Shown: positions 1-64,000 of the stretch, in pieces
Layout of the letters: each line of letters starts with the position of its first letter
How positions within the stretch are numbered: position 1 is the stretch's first letter
Source of the DNA: Gemmata massiliana
GTDB taxonomy: Bacteria; Planctomycetota; Planctomycetia; Gemmatales; Gemmataceae
DNA length: 64,000 bases
Direction: 5' to 3'
Assembly: GCF_901538265.1 (NCBI RefSeq)
Contig: NZ_LR593886.1
Span: 7,213,738 to 7,277,737 of the forward strand
Notes under the pieces: generated by a model
What the model was told of the DNA's origin: nothing
The model's input: the letters and a program-made list of their open reading frames with translations, nothing else
Database searches by the model: none
Made by a program: the position numbers and the translations under genes

Positions 1-1604
1 AGTTCGACCGCGTCCTCCTTGACCTTCTGTTCCATGTGCTTGGCGGCGGTGATGTCGGTGGCGTACTTGACCACCTTGTAGGGCTTGCCGTTGAGGTCCA
101 GGATCGGGTTGTACGAGGCCTGAATCCAAATTTCCTTTCCCCCCTTACCCACGCGCTTGAACTCGTTCGCCACGTACTCCCCGCGGTTCAGCTTGGCCCA
201 GAACTCGCGGTACTCGGGGCTCGCGGCGAACGCGGGCTCGGCGAACATGCTGTGGTGCCGGCCCTGGATCTCGGGCAGGCTGTAGCCCATCGTGCGCAGG
301 AAGTTCTCGTTGGCATTCGCGATGGTTCCGTCCATCTTGAATTCGATGATCGCCTGGGCTTTGCTGACGGCCGCGATCTGGCCCGCGAAATCCGCGTTCT
401 GCTCGCGCTGTTTGCCCACGGCCTCCCAGCTCACTTTTTCCTGCTGCAGGGCCGTTCGGATGCCCCGGACCGTGGCGTTGAACGCCTCGGCCATTTGTCC
501 CACTTCGTCCCGGCCGTTCACGTCGGCGTGCGGGGTCAGATCCCCTTGAGCGACCTCGCCGAGGGACACCATGATCTTGCGGATCGGGCGCGCGATCGTG
601 GCGCCCAGCCACAGGGCGACGCCGAAGAGGATCGCGGTTCCGGCCCCGGCCATCGCCAGCAACTGGAGCCGGGTCGCGACCGCAGCGGTCAGCACCTCGC
701 TCTCGTCCTGGCGCACGAGCACGCTCCAGCCGAAGCCCTTATAGGTCGAGTACCCCGCCGACGCGGAGTAAGCATTGATCTGCGGCACCTTGCGGCGCTT
801 GTGTTCTTCGATAATGAAGCCCGTTTTCCCCTCGGTGCCGAGTACCGCCGCTTTCAGGCCGATCTCGCGCAAATTGAGGGACAAGACCGCTTTCGGGTCG
901 TAGTCGTCCAGCAAGACGCCGGTCTTCGAAATGAGTTGGGTTTCCATCCCTTTGTTCGATTCGCGGACCTCCTGCATGATCGGTTCAACGACCCGCGCCC
1001 ACGAGGCCCGGTTCGACCACACGCGCACGACTTTTCCGGCCTTGTCCCGGACCGGCGCGGAGAAGCTGACGGCCATCCCGCGGTTCCGGTACACTTCGGC
1101 GACCCACTTGTCCTCGCGCACGTCTTGCGCGTAGCTCTCGCCGTCCGGCACCCGCCCGTTTATGCAGGCCTGGAACCACTCCTCGTTCTTGACGTCTCGA
1201 CCCACGAGTGCGGACGTGTCGAGCGGCTTACCCTCACCGGTGACGGTGTTGGCCGCGATCACCTTGCCGTTCACGTCGGCGACGACCATCAGGTCGTACA
1301 GCCCGTAGGTCTTCGTGTAGTAGTTCGCGGCCGCGGTCACCTCGCCCGGCGCCCCCAGGGCCATCGGGTTGAACGCGAACACCTGAACGTCCCCGTACCG
1401 CTCGAAGAAGTTCCGCTCGATCTTGTCGATCGTGCCCGAGGCGCGCAGTTCGAGGAGGCGCCCCGATCGGCTCTCCAGGTCCGCACGCGCGTTCGCGTCC
1501 GCCACGTAGATCACGGCGGCCATCGGGAACAGTCCGAGCAGAACCAGGGCGGCGGTCAGTTTCCACTTCAGGCTCAGGTCGCGGAGCCGTTTCGAGAGTG
1601 ACAT
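1..1604 (-). CDS. Methyl-accepting chemotaxis-type receptor with Cache, HAMP and PAS domains (3' end beyond window)
   Basis: The minus frame opens at ATG 1604 (MSLSKRLRDLSLKWK) and stays open for 534 codons to the window edge, so the C-terminus is missing. A signal-anchor helix lies at residues about 13-33. A periplasmic region of about 280 residues follows, with Cache-like features (tracts such as NGRVPDGESYAQDV and GYSTYKGFGWSVLVRQ). A second membrane helix is at about 315-338, then a HAMP linker (ARPIRKIMVSLGEVAQGD) and a PAS domain with PAC end (VKYATDITAAKHMEQ) near 405-525. In this family the missing part is usually the methyl-accepting signalling domain, but a kinase is also possible. 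It lies downstream of cheW on the same strand, which supports a chemoreceptor feeding the CheA encoded here. Confidence 0.85.
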   Translation of the reverse strand, partial: MSLSKRLRDLSLKWKLTAALVLLGLFPMAAVIYVADANARADLESRSGRLLELRASGTIDKIERNFFERYGDVQVFAFNPMALGAPGEVTAAANYYTKTYGLYDLMVVADVNGKVIAANTVTGEGKPLDTSALVGRDVKNEEWFQACINGRVPDGESYAQDVREDKWVAEVYRNRGMAVSFSAPVRDKAGKVVRVWSNRASWARVVEPIMQEVRESNKGMETQLISKTGVLLDDYDPKAVLSLNLREIGLKAAVLGTEGKTGFIIEEHKRRKVPQINAYSASAGYSTYKGFGWSVLVRQDESEVLTAAVATRLQLLAMAGAGTAILFGVALWLGATIARPIRKIMVSLGEVAQGDLTPHADVNGRDEVGQMAEAFNATVRGIRTALQQEKVSWEAVGKQREQNADFAGQIAAVSKAQAIIEFKMDGTIANANENFLRTMGYSLPEIQGRHHSMFAEPAFAASPEYREFWAKLNRGEYVANEFKRVGKGGKEIWIQASYNPILDLNGKPYKVVKYATDITAAKHMEQKVKEDAVE

Positions 1605-2026
1605 CGGTACATCTCAGAATCAATTGGGCGTGTTACGTCCGAGGCGCGCGACGAACGGAGGGCGGCCATTACACCGGCGCCCCAATCACCGACCCGGACG
1701 CAGTCAACTATGGAATGCGATATTCACACGAGCACTGTATTTTTCAGATAATGCAGTGCCCGCGCGTTCGGTGAATTCGCGCGCCCCAGGCTCCCGCTCC
1801 ACGCCGGCACGAGGCGACCGAGATGCGGGTCTCGTCGACCGCGTGCCCCTTGGGGTGTTTCTCGTAGAAGCGTCGTACCGTCCCGCGTCGTTGCACGCCG
1901 GAAACGGCAACGTAATCCGTGACCACCGGAAGTGCCGAGAACCCGATCGGGAGCGCGGTCACCGTCCGACAGTTACAGCCCTGGTGCGTGGGCACGAATC
2001 CCGGTGTCGGAGCACAGGTGGGTTGG
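1605..2026. other. 422-bp gap between cheW and the receptor gene
   Basis: I see no recognisable gene. A minus-strand frame from within cheW stays open to about 1744 but has no start of its own and resembles nothing I know. The promoter or leader of the receptor gene would lie near 1605-1750. Confidence 0.5.
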
Positions 2027-2509
2027 TTATGCGGTGAGTGCCGGACCGGTCGCGTTCCCGACGAGCCTGTCGATGTTGAGGAGCGAGACGAGGCGCTCGC
2101 CGGTGCGCGCGATCCCGTTGAGGAACGAGGTGTCCACGCCCGAACCCAGGTCCGGGGTCGGGACCATCTCTTTGGGTTCCACGTTGAGCACGTCGGACAC
2201 CGCGTCCACGACGAGCCCGACCACCTTGGTACCCACGGTGACCACGATGATGACCGTGAACGGCGTGTACTCGGCCTCACGCAGATTGAACCGGGCGCGC
2301 AAATCGATGACCGGGACCACGGTGCCGCGCAGGTTCATGACCCCTTTGACTTCTCGGGGCGTGTTGGGCAGCGGGGTGATCTTCGAGTACCCCTTGATTT
2401 CCTGTACCCGCAATATCTCCAGCCCGTATTCCTCTTCTTGAAGAAAGAACGTCAAAAACTGGCTGCCGTCGGGGGAACCGTTCAGGTCACTCGTTTCGGG
2501 CGCGTTCAT
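2027..2509 (-). CDS. cheW: CheW-like chemotaxis scaffold protein
   Basis: 160 aa from ATG 2509 (MNAPETSDLNGS). The whole protein is a CheW domain: QFLTFFLQEEEYGLEILRVQEI, the hallmark GVMNLRGTVVPVIDLR, then a second barrel ending in GERLVSLLNIDRLV. CheW couples receptors to CheA at the inner membrane. Its ATG overlaps the cheA stop by four bases (ATGA, 2506-2509), so the two are probably translationally coupled. A longer in-frame ORF reaching 2785 lies inside cheA coding sequence and was discounted. The upstream cheA and downstream receptor gene fit an array-forming operon. Confidence 0.95.
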   Translation of the reverse strand: MNAPETSDLNGSPDGSQFLTFFLQEEEYGLEILRVQEIKGYSKITPLPNTPREVKGVMNLRGTVVPVIDLRARFNLREAEYTPFTVIIVVTVGTKVVGLVVDAVSDVLNVEPKEMVPTPDLGSGVDTSFLNGIARTGERLVSLLNIDRLVGNATGPALTA

Positions 2510-5500
2510 AGTTTCCCCCCAAAGAAATCGTCGGCACCGACGGAGGCGAGGGCCGGTTCCGGCGCGCCCCGACCGAACTGGGTGTGCAACTGGGCCAGGC
2601 CGTGGATGTCGAGGATCATGGCCACGCGTCCGTCGCCGAGGATGGTCGCCCCGGCCAGGCCCTCGACGCGCTTGTAGTTCGCGTCGAGGCTCTTGACCAC
2701 GGCCTGCATCTGGCCGAGCAACTCGTCCACCAGGACCGCGTGTTTCTTGCCCTGGTCCTCGACGAGCACGACCAGCCCGCGGCACGGGTCGGTGACCTCG
2801 CTCGGGCGCCCGAGGATCTCGTGGAGCCGCAGGAGCGGGACCACCTCGCCGCGGACCGTGACCGCCTCGCCGCGCCCGGCGATCCGGTGCATGTCGGCGG
2901 GGTGCGGGCGGAACGACTCGACGACCGACAGCAGCGGGAGCACGTACACCTCGCCCCCGAGCCCGACCACCAGCCCGTCCATGATCGCCAGCGTGAGCGG
3001 GAGCCGGATGGTGAACGTGGTCCCCTGGCCCATCTGCGTGCGGATCAGGATGTTGCCCTGGAGCGCCTCGACGTTCCGCCGGACCACGTCCATACCGACG
3101 CCGCGCCCGGACACGTCGGTCACGGCCTTCGCGGTCGAGAACCCGGCCTCAAAGATGAGCGCGTAGATCTCGGAGTCCGTGAGGCGCTGGCCCTCGGTGA
3201 TGATGCCCTTTTCGAGCGCCTTTTTCAGGATGCGCTCGCGGTCCAGGCCCTTGCCGTCGTCGGTCAGCTCGATAAAGACGCTACCGCCCTGGTGGTACGC
3301 CCGGAGGACGACGCGCCCGGCGGTCGGTTTGCCCACCGCGGCCCGTTCGGACGTTTCCTCTAGCCCGTGGTCGATCGCGTTGCGGACCATGTGCATGAGC
3401 GGGTCGCCGAGCTGGTCCACCACCGTCTTGTCGAGTTCGGTCTCCTCCCCGTGCAGCTCGAGTTCGACCGGCTTGTCCATCTTCCGCGACAGGTCGCGCA
3501 CCAGTCGGGCCATCTTCTGGAACGTGCCCTGCATCGGAACCATTCGCAACGACAGGCTCAGTTCCTGGAGGTCGCGCGAGATCTTCGACAGTTCGGGCAG
3601 GGCGAGCGAGAGCACACCGGCCTCGGCGTTGAGTTCGTCGAACTCCTGCTGGGCCATCGACTGCGCGATCACCAGCTCGCCGATGGTGTTGATGAGTTTG
3701 TCGAGCCGGTCCTTGTCCACGCGCACCGTTTCTTTGTCCGGCGCACGGCGCGCGGCGGGTTCCGGGTGCCCGTCGGCCTTCGGAGCGGCCGGGGTCGGAT
3801 GCGGGTGCGCGGCGGCCGGGGTCGGATGCGGGTGGTCGTGGTGGTTGGCCTCGGCCTTCGGGGCCTCGGCCTTCGGAGCAGCCGGGGCCGGGTGCGGATC
3901 GGCCTTCGGAGCGGCCGGGGCCGGGTGCGGGGCCGCCGGGCGGTGGCCGTGGCCCGGCCCGCCCACCGCGACCCGCAGCTCGGCGAGCAGGTTCGGCAGG
4001 GTCGCGTCCTCGGCGAGTTTGCCGCGCTCGTTCGCCCACGTGCGGACGAACTGGACCTGGCGCTTGAGGGCGTCGGTACTGGCGAACACGAGGTCCATCG
4101 GCTTGCCCTGCAGGAGCACCTTGCCCTCCCGGGCCAGGTTCAGCAGGTTCTCGGCCTCGTGCGCGAGCATCTGCACGGCGCTCAGGCCGAGCATGCTGGA
4201 CACGCCCTTGATCGTGTGGAATCCGCGGTACACCGCGTTGAGCGCGTCCGCGTTGGTCGGGTCGCCGTCGATCGTCAGCAGGTTCCGGTCCGCGGTCTCC
4301 AGGTGCTCGGCAGCCTCGGCGCAGAAATCACCGATCATCGCGCCGTTCTCGTCGAGGAGCGACTCCCCGGGCGTGCGCGGCATCTCCACCGGGGGCAACT
4401 CGCTAAAGCTCGCCGCGGGGTCCGGGGCGGCGGCGGCCTGTGAGCGGTACGCGGCCAGTTCGCGCGCCACCGCGTCCTCGGTTAGCGCGCCGCTCGCCAT
4501 CAGGTGGTCGCTCAGGGGCGGGGCACCTTGTTCCTGCCGGATCAGCACGCGCCCGAGGTCGCCTTCGGTCAGATATTCGAGCCGGATCGCGGCTTCACTG
4601 AAGCCCTCGTCGGCTCCCATCCACTCCACCATGTCCCGCAACTGGTCGATCGTCATCAGCCCGGCCTGGACCGCAACAGCGGCGGCCGTTTGGCGCCCGT
4701 CGCGGTAGCGCACGAGCGCGTCGAGTGCTTGTTCGGCCGTGATCGCACTGCGCTTCACGAGGAACGCGGCGAACCGGATCGGATCGGGGGTCGGGAGCCG
4801 GCGGTCGAACGTCCCGAACAGCGAGGCTCCCGGGTTCTCGATGCGCGGCGGCATCGGGGCCGAGCGCTCGGGAGGTGGAGGTGCGGCCGGGGTCGGGCGC
4901 TCGGGTTCGCGCGGCGGCGCTGGGGTTGCTGGAGCCGGCGGGGGAGTGGGAGCGGCAGCGACAGGTGCGGCAGGAGCGGGTGCCGGGGCGCTCGCGGCGA
5001 GCGCGACGGTCGCCTTAATCATGTCCGGGGAGAACGCGAAAACGTCGTTGATCGCGGTGAGTGGTTGTGCGGTTTCGAGGTGGACCGTCCAGGCGACGTA
5101 GCACCGTTCCGGGTCCAGGTCGGCCAGCGCGGGGAGCGCAGACAGGTTGAGTTCGACGCGCCCGACGGTACCGAGCTGCGCGAGTTCGCGGAGCAACGGG
5201 AGCGGGTCCAACCCCGAGCGAAGCGCTTCGGGGTGCGGGGTCACCGTCACGACGTATGCGGTCACGCGCTGTTCCACCGGTTCTGCGGGTTTGAGGCGGT
5301 CGAGTTCGTTCGGGGTTTCCCACCACGATTTGGACGCGCGAGTGTTCGTACCGGCGGGCGCTTCCGCACCCGCGGATTCCCCCGCGCTGACCGCGGCGCC
5401 CTCGGCCGCGAGCCGGGCGACCAGTTCCTCGGTCCCATCGGGCGGCGGCTCGTCGTGCCGGGCCGCGTTCACCAATCGGGTGAGCACGTCCGTCGCTTCG

Positions 5501-5772
5501 AGTAGGATGTCCAGCCCGCGGCGCGGAACCTGGCCGTTGGCGCGGAACCGTTCGAGGAACCCCTCGACGGAGTGGGTGAACTTCGCGATGTGGGGGAACC
5601 CGACCGCGTCCGCCCCGCCTTTAACGGAGTGGGCGGCCCGGAACGCCTCGTCCACCGCGGTGGAATCGGGCGGTCCCTTTTCCAGCCGGAGCAGGGCGCC
5701 TTCGAGGGTCGCGAGGTGGTCGATGGCCTCGTCGAAGAACGTTTTTCGGTACGCCGTTGGGTCGATCCGCAT
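2506..5772 (-). CDS. cheA: CheA-type histidine kinase with two HPt domains
   Basis: 1088 aa, much longer than the roughly 650 aa of E. coli CheA. HPt1 is N-terminal with phospho-acceptor His48 (AAHSVKGGADAVGF). A Pro/Ala-rich linker follows, then a segment of about 110 residues (ITAEQALDALVRYRDG to RELAAYRSQ) resembling tandem helical repeats. HPt2 has His519 (GFHTIKGVSSMLGL). Next come a His/Pro/Ala-rich linker, the dimerisation helices (DKDRLDKLINTIGELVIAQ), the ATPase N-box around Asn798 (HMVRNAIDHGLE) and G-box (GRGVGMDVVRRNV), and a C-terminal CheW-like domain. ATG 5772 has a GGAG-type site (GGCGGAGCGGAAATG). Two phospho-acceptors are known from hybrid and FrzE/Tfp-type CheAs and suggest more than one output regulator. 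Confidence 0.95.
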   Translation of the reverse strand: MRIDPTAYRKTFFDEAIDHLATLEGALLRLEKGPPDSTAVDEAFRAAHSVKGGADAVGFPHIAKFTHSVEGFLERFRANGQVPRRGLDILLEATDVLTRLVNAARHDEPPPDGTEELVARLAAEGAAVSAGESAGAEAPAGTNTRASKSWWETPNELDRLKPAEPVEQRVTAYVVTVTPHPEALRSGLDPLPLLRELAQLGTVGRVELNLSALPALADLDPERCYVAWTVHLETAQPLTAINDVFAFSPDMIKATVALAASAPAPAPAAPVAAAPTPPPAPATPAPPREPERPTPAAPPPPERSAPMPPRIENPGASLFGTFDRRLPTPDPIRFAAFLVKRSAITAEQALDALVRYRDGRQTAAAVAVQAGLMTIDQLRDMVEWMGADEGFSEAAIRLEYLTEGDLGRVLIRQEQGAPPLSDHLMASGALTEDAVARELAAYRSQAAAAPDPAASFSELPPVEMPRTPGESLLDENGAMIGDFCAEAAEHLETADRNLLTIDGDPTNADALNAVYRGFHTIKGVSSMLGLSAVQMLAHEAENLLNLAREGKVLLQGKPMDLVFASTDALKRQVQFVRTWANERGKLAEDATLPNLLAELRVAVGGPGHGHRPAAPHPAPAAPKADPHPAPAAPKAEAPKAEANHHDHPHPTPAAAHPHPTPAAPKADGHPEPAARRAPDKETVRVDKDRLDKLINTIGELVIAQSMAQQEFDELNAEAGVLSLALPELSKISRDLQELSLSLRMVPMQGTFQKMARLVRDLSRKMDKPVELELHGEETELDKTVVDQLGDPLMHMVRNAIDHGLEETSERAAVGKPTAGRVVLRAYHQGGSVFIELTDDGKGLDRERILKKALEKGIITEGQRLTDSEIYALIFEAGFSTAKAVTDVSGRGVGMDVVRRNVEALQGNILIRTQMGQGTTFTIRLPLTLAIMDGLVVGLGGEVYVLPLLSVVESFRPHPADMHRIAGRGEAVTVRGEVVPLLRLHEILGRPSEVTDPCRGLVVLVEDQGKKHAVLVDELLGQMQAVVKSLDANYKRVEGLAGATILGDGRVAMILDIHGLAQLHTQFGRGAPEPALASVGADDFFGGKL

Positions 5773-5830
5773 TTCCGCTCCGCCTGGTCCGGGGCGCGCG
5801 CGGGTGCGGGCGCCGGGGAGAAGGTGAATG

Positions 5831-6196
5831 TCAGGGCACGAGTCGTTTCACGACCTGAATGAGCCGCGTCGGGTCGAACGGCTTGGTCACCCAGCCGGTC
5901 GCGCCCGCGTTGCGGCCCTGTTCCTTGCGCGCCATCTCGGTCTCGGTGGTCAGCACCAGGATCGGTGTGAACCGGAACGAGGGTTTCGCGCGCAAGCGCT
6001 CGATCAGGGCGATGCCGCCCATGATCGGCATGTTGAAATCGGTAATCACCAGCTGCACGGTCTTGTTGGCGACCTTGCGCAGGGCGTCCTCGCCGTTAAT
6101 ACCTTCGAGCACCGCGAACCCGGCTCCGCGGAGCGTGTCGCCCACCATTTGCCGCATCGTGGGCGAGTCGTCCACGATCAGGACGGTCTTCGTCAT
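5831..6196 (-). CDS. cheY: CheY-like single-domain response regulator
   Basis: 121 aa from ATG 6196 (MTKTVLIVDDSP); stop TGA at 5831-5833. It is a stand-alone receiver domain: acidic pair Asp9/Asp10, phospho-acceptor Asp53 (ITDFNMP), Thr83/84 (VLTTE) and Lys105 (VTKPFDP). It lies 58 bp upstream of cheA in the same direction, so CheA is the likely phosphodonor. In-frame codons upstream of 6196 overlap the STAS gene and have low protein character, so the ATG preceded by GGGAACCG was chosen. No output domain is present; it should act by protein-protein contact (motor, pilus or a phosphate sink). Confidence 0.93.
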   Translation of the reverse strand: MTKTVLIVDDSPTMRQMVGDTLRGAGFAVLEGINGEDALRKVANKTVQLVITDFNMPIMGGIALIERLRAKPSFRFTPILVLTTETEMARKEQGRNAGATGWVTKPFDPTRLIQVVKRLVP

Positions 6197-6252
6197 CGGT
6201 TCCCTTTCCCGAGTTCGCAACCCGGTCCGATATTGGGCCTGGACAAGTGCGT

Positions 6253-6570
6253 TCAAGACTGCGCGACAGCGCCCCCCAGCCCCACGAGGCGGAAGTCCGC
6301 CGCGAGCGGGCCGGTCACGCCGACGATGTCGCACCGCCGGCGCTGCTTCATGAGTTCCCGACCGAGCGACAAGAAGATCTGGAGCGCGGACACGTCGAAG
6401 AACTCCGCGCCCTCGCACGACAGTCGGACGTTGGTTCCACCGGCAACCAGATCGAGGGCGGCCTTGTGGAACGCGCGCGCACAGTCAACGGTGATGCGCC
6501 CCTTGAGGGTCAGATTCGACGTGCCCGTTTCCGGGTCGACGGCCACGTGAATCGGTTCATCGCTGCCCAT
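6253..6570 (-). CDS. STAS-domain (anti-anti-sigma-like) protein heading the chemotaxis operon
   Basis: 105 aa from ATG 6570 (MGSDEPIHVAVDPETG), preceded by a G-rich site (GACAGGGGCGGCGA). The single domain has the STAS pattern: strand LKGRITVDCARAFHKA, then EFFDVSALQIFLSLG with Ser61 at the usual phosphorylated position, then RRRCDIVGVTGPL. STAS proteins bind partner kinases, phosphatases or NTPases through this serine loop. As the first gene of the chemotaxis-like operon (56 bp before cheY) it could be an extra regulatory input or a receptor-array modulator. A longer in-frame ORF to 6756 was discounted for lack of a ribosome site or domain. Confidence 0.8.
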   Translation of the reverse strand: MGSDEPIHVAVDPETGTSNLTLKGRITVDCARAFHKAALDLVAGGTNVRLSCEGAEFFDVSALQIFLSLGRELMKQRRRCDIVGVTGPLAADFRLVGLGGAVAQS

Positions 6571-7054
6571 TCGCCGCCCCTGTCTCAGAGTTTCTTGTCG
6601 CGTCTCAATCGGTCTCTCTCTTATCGAGCCGACCCACAGATATTTGCTCGAGAGTGCCCGAATCCCTTGTCTCGCCACCGAGCGCGTGATAGCCAGCGCC
6701 CGCGTGGAGAATCCGGTTCCGTGGAGTCGGTTCGATGAGCCCGTTCGTCGGCTCACCCGTTTGGTTGAGCGATTACCTCAACGCGCCCACATTCAGTTCA
6801 GAACGTGCGCGCTGTGAAGTCAAATTTGTGGGCACGGTGATTGCCCGTGAAATTGGTAAATCGCGCTCGTAAGTGGGTTCTGATTGGTCGAAAGACGTGC
6901 AAATTCACGGGGTGTGAGTGGGTGTGGCACTCTCAGCGGGGCACCGCGTTCCGATCGAGCACCGGCTTTTCGCCGGTCGCGATCGCAACCGAAAGAGGCC
7001 AAAGTATTGAAAGTTACAACCGAATTTTTCGACCGGCTATGATTTTGACTGTGC
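6571..7054. other. 484-bp gap upstream of the chemotaxis operon
   Basis: No gene is supported. Short ORFs on both strands around 6820-7119 are low-complexity in codon use and match nothing I know. The promoter for the STAS-cheY-cheA-cheW operon should be here; 6800-7050 is visibly richer in A+T than its flanks. Confidence 0.5.
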
Positions 7055-7402
7055 TTAAATTGCCTCCGGTCCGCGTTCACCTGTGCGAATGCGGATGCAG
7101 TCTTCTAGCGGCAGAATAAATATCTTGCCGTCGCCGATGCGCCCCTCCGGGCCGGTCCGGGCTGCGTCCATGATTGCGTTCACAGTCGGTTCCACGAAGT
7201 CTTCGTTAACTGCGATTTGTAACTGAACTTTCCGCAGCATGTTCACCGTCAGCTCATGACCGCGGTAAACCTCCGTGTGGCCCTTCTGCCGGCCGAACCC
7301 GAGTACATCCACGATTGTGAGCCGGAACACCTCTACCTTGTTCAGCGCTTCCTTGACGGCGTCGAGTTTCGAGGGCTGAATGATCGCCAGAATCAGCTTC
7401 AT
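7055..7402 (-). CDS. P-II nitrogen-regulatory protein with Leu at position 51
   Basis: 115 aa from ATG 7402 (MKLILAIIQPSKLDAVKEAL), full length for P-II. The signature GFGRQKGHTEVYRG (T-loop) and the C-terminal ATP/2-oxoglutarate motif GRIGDGKIFILPLEDCIRIRTGE are intact. Tyr46 is present, but the uridylylated Tyr51 of the enterobacterial family is Leu here (YRGHELTVN). P-II proteins sense ATP/ADP and 2-oxoglutarate and control ammonium transport and glutamine synthetase. The ATG overlaps the stop of the upstream phosphoesterase gene by one base (TAATG). No amtB or glnA neighbour is visible, so the partner is unknown. Confidence 0.93.
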   Translation of the reverse strand: MKLILAIIQPSKLDAVKEALNKVEVFRLTIVDVLGFGRQKGHTEVYRGHELTVNMLRKVQLQIAVNEDFVEPTVNAIMDAARTGPEGRIGDGKIFILPLEDCIRIRTGERGPEAI

Positions 7403-8037
7403 TATGTCGGTTCCTCGCGCCGGGGCAGGTTGCGCGGTTCGATGATCCCGCGGTCGGTGTCGAGGACCGCGAATTCCCCGTTGAACAGCGGGGCCACTAC
7501 CACAAGATACCGTTTGTCCGGCTCGAAGTGCAGCGGGGCGCTCCCGTTCCACTCCACGCGCCCCACATCCGAGAGCGCGAGCCACCGGTGGAAGTGCCCC
7601 AAAAACGCGGCCGGGTGCGGGACCGCGGCGAAGCTCTTGGCCGTGCGGTCCTCGTCTTCCGGGCGCCCCTCGAACGTCCACAAGTCGTCGGTCCGCTCGG
7701 GGTCGAGGAACGGCTCGATGTGGCTGAAGTGGCACCCACCGAGTTCGAGGCGCGGCTGGAGCGTCGCGAAGTAATCGAGTGTGCGGCGCAGGAACCGGAA
7801 CTGCGTTTCTTCCGGCACGTTGCGACACAGCCCGAAATCGTGGTTACCCCACACTCCGACCGCACCGGCCCCGCGCAGCAAATCCGCGACCTCGTCGGCC
7901 TTGTTCCACTTCCCGAACAGGTCCGTGTTGTCGCCGAGCGTGACGACCGCGTCGACGGCTTCGGCCCTCAGCACCGCGAGCACATCGGCGAGAATCTTCA
8001 CCTGGTCGTGGATGTCGGTGACGATGCCGATTCGCAT
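7402..8037 (-). CDS. Calcineurin-like metallophosphoesterase
   Basis: 211 aa from ATG 8037 (MRIGIVTDIHDQ); a GTG-type start six codons upstream is possible. Metal-binding motifs follow the family order: D-x-H (TDIHD), GD-N (VVTLGDNTD), GNHD (VWGNHDFGL), a downstream His (CHFSHIEPF) and GHFH (LGHFHRW). The short single-domain form resembles YfcE/MJ0936-type phosphodiesterases; the substrate cannot be told from sequence. It follows fhcA with a 5-bp gap and overlaps the P-II start, so the three genes are probably one transcript. Confidence 0.88.
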   Translation of the reverse strand: MRIGIVTDIHDQVKILADVLAVLRAEAVDAVVTLGDNTDLFGKWNKADEVADLLRGAGAVGVWGNHDFGLCRNVPEETQFRFLRRTLDYFATLQPRLELGGCHFSHIEPFLDPERTDDLWTFEGRPEDEDRTAKSFAAVPHPAAFLGHFHRWLALSDVGRVEWNGSAPLHFEPDKRYLVVVAPLFNGEFAVLDTDRGIIEPRNLPRREEPT

Positions 8038-8042
8038 GGCGC

Positions 8043-9701
8043 TCACCCCCGGCACGGCACGACGATCTCGCCGTGCGATGCGTACTCCGGGCCGACCGCG
8101 TAGTTATCGAACGCGAGTGAATACGCGCCCTCGAACCACTCGCGGATGTGCGGGATCACGGTTTCGTCGAACGCCGGCCGGACCGTGAGCGCCGGCCCGA
8201 ACGGGACCACGCGGATCTCGCCGTGTTCGACGACCATTTCTCCCGCTTTGAACACGTACCGCGGCAGCTCGAACATCAGCTTGAAGTCGGTGCCGGGGGT
8301 GTACACGGTGATGTCCGCGTCGGCGCCGGGTCCGAGGTGCCCCTTGTGAGGTAATCCCAGCATTCGCGCGGGACCGGCGCGCGTGACGATCGCGATCTCC
8401 GAGAGGGTGTATTCGCGTTCGAGGTCCGGGAGCGCACAGACCGTGCGCAGGCGCTCGGGCAGGCGCTTCAGCACCTCGCGCCGGTAGTCGCGGCTCAGGA
8501 GCAGCGCGCAGATCTCCGGGTACGCGAGGAACGACCCACCGTTCGGGTGGTCGGTGCTCATCGCCACGCGCCACGGGTCGTTCACGAGCAGGTACCATTC
8601 GAGCCCGATGGCCCACTGGAGCGCGTGAACGAAGCTCTTTTCCTTGTACTCGATGGGCACGATCCCGCACCCGCCCTCGCACTCGGTGTCGCCGTTGAAC
8701 CACTTCCGGCCCGTGACTTTGTGCAGGAAGTGCCCGAGCGGTCCGTCGCCGGTCATTGAAGTCGTGTCGCCGAACATCACCTGACCGACGTCCACGGTCA
8801 GATTCGGGTGGCCGTTCACCCACTCCGCGAGCGCGGGCACTTTGGAGCAGAAAGTCCCCTGATCGTCCGGTCCGCCGCCGTAACTGTGGAACTGAATGTG
8901 CGTGAAGTGCCCGCGGTGGCCGTCTACTGCCCGCATCGTATCGAGCGTCGTCTGCCAGTTCCCCGGCATTCCGAGTTGGTTGCAGTGGATGTGAGCCGCG
9001 TGCGGCAACTTCAGTTCGTCGGCCGCACGTGCGACCGCGGCGACGATCGCACGCGGGGACACCCCGAACCCGGGAACGACGTCGTCGAGCCCCGTCATCC
9101 CGTTCCGGCCCTGTTTCCACACCTCCACGCCGCCCGGGTTCACCACTTTTAGCGCGTACCCGCGGGTCGCGTTGAGGAGCCACCCACAAAACGCGCGCAC
9201 GCGCTCGGGTTCGCCGCGCCCGAGCTGGTCCATCAGGTAGTGATTGTTGCCGACGAGAACGAAGAACCCCTTGTCGATGACCGGGGTGTCGTGGAACTCC
9301 TCGTGCGTGTGACGCGCGCCGAGCGGCGGGATCGCGGCGTCGAACACGGTGGTGTAGCCGAGGCCTGCGTAGAGGTAGCCCGTGGTGAACGTGGTCGGGG
9401 TGCTACCGCGCGTCCCGGACCGGAGGAGATCGGTGCGCAAGAACGGGGTGTTGTCGCGCCGGTCCTCGGGCCGGAGCTTGCGCGCGACGTTCACCTTCGG
9501 TCCGGCGATGTGCGCGTGCATGTCCACGCCGCCGGGCATCACCACGAGGCCCGAAAGGTCGAATGTGCGCGCGGGGAGCATTGCAGGGTCGGCGGGCGGA
9601 TCGACGATCTTCCCGCCATCAACCCAGAGGTCGCGGACCTCGCCGTGAATACCGTTCGCGGGGTCGTAGACGGTGCCGCCGGCTAGCTTGGTGAGAGGCA
9701 T
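8043..9701 (-). CDS. fhcA: Formylmethanofuran dehydrogenase / formyltransferase-hydrolase subunit A
   Basis: 552 aa amidohydrolase, about the length of FwdA/FmdA/FhcA. The metal site opens with VVMPGGVDMHAHIAGPKVNVARKL (His62, His64). Other family tracts are GLGYTTVFDAAIPP, AAHIHCNQLGMPGNW, HFTHIQFHSYGG, MSTDHPNGG (catalytic Asp) and PARMLGLPHKGHLGPGADADI. In bacteria with tetrahydromethanopterin-linked C1 metabolism this subunit hydrolyses the formyl group to formate. The other Fhc subunits are not in the window. ATG 9701 lacks a clear ribosome site. A pterin-binding protein of the same pathway lies at 26925-28337. Confidence 0.9.
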   Translation of the reverse strand: MPLTKLAGGTVYDPANGIHGEVRDLWVDGGKIVDPPADPAMLPARTFDLSGLVVMPGGVDMHAHIAGPKVNVARKLRPEDRRDNTPFLRTDLLRSGTRGSTPTTFTTGYLYAGLGYTTVFDAAIPPLGARHTHEEFHDTPVIDKGFFVLVGNNHYLMDQLGRGEPERVRAFCGWLLNATRGYALKVVNPGGVEVWKQGRNGMTGLDDVVPGFGVSPRAIVAAVARAADELKLPHAAHIHCNQLGMPGNWQTTLDTMRAVDGHRGHFTHIQFHSYGGGPDDQGTFCSKVPALAEWVNGHPNLTVDVGQVMFGDTTSMTGDGPLGHFLHKVTGRKWFNGDTECEGGCGIVPIEYKEKSFVHALQWAIGLEWYLLVNDPWRVAMSTDHPNGGSFLAYPEICALLLSRDYRREVLKRLPERLRTVCALPDLEREYTLSEIAIVTRAGPARMLGLPHKGHLGPGADADITVYTPGTDFKLMFELPRYVFKAGEMVVEHGEIRVVPFGPALTVRPAFDETVIPHIREWFEGAYSLAFDNYAVGPEYASHGEIVVPCRG

Positions 9702-10000
9702 GCGGAGATTCTAAGAGCCGCGCGGCCCACCGGGAACGCGGAGCCCGAGCGCGCGGGCCGATGAAACGAGGGGAGTTGCGAACGGCGCGGCGTAAGTCCG
9801 CGGGTTGCGGCTAATAAACCCTGCGAGCTTACGCCAGGGCCATTCGCCTCGTAAGCCAGACCGGCAATCGCGACCGTATCGAAGTTCCCCGGAAGTACGA
9901 GTTGTCGCAGAAGGTAATCGACCACCCTCTGGTAATTGGCGGCTTCGTCCGGCGGGATCGTGACGACCGGGAATGGGCTATGGTCGTGGGACTCGGGCAC
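9683..10000 (-). CDS. Small hypothetical ORF ending in a palindromic repeat
   Basis: 105 aa from GTG 10000, which has a strong site GGAGG six bases upstream. The first 55 residues (VPESHDHSPFPVVTIPPDE, then YQRVVDYLLRQLVLPGNFD) look protein-like. The rest translates the palindromic repeat at 9789-9835 and low-complexity sequence, and the stop falls 19 bp inside fhcA. I do not recognise a family. It may be a gene fragment whose 3' end was replaced by the repeat. Confidence 0.35.
   Translation of the reverse strand: MPESHDHSPFPVVTIPPDEAANYQRVVDYLLRQLVLPGNFDTVAIAGLAYEANGPGVSSQGLLAATRGLTPRRSQLPSFHRPARSGSAFPVGRAALRISACLSPS
9789..9835. repeat. Imperfect palindromic (REP-like) repeat
   Basis: Left arm 9789-9806 (ggcgtaagtccgcgggtt) and right arm 9817-9835 are imperfect reverse complements, with a 10-nt loop. 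The ends read GCGTAAG...CTTACGC, similar in design to the GCGTCAG...CTGACGC palindromes at 19326-19446. This suggests a dispersed extragenic palindrome family. Confidence 0.6.
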
Positions 10001-10226
10001 CTTGTGCCTCCGCAGCCTGGGCCGGTACAGGCTAAGGTTTAGCGTCCTGACCGCCGGGCTTGCGTGCAACCCGTACCCAGCGAACCACAACCCAGTAACC
10101 GTAGATCGCTCGGTATCGGTTCTGGATATTGTTGATCCTGTTAATCCTGTCAAAAACTCTTCATTGCTTCACCGGTCGGCTTGCACCGGCCGTTCGCCAG
10201 TTCAGTTCACCCAGCCGTCTGCCTTT
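10001..10226. other. Intergenic region with a short tandem motif
   Basis: No gene. Near 10130-10150 two 9-mers, TGATCCTGT and TAATCCTGT, sit in tandem, a motif I have seen scattered in planctomycete intergenic DNA; its role is unknown. Confidence 0.4.
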
Positions 10227-11876
10227 TCACTTCACGATGGCGCAGAAGTCGATTTGGTACGGCGCCAGTTCCTTCTGGCGGCTGAGGTCGGTGACGAGCT
10301 TTTGAGCTTCGATCGCGGTCCGCACCTCAAAGCTCACGATCAGCTTCTTCGTACCGGTCCAGCGAACTTCCACAAAGGTGGCGCGCCCCTGGCACACCTG
10401 GCGAATCAGGGTCGTGATCGGGTCCGGGGTGCTGTCCGACATTTGCGCGCGGGCCACAACGGGCTTCACGTTAACCGCCCCGGACTTCCACGCCGGTGCT
10501 TCGTTCGCGGGCGGCGCGGGAGCCGGGGTGGGCGCGGGTTGAGCGCTGCTGGCCGGTGCCCACGTGCCAGGAGCCGGCTGTGTGGATGCGGGAGCCATCT
10601 GCCAGTGGTATTCTTCGCGCTTCGGCGCTTCCGGCGGCTTCGGCTCCTTCACTTCGACGCGCGCGGGGGCTTCCGGCTTCGGCTCTTCAGTCACCGAGAT
10701 CGGGAGCGGGCCGGGCGGGAGTTGCGGAACAACGACCGGTTTGGTGGGTTCCACCGCCGGAAGAACGGACGGAGCTGCGACCCGCGGGCCGGCGGGTTGT
10801 TCGGCGACCGGTTCCGGCTTCATCACAGTCGTTGCGGGCGGAAACGGGATCGGGGCCGGTTCCTTGACCGCGACCGCAACCGCGGGCGGTTCGGGAACAA
10901 TTGGCGGCGCGACTGCAACCGGGGGCAGAACCGGCGGCGCAGTGATACGCGGTACGTTTACGGGCACGGCCGGCTTCTGGACGGTCGCGGGCGGGGTACC
11001 AGCATCCGGTACAGGCGCGAATTTCGATTCGCCCGTTGGGTTGAACTTCGGTGGCTCGGGCCGATCGTTTTGCGGCACCGGAGCCGGCTGAATCTGCGGT
11101 TGTGGTTGCGGGCGCGGCTGAAATTGCGGCGCGGGTTGCAGCGGTGGCTGCGATTGGGTCGTAACCGGAACGATCGCTTGCTGCTGCGGATACGTACTGC
11201 GGTTCGCGCTGTAGTTCGGCGGTTCGGTACCGGGCGGGGTGCGCAGCGGGTTCATAACGGGAACGGGAAACGCACCGGGCGTTGCCCCCGTGATCGAGTA
11301 CCAGTTCGCAGACGCCTTCGGGTATTCCCCCGCCGGGGCAAACGGGTTCGCGCCCGGGGTCACCGTGCCCCACCCGTACCAGCGGTAAGCGGGCGGTCCG
11401 GCGAACACCGGCGACCCGCTCGCGCTCGTCCCGCGGAACGGAGTTGAGGCGGTCGGTTCTGGTTGCTGTGACTGAGGTTGTGGTTGAGGCGCGTGGCCTT
11501 TCAGTCGGTCGAAGCCCTTCGACAGCAGCCCGGGCTCGTCTTTCGGTTGTGGGGTGAGTTGGCGCACGTTGTTCCCGCGCGTCGCGCTCCCGCCGGCGGG
11601 GACAACCCCCGGGTCCGCGCTCGGCCCGTTCAGCCACGCGGGACCGGCCACCCCAGGGCGCCCGGAACCGGTTCCGATGTTCGACCGCGTGACCGGCGTA
11701 CTAGGAAACGACGGTGGGAAATCGTCCGCGGCGGCGCCGCGCGCGACCGGCGGTACGTCACCGGGTTTCAGCGGTTCGGGGGGCAGAAAGGTCGCGCCGC
11801 GCTCACGCGGTGGTTGCGCCACGGCCACCGTGACGACCAACCCCAGCACCGCGATCACGCCCACAAATGTCCGCAT
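10227..11876 (-). CDS. Secreted proline-rich hypothetical protein
   Basis: 549 aa. The N-terminus is a signal peptide (MRTFVGVIAVLGLVVTVAVA, cleavage before QPP). Residues about 25-470 are very rich in Pro, Ala and Gln (tracts such as QPQPQPQIQPAP), typical of an extended periplasmic spacer. The last 70 residues form a compact conserved-looking domain (DPITTLIRQVCQGRATFVEVRW...LIVSFEVRTAIEAQKLVTDL) that I cannot assign; it superficially resembles a BON-like fold. It follows a small secreted protein and a Wza-like export lipoprotein on the same strand with gaps of 85-90 bp, suggesting an envelope or export role. Confidence 0.65.
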   Translation of the reverse strand: MRTFVGVIAVLGLVVTVAVAQPPRERGATFLPPEPLKPGDVPPVARGAAADDFPPSFPSTPVTRSNIGTGSGRPGVAGPAWLNGPSADPGVVPAGGSATRGNNVRQLTPQPKDEPGLLSKGFDRLKGHAPQPQPQSQQPEPTASTPFRGTSASGSPVFAGPPAYRWYGWGTVTPGANPFAPAGEYPKASANWYSITGATPGAFPVPVMNPLRTPPGTEPPNYSANRSTYPQQQAIVPVTTQSQPPLQPAPQFQPRPQPQPQIQPAPVPQNDRPEPPKFNPTGESKFAPVPDAGTPPATVQKPAVPVNVPRITAPPVLPPVAVAPPIVPEPPAVAVAVKEPAPIPFPPATTVMKPEPVAEQPAGPRVAAPSVLPAVEPTKPVVVPQLPPGPLPISVTEEPKPEAPARVEVKEPKPPEAPKREEYHWQMAPASTQPAPGTWAPASSAQPAPTPAPAPPANEAPAWKSGAVNVKPVVARAQMSDSTPDPITTLIRQVCQGRATFVEVRWTGTKKLIVSFEVRTAIEAQKLVTDLSRQKELAPYQIDFCAIVK

Positions 11877-11965
11877 GGCCTCGTCCTTGAGAGCTTCGAT
11901 AGTGCTGCGGAGAACGTGCCGGGCCGCGTCAAGAATCCTTCTTCCGCGGCGCCGGCCCTCAGAGT

Positions 11966-12454
11966 TTACCTTTTCGGCGTCGGCGGGACCGATGTCCCGA
12001 TCCCGGCCAACCCGGACCGGGAACCGCCACGGCTCCCGAACGGCGACGGGAAGTAACCCATCGTGTTACTGAACACGACCGCGTGCCCGGCCGGGGGCAG
12101 CACGCTGCCGACGCCGACCTCACGCGGTTGGAACGGATCTTGGGCGTTCGCCAGTTGCGGGAAGAACAGTGTCCGGTTCCCGCCCGCGGCCGTGAACGGC
12201 GCGCCCAGCCCGCCTTGACCGGCCCCACCCACAGTGCCCGGGCGCACGCCGTAATAGTAATTCACACCTGGGTTACCGCCGCGCAGCAGGTTCAGGTACG
12301 GGCTGAGCGGTTGGTTCTGCGGGTTGTAGATGTTCGGCATCACACCCCCCGGCGGGTACTGCTGCTGTTGCTGATACTGCTGCGTCGGGTATTGGGCCGC
12401 CGCGATCCCGGCCGAGCCGAGTACCGCGACTGTCATCAACAAGAAGCGCGTCAT
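11966..12454 (-). CDS. Small secreted Gln/Gly/Pro-rich protein
   Basis: 162 aa from ATG 12454 (MTRFLLMTVAVLGSAGIAAAQ), with GGGGGA upstream. A signal peptide is followed by a Gln-rich stretch (YPTQQYQQQQQYPPGG) and Asn/Gly/Pro-rich sequence. The last third contains the tract VLPPAGHAVVFSNTMGYFP, which I have seen in planctomycete hypothetical proteins. No enzymatic motif is visible. It lies between the polysaccharide-export lipoprotein and the proline-rich secreted protein, so it is probably an exported envelope component. Confidence 0.6.
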   Translation of the reverse strand: MTRFLLMTVAVLGSAGIAAAQYPTQQYQQQQQYPPGGVMPNIYNPQNQPLSPYLNLLRGGNPGVNYYYGVRPGTVGGAGQGGLGAPFTAAGGNRTLFFPQLANAQDPFQPREVGVGSVLPPAGHAVVFSNTMGYFPSPFGSRGGSRSGLAGIGTSVPPTPKR

Positions 12455-12539
12455 GTCGTGAATCCCCCGAGTTGAGTACCCCACGAACCTCTAACTCCAC
12501 TCCGATCCGCACTTCGCGTTCCGAACGCCCCGCACCGGG

Positions 12540-13496
12540 TCAGTTGTTATTCCCGAACCCGTTCCCGCGCCCGGCGATCTGGTTCACAGTGCTCGATCCG
12601 AGGAGCGTGATTCCGAATATCCGCTCGACAGGGGCGATGACCCGGGCGAGGGTGCGGTCGATGGTCACGAGGCGCTGGGCCTTCACATACACGCGGTCGC
12701 CCGGGAGCAACTGATAGTTCGTGTACGTGATCCCGTGCTGACTCAAGCCGACCCAGTCAACGGGCAAGATCTGCCACGGCTGCCCGGCGTGCGGCGTGCG
12801 GCGTGCGACCCAGATATTCCGGCGGCTGGACACGTCGGACAAACCACCAATATTGGAGATCGCGTCCAGTACGGTTTCTCCGCCGGTAATGGGCAACGAC
12901 ACGACCTGCTCCCCGGCGCCCTGACCGCCCCCGTCCACAATGACGTAATACCGCTTACTGTTGTAAGCAATTACGTCCACGATCACGATGATACTCTCCG
13001 GCTTCGTCTCGAACTTGTTCAGCGTGGTCTCTCGGGCCAAGTGAGCTTTAATCGCTTCGGCCGCCTGATCGAGCGTCAGCCCCGCAACCGGCACCGCGCC
13101 CCAGAATCCGAGACCAACGGTCCCATCGAGCCGAACCTGGAACGGCCCCGAAATCGGCTGCACCGTGAGCGGGATGGTCGCGTCCTTCTTGCGCTCGTTC
13201 CCGTCTTTGTCCAAGAGTGGTCGGCCGGTTACCGTATCAAACTCGGTTATCTTGGTCCGCTGCACGACTTCAATGAGCAGTTGGTCGGGGGCTTCGATCA
13301 CGTAGGGCGGGAGCGTGATCTTCTTCATTTCACGCGGAACGGCGTCTTCCGGCGGCACCTGGATGTGCGCGTTCGCGTCGTTGGGCATCGGGGCCGACCC
13401 GAACTGCCCCACGTGCGAGCCGTGCATGCAACCGGTAGCGGTCAGGACCAGTCCGGCGACGACGAACAGGAACTTGCACCGACGCGCCGCTGCCAT
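12540..13496 (-). CDS. Polysaccharide export outer-membrane lipoprotein (Wza-like)
   Basis: 318 aa from ATG 13496 (MAAARRCKFLFVVAG), preceded by GGGGGGAG. A lipobox (LTATGC) makes it a lipoprotein. The Poly_export domain begins at PPYVIEAPDQLLIEVVQ and continues through FQVRLDGTVGLGFWGAVPVAGLT. An SLBB domain follows (VSLPITGGETVLDAISNIGG). Wza-family proteins form the outer-membrane channel for capsule or exopolysaccharide. No Wzc kinase or polymerase is adjacent, though UDP-glucose dehydrogenase (44122-45453) and glycosyltransferases occur elsewhere in the window. Confidence 0.85.
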   Translation of the reverse strand: MAAARRCKFLFVVAGLVLTATGCMHGSHVGQFGSAPMPNDANAHIQVPPEDAVPREMKKITLPPYVIEAPDQLLIEVVQRTKITEFDTVTGRPLLDKDGNERKKDATIPLTVQPISGPFQVRLDGTVGLGFWGAVPVAGLTLDQAAEAIKAHLARETTLNKFETKPESIIVIVDVIAYNSKRYYVIVDGGGQGAGEQVVSLPITGGETVLDAISNIGGLSDVSSRRNIWVARRTPHAGQPWQILPVDWVGLSQHGITYTNYQLLPGDRVYVKAQRLVTIDRTLARVIAPVERIFGITLLGSSTVNQIAGRGNGFGNNN

Positions 13497-13625
13497 AACC
13501 GCTCCCCCCAGCACGAAACGACCCCGGTAACTACCGGTATCGCTTGTGTTATCGGCGCGGCCGGAACCGTTCGTGAACCAAACCGCACGATTCGCACGAG
13601 TTTGGTTCAAGTCTGGCGATCTGGG

Positions 13626-14639
13626 CTACGTGAGCAGGCGCGCGAGGTTGAAGTACGCCAGTAGCGCGGCAACGTCAGCACATGTTAGCGCGATCGGCCC
13701 CGCGGCGACCTGCGGGTCGCGTTTCAGCAGCCGCAAAACGTGCGGCACCGCCATTCCCGCGACCGCGGCACACGTTACGCCGATCCCGATCCCGCCCAGC
13801 ACGATCAGGAACAGTACCGCGAGGTTCTGCCAGATGGCCGCGATCACCCCCACCAAAAGGCCCGTGGCGAGACCGAGCAACAGACCGGTCAGTGCTTCGG
13901 GGCGCAGCCGGCGGAAGAGTTCGCGCCACGAGGGGCCGGTTTCACGGAACGCTTCGAGCGCGAGTGTCACGGACTGAATCGCGACACTCTCCGCGAGCGC
14001 GAGCACGACCGGGATGAAGAGCGCGAGGACCGCGTGCTGCCAGTTCAGCTCGGCGTGGTAGATTTCCACGAGAACGGCCGCGAGCGTGCCGCCCGCGACG
14101 TTACACAGCAGCCACGGGAACCGCCCGCGGAACGCGACCAGCGGGCGCGCCTGCTGCGACCGGGTGAGCCGCACACCGATTAACTGGAACACGTCGTCGC
14201 GCGACCCGGGGGACGCCGGTGCGGGGGTGGACTCGCCGGTTTCGGCCAGTTCTTCCGCGTAGGCTTCAATGTCAATAACACCGAGCAACCGGCGCATTTC
14301 GTCCACCACCGGGAACGCGAGCAACCGGTGCATGGTGAAGAACTCGCACGCATCGAGGAGCGTGGCCGAGGTCGGGATCGCGATCACGGACGCGATCATG
14401 ACGCTCTTCACGGGCGTCTCGAGGGTGGCGAGCAGGAGCCGGCGCGTGGGCACCACCCCGACGAGCCGAAGCGCCGCGTCGACCACGTAAAAGTAAATGA
14501 TCCGGCCGGGCGGCGGGTGCTTACGCATGTGCGCGAGCGCCTCCCCCACGGTCCACTCCGGGTCCAGGGTCGCGAAGTCGGTGCGCATGTACGTGGTCAC
14601 CGGCTCGTTCAGTTGGGCTTCGGTCAGGTGTAGGGGCAT
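13626..14639 (-). CDS. mgtE: CBS-domain MgtE-like divalent-cation transporter
   Basis: 337 aa from ATG 14639, with GGAG six bases upstream. Two CBS motifs fill residues about 10-130 (TVGEALAHMRKH...IIYFYVVD and LLDACEFFTMHRLLAFPVVDEM). The C-terminal half is the MgtE membrane domain with about five helices, ending GPIALTCADVAALLAYF; Asp322 matches the pore Mg-binding Asp of MgtE. The soluble N-domain of classical MgtE is absent, so the protein is about 110 residues short. It probably carries Mg2+ (or Co2+) across the inner membrane, gated through the CBS pair. It is divergent from moxR across 258 bp. Confidence 0.85.
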   Translation of the reverse strand: MPLHLTEAQLNEPVTTYMRTDFATLDPEWTVGEALAHMRKHPPPGRIIYFYVVDAALRLVGVVPTRRLLLATLETPVKSVMIASVIAIPTSATLLDACEFFTMHRLLAFPVVDEMRRLLGVIDIEAYAEELAETGESTPAPASPGSRDDVFQLIGVRLTRSQQARPLVAFRGRFPWLLCNVAGGTLAAVLVEIYHAELNWQHAVLALFIPVVLALAESVAIQSVTLALEAFRETGPSWRELFRRLRPEALTGLLLGLATGLLVGVIAAIWQNLAVLFLIVLGGIGIGVTCAAVAGMAVPHVLRLLKRDPQVAAGPIALTCADVAALLAYFNLARLLT

Positions 14640-14897
14640 CGCGCTCCACTTTCACTTCGATCCGCTGAACAGTTTGCGCCCGGTTCCACGCTGCATTTTA
14701 CCCGCGCGAGAAGTGTAACCCGGCCCGCGAAGCACCGGTCCGCGAGAAATCGCGAGCCCTCTACGCCGCGAAACCGGAATCGGTGACCGCGAGCGGCGTC
14801 TTTCGTGGGTGCCCGCCCTTTTTGAGGAAGGGGGTTGGGTGGTTAGGTTCTAGGCGTAAGCTGAACACTCGGACTCGCATCTACTTCGGAAAGCCTT

Positions 14898-15875
14898 ATG
14901 TCTACCGACGTGGCGGGCATCGCCAACCGCATCATTGCCAACATCGAGAAGGTCATCATCGGCAAGCGCCCGCAGCTCACGCTCGCGGTCGCGGCGTACT
15001 TCTCCGAGGGGCACATCCTGCTCGAAGACGTGCCCGGCGTCGCGAAGACGATGCTGGCCCGGGCGCTCGCGCGGAGCGTGGGTTGCACGTTCAAGCGCCT
15101 CCAGTGTACGCCGGACCTGCTCCCCACCGACGTGACCGGCGTGAACGTGTACAACCAGAAAACGGCCGAGTTCGAGTTCCGGGCCGGCCCTGTGTTCGCC
15201 CAAACGCTCCTCGCCGACGAAATCAACCGCGCCACCCCGCGCACCCAGGCCGCGCTGCTCGAAGCGATGGGCGAGCGCCGGGTGAGCGTGGACGGCCAGA
15301 CCTACGTGCTGAAGCCGCCGTTCCTCGTGATCGCGACGCAGAACCCGGTGGACCAGGAGGGCACGTTCCCGCTCCCGGAAGCCCAACTCGACCGCTTCCT
15401 GATCCGGCTGAGTCTCGGGTACCCGAGCATGGAAGAAGAGGGCAAGATGCTCTCGCGGTTACAGCTGGGGCACCCCATCGACGAGTTAAAGCCCGTCGTG
15501 ACGGCCGAAGACGTGATCGCGTGCCAGGAAGCGGTCCGCGGTATCCATGTGGACGAGAAGGTGAAGCGGTACATCCTCGAAGTGGTCCACGCGAGCCGCG
15601 ACAACGAGGACGTGCTCCTGGGCGGCAGCCCGCGCGCGTCGATCGCACTGTTCCGCACGGCCCAGGCGCTCGCCGCGGTCACCGGGCGCGACTTCGCGCT
15701 CCCGGACGACGTGAAGCGCATGGCACAGCCGGTCCTCGCGCACCGATTGATCCTGAAGCCCGAAAGCCGTCTCCGCAAGCGCACCGCCGCGGCCGTGGTG
15801 AAGGACTTGGTTGATGACGCGAAAGTACCGATCACCGACAAAATGAAAGCGACCCAGCAAGACTATTTCTCCTAA
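14898..15875 (+). CDS. MoxR-family AAA+ ATPase
   Basis: 325 aa from ATG 14898, with GGAAAG upstream. Walker A is degenerate, as in MoxR (GHILLEDVPGVAKTMLARAL); Walker B is VFAQTLLADEINRATP; sensor 1 is VIATQNPVDQEGTFPLPEAQLDRF; the C-terminal lid ends near QDYFS. MoxR ATPases act as chaperones, usually paired with a DUF58 protein that recruits VWA-type partners. The DUF58 gene is indeed downstream, but a 118-codon four-helix-bundle gene and purine-rich repeats separate them. Confidence 0.92.
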   Translation: MSTDVAGIANRIIANIEKVIIGKRPQLTLAVAAYFSEGHILLEDVPGVAKTMLARALARSVGCTFKRLQCTPDLLPTDVTGVNVYNQKTAEFEFRAGPVFAQTLLADEINRATPRTQAALLEAMGERRVSVDGQTYVLKPPFLVIATQNPVDQEGTFPLPEAQLDRFLIRLSLGYPSMEEEGKMLSRLQLGHPIDELKPVVTAEDVIACQEAVRGIHVDEKVKRYILEVVHASRDNEDVLLGGSPRASIALFRTAQALAAVTGRDFALPDDVKRMAQPVLAHRLILKPESRLRKRTAAAVVKDLVDDAKVPITDKMKATQQDYFS

Positions 15876-15879
15876 AGAT

Positions 15880-15986
15880 CGGAGAAGGAAAAAGGAAAAA
15901 GGCGAAAGGCAAAAAGGTCGGAGAAAGCAAAAGGCAAAAGCAGAAAGAAGAGAAGAAATCAAAGACCAAAAGGCAAGTAAAAGGGG
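15880..15986 (+). repeat. Purine-rich tract after moxR
   Basis: Begins about five bases after the moxR stop and is almost pure A/G (units like GAAGGAAAAAGG and GGCAAAAGG). A complementary pyrimidine-rich tract lies at 16401-16455, and a related purine tract follows hemP at 25396-25451. Confidence 0.7.
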
Positions 15987-16025
15987 TATGTTGTTCGCGT
16001 TTATCCCCGTATTTGGAGCCGCCCA

Positions 16026-16382
16026 ATGCCCCCATACGACATCACGGAACGGACGTTCGAGTTCGCAGTTCAAATCGTGGGCCTGTGCGTGCGACTCGGC
16101 GAGCGCCCGGGCGCACCGCGGCGGATCAGCGACCAACTGTTGAAGGCGGGAACGTCCATCGGAGCCAACGCCGAAGAGGGACAAGCGGGACAGAGTCGCG
16201 CCGACTTCATCAGTAAGAACGCAATCGCCCTCAAAGAAGCGCGAGAGACGGCGTACTGGCTCCGCCTCCTCAAGCGAACTCTGCTCGTCGGTTCCAGCGA
16301 AGTCGAAACGCTGCTGGCAGAAGCCGAAGAACTCAAGCGAATACTCGGTGCCATCGTTTGCCGCGCGAAGGAAAACGCTTGA
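16026..16382 (+). CDS. Four-helix-bundle protein (23S rRNA intervening-sequence/Avd-like)
   Basis: 118 aa from ATG 16026, with GGAG nine bases upstream. Diagnostic tracts are FEFAVQIVGLCVRL, RRISDQLLKAGTSIGANAEEGQ, FISKNAIALKEARETAYWLRLL and LLAEAEELKRILGAIV, matching the 'four helix bundle protein' family found in rRNA intervening sequences and as the Avd accessory of diversity-generating retroelements. No reverse transcriptase is nearby. The gene is a cassette between moxR and DUF58, flanked by inverted purine/pyrimidine tracts, with a 17-bp palindrome over its stop codon. This suggests a mobile or domesticated insertion. Function unknown; probably nucleic-acid binding. Confidence 0.88.
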   Translation: MPPYDITERTFEFAVQIVGLCVRLGERPGAPRRISDQLLKAGTSIGANAEEGQAGQSRADFISKNAIALKEARETAYWLRLLKRTLLVGSSEVETLLAEAEELKRILGAIVCRAKENA

Positions 16383-16396
16383 GGCACGGTGCCTCA
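16380..16396. terminator. Palindrome over the four-helix-bundle stop codon
   Basis: TGAGGCAC-G-GTGCCTCA is a perfect inverted repeat with 8-bp arms that includes the TGA stop. It is followed by a T/C-rich run, so it could act as a terminator or mark the edge of the inserted cassette. Confidence 0.5.
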
Positions 16397-16400
16397 TTCG

Positions 16401-16455
16401 TCTTCTTTCCCCGCATTCGTTTTTCCTTTTCTCTTTTTCCTTTTGCCTTTTTCAA
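16401..16455 (+). repeat. Pyrimidine-rich tract before the DUF58 gene
   Basis: Nearly all T/C (TTTTTCCTTTTC and TTTTTCCTTTTGCC units); its complement matches the purine tract after moxR. It occupies the position where the DUF58 ribosome-binding site would be expected. Confidence 0.65.
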
Positions 16456-16457
16456 AG

Positions 16458-17828
16458 ATGCGTTGGTTTCTTGTAATCGTCGCACTCATCGGCGCCGCGA
16501 TCGCGCTCCAGGCGGGGCTGGTCGCGTTCGCAGGGTACGTGCTGCTCGGTGTGTACCTGCTGTCGCGTTATTTGGCACGCAGATGGGTGCGCGACCTCAG
16601 CGCGGCGCGCGAGTGCGATTCGGTCCCGCGCGAAGTGGGCGAAACGACCGAAGTCACCGTGACGCTCACCAACACCGGGGCGATTCCGATCGCGTGGGTG
16701 CTGGTCGAGGATCTGCTACCGGACTTCGCGGTGAAGGCCCGCACGCCGCGTATTACGGTCAAAGGCAAGCGCGTTCACGTCGTGACCCTTCGCGGGAAGC
16801 AAACGAAGACGATCAAGTACAAGGTCACGTTCGCGATGCGCGGGTACTACCCGCTCGGGCCGACGCTGCTCGAAACCGGCGACGTGTTCGGGCTGCACCG
16901 GCGCCACCGCGTGATCGGGAAACCAGTTTACGTGATGGTGTACCCCAAGGTCGTTCCTCTACCCAAATACAACTTCGTGTCCGAACGACCGATCGGGGAA
17001 GTGCGACTCCAGAACCGGCTCTTTGAAGACCCGACTCGGACCGCGGGCGTTCGACAGTACGTGATGGGCGACCCGCTCCAGCGCGTCCACTGGAAGGTGA
17101 CCGCGCGCACGGGTCAGCTCCACAGCCGCATTTACGAACCCACCACGCTCGCCGGCGCAACGATCCTCGTCGACTTCCACCAGGACGGTTACCACAAGCG
17201 CGGCGAGCCGCACCGCTCGGAACTCGTGGTCACTACAGCCGCGAGCATCGCCTACGCGGTGTCGGTGCTGAACGTGCAAGTCGGGTTCGCGAGCAACGGG
17301 CGCGACGCCGCCGATCGCATCCGGGAAGAATCGCTCGCCGCGGAATCGCCCGAAGCGCAAGCCGAAGGGCATGCGACGCGCGACGAGGCCCGGGACCGGT
17401 TCGCACTAAACGAAGAGAGCGACCGCGTTCGGCCGGTCGTGGTGGACACGCGGCGCGGGTTCGATCAGTTCCAGCAAATCCGCGAAGCACTCGCGCGGCT
17501 CGAATTCACGGACGCCTTCACCTTCGCGCAACTCGCGTTAGAAATGGCCGCGCGCATGCCGCGCGACGCAACGGCGATTGCCGTACTCCCGCGGGTGCCG
17601 GTCGAAACGGCGATCGCCCTGGGTACGCTGCGCAGACAGGGGTTCGCGGTGAGCGTGATCCTCATCGGGCTGGACGAAAACCACAAGCTCGAAGCGCACG
17701 GGCGCCTGCTCGCTGAAACGGTTCGCGACATCCGGTACGCGAATACCGTGGAAGAACTGGCGACCCTCGGCGCGAACACGGCCGCTCACAGCCCGGCTGC
17801 ATACACGGTCGATATACCATTGGGGTAA
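16458..17828 (+). CDS. DUF58-domain protein, MoxR partner
   Basis: 456 aa from ATG 16458 (MRWFLVIVALIGAAIALQ). A GTG 23 codons upstream would encode only a Phe-rich translation of the pyrimidine tract and was rejected. Two membrane helices occupy residues about 1-40. A beta-rich region follows (VTVTLTNTGAIPIAWVLVEDLLP). The DUF58 core includes VRQYVMGDPLQRVHWKVTARTGQLHSR, where family members carry the conserved D-x-x-R-x-I-x-W-like motif, and a VWA-like C-terminus follows. No Shine-Dalgarno is visible, probably because the repeat inserted right before the start. DUF58 proteins work with MoxR ATPases in envelope complexes. Confidence 0.85.
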   Translation: MRWFLVIVALIGAAIALQAGLVAFAGYVLLGVYLLSRYLARRWVRDLSAARECDSVPREVGETTEVTVTLTNTGAIPIAWVLVEDLLPDFAVKARTPRITVKGKRVHVVTLRGKQTKTIKYKVTFAMRGYYPLGPTLLETGDVFGLHRRHRVIGKPVYVMVYPKVVPLPKYNFVSERPIGEVRLQNRLFEDPTRTAGVRQYVMGDPLQRVHWKVTARTGQLHSRIYEPTTLAGATILVDFHQDGYHKRGEPHRSELVVTTAASIAYAVSVLNVQVGFASNGRDAADRIREESLAAESPEAQAEGHATRDEARDRFALNEESDRVRPVVVDTRRGFDQFQQIREALARLEFTDAFTFAQLALEMAARMPRDATAIAVLPRVPVETAIALGTLRRQGFAVSVILIGLDENHKLEAHGRLLAETVRDIRYANTVEELATLGANTAAHSPAAYTVDIPLG

Positions 17829-17845
17829 ATTGAGAGAATCGCTGG

Positions 17846-18181
17846 TTACTTTTTTAAACGAGGAGCCGGCGCCTCGTGTATGTGCATGTGGTCCACGCAC
17901 ATTAACCCATGCTCGTTGATCCACAATTTAATTACAGTCCCATCATCAGCTCTTATTCTCGCCTTTGTCGCCTTGATCGAAAGCCCATTGATTGTGATCT
18001 CGATGCGAGAGCCTTGTGGTGTTTTTGCAAGCACGAACTTGACAACTGCTTTTTCCGGAATGGATATTTCGGTGTTTTCCAACCCGTCAATTTGATGTTG
18101 GGGCGGTTTTACAGCCTCGACCGGCTTGGATGCCCCTGTCGCTCCAAGCAAGATCATGCAAACAAGAATAGTTTGCGACAT
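17846..18181 (-). CDS. Small secreted hypothetical protein
   Basis: 111 aa from ATG 18181 (MSQTILVCMILLGATG), with GAGGG about six bases upstream. The signal peptide probably ends near the Ala/Ser-Lys-Pro junction. The mature part alternates beta-like segments (KAVVKFVLAK, SRIEITINGLSIKATKARI, TVIKLWINEHG) and ends with a His/Met stretch (CVDHMHIHEAPAP) that could bind a metal. I recognise no family. It is convergent with the DUF58 gene and divergent from ubiA. Confidence 0.6.
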   Translation of the reverse strand: MSQTILVCMILLGATGASKPVEAVKPPQHQIDGLENTEISIPEKAVVKFVLAKTPQGSRIEITINGLSIKATKARIRADDGTVIKLWINEHGLMCVDHMHIHEAPAPRLKK

Positions 18182-18326
18182 GGTAACCCTCACCGTCGGC
18201 CAACGGATTCATTTCCGAGGGTCACATAATTACACTTCCGAATTCTGTCGAGAGGAGTCGAGCGCGTCTGAGCTATTCAGGCTCGCTCACAGCGACGCTC
18301 GAGGCGGGCGTCGCTACCCTAGCCGC

Positions 18327-19256
18327 ATGAACCGCGACCGAATGCTCGCCTTTGCTCAGCTCCTCCGCATCCCGAACGTGTTCACCGCGTTCGCCGATAT
18401 CGCGCTCGGCGCCTGCGTCGGTGCGGCCCTCGTTCCGGACGCACCGGCGCAGTTCTGGGGCGCGTACCTCATTCTCGCGCTCGCGTCGGGGTGCTTGTAC
18501 CTCGCCGGGATGGTCTGGAACGACTTCTTCGATTTCGCCGAAGACAAAAAGGCGCGCCCGTTCCGACCGCTCCCCTCCGGCCGCGTGAAACGAGGGACCG
18601 CAGTCGTTCTGGGCGTGCTGCTGTTCGCGGCCGGGGTCGCACTCGCTGGGGCGGCCGGGTTCGTGGCGCAAGCCGAGTGGACACACGAACCGCTCGTGTT
18701 CGCGCTGGGGTTGATGGCGGCGGTGCTCATTTACGACGGCGGGGCGAAGCGCACGCCCTTCGGCCCGATCGCGATGGCCGCGTGCCGGTTCCTGAACGTG
18801 TTGTTCGCGCTGTCGCTCGTCCCCGATTCCGCACTCGAAATCGAAAAGCGCATCCACCTCGCGGGCGTGGTGGGCGTGTACATCGTAGGCGTGACGTGGT
18901 TCGCCCGCACCGAAGAGAGCAAGAGCCGGCAGCGCGACCTCGCGCTCGCGGCCGGTGTCATCGGGCTGGCGCTGTTCCTCGCGCTACTGCTCCGGGTGAA
19001 ACTCGGGAGCGCGCTGGGCACGTTCGCGTTCCCGTACCTGTTGGTCGGGTTCGGGTTCCTGGTAGGTCTGCCCGTTTCGCGCGCGATCGCCGACCCGGGA
19101 CCGCGCAACGTGCAAGCCGCCGTCAAGCGGTGCGTGCTCGGGCTGGTGTTCCTCGACGCGGTACTCGCGACGATGTTCGTCGGGCTGCCCGGGCTGCTCG
19201 TGCTTTTGTTGTTGCCCCCCGCGCTCTGGCTCGGAAAATGGGTCTACTCGACCTGA
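18327..19256 (+). CDS. UbiA-family prenyltransferase
   Basis: 309 aa from ATG 18327 (MNRDRMLAFAQLLRIPN). The first Asp-rich motif NDFFDFAED (NDxxDxxxD) lies at about residue 71 and the second conserved loop is IYDGGAKRTPFGPIAMAACR. Eight or nine membrane helices are visible. UbiA enzymes transfer a prenyl chain to an aromatic or other small acceptor in quinone, haem or lipid synthesis; the acceptor cannot be told here. A form with IYDGGAKRTPFGP is common in planctomycete genomes next to unrelated genes. The MITE-like element begins 12 bp after its stop. Confidence 0.85.
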   Translation: MNRDRMLAFAQLLRIPNVFTAFADIALGACVGAALVPDAPAQFWGAYLILALASGCLYLAGMVWNDFFDFAEDKKARPFRPLPSGRVKRGTAVVLGVLLFAAGVALAGAAGFVAQAEWTHEPLVFALGLMAAVLIYDGGAKRTPFGPIAMAACRFLNVLFALSLVPDSALEIEKRIHLAGVVGVYIVGVTWFARTEESKSRQRDLALAAGVIGLALFLALLLRVKLGSALGTFAFPYLLVGFGFLVGLPVSRAIADPGPRNVQAAVKRCVLGLVFLDAVLATMFVGLPGLLVLLLLPPALWLGKWVYST

Positions 19257-19268
19257 GTAAAATGCCGG

Positions 19269-19528
19269 GCGAAGAAGAACCGCAGATCACGCAGAGAACG
19301 CCGATCAATGCAAAAAGCAGCGAACGCCTTGCGTCAGCCCGCCGGTACTGGCCGAAAACCACTGGCGGGCTGACGCAAGGCGAACCGCGAAGCGCTGCTC
19401 TGGCCCGACACACCGGTACTGGCTGAAAACCATCGGCGGGCTGACGCCGCGCCGTTCGCCCGCACCATGATCCAATGCCTCGCAGTATTTGATTGGCGTT
19501 CTCTGCGTGATCTGCGGTTCTTCTTCGC
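19269..19528. mobile_element. 260-bp MITE-like element with perfect 34-bp inverted ends
   Basis: The sequence at 19269-19302 is the exact reverse complement of 19495-19528 (34/34). Between them lies a perfect 18-bp palindrome (19326-19343 with 19364-19381) around a 20-nt spacer, plus a second partial copy of its spacer and right arm (about 19413-19446). No ORF is supported inside. Size, structure and position directly after ubiA fit a non-autonomous element or a nested REP cluster. Confidence 0.75.
19326..19446. repeat. REP-like palindromes (GCGTCAGCCCGCC family)
   Basis: Arms 19326-19343 and 19364-19381 are perfect 18-bp reverse complements. A related half copy, with the shared spacer (CCGGTACTGGCTGAAAACCA) and the GGCGGGCTGACGC arm, follows at 19413-19446. 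Confidence 0.7.
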
Positions 19529-19553
19529 TCAACCTCAAACACCCAACACCACC

Positions 19554-21251
19554 ATGCACGACCGTCGCACGTTCCTGCTCACCGGAGGCGCTACCGTGGC
19601 CGCTACACTGATCCCCGACACGCTCTCGGGCGCGGACGGCAACGATGAAGCCGCGGCCGTTATCAAGGCCCACGTCACGAAGTTGCAGCCCCTGGAGGTC
19701 GCGAGCGGGATCGCGTGGTGGACCGCGAACACCACCGGTAAGGACGAAGACTTCCAGAAGAAGGAAGAAGCGCAGAACAAGATCGACGCGGCCCTCTCCG
19801 ACAAGAAGATGTTCGACCGCGTAAAGGCGCTGAAGGCCGCGGCCGATAAGGGCGACATCAAGGACGCGCTGGTCGCGCGCCAGATCCAACTACTGTACTT
19901 GCAGTACCTCGAAAAGCAGGTCGCGCCGGAACTGCTCAAGAAGATCACCTCGAAGGCGAACGCCGTCGAACAGGCGTTCAACGTGTTCCGCGCGAAGGTG
20001 GACGGGCAGGAGATCCCGGACAGCAAGGTGCGCAGCACGCTCAAGGAATCCACCGACTCCACGCTGCGTCAGAAAGTGTGGGAAGCGAGCAAGGGCGTCG
20101 GGGCCGCGGTCGAAGCGGACCTGGCCGAGTTGGTGAAGCTCCGCAACGAAGCGGCCACGCAACTCGGGTTCAAGAACTTCCACGCGCTGCAACTCACGCT
20201 CAACGAGCAGGACGGCACGGAACTCATCAAGCTGTTCGACGACCTCGACAAGCTCACGAAGGAGCCGTTCACGAAGTCGAAGGCCGAAATCGACGAGCGG
20301 CTCGCGAAGAAGCTCAATGTCGGGGTCGCGGACCTGATGCCGTGGCACTACTTCGATCCGTTCTTCCAGGAATCGCCCGCGGTCTTCGACGCGAACCTGG
20401 ACGCGCCGTACACGAAGGCCGACCTGCTCAAGCTCTGTCGCGACTTCTACGCGGGAATCGGGCTACCCATCGACGACGTGATCGCGCGGAGCGACCTGTA
20501 CGAGAAGAAAGGCAAGTCGCCGCACGCCTTCTGCACCGACATCGACCGCGAGGGCGACGTGCGCGTGCTCGCGAACATCGTGCCCAATGAATACTGGATG
20601 GGTACGATGCTCCACGAATTGGGGCACTCGGTGTACTCGTCGAAGAACATCCCGCAGACGGTGCCGTACCTCCTGCGGGCCGAAGCCCACATCCTCACGA
20701 CCGAGGGCGTCGCGATGCAGTTCGAGCGGTTCAGCAAGTCGCGCGCGTGGCTCGAGAAGATGGGCGTGAAGGTGGACGCGCCGGCCGAGTTCGACGAAGC
20801 CGCCCGGAAGGTGCAGCGGAACCAACTGCTCATCTTCAGTCGGTGGTGTCAGGTGATGCTGCGGTTCGAGAAGGCCATGTACGAAGACCCCAAGCAGAAC
20901 CTCAACAAGCTCTGGTGGGATCTGGTGGAGCAGTACCAGCAGGTGAAGAAGCCGAAGGACCGCAACGCGCCGGACTACGCGAGCAAGATCCACATTTGCA
21001 GCGCCCCGGTGTACTACCACAACTACATGATGGGCCAGTTGTTCGCGTCACAGGTCCACCACGCGCTCTCGAAGGCCGTGTTCAACGCGGACCCGAAGAC
21101 CACCATCTACATCGGCGAGAAGAAGGTGGGCGGGTTCATGAAGGAGAAGGTGTTCGAGCCGGGCCGCACGAAGACGTGGAAGGAACTGGCCAAGTTCGCG
21201 ACCGGGGAAGAACTCAGCCCGGCCGCGTTCGCGAAAGACTTCGAGGGGTAG
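19554..21251 (+). CDS. Secreted zinc metallopeptidase of the M2/M3 (gluzincin) type
   Basis: 565 aa from ATG 19554 (MHDRRTFLLTGGATVAATL), an N-terminus resembling a Tat signal. The zinc motif is H354-E-L-G-H358 (TMLHELGHSVYS), with the third ligand probably Glu384 in ILTTEGVAMQ. Further on, SAPVYYHNYMMGQLFASQ matches the substrate-binding tract of peptidyl-dipeptidase (ACE-like, M2) enzymes; M3 oligopeptidases are the alternative. It would cleave peptides outside the cytoplasm. An upstream in-frame start at 19467 lies in the MITE-like arm and was rejected. Confidence 0.85.
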   Translation: MHDRRTFLLTGGATVAATLIPDTLSGADGNDEAAAVIKAHVTKLQPLEVASGIAWWTANTTGKDEDFQKKEEAQNKIDAALSDKKMFDRVKALKAAADKGDIKDALVARQIQLLYLQYLEKQVAPELLKKITSKANAVEQAFNVFRAKVDGQEIPDSKVRSTLKESTDSTLRQKVWEASKGVGAAVEADLAELVKLRNEAATQLGFKNFHALQLTLNEQDGTELIKLFDDLDKLTKEPFTKSKAEIDERLAKKLNVGVADLMPWHYFDPFFQESPAVFDANLDAPYTKADLLKLCRDFYAGIGLPIDDVIARSDLYEKKGKSPHAFCTDIDREGDVRVLANIVPNEYWMGTMLHELGHSVYSSKNIPQTVPYLLRAEAHILTTEGVAMQFERFSKSRAWLEKMGVKVDAPAEFDEAARKVQRNQLLIFSRWCQVMLRFEKAMYEDPKQNLNKLWWDLVEQYQQVKKPKDRNAPDYASKIHICSAPVYYHNYMMGQLFASQVHHALSKAVFNADPKTTIYIGEKKVGGFMKEKVFEPGRTKTWKELAKFATGEELSPAAFAKDFEG

Positions 21252-21288
21252 AACGGGCGCACCTCCCGGCGCACCCGCACCGGGGGGC

Positions 21289-22599
21289 TTACTTGCCGAC
21301 GCGGAACAACTGCGTACCGGTGCGAACGAAGAACGCGCCGTCGACCGCAGCGACCCCGTACACAATGGGGTCGAGGTACTCGCCCGGAGTCTCCTTTTTC
21401 TCCGGGGCGCCCGCGGCGGCTTTGGGCTTCGGCTTCGGTTCCCACAGCTTGTTCGACGCGACCAGATCGAACTCCGAACCCGCCTTGAGCACGCTGGTCG
21501 TGCCGTCCTTGCCGAAGAAGTAAACGTACTTGCCCGCGCCCAGCGGCGAGGCCCAGCACGCACCGTCGATCCGCTCGGAGAACAGCTCCTTGCCGGTCTT
21601 CAGGTCGTGCGCGTATACGACGCCCACCTGGTTCACGAAGTACGCGACGCCCTCGTAACCGAGCGGGGTGGCGTAGTTGGAGATCCCGACCTTCGCGGTC
21701 CAGGCGGTCTCGAACCCGGGCTTGCCGTCCTTCGCGACGAGCTTCAGGCACCCGTTGCCCTTCGCGCCCGCGGGCGGGTCGTCCTTGGATCGGCTGGCAC
21801 CGCCCCCGAACAGCACCCGGTCACCGACCACCGACGCCGACGGCAGCGTGTTCCCGACCACGTTGTCGAGCTTCCACAGTTCTTTGCCCGTATCGGCCGC
21901 GTAGCCGATCACGGTGCCGGCGCTGCTGGCGATCACTTCCTGCTTGCCGTCACGGGTCGCGATCACGGGCGAGGTCCACGCGCCCTTCTGCTCGCGCTCC
22001 GTCTTCCACTTGTTCTTGCCGGTCGCCTTATCGACCGCGAGCAGGTACGACGGCCCACGGTGATCGATCAGAATGTAAATCGCGTCAGCAGTTTGGGCCG
22101 GCGAGCTGCCGACCCCGTGACCGCCCTGGAACTCGCCGTACTCTTTCGAGAGCGACCGCTCCCAGCGCACCTTGCCGGCGTGCGTGAGGGCGATCAGGTT
22201 GCCGCCCTCGAAGAAGCAGTACAGCCCGTCCGCGTCGACACACGGGGTAGGGGCCGCGCGGCTAATGGTGAAGCCCCATTTCGCCTTCTGCGTCGGCTCA
22301 AACGTGTGGCGCCACTTCTCCTTCCCGGTCTTCGCATCAAGGGCGACGACGAACCCTTTCTCGCGCTGGTCCCCTTCGACGGCCGTGAGGTACACGGTGC
22401 CGCCCCACACCACCGGCGACGACTGGCCGTACCCCGGCAGGTCCGCCTTCCACGCGACGCCGTCCTTCGGCGACCACTGGGTCGGGTAATCGCCTTTAGC
22501 CGCACCGTCGCCGGTGCCGCGGAAGCTGGGCCAGGCATCGGCCGCGGTCGCGGAGGTGCCCGCGACCGTCAGACCCAGGAGCGCGAGAATCGTTCGCAT
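21289..22599 (-). CDS. Secreted PQQ-type beta-propeller protein
   Basis: 436 aa from ATG 22599 (MRTILALLGLTVAGTSATAADAWPSFRG), with a signal peptide. The PQQ-like/quinoprotein repeats are clear: VVALDAKTGKEKWRHTF, LLAVDKATGKNKWKT, GYAADTGKELWKLDN and YAHDLKTGKELFSERI. The opening AWPSFRG is typical of planctomycete 'outer membrane protein assembly BamB-like' propellers. Such proteins rarely bind PQQ and often serve as scaffolds. It follows the PepSY gene by 22 bp, so the two are probably cotranscribed. Confidence 0.82.
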   Translation of the reverse strand: MRTILALLGLTVAGTSATAADAWPSFRGTGDGAAKGDYPTQWSPKDGVAWKADLPGYGQSSPVVWGGTVYLTAVEGDQREKGFVVALDAKTGKEKWRHTFEPTQKAKWGFTISRAAPTPCVDADGLYCFFEGGNLIALTHAGKVRWERSLSKEYGEFQGGHGVGSSPAQTADAIYILIDHRGPSYLLAVDKATGKNKWKTEREQKGAWTSPVIATRDGKQEVIASSAGTVIGYAADTGKELWKLDNVVGNTLPSASVVGDRVLFGGGASRSKDDPPAGAKGNGCLKLVAKDGKPGFETAWTAKVGISNYATPLGYEGVAYFVNQVGVVYAHDLKTGKELFSERIDGACWASPLGAGKYVYFFGKDGTTSVLKAGSEFDLVASNKLWEPKPKPKAAAGAPEKKETPGEYLDPIVYGVAAVDGAFFVRTGTQLFRVGK

Positions 22600-22621
22600 C
22601 ACTATCCTCAAAAGACCTTCG

Positions 22622-23749
22622 TTAACGGGGCGAAAGGACGTCGTGCATCCCGAGTCCGAGTGCGGTGGCGACCCCGACACTAAACAGCAGAACGACGAAC
22701 CCGAGTTTGCGCGTGGCCTTGAGTTGCCACCACATGAAGATACCGGACACGCCCCAGAACACCATGACGAAGGCCATCGCGTCGACGATGACCGCCCAGA
22801 ACCACTTCGCGTTCTGCCCCCCGGGGAACCCGTGCGTGAGGTGCAGGCGCGTGAGGAACCGGCGCGTCGAGAGTTCGTCGGCCGGCGGAGCCGCGTCGGT
22901 GGACGCGCCGCTCACGGTGCCCTCCATCGCGTTGTAGCTCACGCGCCAGGTCTTCGTGCCGTCGGACATCAGGAAACTGAGATCCGGCACGCTGCTCACC
23001 TTAACTTCACCGCCCTGGAAACCGGTGCGTTCCAGAACAACGGGCACGGCCGCCTTCACGCGCTCGTGCATCGGGTCGGGCAGCGCGAGCGGGCCGGTCA
23101 TGGGCGCAGCGGCCGCGGGCGCGTCGGACTTCTCTCCGCCCTTCGGAGCGGGCCGTTCTCCCCGACCCCCGCCGCCACCGCCACCGCCACCGCCGCCACC
23201 CCGATTACCACCACCTTTGGTGGCGCCGCCCTTGGCGCTACCAATGGCGAACGGCGCTTTCTCTTCGACCTTTGCGGCCACCGGAGCCGGGCGCGAGCGC
23301 ACCGTGCCCCCGGGGTTGGTCACGTCGAAAAGAACCGTCACCTCGCGATCATCGACCTTCACCGTGGCGAACGCGAAATCGCGGGTGTACTTCACCTTCT
23401 CCGGTTCCACGAGCGCGTAGGGTTTCCCCTCCTTGGCGCGCTCGTTGAGGGCCTGAACCACCTGCTCGGCGATCGCGCTCGGGGCCGGCAGCGATTCCAT
23501 CGGCGTGCCCTGTATCTCGCTCGCGCCGAACGAGACGAACGGTGCGTCGCTGAACGCCGTGGGGTGGTTGAACAGGAACCCGGTGGCCCCGTACAGGATC
23601 ACCCAAGGCAGCAGGAACAGCCCGAAGTACAAGTGCCCCCGGCGCACCAGGTGCATGGCCCGTTTGCGCACCGGGCGCCGGGACACGCGCGGGACCGGCG
23701 TGCGGGCCGCAGCCGGGGCCAACTGCTCGGTCGGTTCAGCAACGCTCAT
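22622..23749 (-). CDS. PepSY-type membrane protein with glycine-rich spacer
   Basis: 375 aa from ATG 23749, with GGGAGA upstream. An N-terminal helix (LYFGLFLLPWVILYGATGFLFNHP) and C-terminal helices (WFWAVIVDAMAFVMVFWGVSGIFMWWQL, then GFVVLLFSVGVATALGLG) carry the His/Trp pattern of PepSY-associated transmembrane proteins. A long periplasmic loop includes a Gly-only tract (positions about 23163-23220) that is probably a flexible linker. PepSY-TM proteins often accompany siderophore or haem uptake and ferric reduction. hemP lies divergently upstream, supporting an iron role. Confidence 0.78.
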   Translation of the reverse strand: MSVAEPTEQLAPAAARTPVPRVSRRPVRKRAMHLVRRGHLYFGLFLLPWVILYGATGFLFNHPTAFSDAPFVSFGASEIQGTPMESLPAPSAIAEQVVQALNERAKEGKPYALVEPEKVKYTRDFAFATVKVDDREVTVLFDVTNPGGTVRSRPAPVAAKVEEKAPFAIGSAKGGATKGGGNRGGGGGGGGGGGGRGERPAPKGGEKSDAPAAAAPMTGPLALPDPMHERVKAAVPVVLERTGFQGGEVKVSSVPDLSFLMSDGTKTWRVSYNAMEGTVSGASTDAAPPADELSTRRFLTRLHLTHGFPGGQNAKWFWAVIVDAMAFVMVFWGVSGIFMWWQLKATRKLGFVVLLFSVGVATALGLGMHDVLSPR

Positions 23750-23774
23750 CGTCGTCTCCCTGGGTTCCCCGAAT

Positions 23775-24899
23775 TTAGTAGTCGCCGCCGATCACTTCGC
23801 CACCGTTCCGGCTCCCGAGCGCGCGGTACGTGGTCATGTCGATGGAGTCGCGGACGAACTTGACCGACCCGTCCCCGAACACGAAGTTGGCCCCGCCGGT
23901 ATGAGAACTATTAAAGGCCGAGAGCGCCGTGTTCCGGTACCACGCGGTCGCGTCGTTGGTGCTCAACCCGCCCGCGGTCGCGGACGCGGTGCCCGCCTTG
24001 GCGTTCACCGTGGCGCTCTTGCCCACGAGGGTCCGGGTGTTCATCGGGGTCATCGTGACGCCGTCGCTGGTGTCGGCCCCGGGGTGCGGGAACGCATAAT
24101 TGGTGTTCCCGGTGTACGGCCGGCCGGTCAGGTCCGAACCGTCGAAGTTGCTCGTCCCGCTCACCCACGTACTCCCGAGCACCCGGTAGTGCTTCTCGCC
24201 CACCAGGAACGTGTTGGACAGCCCGTCCGTCACGCTCGCCAGGTTGATTTTTGTTACGGTCCCCAGGACGGTCGTCGGCGATCCCACGGGGGGCGGCTGG
24301 AAGGCGGAGGCCATCATGCCGTCGTCCGCGGTCCAGCGGAGCTTCGGCGAGGTGACCACGGTCCCGCTGGCGTCGGTGGCGTACTGGAAGTTCCCGCGCG
24401 ACGCGGCGTAGCTGCAGTACGCCCCGTACCCGGTCGCGGTGGGCATCGGCATCCCTGGGCACAGGTACGTCGGGATCGGGTTCTTCGTGAGATCAAAGTT
24501 GGTCGGCCCGCCGGCGACGAGCGGGGTCGTCTTGTCGGTGGCTCCCTTGGCCGGGTTGTACTGCTTGGCGATATTGTCCTGCTCCAGGTACGGGAGCAGG
24601 TACAGGAACCCGCTGTGGTGCTTGGACGGGGCTTCGGGCGGTAAGGCGTTGGACGTCGAGCCGCCCTCGTCGTGCCCGTTCGGGGCGTAGCTGAACGGGG
24701 GCAACTTCTCCACCGCCCCGTGGTAGTTGTGAACGGCGAGCCCGATCTGCTTGAGGTTGTTGGCGCACTTCATCCGAGCGGCCGCTTCGCGGACCTTCTG
24801 CACCGCGGGCAGGAGCAGCCCGATGAGGACCGCAATAATCGCGATCACGACCAGCAACTCGATCAGCGTAAACGCGCGGCGGTACCGGTTCAGACTCAC
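23775..24899 (-). CDS. DUF1559 protein with prepilin-type N-terminus
   Basis: 374 aa from GTG 24899 ([18 protein letters not shown]), with GGAG seven bases upstream. An upstream extension to 25067 has no family support. The N-terminus is a class III/type IV prepilin signal ([39 protein letters not shown]). The DUF1559 body follows and ends with the typical C-terminus [19 protein letters not shown]. Planctomycetes encode dozens of these proteins, thought to be processed by a prepilin peptidase and displayed on the surface, function unknown. It precedes the PepSY and propeller genes on the same strand. Confidence 0.93.
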
Positions 24900-25218
24900 G
24901 GTGTACTCCGAGAGAACGTGGAGAGGAGCTGCATTGCGAAGCGCGGCGGGCGCGAAAGCGGGATTCAGGCGCGTCCCGAGCAATAGCGGAGCAAGCTCCC
25001 GCGAGAACGACCCGTGGCAACTCGGACGGTTCTCATTGCGGGCACTGTTGAGACAAATTCTCAACAAGATGGCTTTACATTACGGCGGGATTAGATACTG
25101 TCAACATCCGAAGCGAAAAAGATCGCACTGAATCACTGCGAGTTTGCTCGCGGTCGGAGTTCGGTGCGGCCCAAACCTTTGAAATTGCGTCTCAGTACCG
25201 CAATTGAAAGGTCCCGCC
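24900..25218. other. Divergent promoter region between the DUF1559 gene and hemP
   Basis: A 319-bp gene-less stretch whose A+T-rich centre carries the inverted repeat at 25046-25066. Promoters for both directions must lie here. Confidence 0.55.
25046..25066. promoter_or_regulatory. Fur-like inverted repeat upstream of hemP
   Basis: TGTTGAGA-CAAAT-TCTCAACA has perfect 8-bp arms. The core TTGAGAnnnnnTCTCAA resembles the spacing of ferric-uptake-type operators (TGAGAA...TTCTCA). hemP is Fur-controlled in many bacteria. The operator assignment is inference. Confidence 0.45.
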
Positions 25219-25395
25219 ATGAGCGACACGGAATTGGAAGAAGACCGCGACGAGGCTCCGGACACGGTCGGACCGGACCGAACCATCAAGGCGGACGAAC
25301 TGTTCGCCGGCAAACGCGAGGTGTGGATCGACCTCGACGGGGTGCGCTATCGTTTGCGCATCACCCGGCGCGGGAAGCTGATCTTGCAGAAATGA
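25219..25395 (+). CDS. hemP: Hemin uptake protein HemP-like
   Basis: 58 aa from ATG 25219 (MSDTELEEDRDE), with GAAAGG upstream; an alternative TTG lies five codons earlier. The C-terminus VWIDLDGVRYRLRITRRGKLILQK is the HemP signature (I-x-H/L-x-G-x-x-Y-x-L-R-x-T-x-x-G-K-L-I-L). HemP is a small cytoplasmic activator of haem-uptake genes in some proteobacteria. It stands alone here, divergent from the DUF1559/PepSY/propeller group, and is followed at once by a purine-rich repeat. Confidence 0.8.
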   Translation: MSDTELEEDRDEAPDTVGPDRTIKADELFAGKREVWIDLDGVRYRLRITRRGKLILQK

Positions 25396-25451
25396 AGAAG
25401 GAAAAAGGAGAAAGGCAAAAGGAAAAAGTAAAGGACACAAAAGCAAAGCAG
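25396..25451 (+). repeat. Purine-rich tract after hemP
   Basis: Starts immediately after the hemP stop and shares the string AGAAGGAAAAAGGA and later AAAGGCAAAA with the tract after moxR (15880-15986). Confidence 0.6.
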
Positions 25452-25502
25452 TAAAGCTCCCCTCGCGCCAGTTCAAGCGCGTGCCCACATTACTCAAAGC
25501 CC

Positions 25503-25553
25503 AAAGCGTTCGGGGCGCGCGATGGAAGATCCATCGCGCGCCCCGAACGCTTT
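25503..25553. terminator. Perfect 24-bp hairpin between convergent genes
   Basis: 25503-25526 pairs perfectly with 25530-25553 around a 3-nt loop (AGA). It lies between hemP (plus) and the TlpA-like gene (minus), so it would serve as a bidirectional terminator. No strong T-run follows on either side. Confidence 0.75.
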
Positions 25554-25578
25554 GAGCCCCTCTGCGAGAGGAACCGAA

Positions 25579-26736
25579 TTAGCCCTTCGCCTTGATCGCG
25601 GCCTTCACCAGCTCTTCGATCGCCGCGTCGACCTTGTCGTTACCCGGGTTGCCGACCCACTTGTGCCGGATCACGCCGGTGTGGTCGATCACGTACAGCG
25701 TGGGGAACGCGCGCACGCGGTACTTCTTCAGCACCGGGCTTTCCGGGCCGTTGTCCCACCAGTGGGTCCACGGCATCTTCTCGCCTTCCAGGAACTTTTC
25801 GAGCGTTTCCTTCTTGTTGTCCGCGCTCACGCTGATGAGCTCAAACGGCTTGCCCTCCATCTTCTTCACCAGGTCGCGCTCGTGCGGGATCATCGCCTTG
25901 CACGGCCCGCACCACGTGGCCCAGATGTCGAACAGGACGACCTTGCCCTTGTAGTCGGAGATCTTGACCTTCTTACCGTCGAGGGTCATCGATTCGACTT
26001 CCGGCGCGGCCTTGCCCACGACCACCGAGGTCACGGCCTTCAGGTTCTCGATCTCCTTGGTCGCGAGGTCGCCCACCGTGGGGCTCTTGGGGGCCGACGG
26101 GTTGATCTTCGCGTTCGGGGCCTCCTTCGCGGCCAGTTCCAGCATGGCGGTCGCGTCCTTCACCATGAGCGCGATCTGCTTCTCGTCCTCTTCCTCTTCA
26201 ATCGCCTGCGCGATCTTGTACCCGCGGATGAACGTCGCGACGCCCTTCGTGTCCTTGTCGGTGGCCTTCTCGGAGACGGCCTTGATGAGCTTGTCGCCCG
26301 GTTCGCCCAGCCGCATCGCGGGAACGAGCAGGTCCCGAACCTTCGCGCTGGCCGCGTGGTGCAGGGCGATCATCTGGGTCGCCTTGTCCACGTCCTCGTT
26401 GTTCGCGCCGATGCGCCCCGCGATTTGCACGACGAACGCGGCGGCATCGAACCCGACCTCGTCCTTCGGGTCGTCCTTCGCGATCTCGAACGCCTTGCCC
26501 GCGGTAAGGAGCACGAGCTCCTTCATCTCGCCCTGAATCGCCCGCGCGTCGCCGGGGTTCTCGGCCTTCGAGAGCTGGGTTGCGAGTTCCTTGTTCTCGT
26601 CCTCGAACTTCTTCTTGAGGGCGGCGAACTTCTCGGCCCGGTCGGTCTTCGGCCCATCGGCCGGCTTCTTGTCTTGTGCGTAGGCGACCCACAGGCCCAC
26701 GGACAAGGACAGCGCGGCGGCACAAAGCAGGCGCAT
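25579..26736 (-). CDS. Secreted TlpA/thioredoxin-like protein with helical N-domain
   Basis: 385 aa from ATG 26736 (MRLLCAAALSLSVGLWVAYAQ), with AAGGAC upstream and a signal peptide. Residues about 25-230 are Lys/Glu/Ala-rich and helical. The thioredoxin fold starts at APEVESMTLDGKKVKISDYKG, with the redox motif WATWCGPCK at about residue 272 and the cis-Pro in RVRAFPTLYVID. TlpA-like proteins reduce disulfides in the periplasm, often for cytochrome maturation. It is monocistronic here; the substrate is unknown. Confidence 0.88.
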   Translation of the reverse strand: MRLLCAAALSLSVGLWVAYAQDKKPADGPKTDRAEKFAALKKKFEDENKELATQLSKAENPGDARAIQGEMKELVLLTAGKAFEIAKDDPKDEVGFDAAAFVVQIAGRIGANNEDVDKATQMIALHHAASAKVRDLLVPAMRLGEPGDKLIKAVSEKATDKDTKGVATFIRGYKIAQAIEEEEDEKQIALMVKDATAMLELAAKEAPNAKINPSAPKSPTVGDLATKEIENLKAVTSVVVGKAAPEVESMTLDGKKVKISDYKGKVVLFDIWATWCGPCKAMIPHERDLVKKMEGKPFELISVSADNKKETLEKFLEGEKMPWTHWWDNGPESPVLKKYRVRAFPTLYVIDHTGVIRHKWVGNPGNDKVDAAIEELVKAAIKAKG

Positions 26737-26924
26737 TGCGGCGTCCTTACGGTGAAGGGGGATACGAGCGTAACGGCCCGCGTGAGCCGTTCGGGAACCA
26801 ACTCAGTTTACGCCAACGTATTAGACGAGCAAAGGGAAACAGGTATTCGTCACTCAGAAGCACCTCGCGTCATAAAGTCCAAAGTCAGAATCCTCATTAG
26901 AGAAGTTTTCGACCTACGGACCGT

Positions 26925-28337
26925 TCACGCGTGCTGGTCGCCCGAATTGCGGTGACTCGTCTCGGGTACGGTGAGGAAGCCCCAGCGCAGGGCCTGGTCC
27001 TGCGTGTAGGCCTTTCCGAGGGTGAGTGCCGTTACGGCTTTGGCGAATTCGTAGCCGAGGTAAAATGCGTGCGCGGGGTCGAGCTTGGGGTCGTTCGCCG
27101 CGAGTTGCGCGAACAGCGCGAACGGGTCCGTGCCGCGCAAGTACGTGCTCCCGTTGATAACGTGCAGTTCCCCGCGTTCCGCGAAGATGCGGTAGTTCCG
27201 ATCGGTCACGCGGCGCGCCAGTTCTTGTAGCAGATCCTCGCCCTGTTCGGGCACCCTCGGGTCGCGGAGCATCACCAAGCCCGGTTCGAGGCGCTTCGGG
27301 AGCACCTTCTCGCGGACCGCGTGGAACACGAGCCGGCGCGCGAGGTCGAACTCCTTTACCGACGAGCGCGCCCAATTGATGACTTCCGTCGTCAGCACGC
27401 TGCGAATGCCGAGTTCCTGGCAAAACCCCGCGAGCAGCACGTTCAGCCCGGCGGAATCGACGTCCGTGAGTTCCGTGAGGTTCCCCACGCCCATCATCAG
27501 TTCCGCGTCGGGGAACCGGCGCCGCGAATCGACGTAGCGCCCGAGCGAGGCCGCGAACCCGAACCCGATCGGTTCGAGGATCGGGTCGAGGCGGTGCTTG
27601 ATCCCGATACCGCGAAGAACGTCGACCGTGCGTTCGAGGCTGTCCGAATCGCTCGGGGTGTCCGGGATCGCAACGACTTCGACGTGCGGGTACGCGGCGT
27701 GCCACCGGCGCGCGTGCTCGACGTTCGTGCTATTCACGCTCAACACGAGTTCCGCACCGGCCGCGAGCGCGGCGTCCACTTCGTCCGAATTGAAGCTGTC
27801 GATCGATACGCGGAACCCGTCGGCTCGGAGGGCACGGACCGCGTCGCCCACACCGCCCCACGCGGGACCGGGATCACAGCCCAGATCAATCACGTCCGCG
27901 CCACTATCGCGATAGCGCCGGGCTTCGCGCACGATCGTATCGAGCGACTTCTTCGCGGCGTGGTTCACCTCCGCGAGAATCTCGATGTCGTACTTCCCGT
28001 AGTCGCGCGGCGCGGACCGTTTGCCGAAGAACTCGGGCAGGTCGCGGAGGTCAGTCGGTCCGCGCTCGGCAGGAGCACCCACGGCACGCGACACGTCCTC
28101 GACTTCCCCGCGGCAGAACCCGGGGAGAATCACGCGATTGAGATCGGGGGGCAACGGGGGAAGGTGGCGCGAGACCCAGTTGGTCGTCATCAGCGCCGCA
28201 ACTGTAATCGGGAGCACCGCGACGTGTGGCTCGAACGCGGCCTTCGGTGCGAGTTCTTCCACGACGCGCCGAAGGGCCGGCTCTGCCAGTTTCCCGGTGA
28301 TGAACAGAATGCGCGGGAGAGGCGCGGGCGCACTCAT
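26925..28337 (-). CDS. Dihydropteroate-synthase-like (DUF6513) protein of H4MPT-linked C1 metabolism
   Basis: 470 aa from ATG 28337. A Rossmann-like N-domain (ILFITGKLAEPALRRVVEEL, VIDLGCDPGP) is followed by a TIM-barrel pterin-binding domain with VSIDSFNSDEVDAALAAGAELVLSVNSTN, IKHRLDPILEPIGFGF and MGVGNLTELTDVDSAG. This long form is a DHPS relative encoded with tetrahydromethanopterin genes in methylotrophs, planctomycetes and archaea, probably for pterin cofactor synthesis. The start overlaps the stop of the upstream glycosyltransferase (ATGA, 28334-28337). fhcA at 8043-9701 belongs to the same pathway. Confidence 0.85.
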   Translation of the reverse strand: MSAPAPLPRILFITGKLAEPALRRVVEELAPKAAFEPHVAVLPITVAALMTTNWVSRHLPPLPPDLNRVILPGFCRGEVEDVSRAVGAPAERGPTDLRDLPEFFGKRSAPRDYGKYDIEILAEVNHAAKKSLDTIVREARRYRDSGADVIDLGCDPGPAWGGVGDAVRALRADGFRVSIDSFNSDEVDAALAAGAELVLSVNSTNVEHARRWHAAYPHVEVVAIPDTPSDSDSLERTVDVLRGIGIKHRLDPILEPIGFGFAASLGRYVDSRRRFPDAELMMGVGNLTELTDVDSAGLNVLLAGFCQELGIRSVLTTEVINWARSSVKEFDLARRLVFHAVREKVLPKRLEPGLVMLRDPRVPEQGEDLLQELARRVTDRNYRIFAERGELHVINGSTYLRGTDPFALFAQLAANDPKLDPAHAFYLGYEFAKAVTALTLGKAYTQDQALRWGFLTVPETSHRNSGDQHA

Positions 28338-29248
28338 GACGCGGGCACTGGAGAACCGGAGGAACCGAGTCCCCCGGCGTTCACCTCCGTCGCGGGCACG
28401 TCGGGCGCTGTGGGCGCGTTCCCCGCTTCCGGCGGCTTCACTTCGGCGGGTGTGTTGAAAGCGAACTTCGGGTCGCTGAACACTTTGCTCCGGTCCGCGG
28501 ACACCGAAGCGAGCGGCGGGAACGGCTCGGTCTTCGGGGTGAGCGGAACTTCGTCCATGATGCTGGTGAGGAACGTCGCCTTCGCGACGAGTTCGACGTG
28601 AACGAAGTCCCCGTCCGACTGGATCGGCACGCGCTTCAGGAACGCGGTGCGATAGAGTTTGAACTCGCTATTCACGTCCGCCAGCGGCACGCCGAACACC
28701 CAACTCGCGCGGTTCTTGTACCACCACTGTCCCCATCCGTACCACGGCGGCGAATCGACGATCGGCAGCCCCGCGAACACGCGCCAGAACAGCTTCCACA
28801 GAAAGCTGCTCCCCTTCACCAGAGCCGGGCGCGGTTGGCCGGCGCGGAACCCGCTGATGAGGTCCGGTTGCTTGCCGAAAATCTCATCGCGCAGCTCGAT
28901 CCGCTCCAGCATCGACCGAATGTCGTTCGGTGTGTACTGGTTGTCGATCCCCGCGTACATGAAGAGCGGCTGCGTGGTTTCCGCGAGCGCGGTTCGGAGG
29001 CACGCGCCGAACCCGCGGCGCGCGTCGTGCGTGAGCACTTGCAGGTGCGGAACCCGCGGTGCGAGCTTCTCTAAAGCAGCGGCGGTGCCGTCGGTGCTGC
29101 CGTCGTTCACGACGATGATCTGGTACGGCCGGTTCTGTTTACCGAGCACCAGCCCCCACGCGGGCAGCATCTTTTCGAGCTGCGCGGCCGCGTTGTGAAC
29201 CGGGATGACGACGGTCACGCCGTCGTGTGGGGTAGTAGGTTTGGCCAT
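28334..29248 (-). CDS. Family 2 glycosyltransferase
   Basis: 304 aa from ATG 29248 (MAKPTTPHDGVTVVIPVHN). The GT-A core is VTVVIPVHNAAAQLEKML, IIVVNDGSTDGTAAALE and MYAGIDNQYTPNDI (acidic metal-binding site). The C-terminal half (WGQWWYKNRASWVFGVPLADVNSEFKLYR) resembles dolichyl-phosphate-mannose-synthase-like enzymes. A Pro/Ala-rich tail ends the protein. It would transfer a sugar to a lipid or glycan on the cytoplasmic face. Its stop overlaps the start of the pterin-binding protein gene, although the two functions look unrelated. Confidence 0.82.
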   Translation of the reverse strand: MAKPTTPHDGVTVVIPVHNAAAQLEKMLPAWGLVLGKQNRPYQIIVVNDGSTDGTAAALEKLAPRVPHLQVLTHDARRGFGACLRTALAETTQPLFMYAGIDNQYTPNDIRSMLERIELRDEIFGKQPDLISGFRAGQPRPALVKGSSFLWKLFWRVFAGLPIVDSPPWYGWGQWWYKNRASWVFGVPLADVNSEFKLYRTAFLKRVPIQSDGDFVHVELVAKATFLTSIMDEVPLTPKTEPFPPLASVSADRSKVFSDPKFAFNTPAEVKPPEAGNAPTAPDVPATEVNAGGLGSSGSPVPAS

Positions 29249-29374
29249 AGGTGGAGGAGCACAGAACCTACCCCCCGCCCTTCCCCGCAGGGAGGAAGGG
29301 GGCAAAACGAAACGCTGTCCGCTGCTCCCGGCAGAGGAGCAGCGAGCGGAGCGAACGGGGAGGGGTTCACCCGG

Positions 29375-30919
29375 TCACTCCGCGGTGCGGAGGCACACCA
29401 GCGGGCGGGGCGGTCGAACGGAGGTGAAGTCCGCGAGCGTCGCGACCGGCACGAGTTTTCGGCCGGTGATGTGCTCGGCCTCGTCCACGTACTCGGGCGG
29501 CATCACGACCGCGTGCGGACCGGGCACAGCGAGCACTTCCCTCAGTTCGCCCCACTCCACCAAAGTATGCAGCGGCGCACCCAGATGGTAGGCGAGCAAA
29601 TGCGACTCGGCCCGAAACAGCAGAATTGTTTGCGGTTTCGGAGCGTATTCGCGGATCGCGGCGGCGAACGGGCGCTTCTCCTGCCGGGCGTTTTCCGCCG
29701 GTTCGACCACGATCCACATGACCGGGCACACCGCCAGCGCGCCCGCCACGAGTGCCCCGAATCCCCACTTCGCACGCACCGCGGACCGTGCGCCGGCACG
29801 TGACGTGAGCCACCGCTCGGCCGCACACCCCAGAGCAATGGCCGCCCCCGGGAACGCGGGCAGCAGGTAATCCGCACGTTTGAAGCGCGACGCCGACAGC
29901 ACCGCGACCATCACCACGAACCACACCACGCCCAAACGAAAGGCCCGGTCTTCTTTCCAAACGCCGGACCGCAGCCCCCACCACACGAGCGGCACCAGTG
30001 GCAGCGTCCACGGCAAAAACGCCATCGCGAACCGCGGACCGTAGTACCACCAGGGGTGCGACGCGAGCGCCTCGGACGTGCCCGCGAAACGTTCGACGTT
30101 GTGGTGCCAAAAGAACACGCGCACGAACTCGCCCTGCGTCGCGTGCTGCGCCCACACGAACCACGGTACCGCGACGAGCGCGACCACGATCACGCCCGCA
30201 ATCGCCGAGAGCAGCGGCAGACGGGCGCGGTCCGCGGGCGTCGTTGCGAACCGCTCGGTAATCAGGAACGCGACCGCGGCGCTCCCGATCAGAGCCAATC
30301 CCACCGGGCCTTTGAGCAACACCGCACAGCCAGCCGCGAGCGCGGAGAGGACGAACCACCCTTCCCTCCTTGCTGCGCGCGTGCCCACCCCAACAGTGGT
30401 CCCGCGGTAGAACGCGAGTAGGGCCACCGTCACGGCACACGTCAGCGGAACGTCGATACGGGCGGTGCGCCCGATGGTGATGAAGTGGTTCGCCGTTCCC
30501 AGCGCGACCGCCGCCACGAGCGCGGTGGTTTTCCCGCTTTCGCGCCGGTGAAAGCCGTACACGAGGAGCACCGCCAGAATGCTACTCGCCGCGGCCGGAA
30601 AGCGCGCGGCCCAGGGAGACACGCGCCCGCCGTCCAAATACCCCGCGACCGCGCCGAGCCAGTAGTAACCGGGGGGCTTCTGAAGGTCGCGCTGTTCGTC
30701 GAAGAGCGTGGGCAGCCCCCACTCGCCCGTATCGAGCATGCGCTGCGAGTTCTGCGCGGCGCGGGCCTCGTGGCTGCTCACCAGGTCGCGCGCACCGAGC
30801 TGGAAAAAGAACAACAGGACCAGCGCGAGAACGGGAACCGCAGAAGTGACGAACGGGAACAGTCGCAGCACGAGCCGATTCGACGTGCCGCGACCGGGAG
30901 TTAACAGAACGCTACTCAT
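29375..30919 (-). CDS. ArnT/PMT-like family 39 glycosyltransferase
   Basis: 514 aa from ATG 30919 (MSSVLLTPGRGTSNRLVLRL). Its ATG overlaps the ABC-exporter stop (ATGA), so an in-frame extension to 31621 inside that gene was rejected. Family features: a first helix, then the acidic luminal loop GARDLVSSHEARAAQNSQRML, the tract LQKPPGYYWLGA and about ten membrane helices. ArnT/PMT enzymes move sugars from polyprenyl phosphate to lipid A or proteins on the periplasmic side. With the GT2 gene downstream, which could make the polyprenyl-sugar donor, this suggests a surface-glycosylation unit. Confidence 0.82.
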   Translation of the reverse strand: MSSVLLTPGRGTSNRLVLRLFPFVTSAVPVLALVLLFFFQLGARDLVSSHEARAAQNSQRMLDTGEWGLPTLFDEQRDLQKPPGYYWLGAVAGYLDGGRVSPWAARFPAAASSILAVLLVYGFHRRESGKTTALVAAVALGTANHFITIGRTARIDVPLTCAVTVALLAFYRGTTVGVGTRAARREGWFVLSALAAGCAVLLKGPVGLALIGSAAVAFLITERFATTPADRARLPLLSAIAGVIVVALVAVPWFVWAQHATQGEFVRVFFWHHNVERFAGTSEALASHPWWYYGPRFAMAFLPWTLPLVPLVWWGLRSGVWKEDRAFRLGVVWFVVMVAVLSASRFKRADYLLPAFPGAAIALGCAAERWLTSRAGARSAVRAKWGFGALVAGALAVCPVMWIVVEPAENARQEKRPFAAAIREYAPKPQTILLFRAESHLLAYHLGAPLHTLVEWGELREVLAVPGPHAVVMPPEYVDEAEHITGRKLVPVATLADFTSVRPPRPLVCLRTAE

Positions 30920-33030
30920 GCCGCGCCGCGCTGGGTCGGGGGTACGGGCCTGGGTGTTTCGGTGAGAGGAGCGGACTCCTTCGTACCGCCCGACGCGGCC
31001 GCGTCCGTCTTCCACATCTGAACCGACTCGAACAGCCGGCGGTACGGCTCGCACCGCGCGAGCAGTTCCGCGTGGGTGCCGAAGTCGAGCAGTTGGCCCG
31101 CGTCCATTATCGCCACGCGGTCCGCGATCTCCGGCACCGTGTGGAGCTTGTGCGTGATGAGGAACGTGGTGCGGCCCTTCACGAACTCCTTGAGCGCGTC
31201 GTGAATGTCGATCTCGCTCTGCATGTCGATGGCGCTGGTGAACTCGTCGAGGATCAGGATCTGCGGGTTCCGGAGGATGGCCCGCGCGAGCGCGACCTTC
31301 TGGCGCTCGCCGCCGGAGAAGTTGCTCCCGGCGGTGCCCATGAGTGCATCGTACCCGCCTTCTTTTTTCTCGATGAACTCGTGCGCCCGGGCCTGTTTCG
31401 CGGCCGCAATCACCTCGTCGCGGGTGGCGCCGCGCTTGCCGTAGGCGATGTTGGCTAGCACCGTGTCGTCGAACAGTTGCGTGTCTTGGGTGACCACGCC
31501 GATCAGCTTGCGGAGCGAGCGCAGGTGCGCGGTGCGCAGGTTCACGCCGTCGATGAGCACCGCGCCCGAATCGGGATCGAAGAACCGCGGGAGCAGCGCG
31601 AGCAGTGTCGTCTTCCCGCACCCGTTCCCGCCCACCACCGCGATCGTCTCGCCCGCCTTGACGGTCAGGCTCACATTATCGAGCGTCGGGGCGTCCGCGG
31701 CCGGGTTGTACGCGAAGCAGACGTGCCGGAACTCGATCCGCTTCTTCACCTCGGTCAGGCGCGGGCCGTCCGCGTTGCCGCGGATCGTCGGTTCGCGGTC
31801 GTACAGCTCGAAGATCCGGGCCGACGCCGCTTCCGCGCCCTGGAGCTTGGTGTACACGCTCGACAGCTTCCGCACCGGGTCCGCGATGGCCGCGAGAAAC
31901 ACGTAGAACTGCAACAGCGTTTCAAAGCTGATCGGCTGCGAGCACATGCGGAAAATGCCGATGTGCGTGTTCTGGGTGACCACCAGGTATACGCCGGCCC
32001 CGAGCGCCAACCCGACCGAAAGAACGACCAGCACTTCGATCGCGGGGTTGGTGAACGCATCGATGTTCACGAGCCGCAGCGCCTTCCGGTAGAACTCGTA
32101 GTTCGCCTGCCGGAACCGGCGCCGCTCGTGGGCCTCGCGCGTGAACCCCTTGACCGCCCGGATCCCGCCGAACGTCTCGTTCAGGATCTTGTACATCGCC
32201 GACATGCGCTGGAGCGCCTTCTTCGAGGCCTTCCGCATGGCCTTGCTCACGCGCATGAGCACGTACAGCGCGAGTGGCACGACCACGACGAACGTGATCG
32301 CGAGCTGCCAGCAAATGAAGCACGCGGCCGCGAAGCACGCGACCGCCTTGAGCGGCTCGGCGACCACGCGCCCGTACAGCACCTTGACGCCGGACCCGAT
32401 CTGCTCCGTGTCGTTGGTGAACCGGGCCATGAGGTCGGTGGTCCCGGCCGAGGACAGTTGCCGCACGTCCTGCCGGACGACCCGGCGGAAGAACGAGTTG
32501 CGCAAATCGAACAGGGTGCGGTTCGTGACCCAGCCGACCAGGGACTCGTGAAGGAACTCGAACACGCCCTTCACGACCACGCAGACCAGCACCCCCACCA
32601 TGATCCACAGGAACGCCTCGAACCGGTCCGTCGGCATGTACCGGATCACCTTCGCGCGCAACCACTGGTAGCGGTAGTCCCAGCTCGCGTGGTAGTCCTG
32701 CAGGTCCGTGGCGCGGGCGAGGTCGGCCGAGTAGTTCCGCTTCTGTTTCTCGCGCTCGGGGGTGTCCGGCTTGGTTTCCAGTGTGGCCAGCGCGAAGTTG
32801 AGGTTCGCGACCTCGCGCGCGTGAATTTCGCGCTGCTTCTGCTGCTCCGCGATCTCCTCGTCGACCCACTGCTGGAGGTTCTTGCCGGAGCTGAGGAGTT
32901 TGAGCACCGGGTAAATGGCGCCGAGGTTCACGCTCCACAGAACGGCCACGACCAGCGCACAGAAGACCGACGCCACCAACCGCTGTCGGTACGGCCACGA
33001 GAACCACACGCTGCGCCGGAAGTTCCGCAT
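30916..33030 (-). CDS. ABC exporter (fused permease-ATPase, MsbA type)
   Basis: 704 aa from ATG 33030 (MRNFRRSVWFSWPYRQRL). The transmembrane half spans about 1-400, with an unusual charged, coiled periplasmic insert early on (EEIAEQQKQREIHAREVANL). The ATPase half has Walker A GGNGCGKTT (about residue 467), Q-loop VTQDTQLF, signature NFSGGERQKVALARAIL, Walker B ILILDEFTSAID and switch ITHKLH. It probably exports lipid or lipid-linked material as a homodimer. It is coupled by a 4-bp overlap to the ArnT-like gene downstream. Confidence 0.9.
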   Translation of the reverse strand: MRNFRRSVWFSWPYRQRLVASVFCALVVAVLWSVNLGAIYPVLKLLSSGKNLQQWVDEEIAEQQKQREIHAREVANLNFALATLETKPDTPEREKQKRNYSADLARATDLQDYHASWDYRYQWLRAKVIRYMPTDRFEAFLWIMVGVLVCVVVKGVFEFLHESLVGWVTNRTLFDLRNSFFRRVVRQDVRQLSSAGTTDLMARFTNDTEQIGSGVKVLYGRVVAEPLKAVACFAAACFICWQLAITFVVVVPLALYVLMRVSKAMRKASKKALQRMSAMYKILNETFGGIRAVKGFTREAHERRRFRQANYEFYRKALRLVNIDAFTNPAIEVLVVLSVGLALGAGVYLVVTQNTHIGIFRMCSQPISFETLLQFYVFLAAIADPVRKLSSVYTKLQGAEAASARIFELYDREPTIRGNADGPRLTEVKKRIEFRHVCFAYNPAADAPTLDNVSLTVKAGETIAVVGGNGCGKTTLLALLPRFFDPDSGAVLIDGVNLRTAHLRSLRKLIGVVTQDTQLFDDTVLANIAYGKRGATRDEVIAAAKQARAHEFIEKKEGGYDALMGTAGSNFSGGERQKVALARAILRNPQILILDEFTSAIDMQSEIDIHDALKEFVKGRTTFLITHKLHTVPEIADRVAIMDAGQLLDFGTHAELLARCEPYRRLFESVQMWKTDAAASGGTKESAPLTETPRPVPPTQRGAA

Positions 33031-33905
33031 CGGTCTCGACTCTCCCCACTCACCTCGGAACCCACAGTTCGCGGGCACCGAGCGCGGCGTTATAACCTTC
33101 CCGCCCGGGCGGAACAAGCCGGCTTACCCCCGCCTCCCTACCCCTAACGTCCCCCCGATCAGCCGCCACTTCCAACACAAGAGCACCCCTACCTCACCTC
33201 CCAACTCCTCAGTGAAGAATCCCTTCACATCTTAAGGGGCACGGGCACATGTGCCGCCCCGAACTGAACTGGTCGGCCCTGCGCGGTAGCTTCCGGAGCG
33301 GCGGTTAATGTGTTGCCAAAAAGAAGCGCGTAACAACAGATCCTGTGCTCTCCAACTACACCCACTCGCGGGCCGATTATCCGATGTGATTAGTGACAAA
33401 TGACTTACAAAAATCGAAATGGGATACAGCTCCGCGGTTCGTGTCTGCCTGATGTGGTTGCTGTATGCTAGAAATTTTCGCACATCCCCCTTAACTCGTG
33501 TAACTTGCAATTGCTATACTCACTCACACAACGGTGCCCAAACACCAGTTACGAACTTAGCCCGCCGCCTGCTTGGCGCGGTAGCCCACCGGAGTTGATG
33601 CGCCCCGACCCGGATTCGCCCATGCCGATGCTGACGCTTCTTTCGGCAGTGTTTACTGCTTTGGGAAGGTTATTCCTCGTCGTGGTAAATTGCTCGTTTC
33701 CCACCCCTGCGTGGGGCTCGATCTTCGGCGCAAATCACTACGAACCGCGAGCGGTTCGTAGTGGGTGTTGGTGGCCAACACCGAACAGCGATGTCCCAAA
33801 CGCGACACGTTCGGTGCGTCTGGAAAAGGGAGTGCGGTGCGTGCCCCTCACGCCCGCACTCAATGTTGCGGCCCGTTCCTGCCGATTTTCCGAGGAGGCT
33901 CGTCC
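33031..33905. other. 875-bp gene-less region
   Basis: No gene is supported on either strand. Contents: a 12-bp palindrome GGCACATGTGCC at 33244-33255 within a G/C-flanked hairpin, an A+T-rich stretch at about 33370-33520, and two adjacent hairpins at 33736-33782 in the probable leader of the PEP-CTERM-like gene. Confidence 0.6.
33736..33782 (+). promoter_or_regulatory. Two adjacent perfect hairpins in the leader of the PEP-CTERM-like gene
   Basis: Hairpin 1: 33736-33748 pairs with 33751-33763 (13 bp, 2-nt loop). Hairpin 2: 33764-33771 pairs with 33775-33782 (8 bp, 3-nt loop). They are directly abutted, 124 bp before the start codon. They could be a terminator/attenuator or an RNA stability element; this is inference. 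Confidence 0.55.
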
Positions 33906-34580
33906 ATGACTCATTTCCGAAACGTTCTGCGAGTGCTGGCCGCCGTTCTGGTGGGCACCGCAGTCTTTGGAGCGCCCACTCAGGCGCGAGCCGGGTTCGT
34001 GATCCAGTACAGTCTGGACGGTGGGGCGTTCACCACCGTCAATAGCGGCGACACCATTGACGGGCTGAAAATTACCGCGTCGAGCTACGGTGACCCGACC
34101 GTTTCGCTCCTCGACCTACACGTGACCGGGGTTTTCACCCCCGGCGTCGTGGAAACGCACACCATCGTTATCCAAGCAACGGTGACAGACCTCACCACGG
34201 CCCCCGCGCCCCAAACGCTCACCACGAAGTTCACCGCCGGCACCACCACAGCGAACGCCGCCTACACCGGTCAGTCGTGGGTCGATAACGGCAACGCCGA
34301 ATTCGGCATCCCGGGCACCTTCACCACCGGAGCTCTGACCCCGGGCGACGGGATCACTCCTAACTTCGTCGGCAACTTCACAGGCATCCCGAAGTACTCG
34401 CTGACGACGGAGATCCGTATCGACACGACCGGCACCAGGGACGTGAATATCGGTGCGGACATCGACAATGTCATCACCCCGACTCCGGCCCCCGCCGGGC
34501 TCGTCCTGATGCTCAGCGGGCTGCCGCTCCTCGGCATCGCGCGTCTGCGCCGCCGGAACCTCGCTGCGCCTGTGGCGTGA
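33906..34580 (+). CDS. PEP-CTERM-like secreted protein
   Basis: 224 aa from ATG 33906 (MTHFRNVLRVLAAVLVG), with GAGGAGG upstream. A signal peptide ends near TQARA-G. The mature part is beta-rich and closely resembles the N-terminal domain of the giant protein encoded next (shared tracts such as DLTTAPAPQTL and SQSWVDNGNAEFG-like). The C-terminus TPTPAPAGLVLMLSGLPLLGIARLRRR has the Pro-rich motif, hydrophobic helix and Arg cluster of a PEP-CTERM-type sorting signal. It is probably surface-anchored or released by exosortase/archaeosortase-like processing. Confidence 0.8.
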   Translation: MTHFRNVLRVLAAVLVGTAVFGAPTQARAGFVIQYSLDGGAFTTVNSGDTIDGLKITASSYGDPTVSLLDLHVTGVFTPGVVETHTIVIQATVTDLTTAPAPQTLTTKFTAGTTTANAAYTGQSWVDNGNAEFGIPGTFTTGALTPGDGITPNFVGNFTGIPKYSLTTEIRIDTTGTRDVNIGADIDNVITPTPAPAGLVLMLSGLPLLGIARLRRRNLAAPVA

Positions 34581-34913
34581 TCCCCGCGAGCCAGTATCGG
34601 ACCTCGAAGTCCCCTTGGTGCCGACTCGTGTGAGCGCGAACCAAGTATTTTCCTGGCTCACTTTGCGTCTTTTTTGAGTCGGCCATACCGACTGCATCGA
34701 AAGACAAACATTCTTTAGAAAATTGTGCCGGAACCCAGGTCCGGGGAGCGAGTGCTCCTCGGAATCGGGTGTTCGTCGCCCGTGCGGCGCGCCGCTGGTT
34801 TCTGGCACGCTCCGTTTTTGGTCTTTTGGTTTTGAAATCACCTTCGCGTGATCGGCAATAGCACCCAATATTTGGCTCCCCCGAGTCCTCACCCAGATCC
34901 AGGAACCTCCGTC
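34581..34913. other. 333-bp spacer between the two paired surface-protein genes
   Basis: No gene. Short hairpins (AGTCGG/CCGACT near 34674-34692, and one around GGGGAGCGAGTGCTCC near 34740) occur. The second gene may have its own promoter here. Confidence 0.5.
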
Positions 34914-37900
34914 ATGACGCCTACGTGGAAGACGTTCCTTTCGCGGCTCCACTCGACGATTTCCGGCACCGGGCGCCGCCCGATCCGGACGCGGCGCCCC
35001 AGGGCGCTCGCCATCGAGCAACTCGAGGACCGGTTGGTGCCCGCGTTCGCGCTACAGTTCAGCACCAACGGCGGCGCGACCTTCAGTGCCCCCGTTACCG
35101 ACCAGGGCGTCGGTGACACCGACGCCCTGGTCGGCACCATCGGTGTGAACATCGGGGCCGTGACGATCGCGGCGTCGTCCCTGGGCTCGACCGGTACCGC
35201 GTCCACGACACTGAACCTGTCCGTCACGGGCGTCGCGGCGGCCAGCGCGCACGACATCATTGTTCGAGCGAGCCTCAGTGACCTCACCACGACTCCCGCG
35301 CCCCAAACGCTCGTTTACAGTTTCACCGGTTCGACCCCGAGCGGGGGAACCGTGACCTCGCAAACGTGGGTCGACGACAACAACGCGCTTTTCGGGATGA
35401 CCGGCGACACGACCGGGGCCAAAACGATCCCGGCGAGCGGTTCGCTCGTGGTCAGCGATACGGTGCCCTACTCGGCAACGACGCAAATCCACCTCGTTTT
35501 CAAGAACACGTTCCCGATCAACCTGAGCCTGAACAACCTCAACACGATCACCGCGAGCCCGGAACAGAAGGCCGAGATCCACGGGACGAAGTTCGAGGAC
35601 GTGAACGGCAACGGCGTCCGGGAAAGCAGCGAAGCGGGCCTGCAGGGTTGGACGATCCAGTTACTGGATACCAACGACAACGTACTGGCCACCACGCTCA
35701 CCGCGGTCGACGGCTCGTACTCGTTCACCAACCTCACCCCGGGCATTTACCGGGTTCGCGAAGTGAACCAAGCCGGGTGGACCCAAATCACGGCGAACCC
35801 GGGCGACATCGGAACAGTCAGCGGCTCGAACATCACCGGTGTCGACTTCGGTAACTTCAAGAATATTACGATCGCGGGCACGAAGTACACGGACATCACC
35901 GGCAACAGCTTCAGCTCCGACGACACACCGCTCGCCGGGATCACCGTCAACCTGTTCAAGAACGGCGCCCTCGTCGCCACCACCACCACCGCCACCGACG
36001 GCACCTACTCGTTCGCGAACCAGGGACCGGGCAACTACTTCGTCCAGGAACTCGTGCCCACCGGGTATCAGCAGACCGGGGGTAACGCCGGGTACACCAT
36101 CGTCGCCACCAGCGGCCTCGTCAGCAACAACAACAACTTCGACAACTTCCAACTCGCCAAGATCACCGGCAAGAAGGTCAACGACCTCACCGGCGATGGC
36201 CTCAGCTCCGATGACACCGGGCTCGGTGGCGTCACCGTCAACCTGTACAAGGACAACGCGAGCGGGGTACTCGTCGCCTCGACCACCACCGCCGCCGACG
36301 GAACCTACTCGTTCGACAACCTCGCACCCGGAACCTACTTCGTCCAGGAACTCGTGCCCGCCGGGTCCGTCCAGACCGCGGGCAACGCCGGGTACACCGT
36401 CACCGTCGGGGGCACCGGGGTCCAGAGTGGGGGAACCGCCACCGGCAACGACTTCGCCAACTTCAAACAGGTCACCATCACCGGGACCAAGTTCACCGAC
36501 ATCACCGGCAACAGTTTCAGCTCCGACGACACACCCCGCGCCGGCGTCACCATCAACCTGTACCAGAACGGAAACTTCGTCACCAGCACCGTGACCGGGG
36601 CCGACGGCACGTACAAGTTCGAGAACCTCGGACCGGGCACCTACTTCGTCCAGGAACTCGTGCCCGCGGGCGCCACACAAACCGGGGGCAACGCCGGGTA
36701 CACCATCGCCGCCACCAGCGGCCTCGTCAGCAACAACAACAACTTCGACAACTTCTACCACGGCCAGATCACCGGCAAGAAGGTCACCGACCTCACCGGC
36801 AACGGCCTCACCAGCGACGACACCGGGCTCGGTGGCGTCACCGTCAACCTGTACAAGGCAACGTCCACACTCACTCTGATCGCGAGCACCGTGACCGCGG
36901 CCGACGGAACCTATTCCTTCGGGGATCTGGATCTGGGCACCTACTTCGTCCAGGAACTCGTCCCCAGCGGATACGTCCAGACCGGTGGAAACACGGGCTA
37001 CACCATCACCGTCGGGCCCGGCGGCGTGGTCAGCGGGGGCACCTCCTCGGGCAACGACTTTGCCAACTTCCAGAAGGGATCGATCACCGGGACCAAGTAC
37101 ACGGACATCACCGGCAACGGGCTTTCGGGCGACGACACCGAACTCGGTGGTGTCACCATCAACCTCTATTCCGGCAACTCGACCGCGGGCACACTGGTCG
37201 CGAGTACCGTAACTGCGGCCAACGGCACGTACTCGTTTGGCGACCTCGCACCGGGTACCTACTTCGTCCAAGAACTCGTTCCCGCAGGTGCGACACAAAC
37301 GGCCGGAAGCGCCGGCTATGTGGTGGTCATCGGACAAGGCGGCGTGGGCAGCGGGGGCACGTCTTCCGGTAACAACTTTGCGAACTTCTACCGCGGTCAG
37401 ATCACCGGGACCAAGTACACCGACGTCACCGGGAACGGGATCACCGGCGACGACACCGGGCTCGGTGGCGTCACCATCAACCTGTACAAGGACAACGCCA
37501 GTGGCGCCCTGATCGCCACAACCACCACCGCTAGCGACGGCACCTACTCCTTCGGGAACCTGGATCTGGGCACCTACTTCGTCCAGGAAATCGTTCCCGC
37601 AGGCTCGACGCAGACCGCCGGCATTGCTGGGTACACCATCACCGTCGGGTCCGGGGGCGTGGCCAGCGGCGGAACTGCCACGGGCAACAATTTCGCCAAC
37701 TTCAAGAACATAACGATCGCGGGCACGAAGTACACGGACATCACCGGCAACAGCTTCAGCTCCGACGACACACCGCTCGCCGGGATCACCGTCAACCTGT
37801 TCAAGAACGGCGCCCTCGTCGCCACCACCACCACCGCCACCGACGGCACCTACTCGTTCGCGAACCAGGGACCGGGCAACTACTTCGTCCAGGAACTCGT

Positions 37901-40900
37901 GCCCACCGGGTATCAGCAGACCGGGGGTAACGCCGGGTACACCATCGTCGCCACCAGCGGCCTCGTCAGCAACAACAACAACTTCGACAACTTCCAACTC
38001 GCCAAGATCACCGGCAAGAAGGTCAACGACCTCACCGGCGATGGCCTCAGCTCCGATGACACCGGGCTCGGTGGCGTCACCGTCAACCTGTACAAGGACA
38101 ACGCGAGCGGGGTACTCGTCGCCTCGACCACCACCGCCGCCGACGGAACCTACTCGTTCGACAACCTCGCACCGGGAACCTACTGCGTCCAGGAACTCGT
38201 GCCCGCCGGGTCCGTCCAGACCGCGGGCAACGCCGGGTACACCGTCACCGTCGGGGGCACCGGGGTCCAGAGTGGGGGAACCGCCACCGGCAACGACTTC
38301 GCCAACTTCAAACAGGTCACCATCACCGGGACCAAGTTCACCGACATCACCGGCAACAGTTTCAGCTCCGACGACACACCCCGCGCCGGCGTCACCATCA
38401 ACCTGTACCAGAACGGAAACTTCGTCACCAGCACCGTGACCGGGGCCGACGGCACGTACAAGTTCGAGAACCTCGGACCGGGCACCTACTTCGTCCAGGA
38501 ACTCGTGCCCGCGGGCGCCACACAAACCGGGGGCAACGCCGGGTACACCATCGCCGCCACCAGCGGCCTCGTCAGCAACAACAACAACTTCGACAACTTC
38601 TACCACGGCCAGATCACCGGCAAGAAGGTCACCGACCTCACCGGCAACGGCCTCACCAGCGACGACACCGGGCTCGGTGGCGTCACCATTAATCTCTATT
38701 CCGGCGGCTCCGCCGCCGGCGCGATCGTTGCCACCACCACGACCGCAGCGAACGGCACCTACTCGTTCAGCAATCTCGCACCGGGTACCTACTTCGTCCA
38801 AGAACTCGTTCCCGCCGGGTACCAGCAGACCGCTGGGAACGCCGGGTACGTGGTGGTCATCGGACAGGGCGGCGTGACCAGCGGGGGCACGTCTTCGGGC
38901 AACGACTTCGCCAACTTCCAGAAAATCACGATCAGCGGGACCAAGTATAACGACATCACGGGTAACAGTTTCAGCGCCGACGATACCCCGCTCGCTGGCG
39001 TCACCATCAACCTGTTCAAAGACGGTGGCACCACGCCCGTCGCCACGACCGTGACCGGGGCCGACGGCACATACTCGTTCACCGACCTCGCCCCCGGTAC
39101 CTACTTCGTCCAAGAACTCGTGCCCGCCGGGTCCGTCCAAACCGGGGGCAACGCGGGTTACACCATCGCCGCCACTAGCGGCCTGAACAGCACCGGGAAC
39201 AACTTCGACAACTTCAAGAAGGTGTCCATCACCGGTACGAAAGTTACCGACAAGACGGGCAACGGGTTCACCAGTGACGACGCCGGGCTCGGCGGGATCA
39301 CGATTAACCTGTACTCCGGCACCTCGACCGCGGGCGCGCTCGTTGCCAGCACGACGACCGCATCGAACGGTACGTTCTCGTTCAGCAATCTCGCACCGGG
39401 TACCTACTTCGTCCAGGAAGTCGTGCCCAGCGGCTACGTCCAGACCACCGGAACCAGCGGGTACGCCGTCACCGTAGGCGGCACCGGCATCCAGAGCGGC
39501 GGGACGTCGGCCAACAACAACTTCGCGAACTTCCAGAAGGTGAAGATCACCGGGACCAAGTTCCAGGACATGGACGGCTGCGGGTTCGGTTCGGACGACG
39601 TGGTGTTGGGCGGGGTTACGATCAAACTGTATTCCGGCACCTCGACCGCGGGCGCGCTCGTCGCCAGCACCGTGACCGCGGCCAACGGCACGTTCTCGTT
39701 CGAGGGCCTCGCACCCGGAACCTACTTCGTCCAGGAAGTAGTCCCGACCGGATGGACGCAAACCGGAGGTAACGCCGGGTACGTGGTCACCGTCGGCGGC
39801 ACCGGGGTCCAGAGCGGCGGCACCGCGAGCGGCAAGAACTTCGACAACTACAAGAAGCCGAACCCCGGCATCGACATCGAGAAGACCACGAACGGGCCGA
39901 CCAACAGCAACCCGGTCGCGCCTGACTACGACAACGAAGATGCCGTGGACGGCGCTGGCGTGCCGATTCTCACCCCGGGTTCTTCCGTCACCTGGACCTA
40001 CAAGGTCACGAACACCGGCGACGTGGCGTTCACGACCAGCCAGATCGCCATCGTGGACGACAACGGGACGCCGGGCGTCACGTCCGACGATCTCTCGATC
40101 GCCAACGGGAAAATCACGTTCTTGAGCGTGCTGACCGGGGACTCCGACAACCTGCTCGAGCCGGGCGAGGTGTGGCTGTACAAGGCGACCGGGATCGTTC
40201 AGGACTTCTCGGTCCCGGTGTCCGGCTCGACCGTCTCGTTCGACTTCTCGGGCAACAGTGCCGTCAGCGGGACGGCCGGCAACGTCCGCACGTTCACTTC
40301 GTCTGGAGTGTCGGTCAACGCCAGTGCCTTCAGCCGCGACAAAACCACCGGCGCCTGGTCCACGGCGTACCTGGGCAGCTACGGCGGCGGCCTGGGCGTC
40401 ACCGACACCAGCGAGAGCGGGAGCAGCAACTCCCACACGGTCGACAACAGCGGGCGCGACAACTACGTGCTGTTCGAGTTCTCCGAAAACGTCGTCATCG
40501 ACTCGGCCTTCCTCGGCTACGTCGTGGGCGACAGCGACCTGACGGTCTGGATCGGTACGAAGACCGGCGCGTTCAACAGCCACCTCACGCTCAGCGACAG
40601 CGTGCTGGCGAGCCTCGGGTTCACCGAGGTCAACCTGGGCGGGTCGAGCACCCGGACCGCGAACCTGAACGCGGCCCTGCTCGCGGGCAACGTACTCGTC
40701 ATCGCCGCCAAGACCGGCGACTCGGACGACAATTTCAAGATCGAGACGCTGTGCCTCCAGAAGGTCAAGCCCGGTGTTTACGAGAACAAGGCCACCGTTA
40801 CGGTTCCCGGGGCCAGCGACAGTGACCTCAGCCACTACAAGAACCCGCCCGCGGTGGTGGGCGGGTCGATCAGCGGTACCAAGTACCTCGACGTGAGCGG

Positions 40901-42455
40901 CAACGGCCTGAACAAGACGGCCGGCACCAACTCCCCGGCCGACACGCCGCTCGCGGGCGTGACGATCTACCTCGACCTGGACAACGACGGCCGGCTCGAC
41001 GTGGGCGAGCCGGAGACGGTGACCGACGCGAACGGGAACTACCTGTTCACGGGCCTGGCCTCGAAGACCTACTACGTCCGCGAGGTCGTACCGGCGGGCT
41101 TCGTTCGCACCGGCCCTGCGCTCTCGGACAACTACGCGGTGGCGGTCTCCGCGGGCAAGAGCTACACCGGGTACGACTTCGCCAACGCCGAGACGTGCGA
41201 GGACGACACCGTCACCTGCGTGTCGTTCACCATCCGCCACACGGACGGCACGTGCGAGACGGTCACCGATCTGCGCGGGCGCACCCGCGAGGGCGACCTG
41301 ATCACCGTCACGTTCAACGTCAACGTCCCGGCTGGGCAGACGCACCAGATCACGTTTGTCAGCTACACCGCCCCGGGCGCGGACTTCGACGCGAACACGG
41401 CGAGCCAGCAGAAGATCTACGACCTGGACACCGACGAATTCGGCCCCGGGTATCACACGCTGACGGTCCGCGTCCCGAACTGCTACTACCAGGTCGACTT
41501 CGTCTGCGGGTTCGCGATCGACAAGCTCGGGCCGGCGAACAGCAACATCTTCTACACGCCGCAGAAGCGCCTGGTGAGCGCGGACAACGGCGGTGCGGAG
41601 TGCTGCGACAACGACGGCATGATCAGCGGGTACAAGTTCAACGACGCGGACGCCGACGGGGTGTGGGACAACGGCGAGAAGGGGCTGTCGGGCTGGGTCG
41701 TCTACCTCGACAGCAACAACAACGGGTACAAGGATTCGTGGGAAACCGCCACCGTCACCGACGCGAACGGGTACTACAAGTTCAACAACCTCGCCGCCGG
41801 GAACTACCGCGTCCGCGAGGTCCAGCAGTCCGGGTGGGTGCAGAGCGCGGCCCCGGCCCTCGTCGCCCTCACCACCGGTCAGAACAAGACCGGCGTGAAC
41901 TTCGGGAACGTGGCCGGGAGCCTGGTGTCGGGTTGCGACACGGCCTCGATCGACTTCTGGAACTGCTCGAGCGGCCAGAGCCTGATCAAGTCGCTCAACG
42001 GCGGGTCCACGAAGACCGCCCTGGGCACCTGGCTCGCGAGCAACTTCTCGAAACTGTACGGGTCGTCGAGCAGCTACAACCTGAGCGGCAAGACGAACGC
42101 ACAGGTCGCGTCCTACTTCCAGACCTTGGCCGGGAAGTCAGACAAGCTCGAGGCCCAGATCCTGGCGACCGCGCTGGCCGTGTACGTGACCGACTCCGAC
42201 TTGGCCGGCGGAACCTACGCGCGGAACTACGGGTTCAAGGTCACCACCACCGGCATCGCCGACGAGTTCTACAACATCGGCACCAACGGCTCGCTCTTCG
42301 GGGTCGCGAACGGGGGCGTGCGGACCGTCTGGCAGATCCTCGTGGCGGCCAACAACTCCGCGACCAGTGGCCTCGCGTGGAACGGGAACTCGACGGCCCG
42401 CTCCGCGGCACGCACGCTGTTCGCCGGGCTCAATGACGTGGGCGGCATCGGGTAA
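34914..42455 (+). CDS. Giant SdrD B-like repeat surface protein
   Basis: 2513 aa from ATG 34914 (MTPTWKTFLSRLHSTIS). The N-terminus carries the planctomycete motif AIEQLEDRLVPA. Residues about 45-218 form a domain shared with the PEP-CTERM-like neighbour. One canonical SdrD B domain (about 219-317) precedes 13 repeats of about 102 aa (about 318-1647), typified by ITGTKFTDITGNSF..DDT, DGTYSF..LAPGTYFVQE and NAGYT. Then come a DUF11-like domain (IDIEKTTNGP), a 190-aa beta domain, two further SdrD B domains around a Cys-rich segment (about 2095-2229), and a 170-aa C-terminal domain (NCSSGQSLIKSLNGG). DxDxDG-type loops suggest Ca binding. It probably serves in adhesion or cell coat. Confidence 0.9.
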   Translation: MTPTWKTFLSRLHSTISGTGRRPIRTRRPRALAIEQLEDRLVPAFALQFSTNGGATFSAPVTDQGVGDTDALVGTIGVNIGAVTIAASSLGSTGTASTTLNLSVTGVAAASAHDIIVRASLSDLTTTPAPQTLVYSFTGSTPSGGTVTSQTWVDDNNALFGMTGDTTGAKTIPASGSLVVSDTVPYSATTQIHLVFKNTFPINLSLNNLNTITASPEQKAEIHGTKFEDVNGNGVRESSEAGLQGWTIQLLDTNDNVLATTLTAVDGSYSFTNLTPGIYRVREVNQAGWTQITANPGDIGTVSGSNITGVDFGNFKNITIAGTKYTDITGNSFSSDDTPLAGITVNLFKNGALVATTTTATDGTYSFANQGPGNYFVQELVPTGYQQTGGNAGYTIVATSGLVSNNNNFDNFQLAKITGKKVNDLTGDGLSSDDTGLGGVTVNLYKDNASGVLVASTTTAADGTYSFDNLAPGTYFVQELVPAGSVQTAGNAGYTVTVGGTGVQSGGTATGNDFANFKQVTITGTKFTDITGNSFSSDDTPRAGVTINLYQNGNFVTSTVTGADGTYKFENLGPGTYFVQELVPAGATQTGGNAGYTIAATSGLVSNNNNFDNFYHGQITGKKVTDLTGNGLTSDDTGLGGVTVNLYKATSTLTLIASTVTAADGTYSFGDLDLGTYFVQELVPSGYVQTGGNTGYTITVGPGGVVSGGTSSGNDFANFQKGSITGTKYTDITGNGLSGDDTELGGVTINLYSGNSTAGTLVASTVTAANGTYSFGDLAPGTYFVQELVPAGATQTAGSAGYVVVIGQGGVGSGGTSSGNNFANFYRGQITGTKYTDVTGNGITGDDTGLGGVTINLYKDNASGALIATTTTASDGTYSFGNLDLGTYFVQEIVPAGSTQTAGIAGYTITVGSGGVASGGTATGNNFANFKNITIAGTKYTDITGNSFSSDDTPLAGITVNLFKNGALVATTTTATDGTYSFANQGPGNYFVQELVPTGYQQTGGNAGYTIVATSGLVSNNNNFDNFQLAKITGKKVNDLTGDGLSSDDTGLGGVTVNLYKDNASGVLVASTTTAADGTYSFDNLAPGTYCVQELVPAGSVQTAGNAGYTVTVGGTGVQSGGTATGNDFANFKQVTITGTKFTDITGNSFSSDDTPRAGVTINLYQNGNFVTSTVTGADGTYKFENLGPGTYFVQELVPAGATQTGGNAGYTIAATSGLVSNNNNFDNFYHGQITGKKVTDLTGNGLTSDDTGLGGVTINLYSGGSAAGAIVATTTTAANGTYSFSNLAPGTYFVQELVPAGYQQTAGNAGYVVVIGQGGVTSGGTSSGNDFANFQKITISGTKYNDITGNSFSADDTPLAGVTINLFKDGGTTPVATTVTGADGTYSFTDLAPGTYFVQELVPAGSVQTGGNAGYTIAATSGLNSTGNNFDNFKKVSITGTKVTDKTGNGFTSDDAGLGGITINLYSGTSTAGALVASTTTASNGTFSFSNLAPGTYFVQEVVPSGYVQTTGTSGYAVTVGGTGIQSGGTSANNNFANFQKVKITGTKFQDMDGCGFGSDDVVLGGVTIKLYSGTSTAGALVASTVTAANGTFSFEGLAPGTYFVQEVVPTGWTQTGGNAGYVVTVGGTGVQSGGTASGKNFDNYKKPNPGIDIEKTTNGPTNSNPVAPDYDNEDAVDGAGVPILTPGSSVTWTYKVTNTGDVAFTTSQIAIVDDNGTPGVTSDDLSIANGKITFLSVLTGDSDNLLEPGEVWLYKATGIVQDFSVPVSGSTVSFDFSGNSAVSGTAGNVRTFTSSGVSVNASAFSRDKTTGAWSTAYLGSYGGGLGVTDTSESGSSNSHTVDNSGRDNYVLFEFSENVVIDSAFLGYVVGDSDLTVWIGTKTGAFNSHLTLSDSVLASLGFTEVNLGGSSTRTANLNAALLAGNVLVIAAKTGDSDDNFKIETLCLQKVKPGVYENKATVTVPGASDSDLSHYKNPPAVVGGSISGTKYLDVSGNGLNKTAGTNSPADTPLAGVTIYLDLDNDGRLDVGEPETVTDANGNYLFTGLASKTYYVREVVPAGFVRTGPALSDNYAVAVSAGKSYTGYDFANAETCEDDTVTCVSFTIRHTDGTCETVTDLRGRTREGDLITVTFNVNVPAGQTHQITFVSYTAPGADFDANTASQQKIYDLDTDEFGPGYHTLTVRVPNCYYQVDFVCGFAIDKLGPANSNIFYTPQKRLVSADNGGAECCDNDGMISGYKFNDADADGVWDNGEKGLSGWVVYLDSNNNGYKDSWETATVTDANGYYKFNNLAAGNYRVREVQQSGWVQSAAPALVALTTGQNKTGVNFGNVAGSLVSGCDTASIDFWNCSSGQSLIKSLNGGSTKTALGTWLASNFSKLYGSSSSYNLSGKTNAQVASYFQTLAGKSDKLEAQILATALAVYVTDSDLAGGTYARNYGFKVTTTGIADEFYNIGTNGSLFGVANGGVRTVWQILVAANNSATSGLAWNGNSTARSAARTLFAGLNDVGGIG
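35868..36842 (+). repeat. 975-bp intragenic duplication, copy 1
   Basis: Near-identical (two differences noticed) to 37713-38687, offset 1845 bp (615 codons). It covers just over three repeat units of the giant protein. Confidence 0.9.
37713..38687 (+). repeat. 975-bp intragenic duplication, copy 2
   Basis: Second copy of 35868-36842. The two differences seen fall close together; one changes the conserved TYFVQE to TYCVQE (Cys1091, codon 38184-38186). Confidence 0.9.
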
Positions 42456-42468
42456 GGAGCCTAACGTA

Positions 42469-42544
42469 GTACCGCCGCGGCCTGGGTCAGCGGGCCGCGG
42501 TACCAAGTAGCGGGGCGCGGGTGCTTCAAAGCATCAGCGCCCCG
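42469..42544 (+). terminator. Two consecutive hairpins after the giant gene
   Basis: Hairpin 1 (42469-42503) starts 14 bp after the stop, with arms GTACCGCCGCGGCC and GGGCCGCGGTACC (slightly imperfect). Hairpin 2 pairs CGGGGCGC (42511-42518) with GCGCCCCG (42537-42544), with inner TGCTT/AAGCA pairs. The pair is a plausible strong terminator. Confidence 0.65.
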
Positions 42545-42652
42545 TAGTCGTTTACCTCATCGGAATTTACAAGGGGCGATCGGCTCGTCCTCTGGGTGGC
42601 CCGGCGCCTGCTCCTCACCGCCGGTGCCCGCGGTTTTGACACGGTTCCTCAG

Positions 42653-43958
42653 CTCGACTGGTGCCGAATCTATGACCGCCCGTGGTGAGGTAACATGAGG
42701 GTTGCAGGCGACCCACGGCCCTCGCCCACGGCCGCCATGATTTTACCACCCGAAGCACACGGCTTGGTGCAGGTTCTCGCTTTCCACTTCACCAGCCCAA
42801 CGTACCAACGCGCCTCGACGCTCTTGGTCGGGGTGATTCTCACCACCGGTCGGCGCACCGTTGCCAACGTGTTGCGCGCGCCGCGGTCCGGGCTCGCGCT
42901 CGGGCGCGCCTTGGCGCGGTTCCGGCTCGACCACGTGGTTCCCGACGGTGTCGTCACGCGGGTCGGTGACGACACCGTGGACGGGCACCCCGGTCCGAAC
43001 GTGTACGGCAAGGCCCGGCACCGGGACCCCGTGCGCTCGTCCCATTCGTACACGGCCTGGCGGTACGGGCACACGTGGGTGGTTCTCGCGGTCCTGGTCC
43101 CGGTCCCGGTCGCCAAACGGCGTTGGGCCCTACCAATACTCATCGACCTGTACCGCTCGGCTGAAGACGATCGCGCCCGCAAGAGGCGGCACCGGACCCG
43201 GCGCGGGTCACGTGCGGGCTGTTGCGCGTGCTCCTCATCCGATTCCCGGGTCGCACCTTCGTATTCATCGAGGATTCCGGGTACGGAACCCACGAGGTGG
43301 CCCGGTTCTATGACCGTCATCGCGCCCGGCGGACCCCGATCAGCACGTTGCACCCGGACGCCAACCTGTTCGACCCGCCCCCGCCGTATTCGGGTCAAGG
43401 GCGACCACGGGTCAAGGGCCCGCGTCGGTCCAAGCCCCGCGCGGCCGTTGCCGCCGCCACAGCCTTCGCCCGGTTGGAAGTCAGGTGGTACGGCGGGGGC
43501 AAGCGGCGCGTCGAGACCCTTGAGGGCACTGGGCACGGGTACAAGGGCGGGTGCGGACGGGTCCCGTTGCGCGGGGTGTTCGTCCGGGCCGCGACCGGCG
43601 CACACCGCGACGAGTACCTGTTCACCACCGACCCGGCCCTCTGGGCCGATGCGGTGGTCGGCGCCTACTGTGGTCGCTGGAGCATCGAAACCACATTCCA
43701 GGAAGCCCGGTCCGCTCTCGGGCTGGAGACCACGCGCGGCCGGCGGCGAAGCGAACGGGAGCGCTCGCGTGGCCGGGCAAGGCCACGGTCACGTTCTCCG
43801 ACGCCCTGTGCGCCGTCCGCCGGTGGTTGTGGGACGAGGCCCTTTTGCCACAGGCCGGGGACGGCGCGGCCCTTCAGAAACTCCCGGACCCATCCGCGAA
43901 CTGCTACTGACTACGCTCGCACCGGCGGCATGAGCAACGAGAATCGGCATCAGTCGAG
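42653..43958 (+). mobile_element. Degenerate IS element (IS701/IS4-like DDE)
   Basis: About 1.3 kb bounded by imperfect 19-bp inverted repeats (left 42653-42671 ctcgactggtgccgaatct; right 43940-43958; 17/19 complementary). It contains the broken transposase at 42695-43933. A target-site duplication is not evident. Confidence 0.7.
42695..43933 (+). pseudogene. Broken DDE transposase
   Basis: Transposase motifs are spread over three frames: VGDDTVDGHPGPNVYGKARHRD (first Asp) in frame 42695 to about 43200; [18 protein letters not shown] (second Asp) and [22 protein letters not shown] (Glu) in the frame from about 43220 to 43745; [23 protein letters not shown] in a third frame; and [13 protein letters not shown] back in the first frame. 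At least three frameshifts are needed. The segments after VANVLRAP and after GLETTRG look shortened compared with full-length relatives. It encodes no functional protein. Confidence 0.85.
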
Positions 43959-44121
43959 GTTAGAGCGCCATGGTTCGCGCCACACCAAGCGCCGACAATC
44001 CGTGTTGACGGGCGGATCGAACCTGTTTTACATTTTCACTCTTCGCCGCGCGGTTCGGGGCGGCCTCTTCCCATTTTGGAGAGATCGTCGCTCCGAGCAG
44101 CACACCTGGAGCGATCTTACT

Positions 44122-45453
44122 GTGAAAGTTGCGATCATCGGAACCGGGTACGTCGGCCTCGTCACGGGCACGTGTCTCGCGGAGAGCGGGAACGACGTGG
44201 TGTGCGTGGACAACAACCCCAAAAAGATTACGGTCCTACAGCAGGGCGGCATCCCGATCTACGAACCGGGGCTCCAAGAGTTGGTCGCGCGGAACGCGCG
44301 CGACGGGCGCTTGACATTCACGACCGATCTGGCCGCGGCGGTGCGCGCCGCCCAACTCGTGTTCATCGCGGTGGGGACGCCCCAATCCGACGAGGGCGAT
44401 GCCGACCTGACGGCCGTGTTCGCGGTCGCGGACGCGATCGGCGAGGCACTTAAAGATGTGCCTCCCGGTCCGCCGGGAACCCGCGTCGTGGTCACCAAGA
44501 GCACGGTCCCGGTCGGGACCAACGCCCAGGTCGCCGAACGACTGGGGGCCAAAGGTTGCTCACACGTCGATGTGGCGAGCAACCCGGAGTTCCTCAAAGA
44601 GGGAGCCGCGATCGAGGACTTCATGAAGCCCGACCGCGTGGTCGTGGGGGCGCGCCGGCCCGAGGCGGCCGAGGTGCTCCGGGAGCTGTATGCCCCGTTC
44701 TTGCGCACCGAGCGCCCGTTCCTGGTGATGACCCCGGAATCGGCCGAGATGACGAAGTACGCGGCCAACGCGATGCTCGCGACCAAGATCAGCTTCATCA
44801 ACGAGATGGCGAACCTGTGCGACCGACTCGGGGCCGACATCAACGACGTGCGCAAGGGCATCGGGCACGACCAGCGGATCGGCTTCCAGTTCCTGTTCCC
44901 CGGCCCCGGGTACGGCGGATCATGTTTCCCCAAGGACGTGGAGGCGATCATCGCAATGGGCCGACGAACCGACCTGCCGCTCGAACTGATGCGGGCCGTG
45001 GACGCGGTGAACGACGCACAGAAGCGAGTGCTCTTCGAGAAGATCCGCGCGCACTACGGTGACGAACTCGCGGGGAAGACGTTGGCCCTGTGGGGGCTGG
45101 CGTTCAAGCCCCGGACCGATGACATCCGCGAGGCGCCGGCCCTAACGCTCATCGACGCACTGCTCGAAGCAGGTGCACAGGTCCGCGTCCACGACCCGGA
45201 AGCGACCGCCAACGTGCGCGCGATTTACGGCGACAAGTTGCACTACGCGGACCGGCCTTATGGGGCGCTGGAGGGCGCGGACGGGCTAGTGGTCGTGACC
45301 GAGTGGGCCGAGTTCCGCAACCCGGACTTCGAGGTGATGAAGCGTCTCCTGGCCCAGCGCGTGATCTTCGACGGCCGAAACGTGTACGACCCCCGAATGC
45401 TCCGACAGTTCGGATTCACCTACTACGGCATCGGGCGCGGGGCGCGCGCGTAG
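44122..45453 (+). CDS. ugd: UDP-glucose 6-dehydrogenase
   Basis: 443 aa from GTG 44122 ([21 protein letters not shown]), with GGAG about 10 bases upstream. The frame remains open to 43222 only through IS sequence. NAD-binding GTGYVG; catalytic motif [12 protein letters not shown] with nucleophile Cys268; substrate tracts [19 protein letters not shown] and [13 protein letters not shown]-terminal [19 protein letters not shown]. The enzyme oxidises UDP-glucose to UDP-glucuronate for capsule and envelope polysaccharides. A GDP-mannose dehydrogenase is less likely. It sits behind the IS and may once have been linked to the surface-protein locus. Confidence 0.93.
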
Positions 45454-45531
45454 TTCAGCCCCAAGGTGTTATGAGAACCTTGCCGCGTGCTCCACTGAAG
45501 ATGTGCCATCACTGCCCCGCGATTGGGGCGG

Positions 45532-46635
45532 TCACGGTGCGTCGTGGGGGGTAGAAAGCTCGGACTCGGTCGCCGTGACTCCATCGATCGTGGGGAGCGT
45601 GGGACACGTCGAAATGTGAACCGTCGTTTCGGCCACGGCCTTCACGAGAGGAGTCGCGAACGGGGCGAGCGCGTCGGCCGCAGCACGCGCGGACGGGAAC
45701 CGCCCCTTCGGTTCGCGCGACATCAGGCGCCCCACGACCTCCGACAATCCCGCGGGCAAATCGGGGCGCAGGTCGTGAATCGGGCGCACGTTCTCGGTCA
45801 CGCGCCGCAAGGCCCGTGCGACCGGCGTACTGCCGGGGAACGGCACTTCCCCGGCGAGTAAGTGGTAGAGGGTACATCCCAGTGAATACTGATCCGACCG
45901 GCGCCCCACGTTGCGGGCGTTCAGCACCTGCTCGGGCGCGGCGTAATCCGCGGTGCCGACCAGCCACCCGGCTTGTGTCAGCACCTCGCCGTCCGTGTCC
46001 GGGTTCATCCGCTCCTTGACCAGCCCCACGTCCAACAGTTTCACGGTCCGCCCGCCTTCGGCGAGGCTCACGTTCCCCGGTTTGATGTCGCGGTGAATCA
46101 ACCCGCGCTCGTGCATATGGTGCAGCCCCAACGCGGCCTGGCGCGCGTACTCGCACGAGTGCCCGATCGGGAGCCGCTCACCGGAGGCAAGCACTTGGGC
46201 GAGGTCCGGCCCGGGTACGTACTCCATCACCAAGTAACAGGCGCGCCCGACGAGGCCCGCGTCGTAGGCGTGAACCACGTTCGGGTGATCGAGGCGACCG
46301 AGTGCGCGCATTTCGCGCAGGAAACGCGCGCGACCGCGTCTGTTGTCGCGACGGTCGGGGCGCAGTACCTTGATTGCCGCCGAACGCCCGAACGAGCGGT
46401 GCTGGGCGAGGAATACCTGCCCCATGCCGCCTTCACCGATCCGATCGACGAGGATGTAGGAGCCAACGAATAACCGCTGCCCGTGCCCGCGGAGCAACCA
46501 GCGCCCCTGGAGCGGCGTCAACCACTTACGGCGGACGAGTTCCGTGGTGAGCTGCTCTTCAGACGAGAACTGCGTGCGCAGACTATCGATATCCGCGAGG
46601 CGTTCGGGGGTGAGCAGGGCCAAATGATCGATCAA
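45532..46635 (-). CDS. Ser/Thr protein kinase (Pkn family)
   Basis: 367 aa if it starts at TTG 46635; no ATG fits, and a CTG lies two codons upstream with GAGG nearby. A short N-domain (LTTELVRRKWLTPLQGRWLLRG) typical of planctomycete kinases precedes the kinase domain: glycine loop GEGGMG, Lys89 (SAAIKVL), VMEYVPGPDL, catalytic HRDIKPGNV with Asp183, then LDVGLVK, where the usual DFG is DVG (Asp202 kept), GTADYAAPEQ and SDQYSLGCTLYHLLAGEVPF. All catalytic residues remain, so it is probably active. No transmembrane or sensor domain follows the kinase; it is cytoplasmic. Confidence 0.88.
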   Translation of the reverse strand: MIDHLALLTPERLADIDSLRTQFSSEEQLTTELVRRKWLTPLQGRWLLRGHGQRLFVGSYILVDRIGEGGMGQVFLAQHRSFGRSAAIKVLRPDRRDNRRGRARFLREMRALGRLDHPNVVHAYDAGLVGRACYLVMEYVPGPDLAQVLASGERLPIGHSCEYARQAALGLHHMHERGLIHRDIKPGNVSLAEGGRTVKLLDVGLVKERMNPDTDGEVLTQAGWLVGTADYAAPEQVLNARNVGRRSDQYSLGCTLYHLLAGEVPFPGSTPVARALRRVTENVRPIHDLRPDLPAGLSEVVGRLMSREPKGRFPSARAAADALAPFATPLVKAVAETTVHISTCPTLPTIDGVTATESELSTPHDAP

Positions 46636-46960
46636 CGCGGACAGGGCGAATCCTCACGCGGGTTGAACGTACAGAACCACACCAAACCAGCTCAGGTTGG
46701 AATCGGCTATGCAAATAAGGAGCCGGGAAGCAACAATCAGGCTGGGCGTTCGGCGGATTCAGCACGGACCGTAACATCCTTGAATTTAACGAGTCCGCGC
46801 ATACTGTCAATGCGAACCTTTCCAAGTACGAATATTCGATCGATTCGAGTGTAGGGAAATTAACTCTTGGGAAGGCGGGGTGGATGCGCAATTCACCGCC
46901 GGGCGAAACCCGTCCCCGATTCACGCCGAACCGCAACAAGACGGACCACAATCAATCGCG
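46636..46960. other. 325-bp gap
   Basis: I see no gene and no clear structure. The region is relatively A+T-rich (46690-46870) and presumably holds the kinase promoter. Confidence 0.5.
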
Positions 46961-48028
46961 CTACTGTACTTTTGATTCGCCGCCCGGCCAAGCAAGATCC
47001 GCGATCACCGGACGGTGTGGCGACCCGATGTTCGGGCCGACCCAACACGCGATCGCGCGCCCGCCCCCGCCAACGAGAATGTGATCGATCCGGACCGCCG
47101 CACCGCGCACGATGAACGTGTATCCCCACCCCCACCCGGCCGACGTAAAAGCGTTCTCGTACCCGTTCCACACCTGGCGGAAAATGTCACTATGTGGAGG
47201 GGTGTTGAAGTCACCCGCGAGGACGACCGGGCCTTCTACCCGCCCGGCCCAATCCGCTAAATTCCGCGATTGAATCCAGCGCAACTCACTATTCGCAAGA
47301 ATGTTATCCATACCAAATGCGTCACCCTTTGCCACCTCACTCAACCCGTCGCGTGGGCTGGCCAAGTGGATACTGAAAAGGACAACAGATTCTGAACGCG
47401 CGCCCAGTATATATCGTGTAACAGACCCCTGAGTCCCGGCGGACCGATTCCCGAGCGGTTCGACCCGGCGAATGGGATACCGGCTCGCCAAAAAGTGTCC
47501 GCTGTCGCGGTGGATGTGCCACTCGGGACCGGTCAACACCTCGGATCGGTTCTTCGAGTTCCATTCCTGGAGGAGCACAACATCGGGCCGAGTTTCTGTA
47601 ACAAGGTTATCCAACGGCGCGGCCGGCACCCGCGAGTAGTGGGCGTTACACGTGAGTACACGGAGGCGCAAACCGGCCGGCACATCACCCCCGCTCGCGC
47701 TGTTCCACGGAACACAGAATCCCGCTACTGGGCCAATAGTTACGACGAACGCGGGGACGAGCGGTCGCAGTGCCCGGCGGTGAAAGACCGCCGCAACAAC
47801 GAGGAGAGCACCGGGAAGAAGCGCCACGAGGTAAAGCGGGGCGAACATCACGACCGTGGCCGGGGGCCACGAGTCCGCGCACCGCAAAACGCCCCACAAG
47901 CTCAGTGCCAAAACGAGGCACCCCCACCCGCCGATCGCAATGAATCGCCGGCGCAACGAGGAGCGCGGTCTCGGCGTGTGATCGAGACTAAAAAGCTGTG
48001 GTGGGTCACCAGAGGGTATGTTCATCAT
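46961..48028 (-). CDS. Membrane-anchored endonuclease/exonuclease/phosphatase-fold protein
   Basis: 355 aa from ATG 48028 (a second ATG follows at once). Three N-terminal helices lie at about 30-50, 55-80 and 85-108. The EEP catalytic domain follows: VLTCNAHYSR (Asn), VVLLQEWNS (metal Glu), ILGARSESVVLFSIHLASP, VLAGDFNTPPHSDI (Asp/Asn), AVRIDHILV (Asp/His) and NIGSPHRPVIADL (catalytic His). Family members cleave phosphodiesters in nucleic acids, phosphoinositides or sphingolipids; the membrane anchor suggests an extracytoplasmic or lipid substrate. It lies downstream of the SIR2 fusion gene on the same strand, 75 bp away. Confidence 0.85.
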   Translation of the reverse strand: MMNIPSGDPPQLFSLDHTPRPRSSLRRRFIAIGGWGCLVLALSLWGVLRCADSWPPATVVMFAPLYLVALLPGALLVVAAVFHRRALRPLVPAFVVTIGPVAGFCVPWNSASGGDVPAGLRLRVLTCNAHYSRVPAAPLDNLVTETRPDVVLLQEWNSKNRSEVLTGPEWHIHRDSGHFLASRYPIRRVEPLGNRSAGTQGSVTRYILGARSESVVLFSIHLASPRDGLSEVAKGDAFGMDNILANSELRWIQSRNLADWAGRVEGPVVLAGDFNTPPHSDIFRQVWNGYENAFTSAGWGWGYTFIVRGAAVRIDHILVGGGGRAIACWVGPNIGSPHRPVIADLAWPGGESKVQ

Positions 48029-48103
48029 TCCGCTCAGCGTGGTACCGGGGCAAGGACACGCAAATTGAGAGCGACGGTGCCCGACCGACCTTACGTGAAC
48101 ATT

Positions 48104-49711
48104 TTACTCGCCTCCGGAACTGCTGGCGAGTGTCCCGTCGAGCGGTTCCAACCCCAATCCACGGAGCAATCGCTCAACCTGCGGCCACGCGACCGTTCCG
48201 CGAATTGCGCTTGCATCGGCTCCGGTCACATCCTTCACGAAGCGCACCAGGGCGTCCCGCAATTGGCGTTCTCCCGGCGTTAGCAGCGAATCGAACCGCT
48301 CCCCAACCAACAGGTGGGCCGCGTCCCGTGTTCGGGACACCAAGTAGTCGAGAAACACCTCAAGGCGCCGAGCCGCTTCGGGAACAGCAAAGTTTGCCAT
48401 TGTCTCGGGCGCATCGGCCATACGCACGCGCCGAATATCTTGGTCCCACAGCATTTCGGCCAATCCGCCCGCACCGAGTGATAACGCCGTTCCGAAGTGC
48501 CCGGGGGCGCGATGCTCACCGCGTAAGCGCCGCACCGCGTCCACGATGCGGTGGAAGTTGTCATCGGTCATCGAGAAACCGACGAACAGAACGTGTCGCG
48601 TAACAAGAAACGCCTGAACCATTCCGCTAAGGGCGGGGAGCTGTTCGTCGTAGCGCGTGTAACTGGAGCGAGTTAGAACTACTCGATCCGGGTCCGAGAG
48701 GCACCCGTGCATCTTCAGGAGCCAGCGCCGGGCATCGGGTCTGATCGCGCCAGGTAACACCGACAACCCGTCGGGATCGGACAGCGCCCAGGCGTCCTCG
48801 AACAGTTGGTCGTAATTGGTGGTGATCGCTTCGCGAACCGGAAGTGCGGCAAGTAGTGCGTGGGCAAGAGCATAGTGCCGGCGCGGGCCGAGTGCCGAAG
48901 CGACCGTTCGGCCGATAGAACCCCCACGTGCTTTGAGGCGCCGTTCGATCACGGTCGCCTGATCGAGTGCGTTGCGCAACTCCGCGAGTGCGGCACGCTC
49001 CTCGCGAGACATTTCTGCCCGAACCGCCAGTTCGTCGAGCAGTCCGCCCCAACTGGGAAGCCCGGCCGCGATGCTCACCCCCGCACCGAGGAAGAGCGCC
49101 AGTTCGCCCCGCAGAGCGTGTGCGGCTAGGCGCTGGGCTTCGGCCCTCAATTGTTCGGTGAGGTCCGTGGGCCAGTCCGCCCGGCGCACGCGCTCGGCTT
49201 GCGCTGCGGCGTGACTGGCGGAATCCCAACACACGAGCGCGACATCGAACTCCCGCTCACCGGGGAACGTCTGCGCGGTAAATGTTTCCAATTCTGGTAG
49301 AAGTGCCTGAACGATCTCCCCGGCCCGTTCCGCTCCACCGCCCTGCCCCGTGCCTACAACCGGTAGAGCGAGTAGCGAACGGGCACGGCCAAAGAGCGGA
49401 GGAAGGTCGTTCGTGGCGATCTCGGTCGCTGCGGCGTTGAGGAACTCGGCCGCGCCAGAAGTGTACCAGGACACCGGTTGCCCGCCGCGCCCGATCCAGC
49501 ACAACCACGGTTGCGGGCGGTTCGGCGCGGGAGCGATGAGCGGTTGCACGCGGCTCTGCCCATCGACAAACCGGCGCCCCTCGCGCGGGCCGGCGTAGTC
49601 CGGCAGGAACCACTCGTACCCGGGGCGAGCGCCACGACTACACGGAACGAGCCACGCATCGCAAGCGAGGCGCCGAACGTCGCCGCGAACGATGAACACG
49701 TGCCCCGGCAT
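48104..49711 (-). CDS. Macro-like + SIR2-like fusion protein (candidate NADase/defence effector)
   Basis: 535 aa from ATG 49711 (MPGHVFIVRGDVRRL), with GGAG seven bases upstream. Residues about 1-180 resemble a divergent macrodomain: VFIVRGDVRRLACDAWLVP (cf. GDITxxxVDAIV) and LALPVVGTGQGGG (phosphate-loop-like). Residues about 195-400 form a SIR2_2 domain: FLGAGVSIAAGLPSWGGL, ITTNYDQLFEDA (Asn299, Asp301), LLKMHGCLSD (His335) and VLFVGFSMTDDNF. A 130-residue helical C-terminal domain is unassigned. SIR2 domains of this type deplete NAD in phage defence (e.g. Thoeris ThsA, DSR); macrodomains bind ADP-ribose. The pairing in one chain suggests NAD/ADP-ribose signalling. It sits 1.7 kb outside the tRNA-Arg element. 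Confidence 0.75.
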   Translation of the reverse strand: MPGHVFIVRGDVRRLACDAWLVPCSRGARPGYEWFLPDYAGPREGRRFVDGQSRVQPLIAPAPNRPQPWLCWIGRGGQPVSWYTSGAAEFLNAAATEIATNDLPPLFGRARSLLALPVVGTGQGGGAERAGEIVQALLPELETFTAQTFPGEREFDVALVCWDSASHAAAQAERVRRADWPTDLTEQLRAEAQRLAAHALRGELALFLGAGVSIAAGLPSWGGLLDELAVRAEMSREERAALAELRNALDQATVIERRLKARGGSIGRTVASALGPRRHYALAHALLAALPVREAITTNYDQLFEDAWALSDPDGLSVLPGAIRPDARRWLLKMHGCLSDPDRVVLTRSSYTRYDEQLPALSGMVQAFLVTRHVLFVGFSMTDDNFHRIVDAVRRLRGEHRAPGHFGTALSLGAGGLAEMLWDQDIRRVRMADAPETMANFAVPEAARRLEVFLDYLVSRTRDAAHLLVGERFDSLLTPGERQLRDALVRFVKDVTGADASAIRGTVAWPQVERLLRGLGLEPLDGTLASSSGGE

Positions 49712-49747
49712 CGTGGTACTCCGCGAGCGCCCCACCCCGGTCTAGGA

Positions 49748-50503
49748 TCAGAGCCGGATGCCACCGGACACGTCGAGCCACGAGCCCGTCACCCAGCGGG
49801 CGTCGTCGGACGCGAGGAACGCGGCGGCGTCCGCGATGTCCTTCGGGTCACCGATCCGACGCAGCGCGGTCGCCTGTTCCTCCTGGCGCTCCTCTTCCTT
49901 AGTTTTGCCGCTTTTTTCACTGTTCATGTCGGTCCGCGTCGAGCCGGGCGCGAGCACGTTCACGCGAATGCCCTTCGGCCCCAGTTCGGCCGCGAGCACG
50001 CGGGTCATCACGTCGATCGCGCCCTTCGTGGCCGTGTACACCACCGCGCCGGGGTACGCCATCCGGCTGATCGCACTGCCGATGTTAATAATGCTCCCGC
50101 CGGCCGTCATCAGTTCGGCCGCGTGCTTGACGCAGAGCAGGTACCCGCGCACGTTCACGTTGAAGTGAGCGTCGATGGACTCCGCGGTCACGTCCGTCAG
50201 GAACGTGCGCTGCATGATCGCGGCGTTGTTCACCAGTACGTCGAGCCGGCCGAACGCCTTCGTCGTGGCGGCGAACAGTCCGGGAATCTCGGCCGGGTTC
50301 CCCACGTCCGCTTTCACGGCCACTGCCGATCCGCCGGCCGCAGTGATCGCCGCAACCACGGCGTTGGCTTCGGCCTCGCTCCGGGCGTAGTTGACGACCA
50401 CTTTCGCCCCGTCCGTGGCGAGCCGGGTGGCGATGGCCGCCCCGATCCCGCGCGCCCCTCCGGTAACGAGCGCGACCTTCCCGGCCAGCGGTTTGTCCGA
50501 CAT
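49748..50503 (-). CDS. Short-chain dehydrogenase/reductase (FabG-like)
   Basis: 251 aa from ATG 50503, with AGGAG upstream. Classical SDR motifs: VTGGARGIGAAIA (cofactor), DVLVNNAAI, GSIINIGSAIS (catalytic Ser), VYTATKGAIDVM (Tyr-x-x-x-Lys) and LAPGSTRTDMN; C-terminal WVTGSWLDVSGGIRL. An Arg or Ser after the glycine loop region (NYARSE) suggests NADP(H). The substrate is unknown; similarity is to 3-oxoacyl-ACP reductase and glucose dehydrogenase types. It ends 36 bp before the SIR2 fusion gene and could be cotranscribed with it. Confidence 0.9.
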   Translation of the reverse strand: MSDKPLAGKVALVTGGARGIGAAIATRLATDGAKVVVNYARSEAEANAVVAAITAAGGSAVAVKADVGNPAEIPGLFAATTKAFGRLDVLVNNAAIMQRTFLTDVTAESIDAHFNVNVRGYLLCVKHAAELMTAGGSIINIGSAISRMAYPGAVVYTATKGAIDVMTRVLAAELGPKGIRVNVLAPGSTRTDMNSEKSGKTKEEERQEEQATALRRIGDPKDIADAAAFLASDDARWVTGSWLDVSGGIRL

Positions 50504-50585
50504 GGATGCTCCTGTAACGTGCGTGTGAAGAGAACCGCGTAGACAAGCCTATGGGAGCGCGGGGAAAAGCAAACGCAGAGGCACT

Positions 50586-51254
50586 TCACCCGACCAGTGC
50601 GGTAATTTGTGCGACTGTCACTTCGGTCAGTGACGCAACAATGATATCCGCCCCGGCGCCGCGCAGTTTCTCGGCCGGGTGGTGCCCGACGAACGTGACC
50701 GCGACGCACTTCATTCCGCCCGCTTTAGCCGCTTCCACCCCGGCCACCGCGTCCTCAAACACGACGCAGTGAGCCGGGTTCACGTTCAGCTTTTCAGCGG
50801 CTGTCAAAAACACCTCTGGGTGCGGCTTCCCGTGGCGCACGTCGTCCCCCGTAACGACCGCCGTGAAGTACCGGCGCGTACCGGTCAACCCGAGCAGCAG
50901 GTCGAGGTTACCAGGCGGCGCGGACGAACCGACCGCTTGCGGCCACCCGGCATCCGCGAACGCCAATAAGAGTGCGGCCACGCCGGGGAGCAGTTGCGTG
51001 CCCTCTTCTCGCACCGACGCTCGATACAAATCTTCTTTCCGCTCGCCGAGTTCGCGACACTGCCGGTCGCCGGCGTCGGGGTAGAACAGTTTCCGGAGGA
51101 TCTCCGGGTTCCGCATCCCGAACGTCGCCGCGAAATCGGCCCGCGTGAACGGCTTGCCGATCTCAGCCGCGAGCCGACTCCACGCGCGGAAGTGCTGCTC
51201 GGCCGTGTCAACGAGCGTACCGTCCACGTCCCAGATGATCGCAGGTGTTGTCAT
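50586..51254 (-). CDS. HAD-superfamily phosphatase (beta-phosphoglucomutase-like)
   Basis: 222 aa from ATG 51254 (MTTPAIIWDVDGTLVDTAEQH). Motif I is WDVDGTLVD, motif II VGSSAPPGN, motif III HGKPHPEVF and motif IV VVFEDAVAGVEAAKAG. The four-helix cap (FATFGMRNPEILRKLF) fits phosphoglycolate phosphatase or beta-phosphoglucomutase-like enzymes. An in-frame extension to 51407 has no family match. It would hydrolyse or isomerise a small phosphosugar in the cytoplasm. It is the last ordinary gene before the left end of the tRNA-Arg element. Confidence 0.88.
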   Translation of the reverse strand: MTTPAIIWDVDGTLVDTAEQHFRAWSRLAAEIGKPFTRADFAATFGMRNPEILRKLFYPDAGDRQCRELGERKEDLYRASVREEGTQLLPGVAALLLAFADAGWPQAVGSSAPPGNLDLLLGLTGTRRYFTAVVTGDDVRHGKPHPEVFLTAAEKLNVNPAHCVVFEDAVAGVEAAKAGGMKCVAVTFVGHHPAEKLRGAGADIIVASLTEVTVAQITALVG

Positions 51255-51420
51255 GCTGGGTGTTGTACGACGCCCGGGACCGACCGTATCGGTTCCAATG
51301 AGTACGGGGGCACGGCCATGAGTTGGTACAGAAATACTTAACCGGCTCGATTTCCGACAAGTAGTGCCGCTCGAACATCTGACGGATGTGAACAGTAGCA
51401 AGAACAATCAAAATTCCCGA

Positions 51421-51468
51421 GTACCTTCGGCGCGAATCGAACGCGCGCCCCCCCCGGTTTAGGAAACC
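51421..51468 (-). repeat. Left attachment-site copy (3' part of tRNA-Arg)
   Basis: 48 bp aligning with 62625-62670 (46 bp), with one substitution near the start, an A-to-C change and two extra C's in the C-run. It covers the tRNA from the anticodon loop to the 3' end and stops exactly at the anticodon arm (GGTTTAGGAAACC). Same orientation as the tRNA, as expected for attL/attR. Confidence 0.82.
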
Positions 51469-51657
51469 GGATCACCGAGTTAGAATTCGCTGACAATTCC
51501 AGCATTTCGACGGCATCGACTCAATCCGGAGCACCGGGAGCAGCAACCGACCCGGACCTCGCTCTCGTCGCCACGACAACTGAGTCACCGAAAGGACCTC
51601 GGTAACGCCCGCCAAGCGGGGCATTCGCGCGGAACGTAGTACACATCGGGAGCAAAA
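51469..51657. other. Short non-coding stretch at the left end of the element
   Basis: No gene. It ends with a good ribosome site (CGGGAGCAAAA) before the ATG at 51658. Confidence 0.4.
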
Positions 51658-52822
51658 ATGGGCTGGGAGTTGCGGCACGGTGGGCGTCGGTACCGGAACC
51701 GCCGGGTAAACGGGAAGCCGGTCAAGGAGTACCTCGGCGCCGACGACCGGTTCGGGCGGCTCAAACTCATCAAGGGCCGGTACGCCACCCACACCGTGTG
51801 CGGGATCCTCATGCACTCCAGCCTCGTCATCACGACCGACGGGCTCCCGCTCGGGCTGGCCGCGGTCAAGTTCTGGACTCGCAAGACGTTCAAGGGGACC
51901 AACGCCCTCCGCGGGAAAGTGAACGCGACCCGCATCCCGATCGAGCAGAAGGAGAGCGTCCGCTGGCTCGAGAACGTGAGCCACGCGACCGAGGAACTGG
52001 GCGATTCATCCCGGTGCGTCCACGTCGGGGACCGAGAGGCGGACATCTACGAACTGTTCTGTGCGGCCCACGACGCCCGGACCCACTTCCTGATCCGCAC
52101 GCGCGTCGATCGGTTCGCCGGACGAGGGAACACGACGGTGTCCGCGCGGATGGCCCGCGAGCCAGTTCGGGGTGAGCACGCGGTGGAAGTCCGGGACGAC
52201 CACGGGCGGGTCTCGACGGCCACCCTCCGGGTCCGGTCCTGTCGAATAACCGTCCACCCGCCGGTGGCCAAGCGGAAGCGGTACCCGTCGCTGTCCCTCA
52301 CGGTCCTCCACGCCGATGAGCCGGGGGCGCCCGCGGGGCGGGACGCGATCCACTGGCAGTTGCTCACCGACCTCCCGGTAGACGACCTGGCGTCCGCCGT
52401 CGAGAAATTGGACTGGTATGCGATGCGGTGGAAGATCGAGACATTTCACAAGGTCCTGAAGTCGGGCGGCCGGGCCGAAGAATCCCGGCTCCGGACGGCC
52501 GAGCGGCTGACCAACCTGTTGGCCGTCCTATGCGTCGTCGGGTGGCGGGTGTTCTGGCTCACCATGCTCAACCGGGCGGCCCCCCGACGAACCGGCCGAG
52601 ACAGCGTTCACCTCGGCCGAGGTCGGGGTTCTGGACCGGCTCACCGGGCGGTCCCCGACCCGGCGGACGGTGGCCCACTACGTCCTGGCGGTGGCGAAGT
52701 TGGGCGGGTACCTGGCACGCGCGAAAGATCCGCCACCGGGCAACGAGGTCATCTGGCGCGGCCTCTCCCGGCTCGCCGACATCAGCCTCGGGGCTGAACT
52801 CATGGACCAAAGTTGTGGGTAA
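51658..52822 (+). pseudogene. Chimeric, frameshifted IS4-like transposase
   Basis: The first ~27 codons (MGWELRHGGRRYRNRRVNGK...EYLG) match the start of a small planctomycete hypothetical family, not a transposase. From about DDRFGRLKLIKGRYATHTVCG onwards the sequence is an IS4-type transposase lacking its first catalytic Asp region: GILMHSSLVITTDGLPLGL, CVHVGDREADIYELF (second Asp) and YAMRWKIETFHKVLKSG (Glu). At a run of six C (52580-52585) the frame shifts by one; removing one C continues it in frame to MDQSCG and a TAA at 52820-52822 (387 codons). It is 5'-truncated, fused and frameshifted, so probably dead. Confidence 0.8.
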
Positions 52823-53194
52823 TCGAAAGCTTCGCCGGACGGATACGTTCTTCAAAACCGCGGGGTTGGCCGATGCCGTGACGGGAACACTCGGAACCCA
52901 GTTCCGGGACGCGGCGCGGATGTACGGGTACCTCGTGAACAGTTACGCGAACGGGTGGGCGCGATTCTGCGAGGTCGAGCAGGTGGACCCGAGCGCGTGC
53001 GAAACGGTGCACCGGGATGAGCAACGCTCGATCAGGCCATGAGTGAAGCGGCCGAGATCGCGTTCACGGAGGACGAAGCACGCGCGTTCACGCAGCGGGG
53101 AAACCTGGGCACACCCGCACACCTGAAGACAGCGGAATCGATCGGCGCCGGGCTCCGGGTGTTCTATCGATTTTGCCTCACTCAGTGGGAGTGA
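52823..53194 (+). pseudogene. Hypothetical gene remnant in two frames
   Basis: Two overlapping frames carry protein-like sequence: RKLRRTDTFFKTAGLADAVTG...NGWARFCEVEQVDPSACETVH (to a TGA at about 53042) and then MSEAAEIAFTEDEARAFTQ...AGLRVFYRFCLTQWE (ATG 53039 to TGA 53194). The second may be a separate 51-aa gene started by ATGA overlap, or the end of one frameshifted gene. No family is recognised. The start is lost, probably to the IS4-like insertion. Confidence 0.45.
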
Positions 53195-53423
53195 ATGGTT
53201 CGAACGCCGTTCGTGAGGCGCTTGTTCCGACCAGAACGCTTCGAGCCCGGACCACCGGGGAACGTCGCCGAACCAATTGACGCCCGAATCTCGGGGGCGC
53301 CAATGGAACGTTCGAGCCGCTGAAGTAATGTGGCCGGCTCTGGCGCTACGGCGCCCGGTGCCACTTCCGACAAACTCTATCCCCGGATCCTCGGGTCCGT
53401 TCCACCGACTCCACCGTCGGACC
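53195..53423. other. 229-bp intergenic stretch
   Basis: No gene or clear structure seen. Confidence 0.4.
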
Positions 53424-54494
53424 CTACCAATAGGCCACGTTGCTCGCACCACCTGAAGCGAACGTAATGTCCCCGAGGATCACCTCGCAGAACAGGCGGG
53501 AAGTGCCGGTGTCCGTCCAGTTCCCGCCCGCGCGGGTGCTCAGGGTGAAGTTCTGGCCCCACGCCAGCCCCTGCATGTCGCTGGCGGACGTCACGATGAA
53601 CCCCACCATCGTCTCGTTACTCGCGTCCGGGGTGCTCACGGCCACGCGGTACGTGTCACCGAAGTTCAGGGCGGGGAGGGGGGAATCATCGAACACGAAA
53701 TCCAGCATCGCGGTACTGGGATTGACGATCGAATCCGTGTCCAGGTCCACGCTCGCCAGGGCGGTGGTATCGCCCGCCCCGCCGCCCTGATAAAGGGTGC
53801 AGGTGAGAGTCTTCGCGGCGACGGTGGTGGCGAAGCAGAACCGGGCCCGCTTGATCGTGTAGGTCCCGCTGGCCCCCGAGAACACGCTGAACTTGGCCCC
53901 CGCTTCCGCGGTGGCGCCGGAGTTGATGTTCTGTGTCAACGCGCCGTTGATCGGGGTACCGTACGTCTTCGTCGCGGTCCGGTACCCGTAGAACGGGGTT
54001 CCGGCCGACCGCGTGTAAACCCCGCTCGCGCCCGTGGCCGCGTTGGGGTATTTCGTCGGGCCCCCGGTACCGCTGGTACAGGTGCCCACGACCAACATGT
54101 TGTTGCTCCCGTCGATCGTGCCCGACGAGTACTCGAGCACGATACACAGCTTCTCCCCGAGGCCCAGGGCGTAGGAGGAGGTGAGGGTGAGCCAGGTGAC
54201 CTGGTTGAGTGTGGTGGTGCCCCCGGCGAACGTATTGGAGGCGTTCCCGGACGCCTTAATCGTACCGTCCGGGTTGCCCGAAGCGTCCACACCCTGCAGG
54301 GAGATGCGGTACGTGGGAACGACGCCCGGGCCGCTCGTCCGCCGGATCGCGAGCGCGACGATCGGGTCCGTGGTCTCCGATTGGAAGAACCACGCCGCGG
54401 ACGCGGTGGCCGCGTTCATGCTCGCACTGGAAGCGGTCCCGATCCCGGCCGGGCAGAGCATCCCCATGCCCACGTTCATACCGTTCGCGTCCAC
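53424..54494 (-). CDS. Hypothetical beta-rich structural or surface protein
   Basis: 356 aa from GTG 54494 (MDANGMNVGMGMLCPAGIG), with a G-rich upstream site; the open frame continues upstream without a better start. Composition is Thr/Ser/Gly/Ala-rich with repeated beta-like segments (TYRISLQGVDASGNPDGTIKASG, KTLTCTLYQGGG, GDTYRVAVSTPDASNE, FCEVILGDITFASGG). It looks like a carbohydrate-binding-like or virion/appendage-type jelly-roll protein. No signal peptide. I recognise no family. It is cargo of the tRNA-Arg element and could be a tail-like or extracellular protein; this is speculative. Confidence 0.55.
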   Translation of the reverse strand: MDANGMNVGMGMLCPAGIGTASSASMNAATASAAWFFQSETTDPIVALAIRRTSGPGVVPTYRISLQGVDASGNPDGTIKASGNASNTFAGGTTTLNQVTWLTLTSSYALGLGEKLCIVLEYSSGTIDGSNNMLVVGTCTSGTGGPTKYPNAATGASGVYTRSAGTPFYGYRTATKTYGTPINGALTQNINSGATAEAGAKFSVFSGASGTYTIKRARFCFATTVAAKTLTCTLYQGGGAGDTTALASVDLDTDSIVNPSTAMLDFVFDDSPLPALNFGDTYRVAVSTPDASNETMVGFIVTSASDMQGLAWGQNFTLSTRAGGNWTDTGTSRLFCEVILGDITFASGGASNVAYW

Positions 54495-54840
54495 CCCGCA
54501 CCCCCTTAAAACGATCTTCGGGACATTGAAGAGTCGGTTCCGTGTCGAGCGCGGCCGCGTTCTGAATTCCGGCCGTCGGGACAGCCCGGCAGAGGATCTT
54601 TGACCAAAAGGCGCCCCAACAGATAGGGCGACTAACTGCTGGGGTAAACCTTCGAGAATCGGCGAGGGCCGCGGTGCAGATGCACCGCGATCGCCACGTC
54701 AATTCTGCCGTTCGTCGTTTTGCACGGGGCCGCGTTTAACGCCCTTTATCGCGCGACCGCGCGGGCAGGAGGCGCCTCCGATCGGGCACGGGGCCCTCAA
54801 TAGCCACGGGGTCCGACCCGCGGCCCGAGCCCTCTCCGGG
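54495..54840. other. 346-bp gap inside the element
   Basis: No supported gene. It separates the beta-rich protein gene from the glycosyltransferase-like gene, both on the minus strand. Confidence 0.45.
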
Positions 54841-55509
54841 TCAGGGTCCCTCGCGGTCGGTCCCGGGGGGCCGCACGAGGTGCTCGATGTACCGCTCGTG
54901 CGGGTTCCCGTGGGCCGGGTAGAACGCCCCCTGGCACGGCTCCGCGTCCTCGGCCACCAGGGACAGTCCCCGCATCCCGGGGGCCGAGAACAGCCACGAT
55001 TCGTAATAGAACCGGTCCGGGGACACCACCGGGATCGGGAGCCGGCGCACCCAGTCCCCGCGGGCCCACCAGAAGTTCCCCGCGAACATGCGCCCGTCCT
55101 TGCGACAGAACCCGATCGAGACGTACCGGTCCAGGGCCGCGACCCGACGGCGCCACGGGACCACGACCGCGGCCGTCATGGCCCAGCGCCACTTCGTGTA
55201 GTACAGGCCCTTGCCGGTCACGTTCTTCGTGTGGAAGTACAACACCCGCTCGTCCCCTCCGGCCCCGTCGCAGTGGGCCTTGAGCGCGGCCAGGGTCGGG
55301 TACTCGAACCGGTTGTGCGGGTGCCGGGTCACGTCCACCGGGAGCCCGAACGTGCCCGCCAGGGCCCGGAGCTCGAGCGCGTCGACCTCGGACCCGGTCA
55401 GGTGCGCGCGGACCGGCCCCGGGAATCCGGCCCGGACCAGGGCGTACAGCTGCTCGGCCGCGACGTCGTACCAGTTGTTCACCGCGTACACGTGCCAGAA
55501 CGCGATCAC
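54841..55509 (-). CDS. Putative glycosyltransferase-like protein
   Basis: 222 aa from GTG 55509 (MIAFWHVYAVNNWYDVAAEQL), with GGAGGG upstream. Features: a Rossmann-like start, RVLYFHTKNVTGKG and KWRWAMTAAVV, RYVSIGFCRKDGRMFAGNFWWARGDWVRRL, FYYESWLFSAPG, and a His/Pro-rich end (FYPAHGNPHERYIEHLV). The YFHTKG...W(R)..M and GNFWWAR tracts recall capsular-polysaccharide glycosyltransferases of unknown specificity. It is a passenger gene between IS remnants, and its 5' end abuts an IS66 fragment. Confidence 0.55.
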   Translation of the reverse strand: MIAFWHVYAVNNWYDVAAEQLYALVRAGFPGPVRAHLTGSEVDALELRALAGTFGLPVDVTRHPHNRFEYPTLAALKAHCDGAGGDERVLYFHTKNVTGKGLYYTKWRWAMTAAVVVPWRRRVAALDRYVSIGFCRKDGRMFAGNFWWARGDWVRRLPIPVVSPDRFYYESWLFSAPGMRGLSLVAEDAEPCQGAFYPAHGNPHERYIEHLVRPPGTDREGP

Positions 55510-55847
55510 CCCAGGGCCCTCCGGAACAGTCCGGCCAGGCGCGACCCGCCTCCGAGGAACTGGGCCCGGCCCTGTACACGTTCGCCGCAGTCGAGGGAGT
55601 CGAACCGACGAACGACGCGGCCGAGCGGGCGCTCCGCCACGCCGTCTGTTGGCGGAAGACCAGCTATGGGACCGACTCGCCTTCCGGCAGCCGGTTCGTC
55701 GAGCGGGTGCTCACCGTGATGGCGTCTTGCCGTCAGCAGGCCCGCGACGTTCTGGAATTCTTGACGGCCTGTTGCCGCGCCGCGAGGGACGGCACCGGGG
55801 CACCGTCGTTGCATCCGGACCCTGCCGTCCGCGCAGTGGCTGAGTAG
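55510..55847 (+). pseudogene. IS66-family transposase, C-terminal remnant
   Basis: An open frame without a start ends at TAG 55845-55847 and encodes a textbook IS66 TnpC C-terminus: LYTFAAVEGVEPTNDAAERALRH, WRKTSYGTDSPSGSRFVERVL and SCRQQARDVLEFLTACCRA. The N-terminal nine-tenths, including the catalytic Asp residues, is absent, so this is a deletion scar. Confidence 0.85.
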
Positions 55848-55864
55848 GAAGCGGAGGGGCACTC

Positions 55865-57075
55865 GTGACGACCGGGACAGAAATCCGGGCCAAGTATGAG
55901 CTGATCAAGCCCACGTGCCCGCCGGCCTCCACCGCCTCTGGGCAGCGGCTGAAGCGGCGACCATTGGGCGAGGAGGGGCCAAGCTGGTCTCGGCGGCCAC
56001 GGGCATCAGCCCCGCGCGCATCGCGGCCGGTATGGGGGTGCTGCGGGGCCGGGCGCCTCACCGGCGTGCCTCCACCGGACGGAAGCGCGGGGACCAGTTC
56101 CGGGAGGACCGAGACCCCACGCTCGTCCCCGACCTGGAGAAGTTGCTCGCGGATGAAGTCGCCGGGGATCCGATGACGGAACGGGTCTGGGTGCGGACCA
56201 GCGCGCGGAAACTGCGCGACACGCTCCAGGCGATGGGCCACCCGATCGGTCACTGCACGGTTCACCGGTTGCTCGGGAAGTTGGGGTTCACGTCGCGCGC
56301 CAACCAGAAGAGGCGCGGCGGGTCACAGCAGCCCGGTCGGGACGAGCAGTTCGAGCACATCGCGTCCCAGAGGAAGCGGTTCGGCGCGTCGGGGCTGCCG
56401 AGCATCAGCGTCGATACGAAGCAGAAGGTATTGATCGGGCCGTTCGCGCGGCCGGGGAAGACGTGGTGCAAGACACCCACGGAGGTCCACGGCTACGACT
56501 TCACGAGCCTGGCGGAGTACCGGGCCGTACCGTACGGCATCTACGATCTGCAGAGGAACGAGGGGCACGTCGCGGTCGGCATCTCGAACGACACGCCGGC
56601 GTTCGCGGTGCGGGCCATCGCGCGCTGGTGGGAGCAGGAGGGGTCTTCGGCCTTCGCCGGGGCAACGGAACTGCTGATCCTAGCCGACGGCGGCGGGGCT
56701 AACGGTTACCGGTGCCGGGCTTGGAAAGCTAACCTCCAGAATCAGGTGTGTGACCGATTCGGCGTCGCGGTGACGGTCTGCCATTACCCGCCGGGATGCT
56801 CGAAGTGGAACCCTGTCGAGCGCCGGCTGTTCAGCCAGATCAGTCTCAACTGGGCCGGGGAGCCGCTCAAGACTCTGGACCTGATGCTCGGGTACATCAG
56901 GGGTACCACGACGGCCACCGGTCTGAAGGTCAAAGCCCACCTGGACGACAGCCAGTATGAGAAGGGGCAGAAAGTCTCTGGGGAAGTTATGGATCGTCTC
57001 AACCTGATCTCACACCCGGTCCGCCCCGATTGGAACTACACCCTTCGCCCGCGACAGAATGGCGCCACTCAATAG
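55865..57075 (+). pseudogene. ISAzo13-family transposase with N-terminal frameshift
   Basis: The N-terminus (GTG 55865, TTGTEIRAKYELIKPT) lies in one frame; from about 55925 the rest is in the next frame (GLHRLWAAAEAATIGRGGA). Diagnostic ISAzo13 tracts: SISVDTKQKVLIGPFARPGKTW (first Asp), DFTSLAEYRAVPYGIYDL, ISNDTPAFAVRAIARWW, LLILADGGGANGYRCR (second Asp), VCHYPPGCSKWNPVERRLFS (Glu) and GYIRGTTTATGLKVKAHLD. All catalytic residues remain, so only the frameshift separates it from an intact transposase. An internal start at 55915 would give 386 aa without the N-terminal HTH. IS ends were not found. Confidence 0.82.
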
Positions 57076-57157
57076 CCCAACTCCGGGCGTGAACGGTTAC
57101 GAAGCGCCAGCTCTGGGTGGCCGCGTTCGAGACCGCGTCATTCGTTCCGCCGTCCGA

Positions 57158-57175
57158 TTGGTAATCGATTACCAA
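57158..57175. promoter_or_regulatory. 18-bp perfect palindrome (candidate operator)
   Basis: TTGGTAATCGATTACCAA is a perfect palindrome 235 bp upstream of the first AlpA-like start. Its right half, ATCGATTACC, recurs in the palindrome at 57297-57312. Confidence 0.5.
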
Positions 57176-57296
57176 CCACCGGTCCGCTCCGCGGAATTTT
57201 TTCGTCATCTTTTTTCGTACCCGCTTTCGCACATTTTCCCGGCGATTTCGCACCCGCTCGCGGTGCCGAGCGGCCTTTTTTCGCGCCCTCGGTCAT

Positions 57297-57312
57297 CGAT
57301 TACCGGTAACCG
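57297..57312. promoter_or_regulatory. 16-bp imperfect palindrome (second candidate operator)
   Basis: CGATTACCGGTAACCG matches its own reverse complement at 14/16 with a perfect TTACCGGTAA core. It lies about 98 bp upstream of the AlpA-like ATG. Confidence 0.45.
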
Positions 57313-57409
57313 GCACCGGCCCGCACGCAGCCCCAACCGGTGGCACGGCCCACCAATTCGGGACCGAGCGCTCTCGCGGGGGCCAGGGCCATTTGAGGGA
57401 TTTTGAGCC

Positions 57410-57664
57410 ATGACGCACGCGACCGACACGGGCACTGTGGGCACTTCGGACGGGGGTGAGGGGCTCCTCATCGACATCGGACAGTTGGCCCGGCTCCTGC
57501 GCCGCTCGGTGGCCTCGCTCGAGCGCGACCAGGTGGCCGGGCGCCTTCCGGCCCCGGTGTACGTGGGCGGTTCCCGGCGCTGGCGCCGGGCCGAGATCGG
57601 GGCCTGGGTCGAGGCCGGGTGCCCGGCGCGTGACCACTGGGACCAGATCCGCGCCGCGAAATAA
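57410..57664 (+). CDS. AlpA/excisionase-like helix-turn-helix protein 1
   Basis: 84 aa from ATG 57410. After a 20-residue acidic leader, the MerR/AlpA-type HTH reads LLIDIGQLARLLRRSVASLERDQVAGRLPAPVYVGGSRRWRRAEIGAWVEAGCP, the pattern 'L-x-R-S..TL-x-R-x-x-x-x-G-x-x-P-x-P-x-x-x-G-x-x-x-x-W-x-x-x-E-I-x-x-W'. AlpA and Xis proteins bind attachment or promoter DNA to steer excision and element gene expression. A paralogue follows 34 bp later. Confidence 0.75.
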   Translation: MTHATDTGTVGTSDGGEGLLIDIGQLARLLRRSVASLERDQVAGRLPAPVYVGGSRRWRRAEIGAWVEAGCPARDHWDQIRAAK

Positions 57665-57698
57665 CCGCACGATACCCACACCGAACCACGAGGGCACG

Positions 57699-57962
57699 AT
57701 GAACGAGCACATCACACCGCCCGCGCGCCCACGGCGCGGGCTCCGGCCCGGGTTGCTCCGGCGCGCGGGCGCGGCCCAGTTCTGCGGGGTCGGGGCCTCG
57801 ACCTGGGATCGGCTGTGCGCGGCCGGGTCGACCCCGGCCCCGATCCGCCTGGGCGGGTCCGTCGCGTGGTCCCGGCGCGAACTCGCCCGGTGGATCGACC
57901 ACGGGTGCCCCGCGCGCACCGAGTGGGAACCCATCTGGGGCGCACTCCGGCGAGCGAGCTGA
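57699..57962 (+). CDS. AlpA/excisionase-like helix-turn-helix protein 2
   Basis: 87 aa from ATG 57699, with GAGGG upstream; a longer in-frame ORF from 57456 overlaps the first HTH gene and was rejected. The HTH is AAQFCGVGASTWDRLCAAGSTPAPIRLGGSVAWSRRELARWIDHGCPARTEW, clearly paralogous to the preceding protein (shared W...ELARWIDHGCPAR and the closing W-x-x-I). Arg/Pro-rich N-terminus. Probable Xis/AlpA-type DNA-binding protein; tandem pairs can divide the roles of excision factor and promoter regulator. Confidence 0.72.
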   Translation: MNEHITPPARPRRGLRPGLLRRAGAAQFCGVGASTWDRLCAAGSTPAPIRLGGSVAWSRRELARWIDHGCPARTEWEPIWGALRRAS

Positions 57963-58044
57963 TCCCGAACCGTTCGACCCGCACGAAACCAACGCGGGCC
58001 GGGTGCCCGCCACGACACCCCGGCCCGCTACATAGGTGAAAACT

Positions 58045-60527
58045 ATGGATAGTGTACCCATTGATCGGGGCATGGGAAAGCCTGGAACCCCGGTCCTGCT
58101 CCCCCGGCACCTCGCCGACCTGCGCGCGTCGGGGCTGTCCGACTTGCAGATCCGGGCCGCGGGCGTGTACTCGGAACCGGAACCGGGAAAGGTCGCCGCA
58201 CTCCTCGGGTGGAAGCACCCGGCCCCCGCGCTCGGCCCGTGCCTGTGTTTCCCTTTCCTCGACCCGACAGGGGTTCCGCTCGGGCACGTGATGGTCAAAC
58301 CGGACCACCCGCGCCAGAAGAACGAGAAGGCGATCAAGTACGAGTCTCCGCTCGGGAAACCGCTCCGGGCCTACTTCCCGCCCGGCACGCGCGCCGCGCT
58401 CACCGACCCTTCGATCCCGCTCCTGGTGACGGAAGGAATGAAGAAGGCGCTCAAGGCGGACCAGGACGGGTTCCCGTGCGTCGGGCTGGCCGGGGTGTAC
58501 GGGTGGTGCCAGAAGCGAACCACCGGCCCTGACGGGCGGAAAACTGGGGCGCGGGAACTGATTCCGGATCTCGGCGCGATCGCGTGGCGCGGGCGCGCGG
58601 TCACGATCGCGTTCGACTCGGACCTGGCGACCAACCCGGACGTGGCCCGGGCCGAGCGGCACCTCGCCGAAGCCCTGACCCGAGCCGGCGCGATCGTCCG
58701 GGTGGTACGGCTCCCGGGCGCCCCGAACGGGGCGAAGGTTGGGCTCGATGACTTCCTGGTCGCGAATACGCCCGACGAGCTGCGCGCGCTGATCTATGCG
58801 GCCCGTGCCCCGGGCGCATCCCCAGAGCCGAAAGACGAGGGCACGAAACCGCCGAGTGCGGCCGACGTGCTGACCGGGATCGGGCTGGAGTTCGAGTTGT
58901 GGCACGACCCGACCCAGAGCGCGTTCGCGAGCGCCGGGCCGCACTCCCACGCGGTGCGATCCAAGGGGTTTCGGCACCTGCTGGTCCACACGTACCGGAA
59001 CCGCACGGGCAAGGTGCCCAACGCCGAGGCCCTGTCCGCGGCCCTGGCCGGGATCGAGGCCGCGGCCCTGTTCGACGGCCCCGAGCGCACCGCCCACGTG
59101 CGGGTCGCGGGGCACGAAGGGCGCGTGTACCTGCACCTCGCCAACGACGCCGGAACCGTGATCGAGATCGACGGGGACGGGTGGCGCGCGTGCCCGGCCC
59201 CGCCGGTCCGGTTCCGCAAGCCCGCCGGGATGCTCCCCTACCTGTGCCCGAACCCGGGGGCTCGTTGGGCGACCTGCTCACGTTCCTCAACGTGCCGGAC
59301 GAGAACGGGTTCGCGCTGGTGCTCGCGTGGCTCGCCGGGTGCTTCCGGCCCGACGGCCCGTTCCCAACCCTGGTGCTCCTCGGGGAACAGGGGAGCGCCA
59401 AGACCACGACCGGGCGCGTGGTCAAGCGCCTGATCGACCCGAGCGCGGCTCCGGTCCGGTCCGAGCCCAGGGAGGCCCGCGACCTGATGATCCACGCGCG
59501 CAACGCCTGGGTGCTCGGGTTCGACAACCTGTCCGGGCTCCCCGGGTGGCTCAGCGACGCCCTGTGCCGGCTCGCGACCGGGGGCGGGTTCTCCACACGC
59601 GAACTTTACACGAACGACGACGAGACGATTTTCGACGCCAAGCGCCCGCTGGTAGTCAACGGGATCGAGGACTTCATCACCCGCGCGGACTTGTTGGAGC
59701 GGTCCGTATTGCTCCGGCACCCGCCGATCCCCGAGGACAAGCGGCGCCCGGAATCGGAGTTCTGGGCCGCGTTCGAGAACGCTCACCCGAAACTGCTCGG
59801 TGCGCTATTGGACCGGGTTTCGAGCGGGTTGCGGGAACTGCCCCGGGTGAAACTGGACCGGTTGCCGCGCATGGCCGACTTCGCGCTGTTCGCGGTCGCG
59901 TGCGAGCGCGGGGCCGGGGAACCGGACCGGTTCCTCGGGGCCTATGCGGACAACCAGGCGGGGGCACACGAGCAGGCCCTTGATGCGTCCCCGGTTCCCG
60001 CCGCGCTCGTGGCCCTGATGGACGGGCGCTCCTGGTGGGAAGGAAGTCCGGCCGAGTTGTTCGCGGAGTTGTCCCGGTTCGCGCCAATGCCGGTTCCGAA
60101 GGACTGGCCCAAGAAGCCGAACGTGCTGACCAACAAGTTGCGCCGGCTCGCCCCGAACCTGCGCCGGGTCCACGGGTTGCACATCGAGGACGGGCGCACG
60201 AACGGGGGCGCGTCGGGCGGGAAGCGACCCCGGTTCGTCCGCATCACCCGGGCTCCCGAAAGTGGGCGGGAAACACCGTCCCCCGCGTCCCCCATCGACC
60301 CGGCCCGCGCGGGCGCCAGTGATTCGCAGTGTTCGGGCGGGGACGATCCCGGGGGACGGTACTCGCCCTCCGACACCGACACCGTCCCCGTGGACCGTCC
60401 CCGCGAGAACGCCCGAGATTACAGCCCTTCACACGTCTACGGGGACGAGGGGGACGGTCTTTCCCGCCCACTCTCGGGGCGCGCTACCGGAACAACGATA
60501 CCCCACATGAGGCGCGCTGAACCATGA
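58045..60527 (+). pseudogene. DUF3854/TOPRIM + P-loop primase-helicase-like protein, split by one-base frameshift
   Basis: Start ATG 58045, with AGGTG upstream. Part 1 holds DUF3854/TOPRIM-like motifs: LLVTEGMKKALKADQ (Glu, about residue 130), GLAGVYGWCQKR, VTIAFDSDLATNPDV (Asp pair, about 191) and VGLDDFLV. Part 2, in another frame after the G-run at 59256-59260, is an SF3/D5-like ATPase: TLVLLGEQGSAKTTTGRVVKRL (Walker A), NAWVLGFDNLSGLPGWLSD (Walker B-like) and ADLLERSVLLRHPPI. Adding one G restores a single frame of exactly 828 codons, ending MRRAEP. Such fusions replicate satellites and plasmid-like elements. It may be a true mutation or a homopolymer sequencing error. Confidence 0.78.
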
Positions 60528-60983
60528 GCGCGACCACTACCGCGCGCACGGCCGCACCCTGCTCGAACGACTCGGAGCGTGCGCGCCGGCATCGGATGGG
60601 ATCATACTCCTGTGCGTCGAAGGCAACACTCGCGGGGACCGGATCAGCTCGACGGCCCGCATCGACGCGCCCGAACTGTTCACCCCGCCCGGATCGTTAG
60701 GTTCTTCCCGGCGCCGGCGCGGATGACGCTGTACCGGGAACAGTGGGGGCTAGAGACACAGTAACGGTCCCCGTGCGGCCCGAAACAAACTGTGTCCCCG
60801 AGCCCGAGTGTTCCCCGTGCGGCGCTCGTTGCTCGGCCCTGCGGAAGGACCCGCGAACCGCTACACACCTGGCGCGCACCGTGCGCGTCGGGTATACTCC
60901 AACAACCTTTGGTCGGCGCGACCGGGTCGCGACCTGAGAACCGCACCCACCGCGCTGACCGCTCTCAGAAAGGTGCTCGCCAC
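60528..60983. other. 456-bp stretch with a possible gene remnant, upstream of the integrase
   Basis: From about 60510 to the TGA at 60724-60726 the plus strand carries a protein-like frame without a start codon (HYRAHGRTLLERLG, GIILLCVEGNTRGD, RIDAPELFTPP), probably a broken hypothetical gene. The rest (60727-60983) is non-coding; GGTATACT at about 60893 could be part of an integrase promoter. Confidence 0.4.
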
Positions 60984-62687
60984 ATGGCCTCGCTGTTCAA
61001 GCCCACCCGCCCATACCCACTGCCCACAAATCCGGAGATCGTCGAGAAGGACGGTAAGCCGCACGTGCGCCTGAAGGAGCGCGGCAAGTCCGTGCTCTAC
61101 CCGGTGTCCGAGAACGGCAAGCAGTACCTCAAACCGTCCGCGAAGTGGGCCGCGGACGTGCGGTTCGCGGACGGCCGGCGCAAACGCGTGCGGTTCAGCC
61201 CGAACCGCGACGCCTCCGCCGTCATGCTCGCCGACTTGTTGAAGAAGATCGAGAACGAAAAGGCTGGAGTGGTCGATCGCTTTGGCGATCACCGTAAACG
61301 CCCCCTTAGCGAGCACCTCAATGATTGGCTGGGCAGTCTCCGAGCGAATGGGCGTGACACCGAGTACGTCACTTTAAAGGCCAGTCGCGTGCGGGCCGTA
61401 TTTGAAGGATGTAAGTGGGTATTTCCGGGCGATATGATTGCCGATCGTTTGGAGACCTTTCTCGCCGATTCTCGCGCGAATCGCCCCATTCTTCCAGCCA
61501 TCCCGTCCAAAACGGAATGGTTTACCGTCAGTGAGGTAGGCCGTTTACTTGGTGACGTGGGTGCGCAGGCTGTTGCGGCTCTCGTGCGCCGGCACCGGTT
61601 GTCAGCGCAAGGCAACGGTCGAGCACGAAGATTCCCTCTGGAAACGGTAAAATCCCTCCGAGAATTAAGGAACCACGGGTGCTCTTCCCAGACCTCGAAT
61701 CACTGGCTCCAGACGGTTCGGCAGTTCGCCCGCTGGATGGTCGCCAATTCCCGCTTCGACCGTGACCCATTTACACGGTTGAAGCCAATGAACGTTAATT
61801 TGGACCTGCGCCGACGGCGCGGCGAATTGTCCCCGAACGAATTCCACTCGCTGCTCGCGGCCGCGAGCAGAAGTGTGACCGAAGTTCGGGGATTGACCGG
61901 AGCCGATCGCGCGATGCTCTACCGCGTTGCCGTCGGGACGGGGCTTCGCGCCAGTGAACTCGCTGCCTTGGTTCCCTCTTTCTTCAGTCTTGATGCGTCA
62001 CCGCCCGTTGTGATTCTTCCTGCTGAGTACACGAAGAACCGCAAGGGGGCGACGCAACCACTATCGGCCGCGTTAGTTGCTGATTTGCGAGTTTATCTTG
62101 GCGACCGCCCCGGTAAAACCGCCGTGTGGCCGGGGAATTGGTTCGAGAAAGCCGCCGACATGCTCCGGATCGACCTCGCTGCAGCCGGTGTGCCTGTCGA
62201 GATAGACGGACCAGAAGGGATCGAGACACGCGATTTTCACGCGCTGCGTTCGGTGTACATCTCAAACGTCATCCGCGCGGGAGCGGATTTAAAGCAAGTG
62301 ATGACTCTCGCTCGTCACTCGGACCCCAAATTGACCGCGAGTCGGTACGCTCGCACCCGGTTGCACGATCTCGGCAGTGTGGTAGACAAGCTCCCCGAAT
62401 CGACCGTTCAGCCGCCGTTGCCAACCGTTTTGCGGCTAACTGGAACGGATGCAGTCGGAACTATTCCCGAACAATCCGGAGCAGCAGAAGGCGGTAGCCG
62501 GCAGTTACGATTGAGAACAGATGAAGATTTACCTCACTGTTCGGTGGGAACGCAACAGAGCATCAACTCCCTGGATTTACAGGGAATTGGTGCCAATCGA
62601 GAACATTTGAGTGTGAACGGGGAAGTACCCTCGGCGCGAATCGAACGCGCGACCCCCGGTTTAGGAAACCAGTGCTCTATCCCCTGA
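60984..62687 (+). CDS. int: Tyrosine recombinase/integrase with internal HTH insert; 3' end antisense to tRNA-Arg
   Basis: 567 aa from ATG 60984 (MASLFKPTRPYPLPTNPEIV), with AAAGGTG upstream. Arm/core-binding region about 20-170. A MerR/AlpA-like HTH insert at about 178-232 (WFTVSEVGRLLGDVGAQAVAALVRR...ARRFPLETVKSL) precedes the rest of the core-binding helices. Catalytic residues are complete: Arg322 (TGLRASE), His419 and Arg422 (HALRSVY), His445 (LARHSDPK) and Tyr455 (SRYAR). The last ~20 codons (PSARIERATPGLGNQ) are read antisense through the tRNA-Arg gene, so the gene end lies inside the attachment site. It probably integrates and excises the element. Confidence 0.9.
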   Translation: MASLFKPTRPYPLPTNPEIVEKDGKPHVRLKERGKSVLYPVSENGKQYLKPSAKWAADVRFADGRRKRVRFSPNRDASAVMLADLLKKIENEKAGVVDRFGDHRKRPLSEHLNDWLGSLRANGRDTEYVTLKASRVRAVFEGCKWVFPGDMIADRLETFLADSRANRPILPAIPSKTEWFTVSEVGRLLGDVGAQAVAALVRRHRLSAQGNGRARRFPLETVKSLRELRNHGCSSQTSNHWLQTVRQFARWMVANSRFDRDPFTRLKPMNVNLDLRRRRGELSPNEFHSLLAAASRSVTEVRGLTGADRAMLYRVAVGTGLRASELAALVPSFFSLDASPPVVILPAEYTKNRKGATQPLSAALVADLRVYLGDRPGKTAVWPGNWFEKAADMLRIDLAAAGVPVEIDGPEGIETRDFHALRSVYISNVIRAGADLKQVMTLARHSDPKLTASRYARTRLHDLGSVVDKLPESTVQPPLPTVLRLTGTDAVGTIPEQSGAAEGGSRQLRLRTDEDLPHCSVGTQQSINSLDLQGIGANREHLSVNGEVPSARIERATPGLGNQCSIP

Positions 62688-62698
62688 GCTACGAGGGC
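62626..62698 (-). tRNA. tRNA-Arg (anticodon CCU)
   Basis: 73 nt on the minus strand. Acceptor GCCCTCG pairs with CGAGGGT (G-U at the first pair), discriminator A. D-arm GCTC...GAGC; anticodon arm CTGGT-TTCCTAA-ACCGG with anticodon CCT; T-arm GCGCG-TTCGATT-CGCGC. No encoded CCA. The gene is intact although it is the integration site of the element to its 3' side. Confidence 0.95.
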
Positions 62699-62851
62699 TT
62701 AACGTCTTTAACTTCTCGTACTTAAGTGCTCCCGCCGGAAACCGCGTTTTACCTCACTGACGCCTCATCTGACGCCCGAAAGACATGCGGACGGCGTCAC
62801 TGGTTCGGTCGGCTCCCGAACTCCACTCGCCGTCTCCGCCGTGAGACGCAC

Positions 62852-64000
62852 ATGCCCGCAGAACATCCTATCCGATCGGGAAAACCTAACAAGCCGTACC
62901 CATCGTTCCCGCTTTATGCCCACGTCACCGGTCGTTGGGCGAAGAAGATTCGTGGAAAACTGCACTACTTCGGCCCTTGGGACGACCCCGATGGCGCCCT
63001 CAAGAAGTACCTCGAGCAAAAGGACGCTCTGCACGACGGCCGAACGCCGCGGGTGGCGTCAGAAGGCGTCACGGTGAAGTTGCTCTGCAACGCCTACCTC
63101 AACCACAAGAAGGAGAAATTGGACCGCGGGGAACTCTCACCACGCTCCTGGACGTGCTACCGCAACACCGCTGAACTCGTCGTCGCCAAATTCGGGAAGG
63201 GGCGTCTCGTCTCCGACCTGCGGCCCGAGGACTTCACCTCGCTCCGAACCATGATGTCAAAGAAGTGGGGACCGGTCCGGGTGCGGAACTACGTCCAGCA
63301 GATCCGAGGCGTGTTCAAGTACGGGTACGATTCGGAGCTGCTCGCAGTCCCGATGCGATTCGGCCCGGGCTTCGATCGACCGTCGAAGAAGATTCTTCGC
63401 CTCGAGCGCGCGAAGAAGGGGCCGCAGATGTTCGAGGCCGCCGAGGTGCGGGCGCTCGTAAACGGGTCCACGGTGACGCGCAAGGGTGAGCCAGTGCTTG
63501 TCACCCCGACCGTCCCGATGAAGGCGATGATTCTCCTGGGCGTGAACTGCGGGTTCGGGAACGCCGATTGTGGCACGCTGCCGATTGCCGCTCTCGATCT
63601 CAAAAGTGGTTGGATGAACTACCCGCGCCCGAAAACGGGAATCCCCCGACGTTGTCCCCTGTGGCCGGAAACCGTCGCGGCGTTGCAAGACGTCCTGACC
63701 GCACGTCGGGAGCCTCTCGACTCAAAAGACGCGGACCTGGTGTTCATTACCGCCACGGGAAGGAGCTGGCACAAGGACATCGACGATACGCCCGTGTCGA
63801 AAGAGATGCGGAAGTTACTCGACGCGCTCCGCATCGAAGGCAAGCGAAACTTCTACGCGCTGCGGCACACGTTCGAGACGATCGGCGGGGAAGCGAAGGA
63901 CCAGGTCGCGGTGGACCACATCATGGGGCACGCGCGCGACGACATGGCCAGTGTGTACCGCGAGCGCATCAGCGACGAGCGACTCAAGGCCGTCAGCGAC
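62852..64000 (+). CDS. Second tyrosine recombinase (planctomycete type; 3' end beyond window)
   Basis: 383 codons from ATG 62852 (MPAEHPIRSGKPNKPYPSF), open to the right edge. N-terminal arm domain with WAKKIRGKLHYFGPWDDPDGAL; core-binding TVKLLCNAYLNHKKEKLDRGELS and VRNYVQQIRGVFKYGYDSEL. Catalytic part: NCGFGNADCGTLP (residues 232-242) replaces the usual TGLRxxE, so the box-I Arg is not at its normal place; YALRHTFETIGG (Arg338/His339), IMGHARDDM (His360) and SVYRERI (Tyr369). This family is common in planctomycetes and unlike the first integrase. It begins 153 bp beyond the tRNA-Arg 5' end and may belong to another element extending rightwards. Confidence 0.88.
   Translation, partial: MPAEHPIRSGKPNKPYPSFPLYAHVTGRWAKKIRGKLHYFGPWDDPDGALKKYLEQKDALHDGRTPRVASEGVTVKLLCNAYLNHKKEKLDRGELSPRSWTCYRNTAELVVAKFGKGRLVSDLRPEDFTSLRTMMSKKWGPVRVRNYVQQIRGVFKYGYDSELLAVPMRFGPGFDRPSKKILRLERAKKGPQMFEAAEVRALVNGSTVTRKGEPVLVTPTVPMKAMILLGVNCGFGNADCGTLPIAALDLKSGWMNYPRPKTGIPRRCPLWPETVAALQDVLTARREPLDSKDADLVFITATGRSWHKDIDDTPVSKEMRKLLDALRIEGKRNFYALRHTFETIGGEAKDQVAVDHIMGHARDDMASVYRERISDERLKAVSD

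Follow-up and report, generated by a model that had tools for sequence, protein, structure and literature searches.

Inverted heptamer arrays around a four-helix-bundle gene in the moxR-DUF58 junction of Gemmata massiliana suggest a small insertion element without a transposase

The four-helix-bundle (FHB) gene that lies between moxR and a DUF58 gene in Gemmata massiliana is probably the resident of a small (about 0.5 kb) insertion element without a transposase, in which the FHB protein is cognate to the arms that enclose its own gene. The element resembles the intervening sequences (IVS) of 23S rRNA as well as the REPIN-RAYT system, and membership in neither is claimed here. By the window we mean the whole 64-kb stretch of DNA that was analysed, taken from a genome of 10.1 Mb in a single contig (G000).

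Results

The cassette between moxR and DUF58

The host gene upstream of the insert is moxR (14898-15875, plus strand), encoding an AAA_3 ATPase (PF07726, E=1.2e-63), and the host gene downstream encodes a DUF58 protein (16458-17828, plus strand; PF01882, E=1.6e-11). A preliminary description had placed a 118-codon FHB gene between the two, and the open reading frame at 16026-16382 (plus strand) indeed matches PF05635 (23S_rRNA_IVP; E=1.2e-19, 70.9 bits with a curated cut-off of 33.8) and TIGR02436 (E=1.1e-24, 86.8 bits with a cut-off of 24), and only these families. A palindrome with 8-bp arms, TGAGGCAC-G-GTGCCTCA, can be read directly from the sequence over the FHB stop codon (16380-16396), as had been described.

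The insert is bracketed by a purine tract (15880-15986, plus strand, purine fraction 0.87), the best-paired core of which is AAGGAAAAAGGAAAAAGGCGAAAGGCAAAA at 15885-15914, and by a complementary pyrimidine tract (16401-16455, plus strand, pyrimidine fraction 0.89) with its core at 16420-16449. Their run scores of 43 and 33 exceed the best scores of 20 and 18 obtained in 60 first-order Markov simulations of 64 kb, and the two align with each other as an inverted repeat (score 17.5), so that the cassette has the terminal inverted repeats expected of an insertion sequence or a MITE. The preliminary description regarded the tracts as low-complexity recombination ends. The ends are inverted, but they are more aptly called heptamer arrays, particular to each FHB lineage; those in the window are inverted arrays of a unit of about 7 bp, approximately AAAAGGC, and not undifferentiated purine and pyrimidine runs. 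The proposal that the tract had replaced the ribosome-binding site of the DUF58 gene held up, since the 3' tract reaches almost to the DUF58 ATG and leaves no ordinary ribosome-binding spacer, and comparison of spacers in relatives likewise shows the 3' arm standing in place of the one before the start codon.

Further sites in the same genome were noted. At about 25388-25600 of the window an AAAAGGC-type purine tract just past a stop codon is followed by a long perfect palindrome, GCGTTCGGGGCGCGCGATGGAAGATCCATCGCGCGCCCCGAACGC, without a gene, and a near-perfect gene-less hairpin of the window tract type at G000:C1:9702262-9702379 has an extra complementary CCGGCGAGTGCGGG stem outside the tract. 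A second FHB gene (locus L116, 9813-10310; G000:C1:509429-509653) overlaps the ends of both its neighbours and is without strong arms (score 14). These neighbours are an oxidoreductase and an alpha/beta hydrolase gene, which rules out a reverse transcriptase beside it.

Inverted arms accompany the FHB gene family

FHB genes were collected from 59 relatives, with up to 20 kb fetched around most of them, and arms were scored by aligning the 300-bp upstream flank locally with the reverse-complemented downstream flank (score at least 15). Inverted arms were found at 60 of the 69 FHB genes of this Gemmataceae set, as compared to 25 of 986 other genes at the same loci (27 related genomes); since some FHB loci are orthologous to one another, the 69 loci do not amount to 69 independent events. 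Direct orientation gave 10 and reversed orientation 2 of 69, ruling out a direct-repeat composite architecture. Nine of the 69 genes had no detectable arms, the second copy of the window genome among them. Most FHB genes tested, far beyond the window locus, thus have ends of the kind from which a small mobile cassette bounded by inverted repeats had been proposed.

The same was observed at larger distance. GTDB genomes were searched with an FHB alignment, without regard to the flanks, which left 80 loci in Acidobacteria, Bacteroidota, Proteobacteria, Firmicutes, Verrucomicrobia, Chloroflexi, candidate phyla and others, about ten phyla. In these other phyla 68 of 77 loci had inverted arms and 10 of 77 direct ones, as against 14 of 385 when flanks were paired between different loci. 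Judged from these genome comparisons, the inverted-arm architecture is evidently typical of the FHB gene family across about ten phyla.

The arms have a marked internal order, with a mean identity of 0.65 at a lag of 7 and 0.63 at a lag of 14, compared to about 0.26 at lags unrelated to this period. Of the 60 armed FHB genes, 53 have a G-skewed 5' arm (40 above +0.3 and 2 below -0.3). Over 111 cassettes with clear heptamers the units conform to the grammar KNNYYRG, approximately (T/G)NN(Y)(Y)(A/G)G, with the last G present in 97%, and the log-likelihood of 278 compares with 210 +/- 4 when positions are permuted within heptamers. The window unit fits this common grammar only loosely.

The arms follow the FHB protein

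The heptamer differs between loci and follows the FHB protein. Arm similarity and FHB protein similarity are correlated in Gemmataceae (Mantel rho 0.20, greater than all 2000 permutations, p<=0.0005). Many close FHB pairs occupy orthologous positions, and the trend persists once every pair that shares flank homology is removed. That the Spearman values stay modest (0.20-0.22) reflects the predominance of distant pairs, which are uninformative. Among non-syntenic pairs an arm score of at least 15 was reached by 0-1% of the distant ones, by 24% at a relative protein score of 0.6-0.7, and by 42% above 0.7. Related arms at unrelated sites are found, for example, at loci L071 and L068 (GAGGACA), L041 and L070 (GGGGTGAA), and L076 and L062.

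FHB arms also match 69 further places in the fetched loci of their own genomes, where 6.3 were expected from other genomes (about ninefold; permutation p<=0.0005). Of these recurrences 14 come from the window genome, whose loci were mostly fetched for carrying the tract, and about 55 are unbiased. The recurrences are often gene-less hairpins. Doubled TTAGTGG was found only in Thiohalocapsa, the FHB gene of which bears that arm (reciprocal counts). Counts of AAAAGGC tracts per genome were uninformative, since reversing the pattern for the control gives almost the same low-complexity word. In arm pairs with the L067 heptamer from four genomes, counted by eye, the G-rich arm comes first in 24 of 24; in 1.4 Mb, a strict detector picked out no more than 7 inverted pairs without a gene, 5 of them G-first and 1 C-first.

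A second orphan family, GxxExxY (TIGR04256; loci L181-L210, e.g. L205 at G000:C1:5161365-5161703), has inverted arms at 22 of 27 genes in the same genomes, as against 16 of 270 in a mixed-flank control. The GxxExxY arms have a weaker period of about 9 bp with CAC-RRA units and are A-skewed rather than G-skewed. That two orphan families have two arm grammars argues for a family-specific link between gene and arms.

The junction and other sites in relatives

The spacing between moxR and DUF58 was compared at the 30 nearest moxR loci. The statement that the two genes are normally adjacent was too broad: in 10 of the 30 DUF58 starts less than 45 bp after moxR, which makes adjacency frequent in this group but by no means general. 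The remaining loci include varied inserts, and DUF58 was not found within 1.5 kb of moxR in genomes G008 and G013. In G002 the junction contains an FHB gene, 70% identical, with AAAAGGC/AAAAGTC-type tracts, and the G000 and G002 copies are mutual nearest relatives. A GC-rich palindrome is present in G009 and G012, another inverted repeat in G014, and gene-less inverted tracts of CACAGATTACGCAGAAGACACAGATT and AACCACAGAGACACAGAGAAG type beside moxR in G013 and G033; the G013 tract best matches the arms of the GxxExxY gene of G013 itself (24.5 vs 13). At the moxR-DUF58 junction inserts bounded by inverted repeats come and go; the comparison did not show a single arrangement shared by every relative between unrelated flanks. 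Other small unidentified ORFs, some of them mutually related, occupy the gap in G015, G016 and G006 (loci L156, L157 and L168).

Two further sites were compared. At the L068 site G012 has a cassette and the syntenic position in G000 is a plain 62-bp spacer; palindromes take its place in G009 and G016, and in G001 there is a heptamer hairpin without a gene. The L067 site contains a palindrome in G000 and G009 and a gene-less hairpin in G016, the latter best matching the GxxExxY cassette of G016 itself (29 vs 13.5 for the next). At the compared sites the arms fill almost the whole space between stop and start codons. At the two filled and unfilled sites compared, the spacers of which are divergent, no clear target-site duplication was seen. 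One palindrome family, of CCACCCGCTCGTTAACACTCGCGGTTCGCC type (L152 and L153, the moxR-DUF58 junctions of G009 and G012; L291 and L292, the L067 site of G009 and G000), fills junctions that bear FHB cassettes elsewhere.

As for the proposed mobility of the cassette, it is favoured by junctions that are cassette-free in close relatives and by the related arms of related FHB genes at unrelated positions, but no transposase, target-site duplication or direct transposition event was seen. Movement would not be frequent, since species with high synonymous divergence share several FHB cassettes as orthologues. The G000 and G002 moxR-DUF58 cassettes keep a similar tract although synonymous divergence is saturated, so that the arms are maintained and not decaying. 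The FHB gene itself is functional and under purifying selection (pN/pS 0.12-0.29 in 11 pairs; 0.29 for the window gene and its G002 orthologue), and where both neighbours are in tandem it is co-directional with them in 50 of 51 loci; both findings favour the insertion element.

Discussion

Insertion element and alternative explanations

The element would consist of an inverted array of units of about 7 bp, its 5' arm mostly G-rich, followed by the FHB gene and a second, inverted array, and it would have inserted in the moxR-DUF58 operon junction and replaced the spacer from stop to start codon. We infer that the FHB protein, which is pentameric in solved relatives, recognises its own arms, either as a DNA hairpin or as an RNA stem, and that the element moves. 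Such recognition may spread or maintain both gene-bearing cassettes and gene-less hairpins, and strand transfer or synthesis would then be provided by host enzymes. As the transcribed insert would fold into a stem-loop, RNA processing may make it tolerable to the host, as in the case of the 23S rRNA IVS; the IVS analogy and the co-directional bias described above make this plausible. A reverse transcriptase seems unnecessary, as RVT_1 was not matched in five genomes with armed FHB genes (G024, G025, G027, G031 and G043); four of them are drafts (87-97% complete), and the dependence is thus only weakly disfavoured. Several observations speak against the insertion element: hairpins of a given heptamer in genomes lacking the matching FHB gene, the armless genes among the 69, the rarity of movement, and the lack, within the cassette, of any enzyme for cutting or joining DNA; nor was a target-site duplication or polymorphism within a species seen.

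The arms might instead serve mainly as a double-stranded RNA stem that is cut by RNase III, freeing the FHB insert from the operon mRNA as an intervening sequence, an explanation that we consider possible but not the leading one. It is compatible with an insertion element, but the arms would then serve RNA processing. The protein family and the stem-enclosed layout are those of the Coxiella IVS, a stem-enclosed S23 ORF excised from rRNA by RNase III (PMC4990558), and the co-directional bias of FHB genes is in line with this explanation. The predicted RNA fold of the window cassette pairs both arms, but is only modestly better than shuffles (z -1.8). RNase III, moreover, needs no specific sequence, and gene-less hairpins and lineage-specific heptamers would be superfluous.

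Alternatively, the hairpins could arise and spread by other means (replication slippage, another enzyme or a REP/RAYT-like system), with FHB genes merely carried between the arms. Most intergenic hairpins are gene-less and FHB cassettes rarely move, in line with such a passenger role, and hairpins are found in genomes without a matching FHB gene (the L067 type in G000, G009 and G016; the GTGTTTG type in G001). However, the arms enclose FHB genes far more often than any other genes, the GxxExxY arms have a different grammar, and the arm type follows the FHB type at unrelated sites. We consider this explanation unlikely.

It is also rather improbable that the cassette is an inherited, immobile regulatory unit, in which the arms act as operator or RNA-binding sites for regulation of the FHB gene itself or of the host operon. 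The purifying selection on the FHB gene speaks for it, as do some cassettes that stay at orthologous sites and retain their tract type although synonymous divergence is saturated. On the other hand, the operons around different cassettes are unrelated, sister genomes are without the cassette, and related arms occur at unrelated sites. Finally, tracts with a period of 7 are frequent in these genomes (85 per Mb), but that the arms are ordinary low-complexity intergenic sequence beside an unrelated gene is hardly credible in view of the control genes, mismatched flanks, permutations and Markov simulations.

Relation to known systems

The insertion element proposed here is closest in kind to the IVS of 23S rRNA that encode S23/IVP in Coxiella and Leptospira; these also have a PF05635 ORF within stem-forming terminal inverted repeats, measure about 0.4-0.6 kb and lie in transcribed DNA (PMC4990558). 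We group the FHB cassette with them on account of the common gene family and stem-enclosed layout, although location and, probably, arm structure differ: the window cassette lies between the protein genes moxR and DUF58 and not within a 23S rRNA gene. At least two 23S motifs together were not found near any FHB locus tested, which rules out insertion of these cassettes in rRNA.

In REPIN-RAYT systems, too, a gene has cognate hairpin repeats and gene-less repeat copies in the same genome, but the FHB protein is not a Y1/RAYT transposase and its arms are heptamer arrays instead of GTAG-tagged palindromes. MITEs are similar in being short gene-less intergenic inverted-repeat elements that match the ends of a gene-bearing form; the gene-bearing form of the FHB element, in contrast, has no transposase and no clear target-site duplication was seen, and its arms are locus-variable tandem arrays. 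Structural homology with PF05635 (solved relative 2GSC) has been reported for Avd of diversity-generating retroelements (PMC10053308), whereas FHB cassettes are without a reverse transcriptase and the neighbours in the window are moxR and DUF58. In a search of open-access full text, no paper was found that connects FHB/S23 or GxxExxY genes with arms of this kind.

Heptamer repeats in Xanthomonas and other bacteria

Structures of the S23/FHB family, an orphan family in terms of function, have been solved (2RLD and 2GSC). Three loose ends may be one: this orphan family, the sporadic rRNA IVS that encode FHB proteins, and the heptamers of Xanthomonas, Nostoc and Beggiatoaceae, for which no source gene has been described. 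A gene family that travels with a cognate repeat array in many phyla is a testable candidate for the origin and spread of such arrays, and the many pairs of FHB protein and heptamer offer ready-made tests of binding specificity. Tentatively, we suggest an undescribed class of mobile element that would use neither a transposase nor a reverse transcriptase: a small pentameric four-helix protein would propagate its cognate G-rich heptamer as inverted arrays, the G-rich strand pointing inward on both sides. This class might be the source of the Xanthomonas heptamers and perhaps of those in cyanobacteria and Beggiatoaceae, with a parallel GxxExxY class that uses units of about 9 bp.

GGGAATC arrays have been described in Xanthomonas, where each genome has 70-75 inverted pairs (Rehm et al. 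2015, PMC4692102). Like the FHB arms, the GGGAATC and GGGGA(C/T)T heptamers of Xanthomonas and Nostoc are G-rich and intergenic and form many inverted pairs; the excerpted text of that paper presents them as G-quadruplex-forming and names no source gene. The Xanthomonas FHB gene sits inside GGGAATC arms, and GGGAATCGGGAATC occurs 188, 208 and 244 times in three Xanthomonas genomes, compared to 0, 0, 0 and 1 in four other FHB-bearing genomes. TAACTGA heptamers occur in Beggiatoaceae, cyanobacteria and Bacteroidetes with no evident mechanism (MacGregor 2015, PMC4679880), and TTATCAG, obtained from their reverse complement by a shift of phase, conforms to the FHB heptamer grammar, a lead rather than a test. 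The Xanthomonas FHB protein matches 2GSC (XCC0516), which is a pentamer (PMC4990558). In Xanthomonas arboricola the FHB gene orthologous to XCC0516 (locus L283, 2943-3393) lies between genes for a biotin carrier (accB-like) and a biotin carboxylase (accC-like).

Follow-up and report, generated by a model that had tools for sequence, protein, structure and literature searches.

The window examined here, a stretch of 64,000 nucleotides from Gemmata massiliana, probably holds a decayed copy of a family of cargo islands of Gemmata-like planctomycetes with plasmid-like replication and an integrase whose C-terminal tail is exchanged on integration, a reading in which the circular form of the island is deduced from its joined ends. 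Across this family the att core falls within the integrase reading frame, and when the element ends are joined computationally at the core the integrase open reading frame continues in frame into a conserved tail, PDL..LVAAWP.LPEPIR.AILALV, that now sits severed at the far end of the integrated element. Integration would swap the conserved tail for one read antisense from the tRNA gene and keep the catalytic domain whole.

Within the window, the element lies between a tRNA-Arg(CCU) gene (placed by Rfam at 62626-62698) and a direct repeat of its 3′ part that aligns over 49 positions with 92% identity (E 7e-12 in a within-window search), and a chance repeat was considered as a reading of this copy and rejected (Table 1). 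The preliminary description of this DNA had named these borders, and the genes it placed between them are likewise borne out by profile matches: the integrase matches Pfam Phage_integrase (E 9.5e-12), the replication gene matches DUF3854 (E 5.8e-23), and the two AlpA-like genes match the PHROG 66 family "excisionase and transcriptional regulator" (E 8.6e-7 and 1.5e-6), with HTH_17 scores of 20.1 and 18.8 bits that fall under the Pfam cut-off of 27. Its statement that capsid, portal, terminase and conjugation genes are lacking also held among the element ORFs scanned (nine against Pfam, seven of them also against PHROG), as did its view that the copy is decayed: the replication gene is split by a frameshift relative to an 828-aa relative in genome G012, the family genes L1 and U0 survive as remnants, and better preserved kin exist in the genus. 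To that gene list we add the severed tail and the L1 remnant, and a second element is present at the 5′ side of the same tRNA gene. The window tail has lost part of a conserved helix between two ALVAT repeats, and it is in frame with the integrase if the tRNA-side core is used for the join; with the distal core that is actually present, the frame is lost. The last codons of the integrase, from 62624 on, are an antisense reading of the tRNA gene.

Table 1. Features of the tRNA-Arg(CCU) element in window coordinates.
Feature	Position	Strand	Remarks
Distal att core, copy of tRNA-Arg(CCU) 3′ part	51420..51468	.	2 nt longer than the tRNA-side copy
Severed integrase C-terminal tail (ITELEFAD...GAPGAATDPDLALVATTTESPKGPR, stop)	51471..51605	+	
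Remnant of family left-end gene L1	51658..51768	+	First 39 codons, 86% identical, then fusion to transposase-like sequence
Transposase-like sequence interrupting L1	51769..52797	+	DDE_Tnp_1, below Pfam cut-off
Cargo ORF, no family match	53424..54494	-	
Cargo ORF, no family match	54841..55509	-	
ISAzo13-type transposase	55915..57075	+	PF07592, E 1e-108
AlpA-like HTH gene 1, candidate excisionase/regulator	57410..57664	+	PHROG 66; below Pfam HTH_17 cut-off
AlpA-like HTH gene 2	57699..57962	+	PHROG 66; 39-43% identical to gene 1 over matched part
Replication gene (DUF3854 and P-loop helicase-like)	58045..60482	+	Frameshift near 59235-59259
Remnant of small family gene U0	60586..60687	+	U0 sits between replication gene and int in relatives
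Tyrosine integrase, open	60984..62687	+	Catalytic domain about 61827-62357
tRNA-side att core	62624..62670	.	
tRNA-Arg(CCU), integration site of the element	62625..62698	-	

A lack of insertion polymorphism at this tRNA, which the preliminary description named as grounds for refutation, is not what comparison between genomes shows: its 3′ side is occupied in G000 and G012 and adjoined in G007 and G016 by other genes that are alike in both. For the suggested empty-site comparison, G000 and G012 share three genes in common order in the right outer flank of tRNA-Arg(CCU), but gene order in the left flank is not conserved from species to species, so that no clean two-sided empty site is demonstrable. 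A two-sided empty site was sought at both tRNA-Arg(CCU) and tRNA-Ser(GCU) and no two-sided synteny between species was found, and at all 11 related loci with HAD-hydrolase orthologues of the left flank a tRNA-Arg gene was absent within about 1.5 kb.

Sequence evidence places the window element, in decayed form, within a real family of tRNA-integrating islands with changing cargo. Six relatives in the genus occupy six different tRNA genes, are bordered by repeats of 52-70 bp, and are 19-51 kb long; the closest relatives have both ends in common and carry unrelated cargo between them, including chemotaxis, RHS and pilin-like genes. Seven of the 20 stretches fetched were extended; four elements were delimited (E1-E4), and no convincing tRNA repeat was seen at the other three (E5, E6 and E7), nor at E8, E10 or E12. 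The closest relative of the window element is a 47-kb island in the same tRNA with an integrase 85% identical, and those of its genes that were scanned are chemotaxis genes. This makes it highly improbable that the window element is the remnant of an ordinary prophage, a reading that we reject; head, tail and packaging genes are absent from the window ORFs scanned and from the selected proteins scanned from E1, E2, E3, E4 and E9. In its favor, phage genes do occur in some tail-sharing elements that belong to other families: G046_2102 encodes a terminase large subunit and G056_157 a tape-measure-like protein. Structure prediction for the replication protein (mean pLDDT 45.8) and for the conserved protein U1 (53.0) was too poor for use.

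The preliminary description called the window element an 11-kb satellite-like element, and what stands of this claim is that the element is mobile DNA integrated in a tRNA gene and equipped with a replication gene of its own. That the island is a phage satellite, induced by and packaged in a helper phage as in PICMI or PICI, is possible if rather doubtful. An integrase, AlpA and primase together form the mandatory PICMI gene set (PMC10803314), and the reading is kept alive by two further sequences: an 8.9-kb relative in the same genus, in which AlpA-like, primase and methylase genes are accompanied by a terminase-small-subunit match that is weak (E 2e-4), and viral contig L171, where a DUF3854 gene (54% identical over 18-260) occurs together with an HTH gene and a neighbor that resembles a terminase by eye. 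Against it, the members that could be delimited in the element's own family are cargo islands of 19-51 kb with bulky contents, capsid and packaging families are absent among the selected proteins scanned from E1, E2, E3, E4 and E9, the helicase half of the replication gene has its closest matches on plasmids, and the scan of viral contigs yielded four replication-gene relatives, each a partial match at 35-54% identity. The plasmid-like replication gene would also suit an integrative mobilizable element moved by the conjugation of another element, and many mobilizable elements have few transfer genes; we regard this as unlikely, and no relaxase or transfer family occurs among the proteins scanned (window ORFs and selected proteins of relatives).

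The case for an exchanged integrase tail is supported by the joined-ends comparison. In 16 of 17 testable elements the join at the core is in frame and open, compared with 81 of 272 mismatched joins (30%; binomial P 5e-8), E11 being the out-of-frame join. For this comparison 22 tail loci were extended, of which eight without a repeat within reach were dropped, as were four more whose repeat was present but whose entering ORF was shorter than 150 aa (113, 71, 33 and 28 aa); where one locus had several repeats, the one with the best E-value was taken. Without the four elements with a short or diverged repeat (G013_999, G057_2573, G028_1560 and G047_1197), 12 of 13 joins are in frame. Seven of the 17 elements were found independently of the tail (the window itself, or through DUF3854, U1 or L1), and all seven have a distal tail, in frame in six (P 0.004). 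In all ten integrases scanned, 56-99 residues separate the end of the integrase domain from the core (G013_999 falling below the Pfam cut-off), and the domain of the window integrase likewise ends before the core. Because the catalytic domain precedes the core, the enzyme would be altered by integration, not destroyed. From the core start on, integrated integrases read 14-134 residues, mostly fewer than 60, antisense through the tRNA.

Tail matches number 84 among the 59 related genomes, 35 of which have at least one; 78 of the 84 lie in open frames shorter than 300 aa. Across the phylum, 33 of 149 genomes drawn have tail matches. Among 66 distinct stop-free tails, the third codon position varies most and the second least (0.39, 0.26 and 0.58 for positions 1, 2 and 3). 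Of 70 tails, 46 have a T-loop antisense motif in the preceding 200 nt, compared with 26 of 192 control windows. Over all tails this motif is spread over the three phases (20, 7 and 19 cases) and keeps no single frame; frame agreement is confined to joined elements.

A rival reading takes the tail as a separate small gene, or a chance neighbor at the element end, with the open frame through the core incidental. Some in-frame start codon occurs in the 30 codons preceding 42 of 69 tails, so a separately translated tail would be possible, and frames stay open in GC-rich DNA. No uninterrupted natural integrase-core-tail ORF was found among the 70 tail loci: an integrase match lies within 1.5 kb upstream in 16 of them, seven of these being the core peptide only, and in the other nine, where an integrase piece sits just upstream of the tail, five are in frame with one to five stops between and four are out of frame, one partly masked. 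No contiguous form came up either when the viral, phage and plasmid collections were searched by pattern and by tblastn; tail peptides matched nothing in plasmids (tblastn, E up to 0.1 and 10) or in phages (tblastn, E up to 10), and viral contigs yielded two tail-like ORFs (L255 and L285), neither joined to a tyrosine integrase. We nonetheless judge a separate tail gene unlikely, given the excess of in-frame joins over mismatched ones, an ATG start ahead of only 12 of 69 tails, and a tRNA-derived peptide whose frame varies between lineages yet agrees, in joined elements, with the integrase of the same element.

The favored reading, an integrase gene re-cut by its own reaction, suggests a cycle. 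The island would excise as a circle through the integrase and its AlpA-like excisionases and copy itself with the plasmid-like primase-helicase; in the circle, as the joined ends suggest, the integrase gene would run through the core into the conserved tail, and on integration that tail would be cut off and stranded at the far end, leaving an integrase that ends in tRNA-antisense residues. Integration and excision most likely involve different forms of the integrase. Tentatively, the tail-bearing form may favor integration from the circle while the trimmed chromosomal form may work only with AlpA-type partners, in excision, and if the long form integrates and the trimmed form excises, integration itself would set the direction of the next reaction. 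The choice between integrating and excising is a central question for mobile DNA, to which an enzyme gene re-spliced by its own reaction would, if true, be a very simple answer. On balance we lean towards a wider reading, in which tRNA-targeting integrases with a gene that spans attP form a class found throughout Planctomycetota, and their conserved tail gives way to a tRNA-encoded one at each integration. Such a built-in, DNA-encoded direction switch would be common to cargo islands and to prophage-like and small satellite-like elements. In practice, the severed tail would serve as a sequence tag for locating element ends in Planctomycetota genomes and would help to delimit islands with defense systems, among them an Hma system and a CRISPR-Cas set of type I-G.

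Several known systems share parts of this design. Tycheposons, in a second-hand description (PMC10872708), are tRNA-bordered elements of 4-200 kb with a tyrosine recombinase and cargo; the islands share the tRNA border, recombinase and cargo, and differ in that tycheposons reside in other phyla and that this description mentions no exchanged integrase tail. Like PICMI, the islands have int, alpA and primase genes together (island AlpA matches being below the Pfam cut-off), but the prototype PICMI has six genes beside fis in Vibrionaceae and is searched for with DUF3987/DUF5906 primase models (PMC10803314), whereas DUF3854 is the sole Pfam match of the window and G012 replication genes, and the islands sit at tRNA genes of Gemmata-like hosts, with relatives of 19-51 kb and large cargo. 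In the integration-dependent immunity of mycobacteriophages (phage BPs; PMC4557955, PMC9262239), attP lies inside a coding gene and has a core that matches a host tRNA gene, and the encoded protein loses a C-terminal piece on integration, as is proposed for the islands. In the phage it is the repressor gene that is cut, and its integrase bears a C-terminal tag of its own, whereas in the islands the integrase itself would be cut. Our search of the open-license literature found no bacterial integrase whose tail is exchanged on integration, and the self-splitting integrases of archaea may here have their first counterpart in bacteria. A 2021 review describes self-disrupting integrases as exclusively archaeal and assigns them to PF16795 (PMC8371274), a claim that would be weakened if our reading is true; the islands' integrases match PF00589, and PF16795 is not among their Pfam matches. 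In the SSV-type "suicidal" integrases, as that review presents them, the recombination site lies inside the integrase gene, which is split on integration, and both halves are then called inactive pseudogenes (PMC8371274). The islands, by computed joining, would share the internal site and the split, and differ from the archaeal type in that an unbroken catalytic domain precedes the core and only the C-terminal tail would be exchanged.

The preliminary description had placed an element with an integrase, two AlpA-like genes and a DUF3854 gene between tRNA-Arg(CCU) and a repeat of its 3′ part, and both the bracketing repeat and all of these genes were found in the window (positions 7213738-7277737 of the 10.1-Mb genome G000; Table). 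The copy is decayed, as also proposed, with a frameshifted replication gene, the small gene U0 present as a fragment and a left-end gene L1 of only 39 codons fused to transposase-like sequence; the conserved family genes U1, U2, L2 and L3 have no match within the window, and the integrase ORF is still open. A SIR2/ThsA-like protein is encoded immediately outside the element. The DUF3854 protein has matches in 16 of 59 genomes, the window's own counted, and we delimited relatives E1-E4 by extending the closest of these matches and E9 and E11 through searches with U1 and L1. E1 and E2, the closest members, share the order distal att, L1, L2, cargo, U1, U2, AlpA-like 1, AlpA-like 2, replication gene, U0, integrase and tRNA, with L3 beside L2 in E1. 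The distance from the distal att inward to the start of L1 is 190-253 bp in five of the six delimited elements that carry L1, window included, and 620 bp in E3. E3 has a single AlpA-like gene, E4 is without L1, E9 has an interrupted integrase and no DUF3854 match, and E11 is reduced to L1 plus a remnant of the integrase. Genes of the relatives were called with a simple codon-usage script, and their counts are therefore approximate.

Table. Positions and properties of the window features, related elements and individual loci
Feature	Genome	tRNA gene	Location (strand)	Length	Repeat or match
Integration site	G000	tRNA-Arg(CCU)	window 62625-62698 (-)
Repeat of tRNA 3′ part	G000	tRNA-Arg(CCU)	window 51420-51468		92% identity across 49 aligned positions, E 7e-12
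SIR2/ThsA-like protein	G000		window 48104-49711 (-)		PADLOC E 1e-32
Second element with integrase, 5′ side	G000	tRNA-Arg(CCU)	window 62852-64000, on to G000:C1:7315333
E1	G012	tRNA-Arg(CCU)		47.1 kb	52-bp repeat; integrase 85% identical to window integrase
E2	G012	tRNA-Ser(GCU)		23.9 kb	67-bp repeat
E3	G006	tRNA-Arg(UCG)		20.9 kb	59-bp repeat
E4	G001	tRNA-SeC	G001:C5 (loci L028/L049)	18.7 kb	70-bp repeat, 87% identity
E9	G016	tRNA-Ser(CGA)		51.2 kb	63-bp repeat
E11	G002	tRNA-Arg(UCU)		18.9 kb	60-bp repeat
G016_8582	G016	tRNA-Arg(ACG)	L215:170-9056	8.9 kb
G058_858	G058	tRNA-Val	loci L249, L250	21.7 kb
L124, split tRNA	G010	tRNA-Arg(CCU)	G010:C225:5571-5891
L123, split tRNA	G003	tRNA-Arg(CCU)	G003:C1316:13424-13794

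The att core, the repeat shared by both element ends, lies inside the integrase frame. In 16 in-frame elements the integrated integrase ORF crosses the core and ends within the tRNA gene or somewhat beyond, 14-134 residues from the core start. When the tRNA-side end is computationally joined to the distal arm at the core, as a model of the predicted circle, the ORF of the window, E1, E2, E3, E4 and E9 instead stays in frame for ~45-65 codons past the core. Its last part is conserved (DPDLALVATAWPALPDPIRRAILALV in E1) and would form a C-terminal tail that lies severed at the distal end of the integrated element. All seven elements whose limits were set independently of the tail carry it at the distal end, six of them in frame; E11 joins out of frame and its integrase is broken. 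The window joins in frame via its tRNA-side core, and the two extra nucleotides that break the frame in its distal core, together with loss of part of the tail helix, are what an unused fragment would be expected to show. In 10 of 10 integrases scanned, 56-99 residues separate the end of the integrase domain from the core, with the domain match of G013_999, an element located via the tail, below the Pfam cut-off. As a control we joined each integrase with the distal arm of every other element, and 81 of 272 such mismatched joins were in frame and open versus 16 of 17 elements (12 of 13 when G013_999, G057_2573, G028_1560 and G047_1197 are left out). At the mismatched-join rate the chance of at least 16 of 17 in frame is 5e-8, and that of at least 6 of 7 in the set delimited without the tail is 0.004. 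At the level of sequence, the anatomy, conservation and frame of integrase, core and tail are established.

Places matching the tail peptide (E up to 0.01) number 84 and fall in 35 of 59 genomes, the window's own counted; 78 of them lie in open frames shorter than 300 aa. A tail profile search was positive in 33 of 149 genomes sampled throughout the phylum. An antisense T-loop motif lies at most 200 nt upstream of the tail in 46 of the 70 places read among these 84, compared with 26 of 192 control windows, and its phase relative to the tail (20:7:19) indicates that the frame in which the tRNA is read varies between lineages. Extension of 22 tail places (7 to 40 kb each) revealed a repeat pair in 14; in 10 of these an ORF of 150 aa or longer runs into the proximal copy, and each such ORF joins the tail in frame. 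The proximal copy overlaps a tRNA gene in eight of these ten elements and no tRNA gene in G013_999 (23 bp) and G057_2573 (19 bp), while the repeats of G028_1560 and G047_1197 have an identity of only 71-78% and extend into the integrase. Differences per site among 66 distinct stop-free tails are 0.39, 0.26 and 0.58 by codon position, a pattern of coding sequence read in the frame of the tail, and an in-frame start codon of some kind precedes 42 of 69 tails (ATG in 12). None of nine loci with an integrase piece directly upstream of the tail has an uninterrupted integrase-to-tail ORF, five being interrupted by 1-5 stops and four out of frame; these loci are probably old tandem junctions. At locus L144 (G031:C14) an ORF terminates in the tail, and its upstream part resembles, by eye, a serine recombinase C-terminal region, which suggests a module common to both recombinase classes. 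At L136 (G017:C9) the 3′ part of an ORF, aminotransferase-like by eye, directly precedes the tail, perhaps because the end of a protein gene served as the integration site.

Insertion polymorphism at tRNA-Arg(CCU), expected of the element as first described, is present among ten sites compared: a family element occupies the 3′ side in G000 and G012, whereas a shared set of other genes adjoins it in G007 and G016. Three genes past a second, 5′-side element follow a common order in G000 and G012, making the site orthologous in these genomes; left outer flanks differ, and thus no clean two-sided empty site was found among the ten. The second integrase begins immediately beyond the 5′ side of this tRNA in G000, with a 39-bp copy of the tRNA 5′ half 39 kb away, and the same arrangement recurs in G012, G013 and G016 (15.8-49.6 kb), so that a single tRNA-Arg(CCU) hosts two element kinds, one per side. 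Integration in a tRNA 5′ half is unusual. At L123 and L124 a stretch of ~240-290 bp, perhaps an intron, divides the tRNA close to its anticodon, and Rfam reported no intron family there at the gathering threshold.

Cargo includes CheB, CheR, CheW-repeat and methyl-accepting genes in E1, defence matches to HmaA, HmaB and HmaC in E4, a 3784-aa RHS-repeat protein whose C-terminal part matches a ribonuclease in E9, and pilin-like DUF1559 genes in E2 and E11 (family scan for one E2 protein, others by eye). Family searches with U1, U2, L1, L2 and L3 were uninformative: the PHROG matched by U1 has no assigned function, and L2 gives only weak Pfam hits below cut-off. The 828-aa replication protein matches 167 plasmid records, through its helicase half in the 20 listed, the best of which is an 18-kb Methylobacterium plasmid (42% identity), and 11 phage records. 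Of the latter, nine match through the DUF3854 half (27-32% identity) and two, both from one phage, through the helicase half (33%). Structure models were of insufficient quality for use. The small relative G016_8582 encodes AlpA-like, primase and DNA methylase proteins along with a weak match to the terminase small subunit; this layout resembles that of known satellites, and the element may be a minimal satellite. The tail design also occurs alongside a terminase large subunit in G046_2102 and a tape-measure-like protein in G056_157. It is likewise present in G058_858, which carries a type I-G CRISPR-Cas set with Cas1-Cas4, Cas2, Cas3, Cas5/6 and Cas7 matches, Cas8 being outside the search; apparent CRISPR repeat arrays were judged by eye.

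C-terminal residues of tyrosine recombinases tune activity between protomers. In the circle one long integrase would be made, tail included, and after integration the protein would carry a tRNA-antisense end instead; the replication gene would copy the circle. Most likely the tail favours integration, and its loss leaves the integrase dependent on AlpA for excision, a role that the AlpA-like proteins would fill by analogy with PICMI AlpA, which was found to serve excision (PMC10803314). Conversely, the tail could possibly restrain or destabilise the integrase, by analogy with the mycobacteriophage repressor system. The available portions of the open-licence literature searched gave no account of such an integrase in bacteria. 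In mycobacteriophages, attP lies inside the repressor gene and not the integrase (PMC4557955; PMC9262239), whereas in the islands described here the att core lies in the integrase frame.
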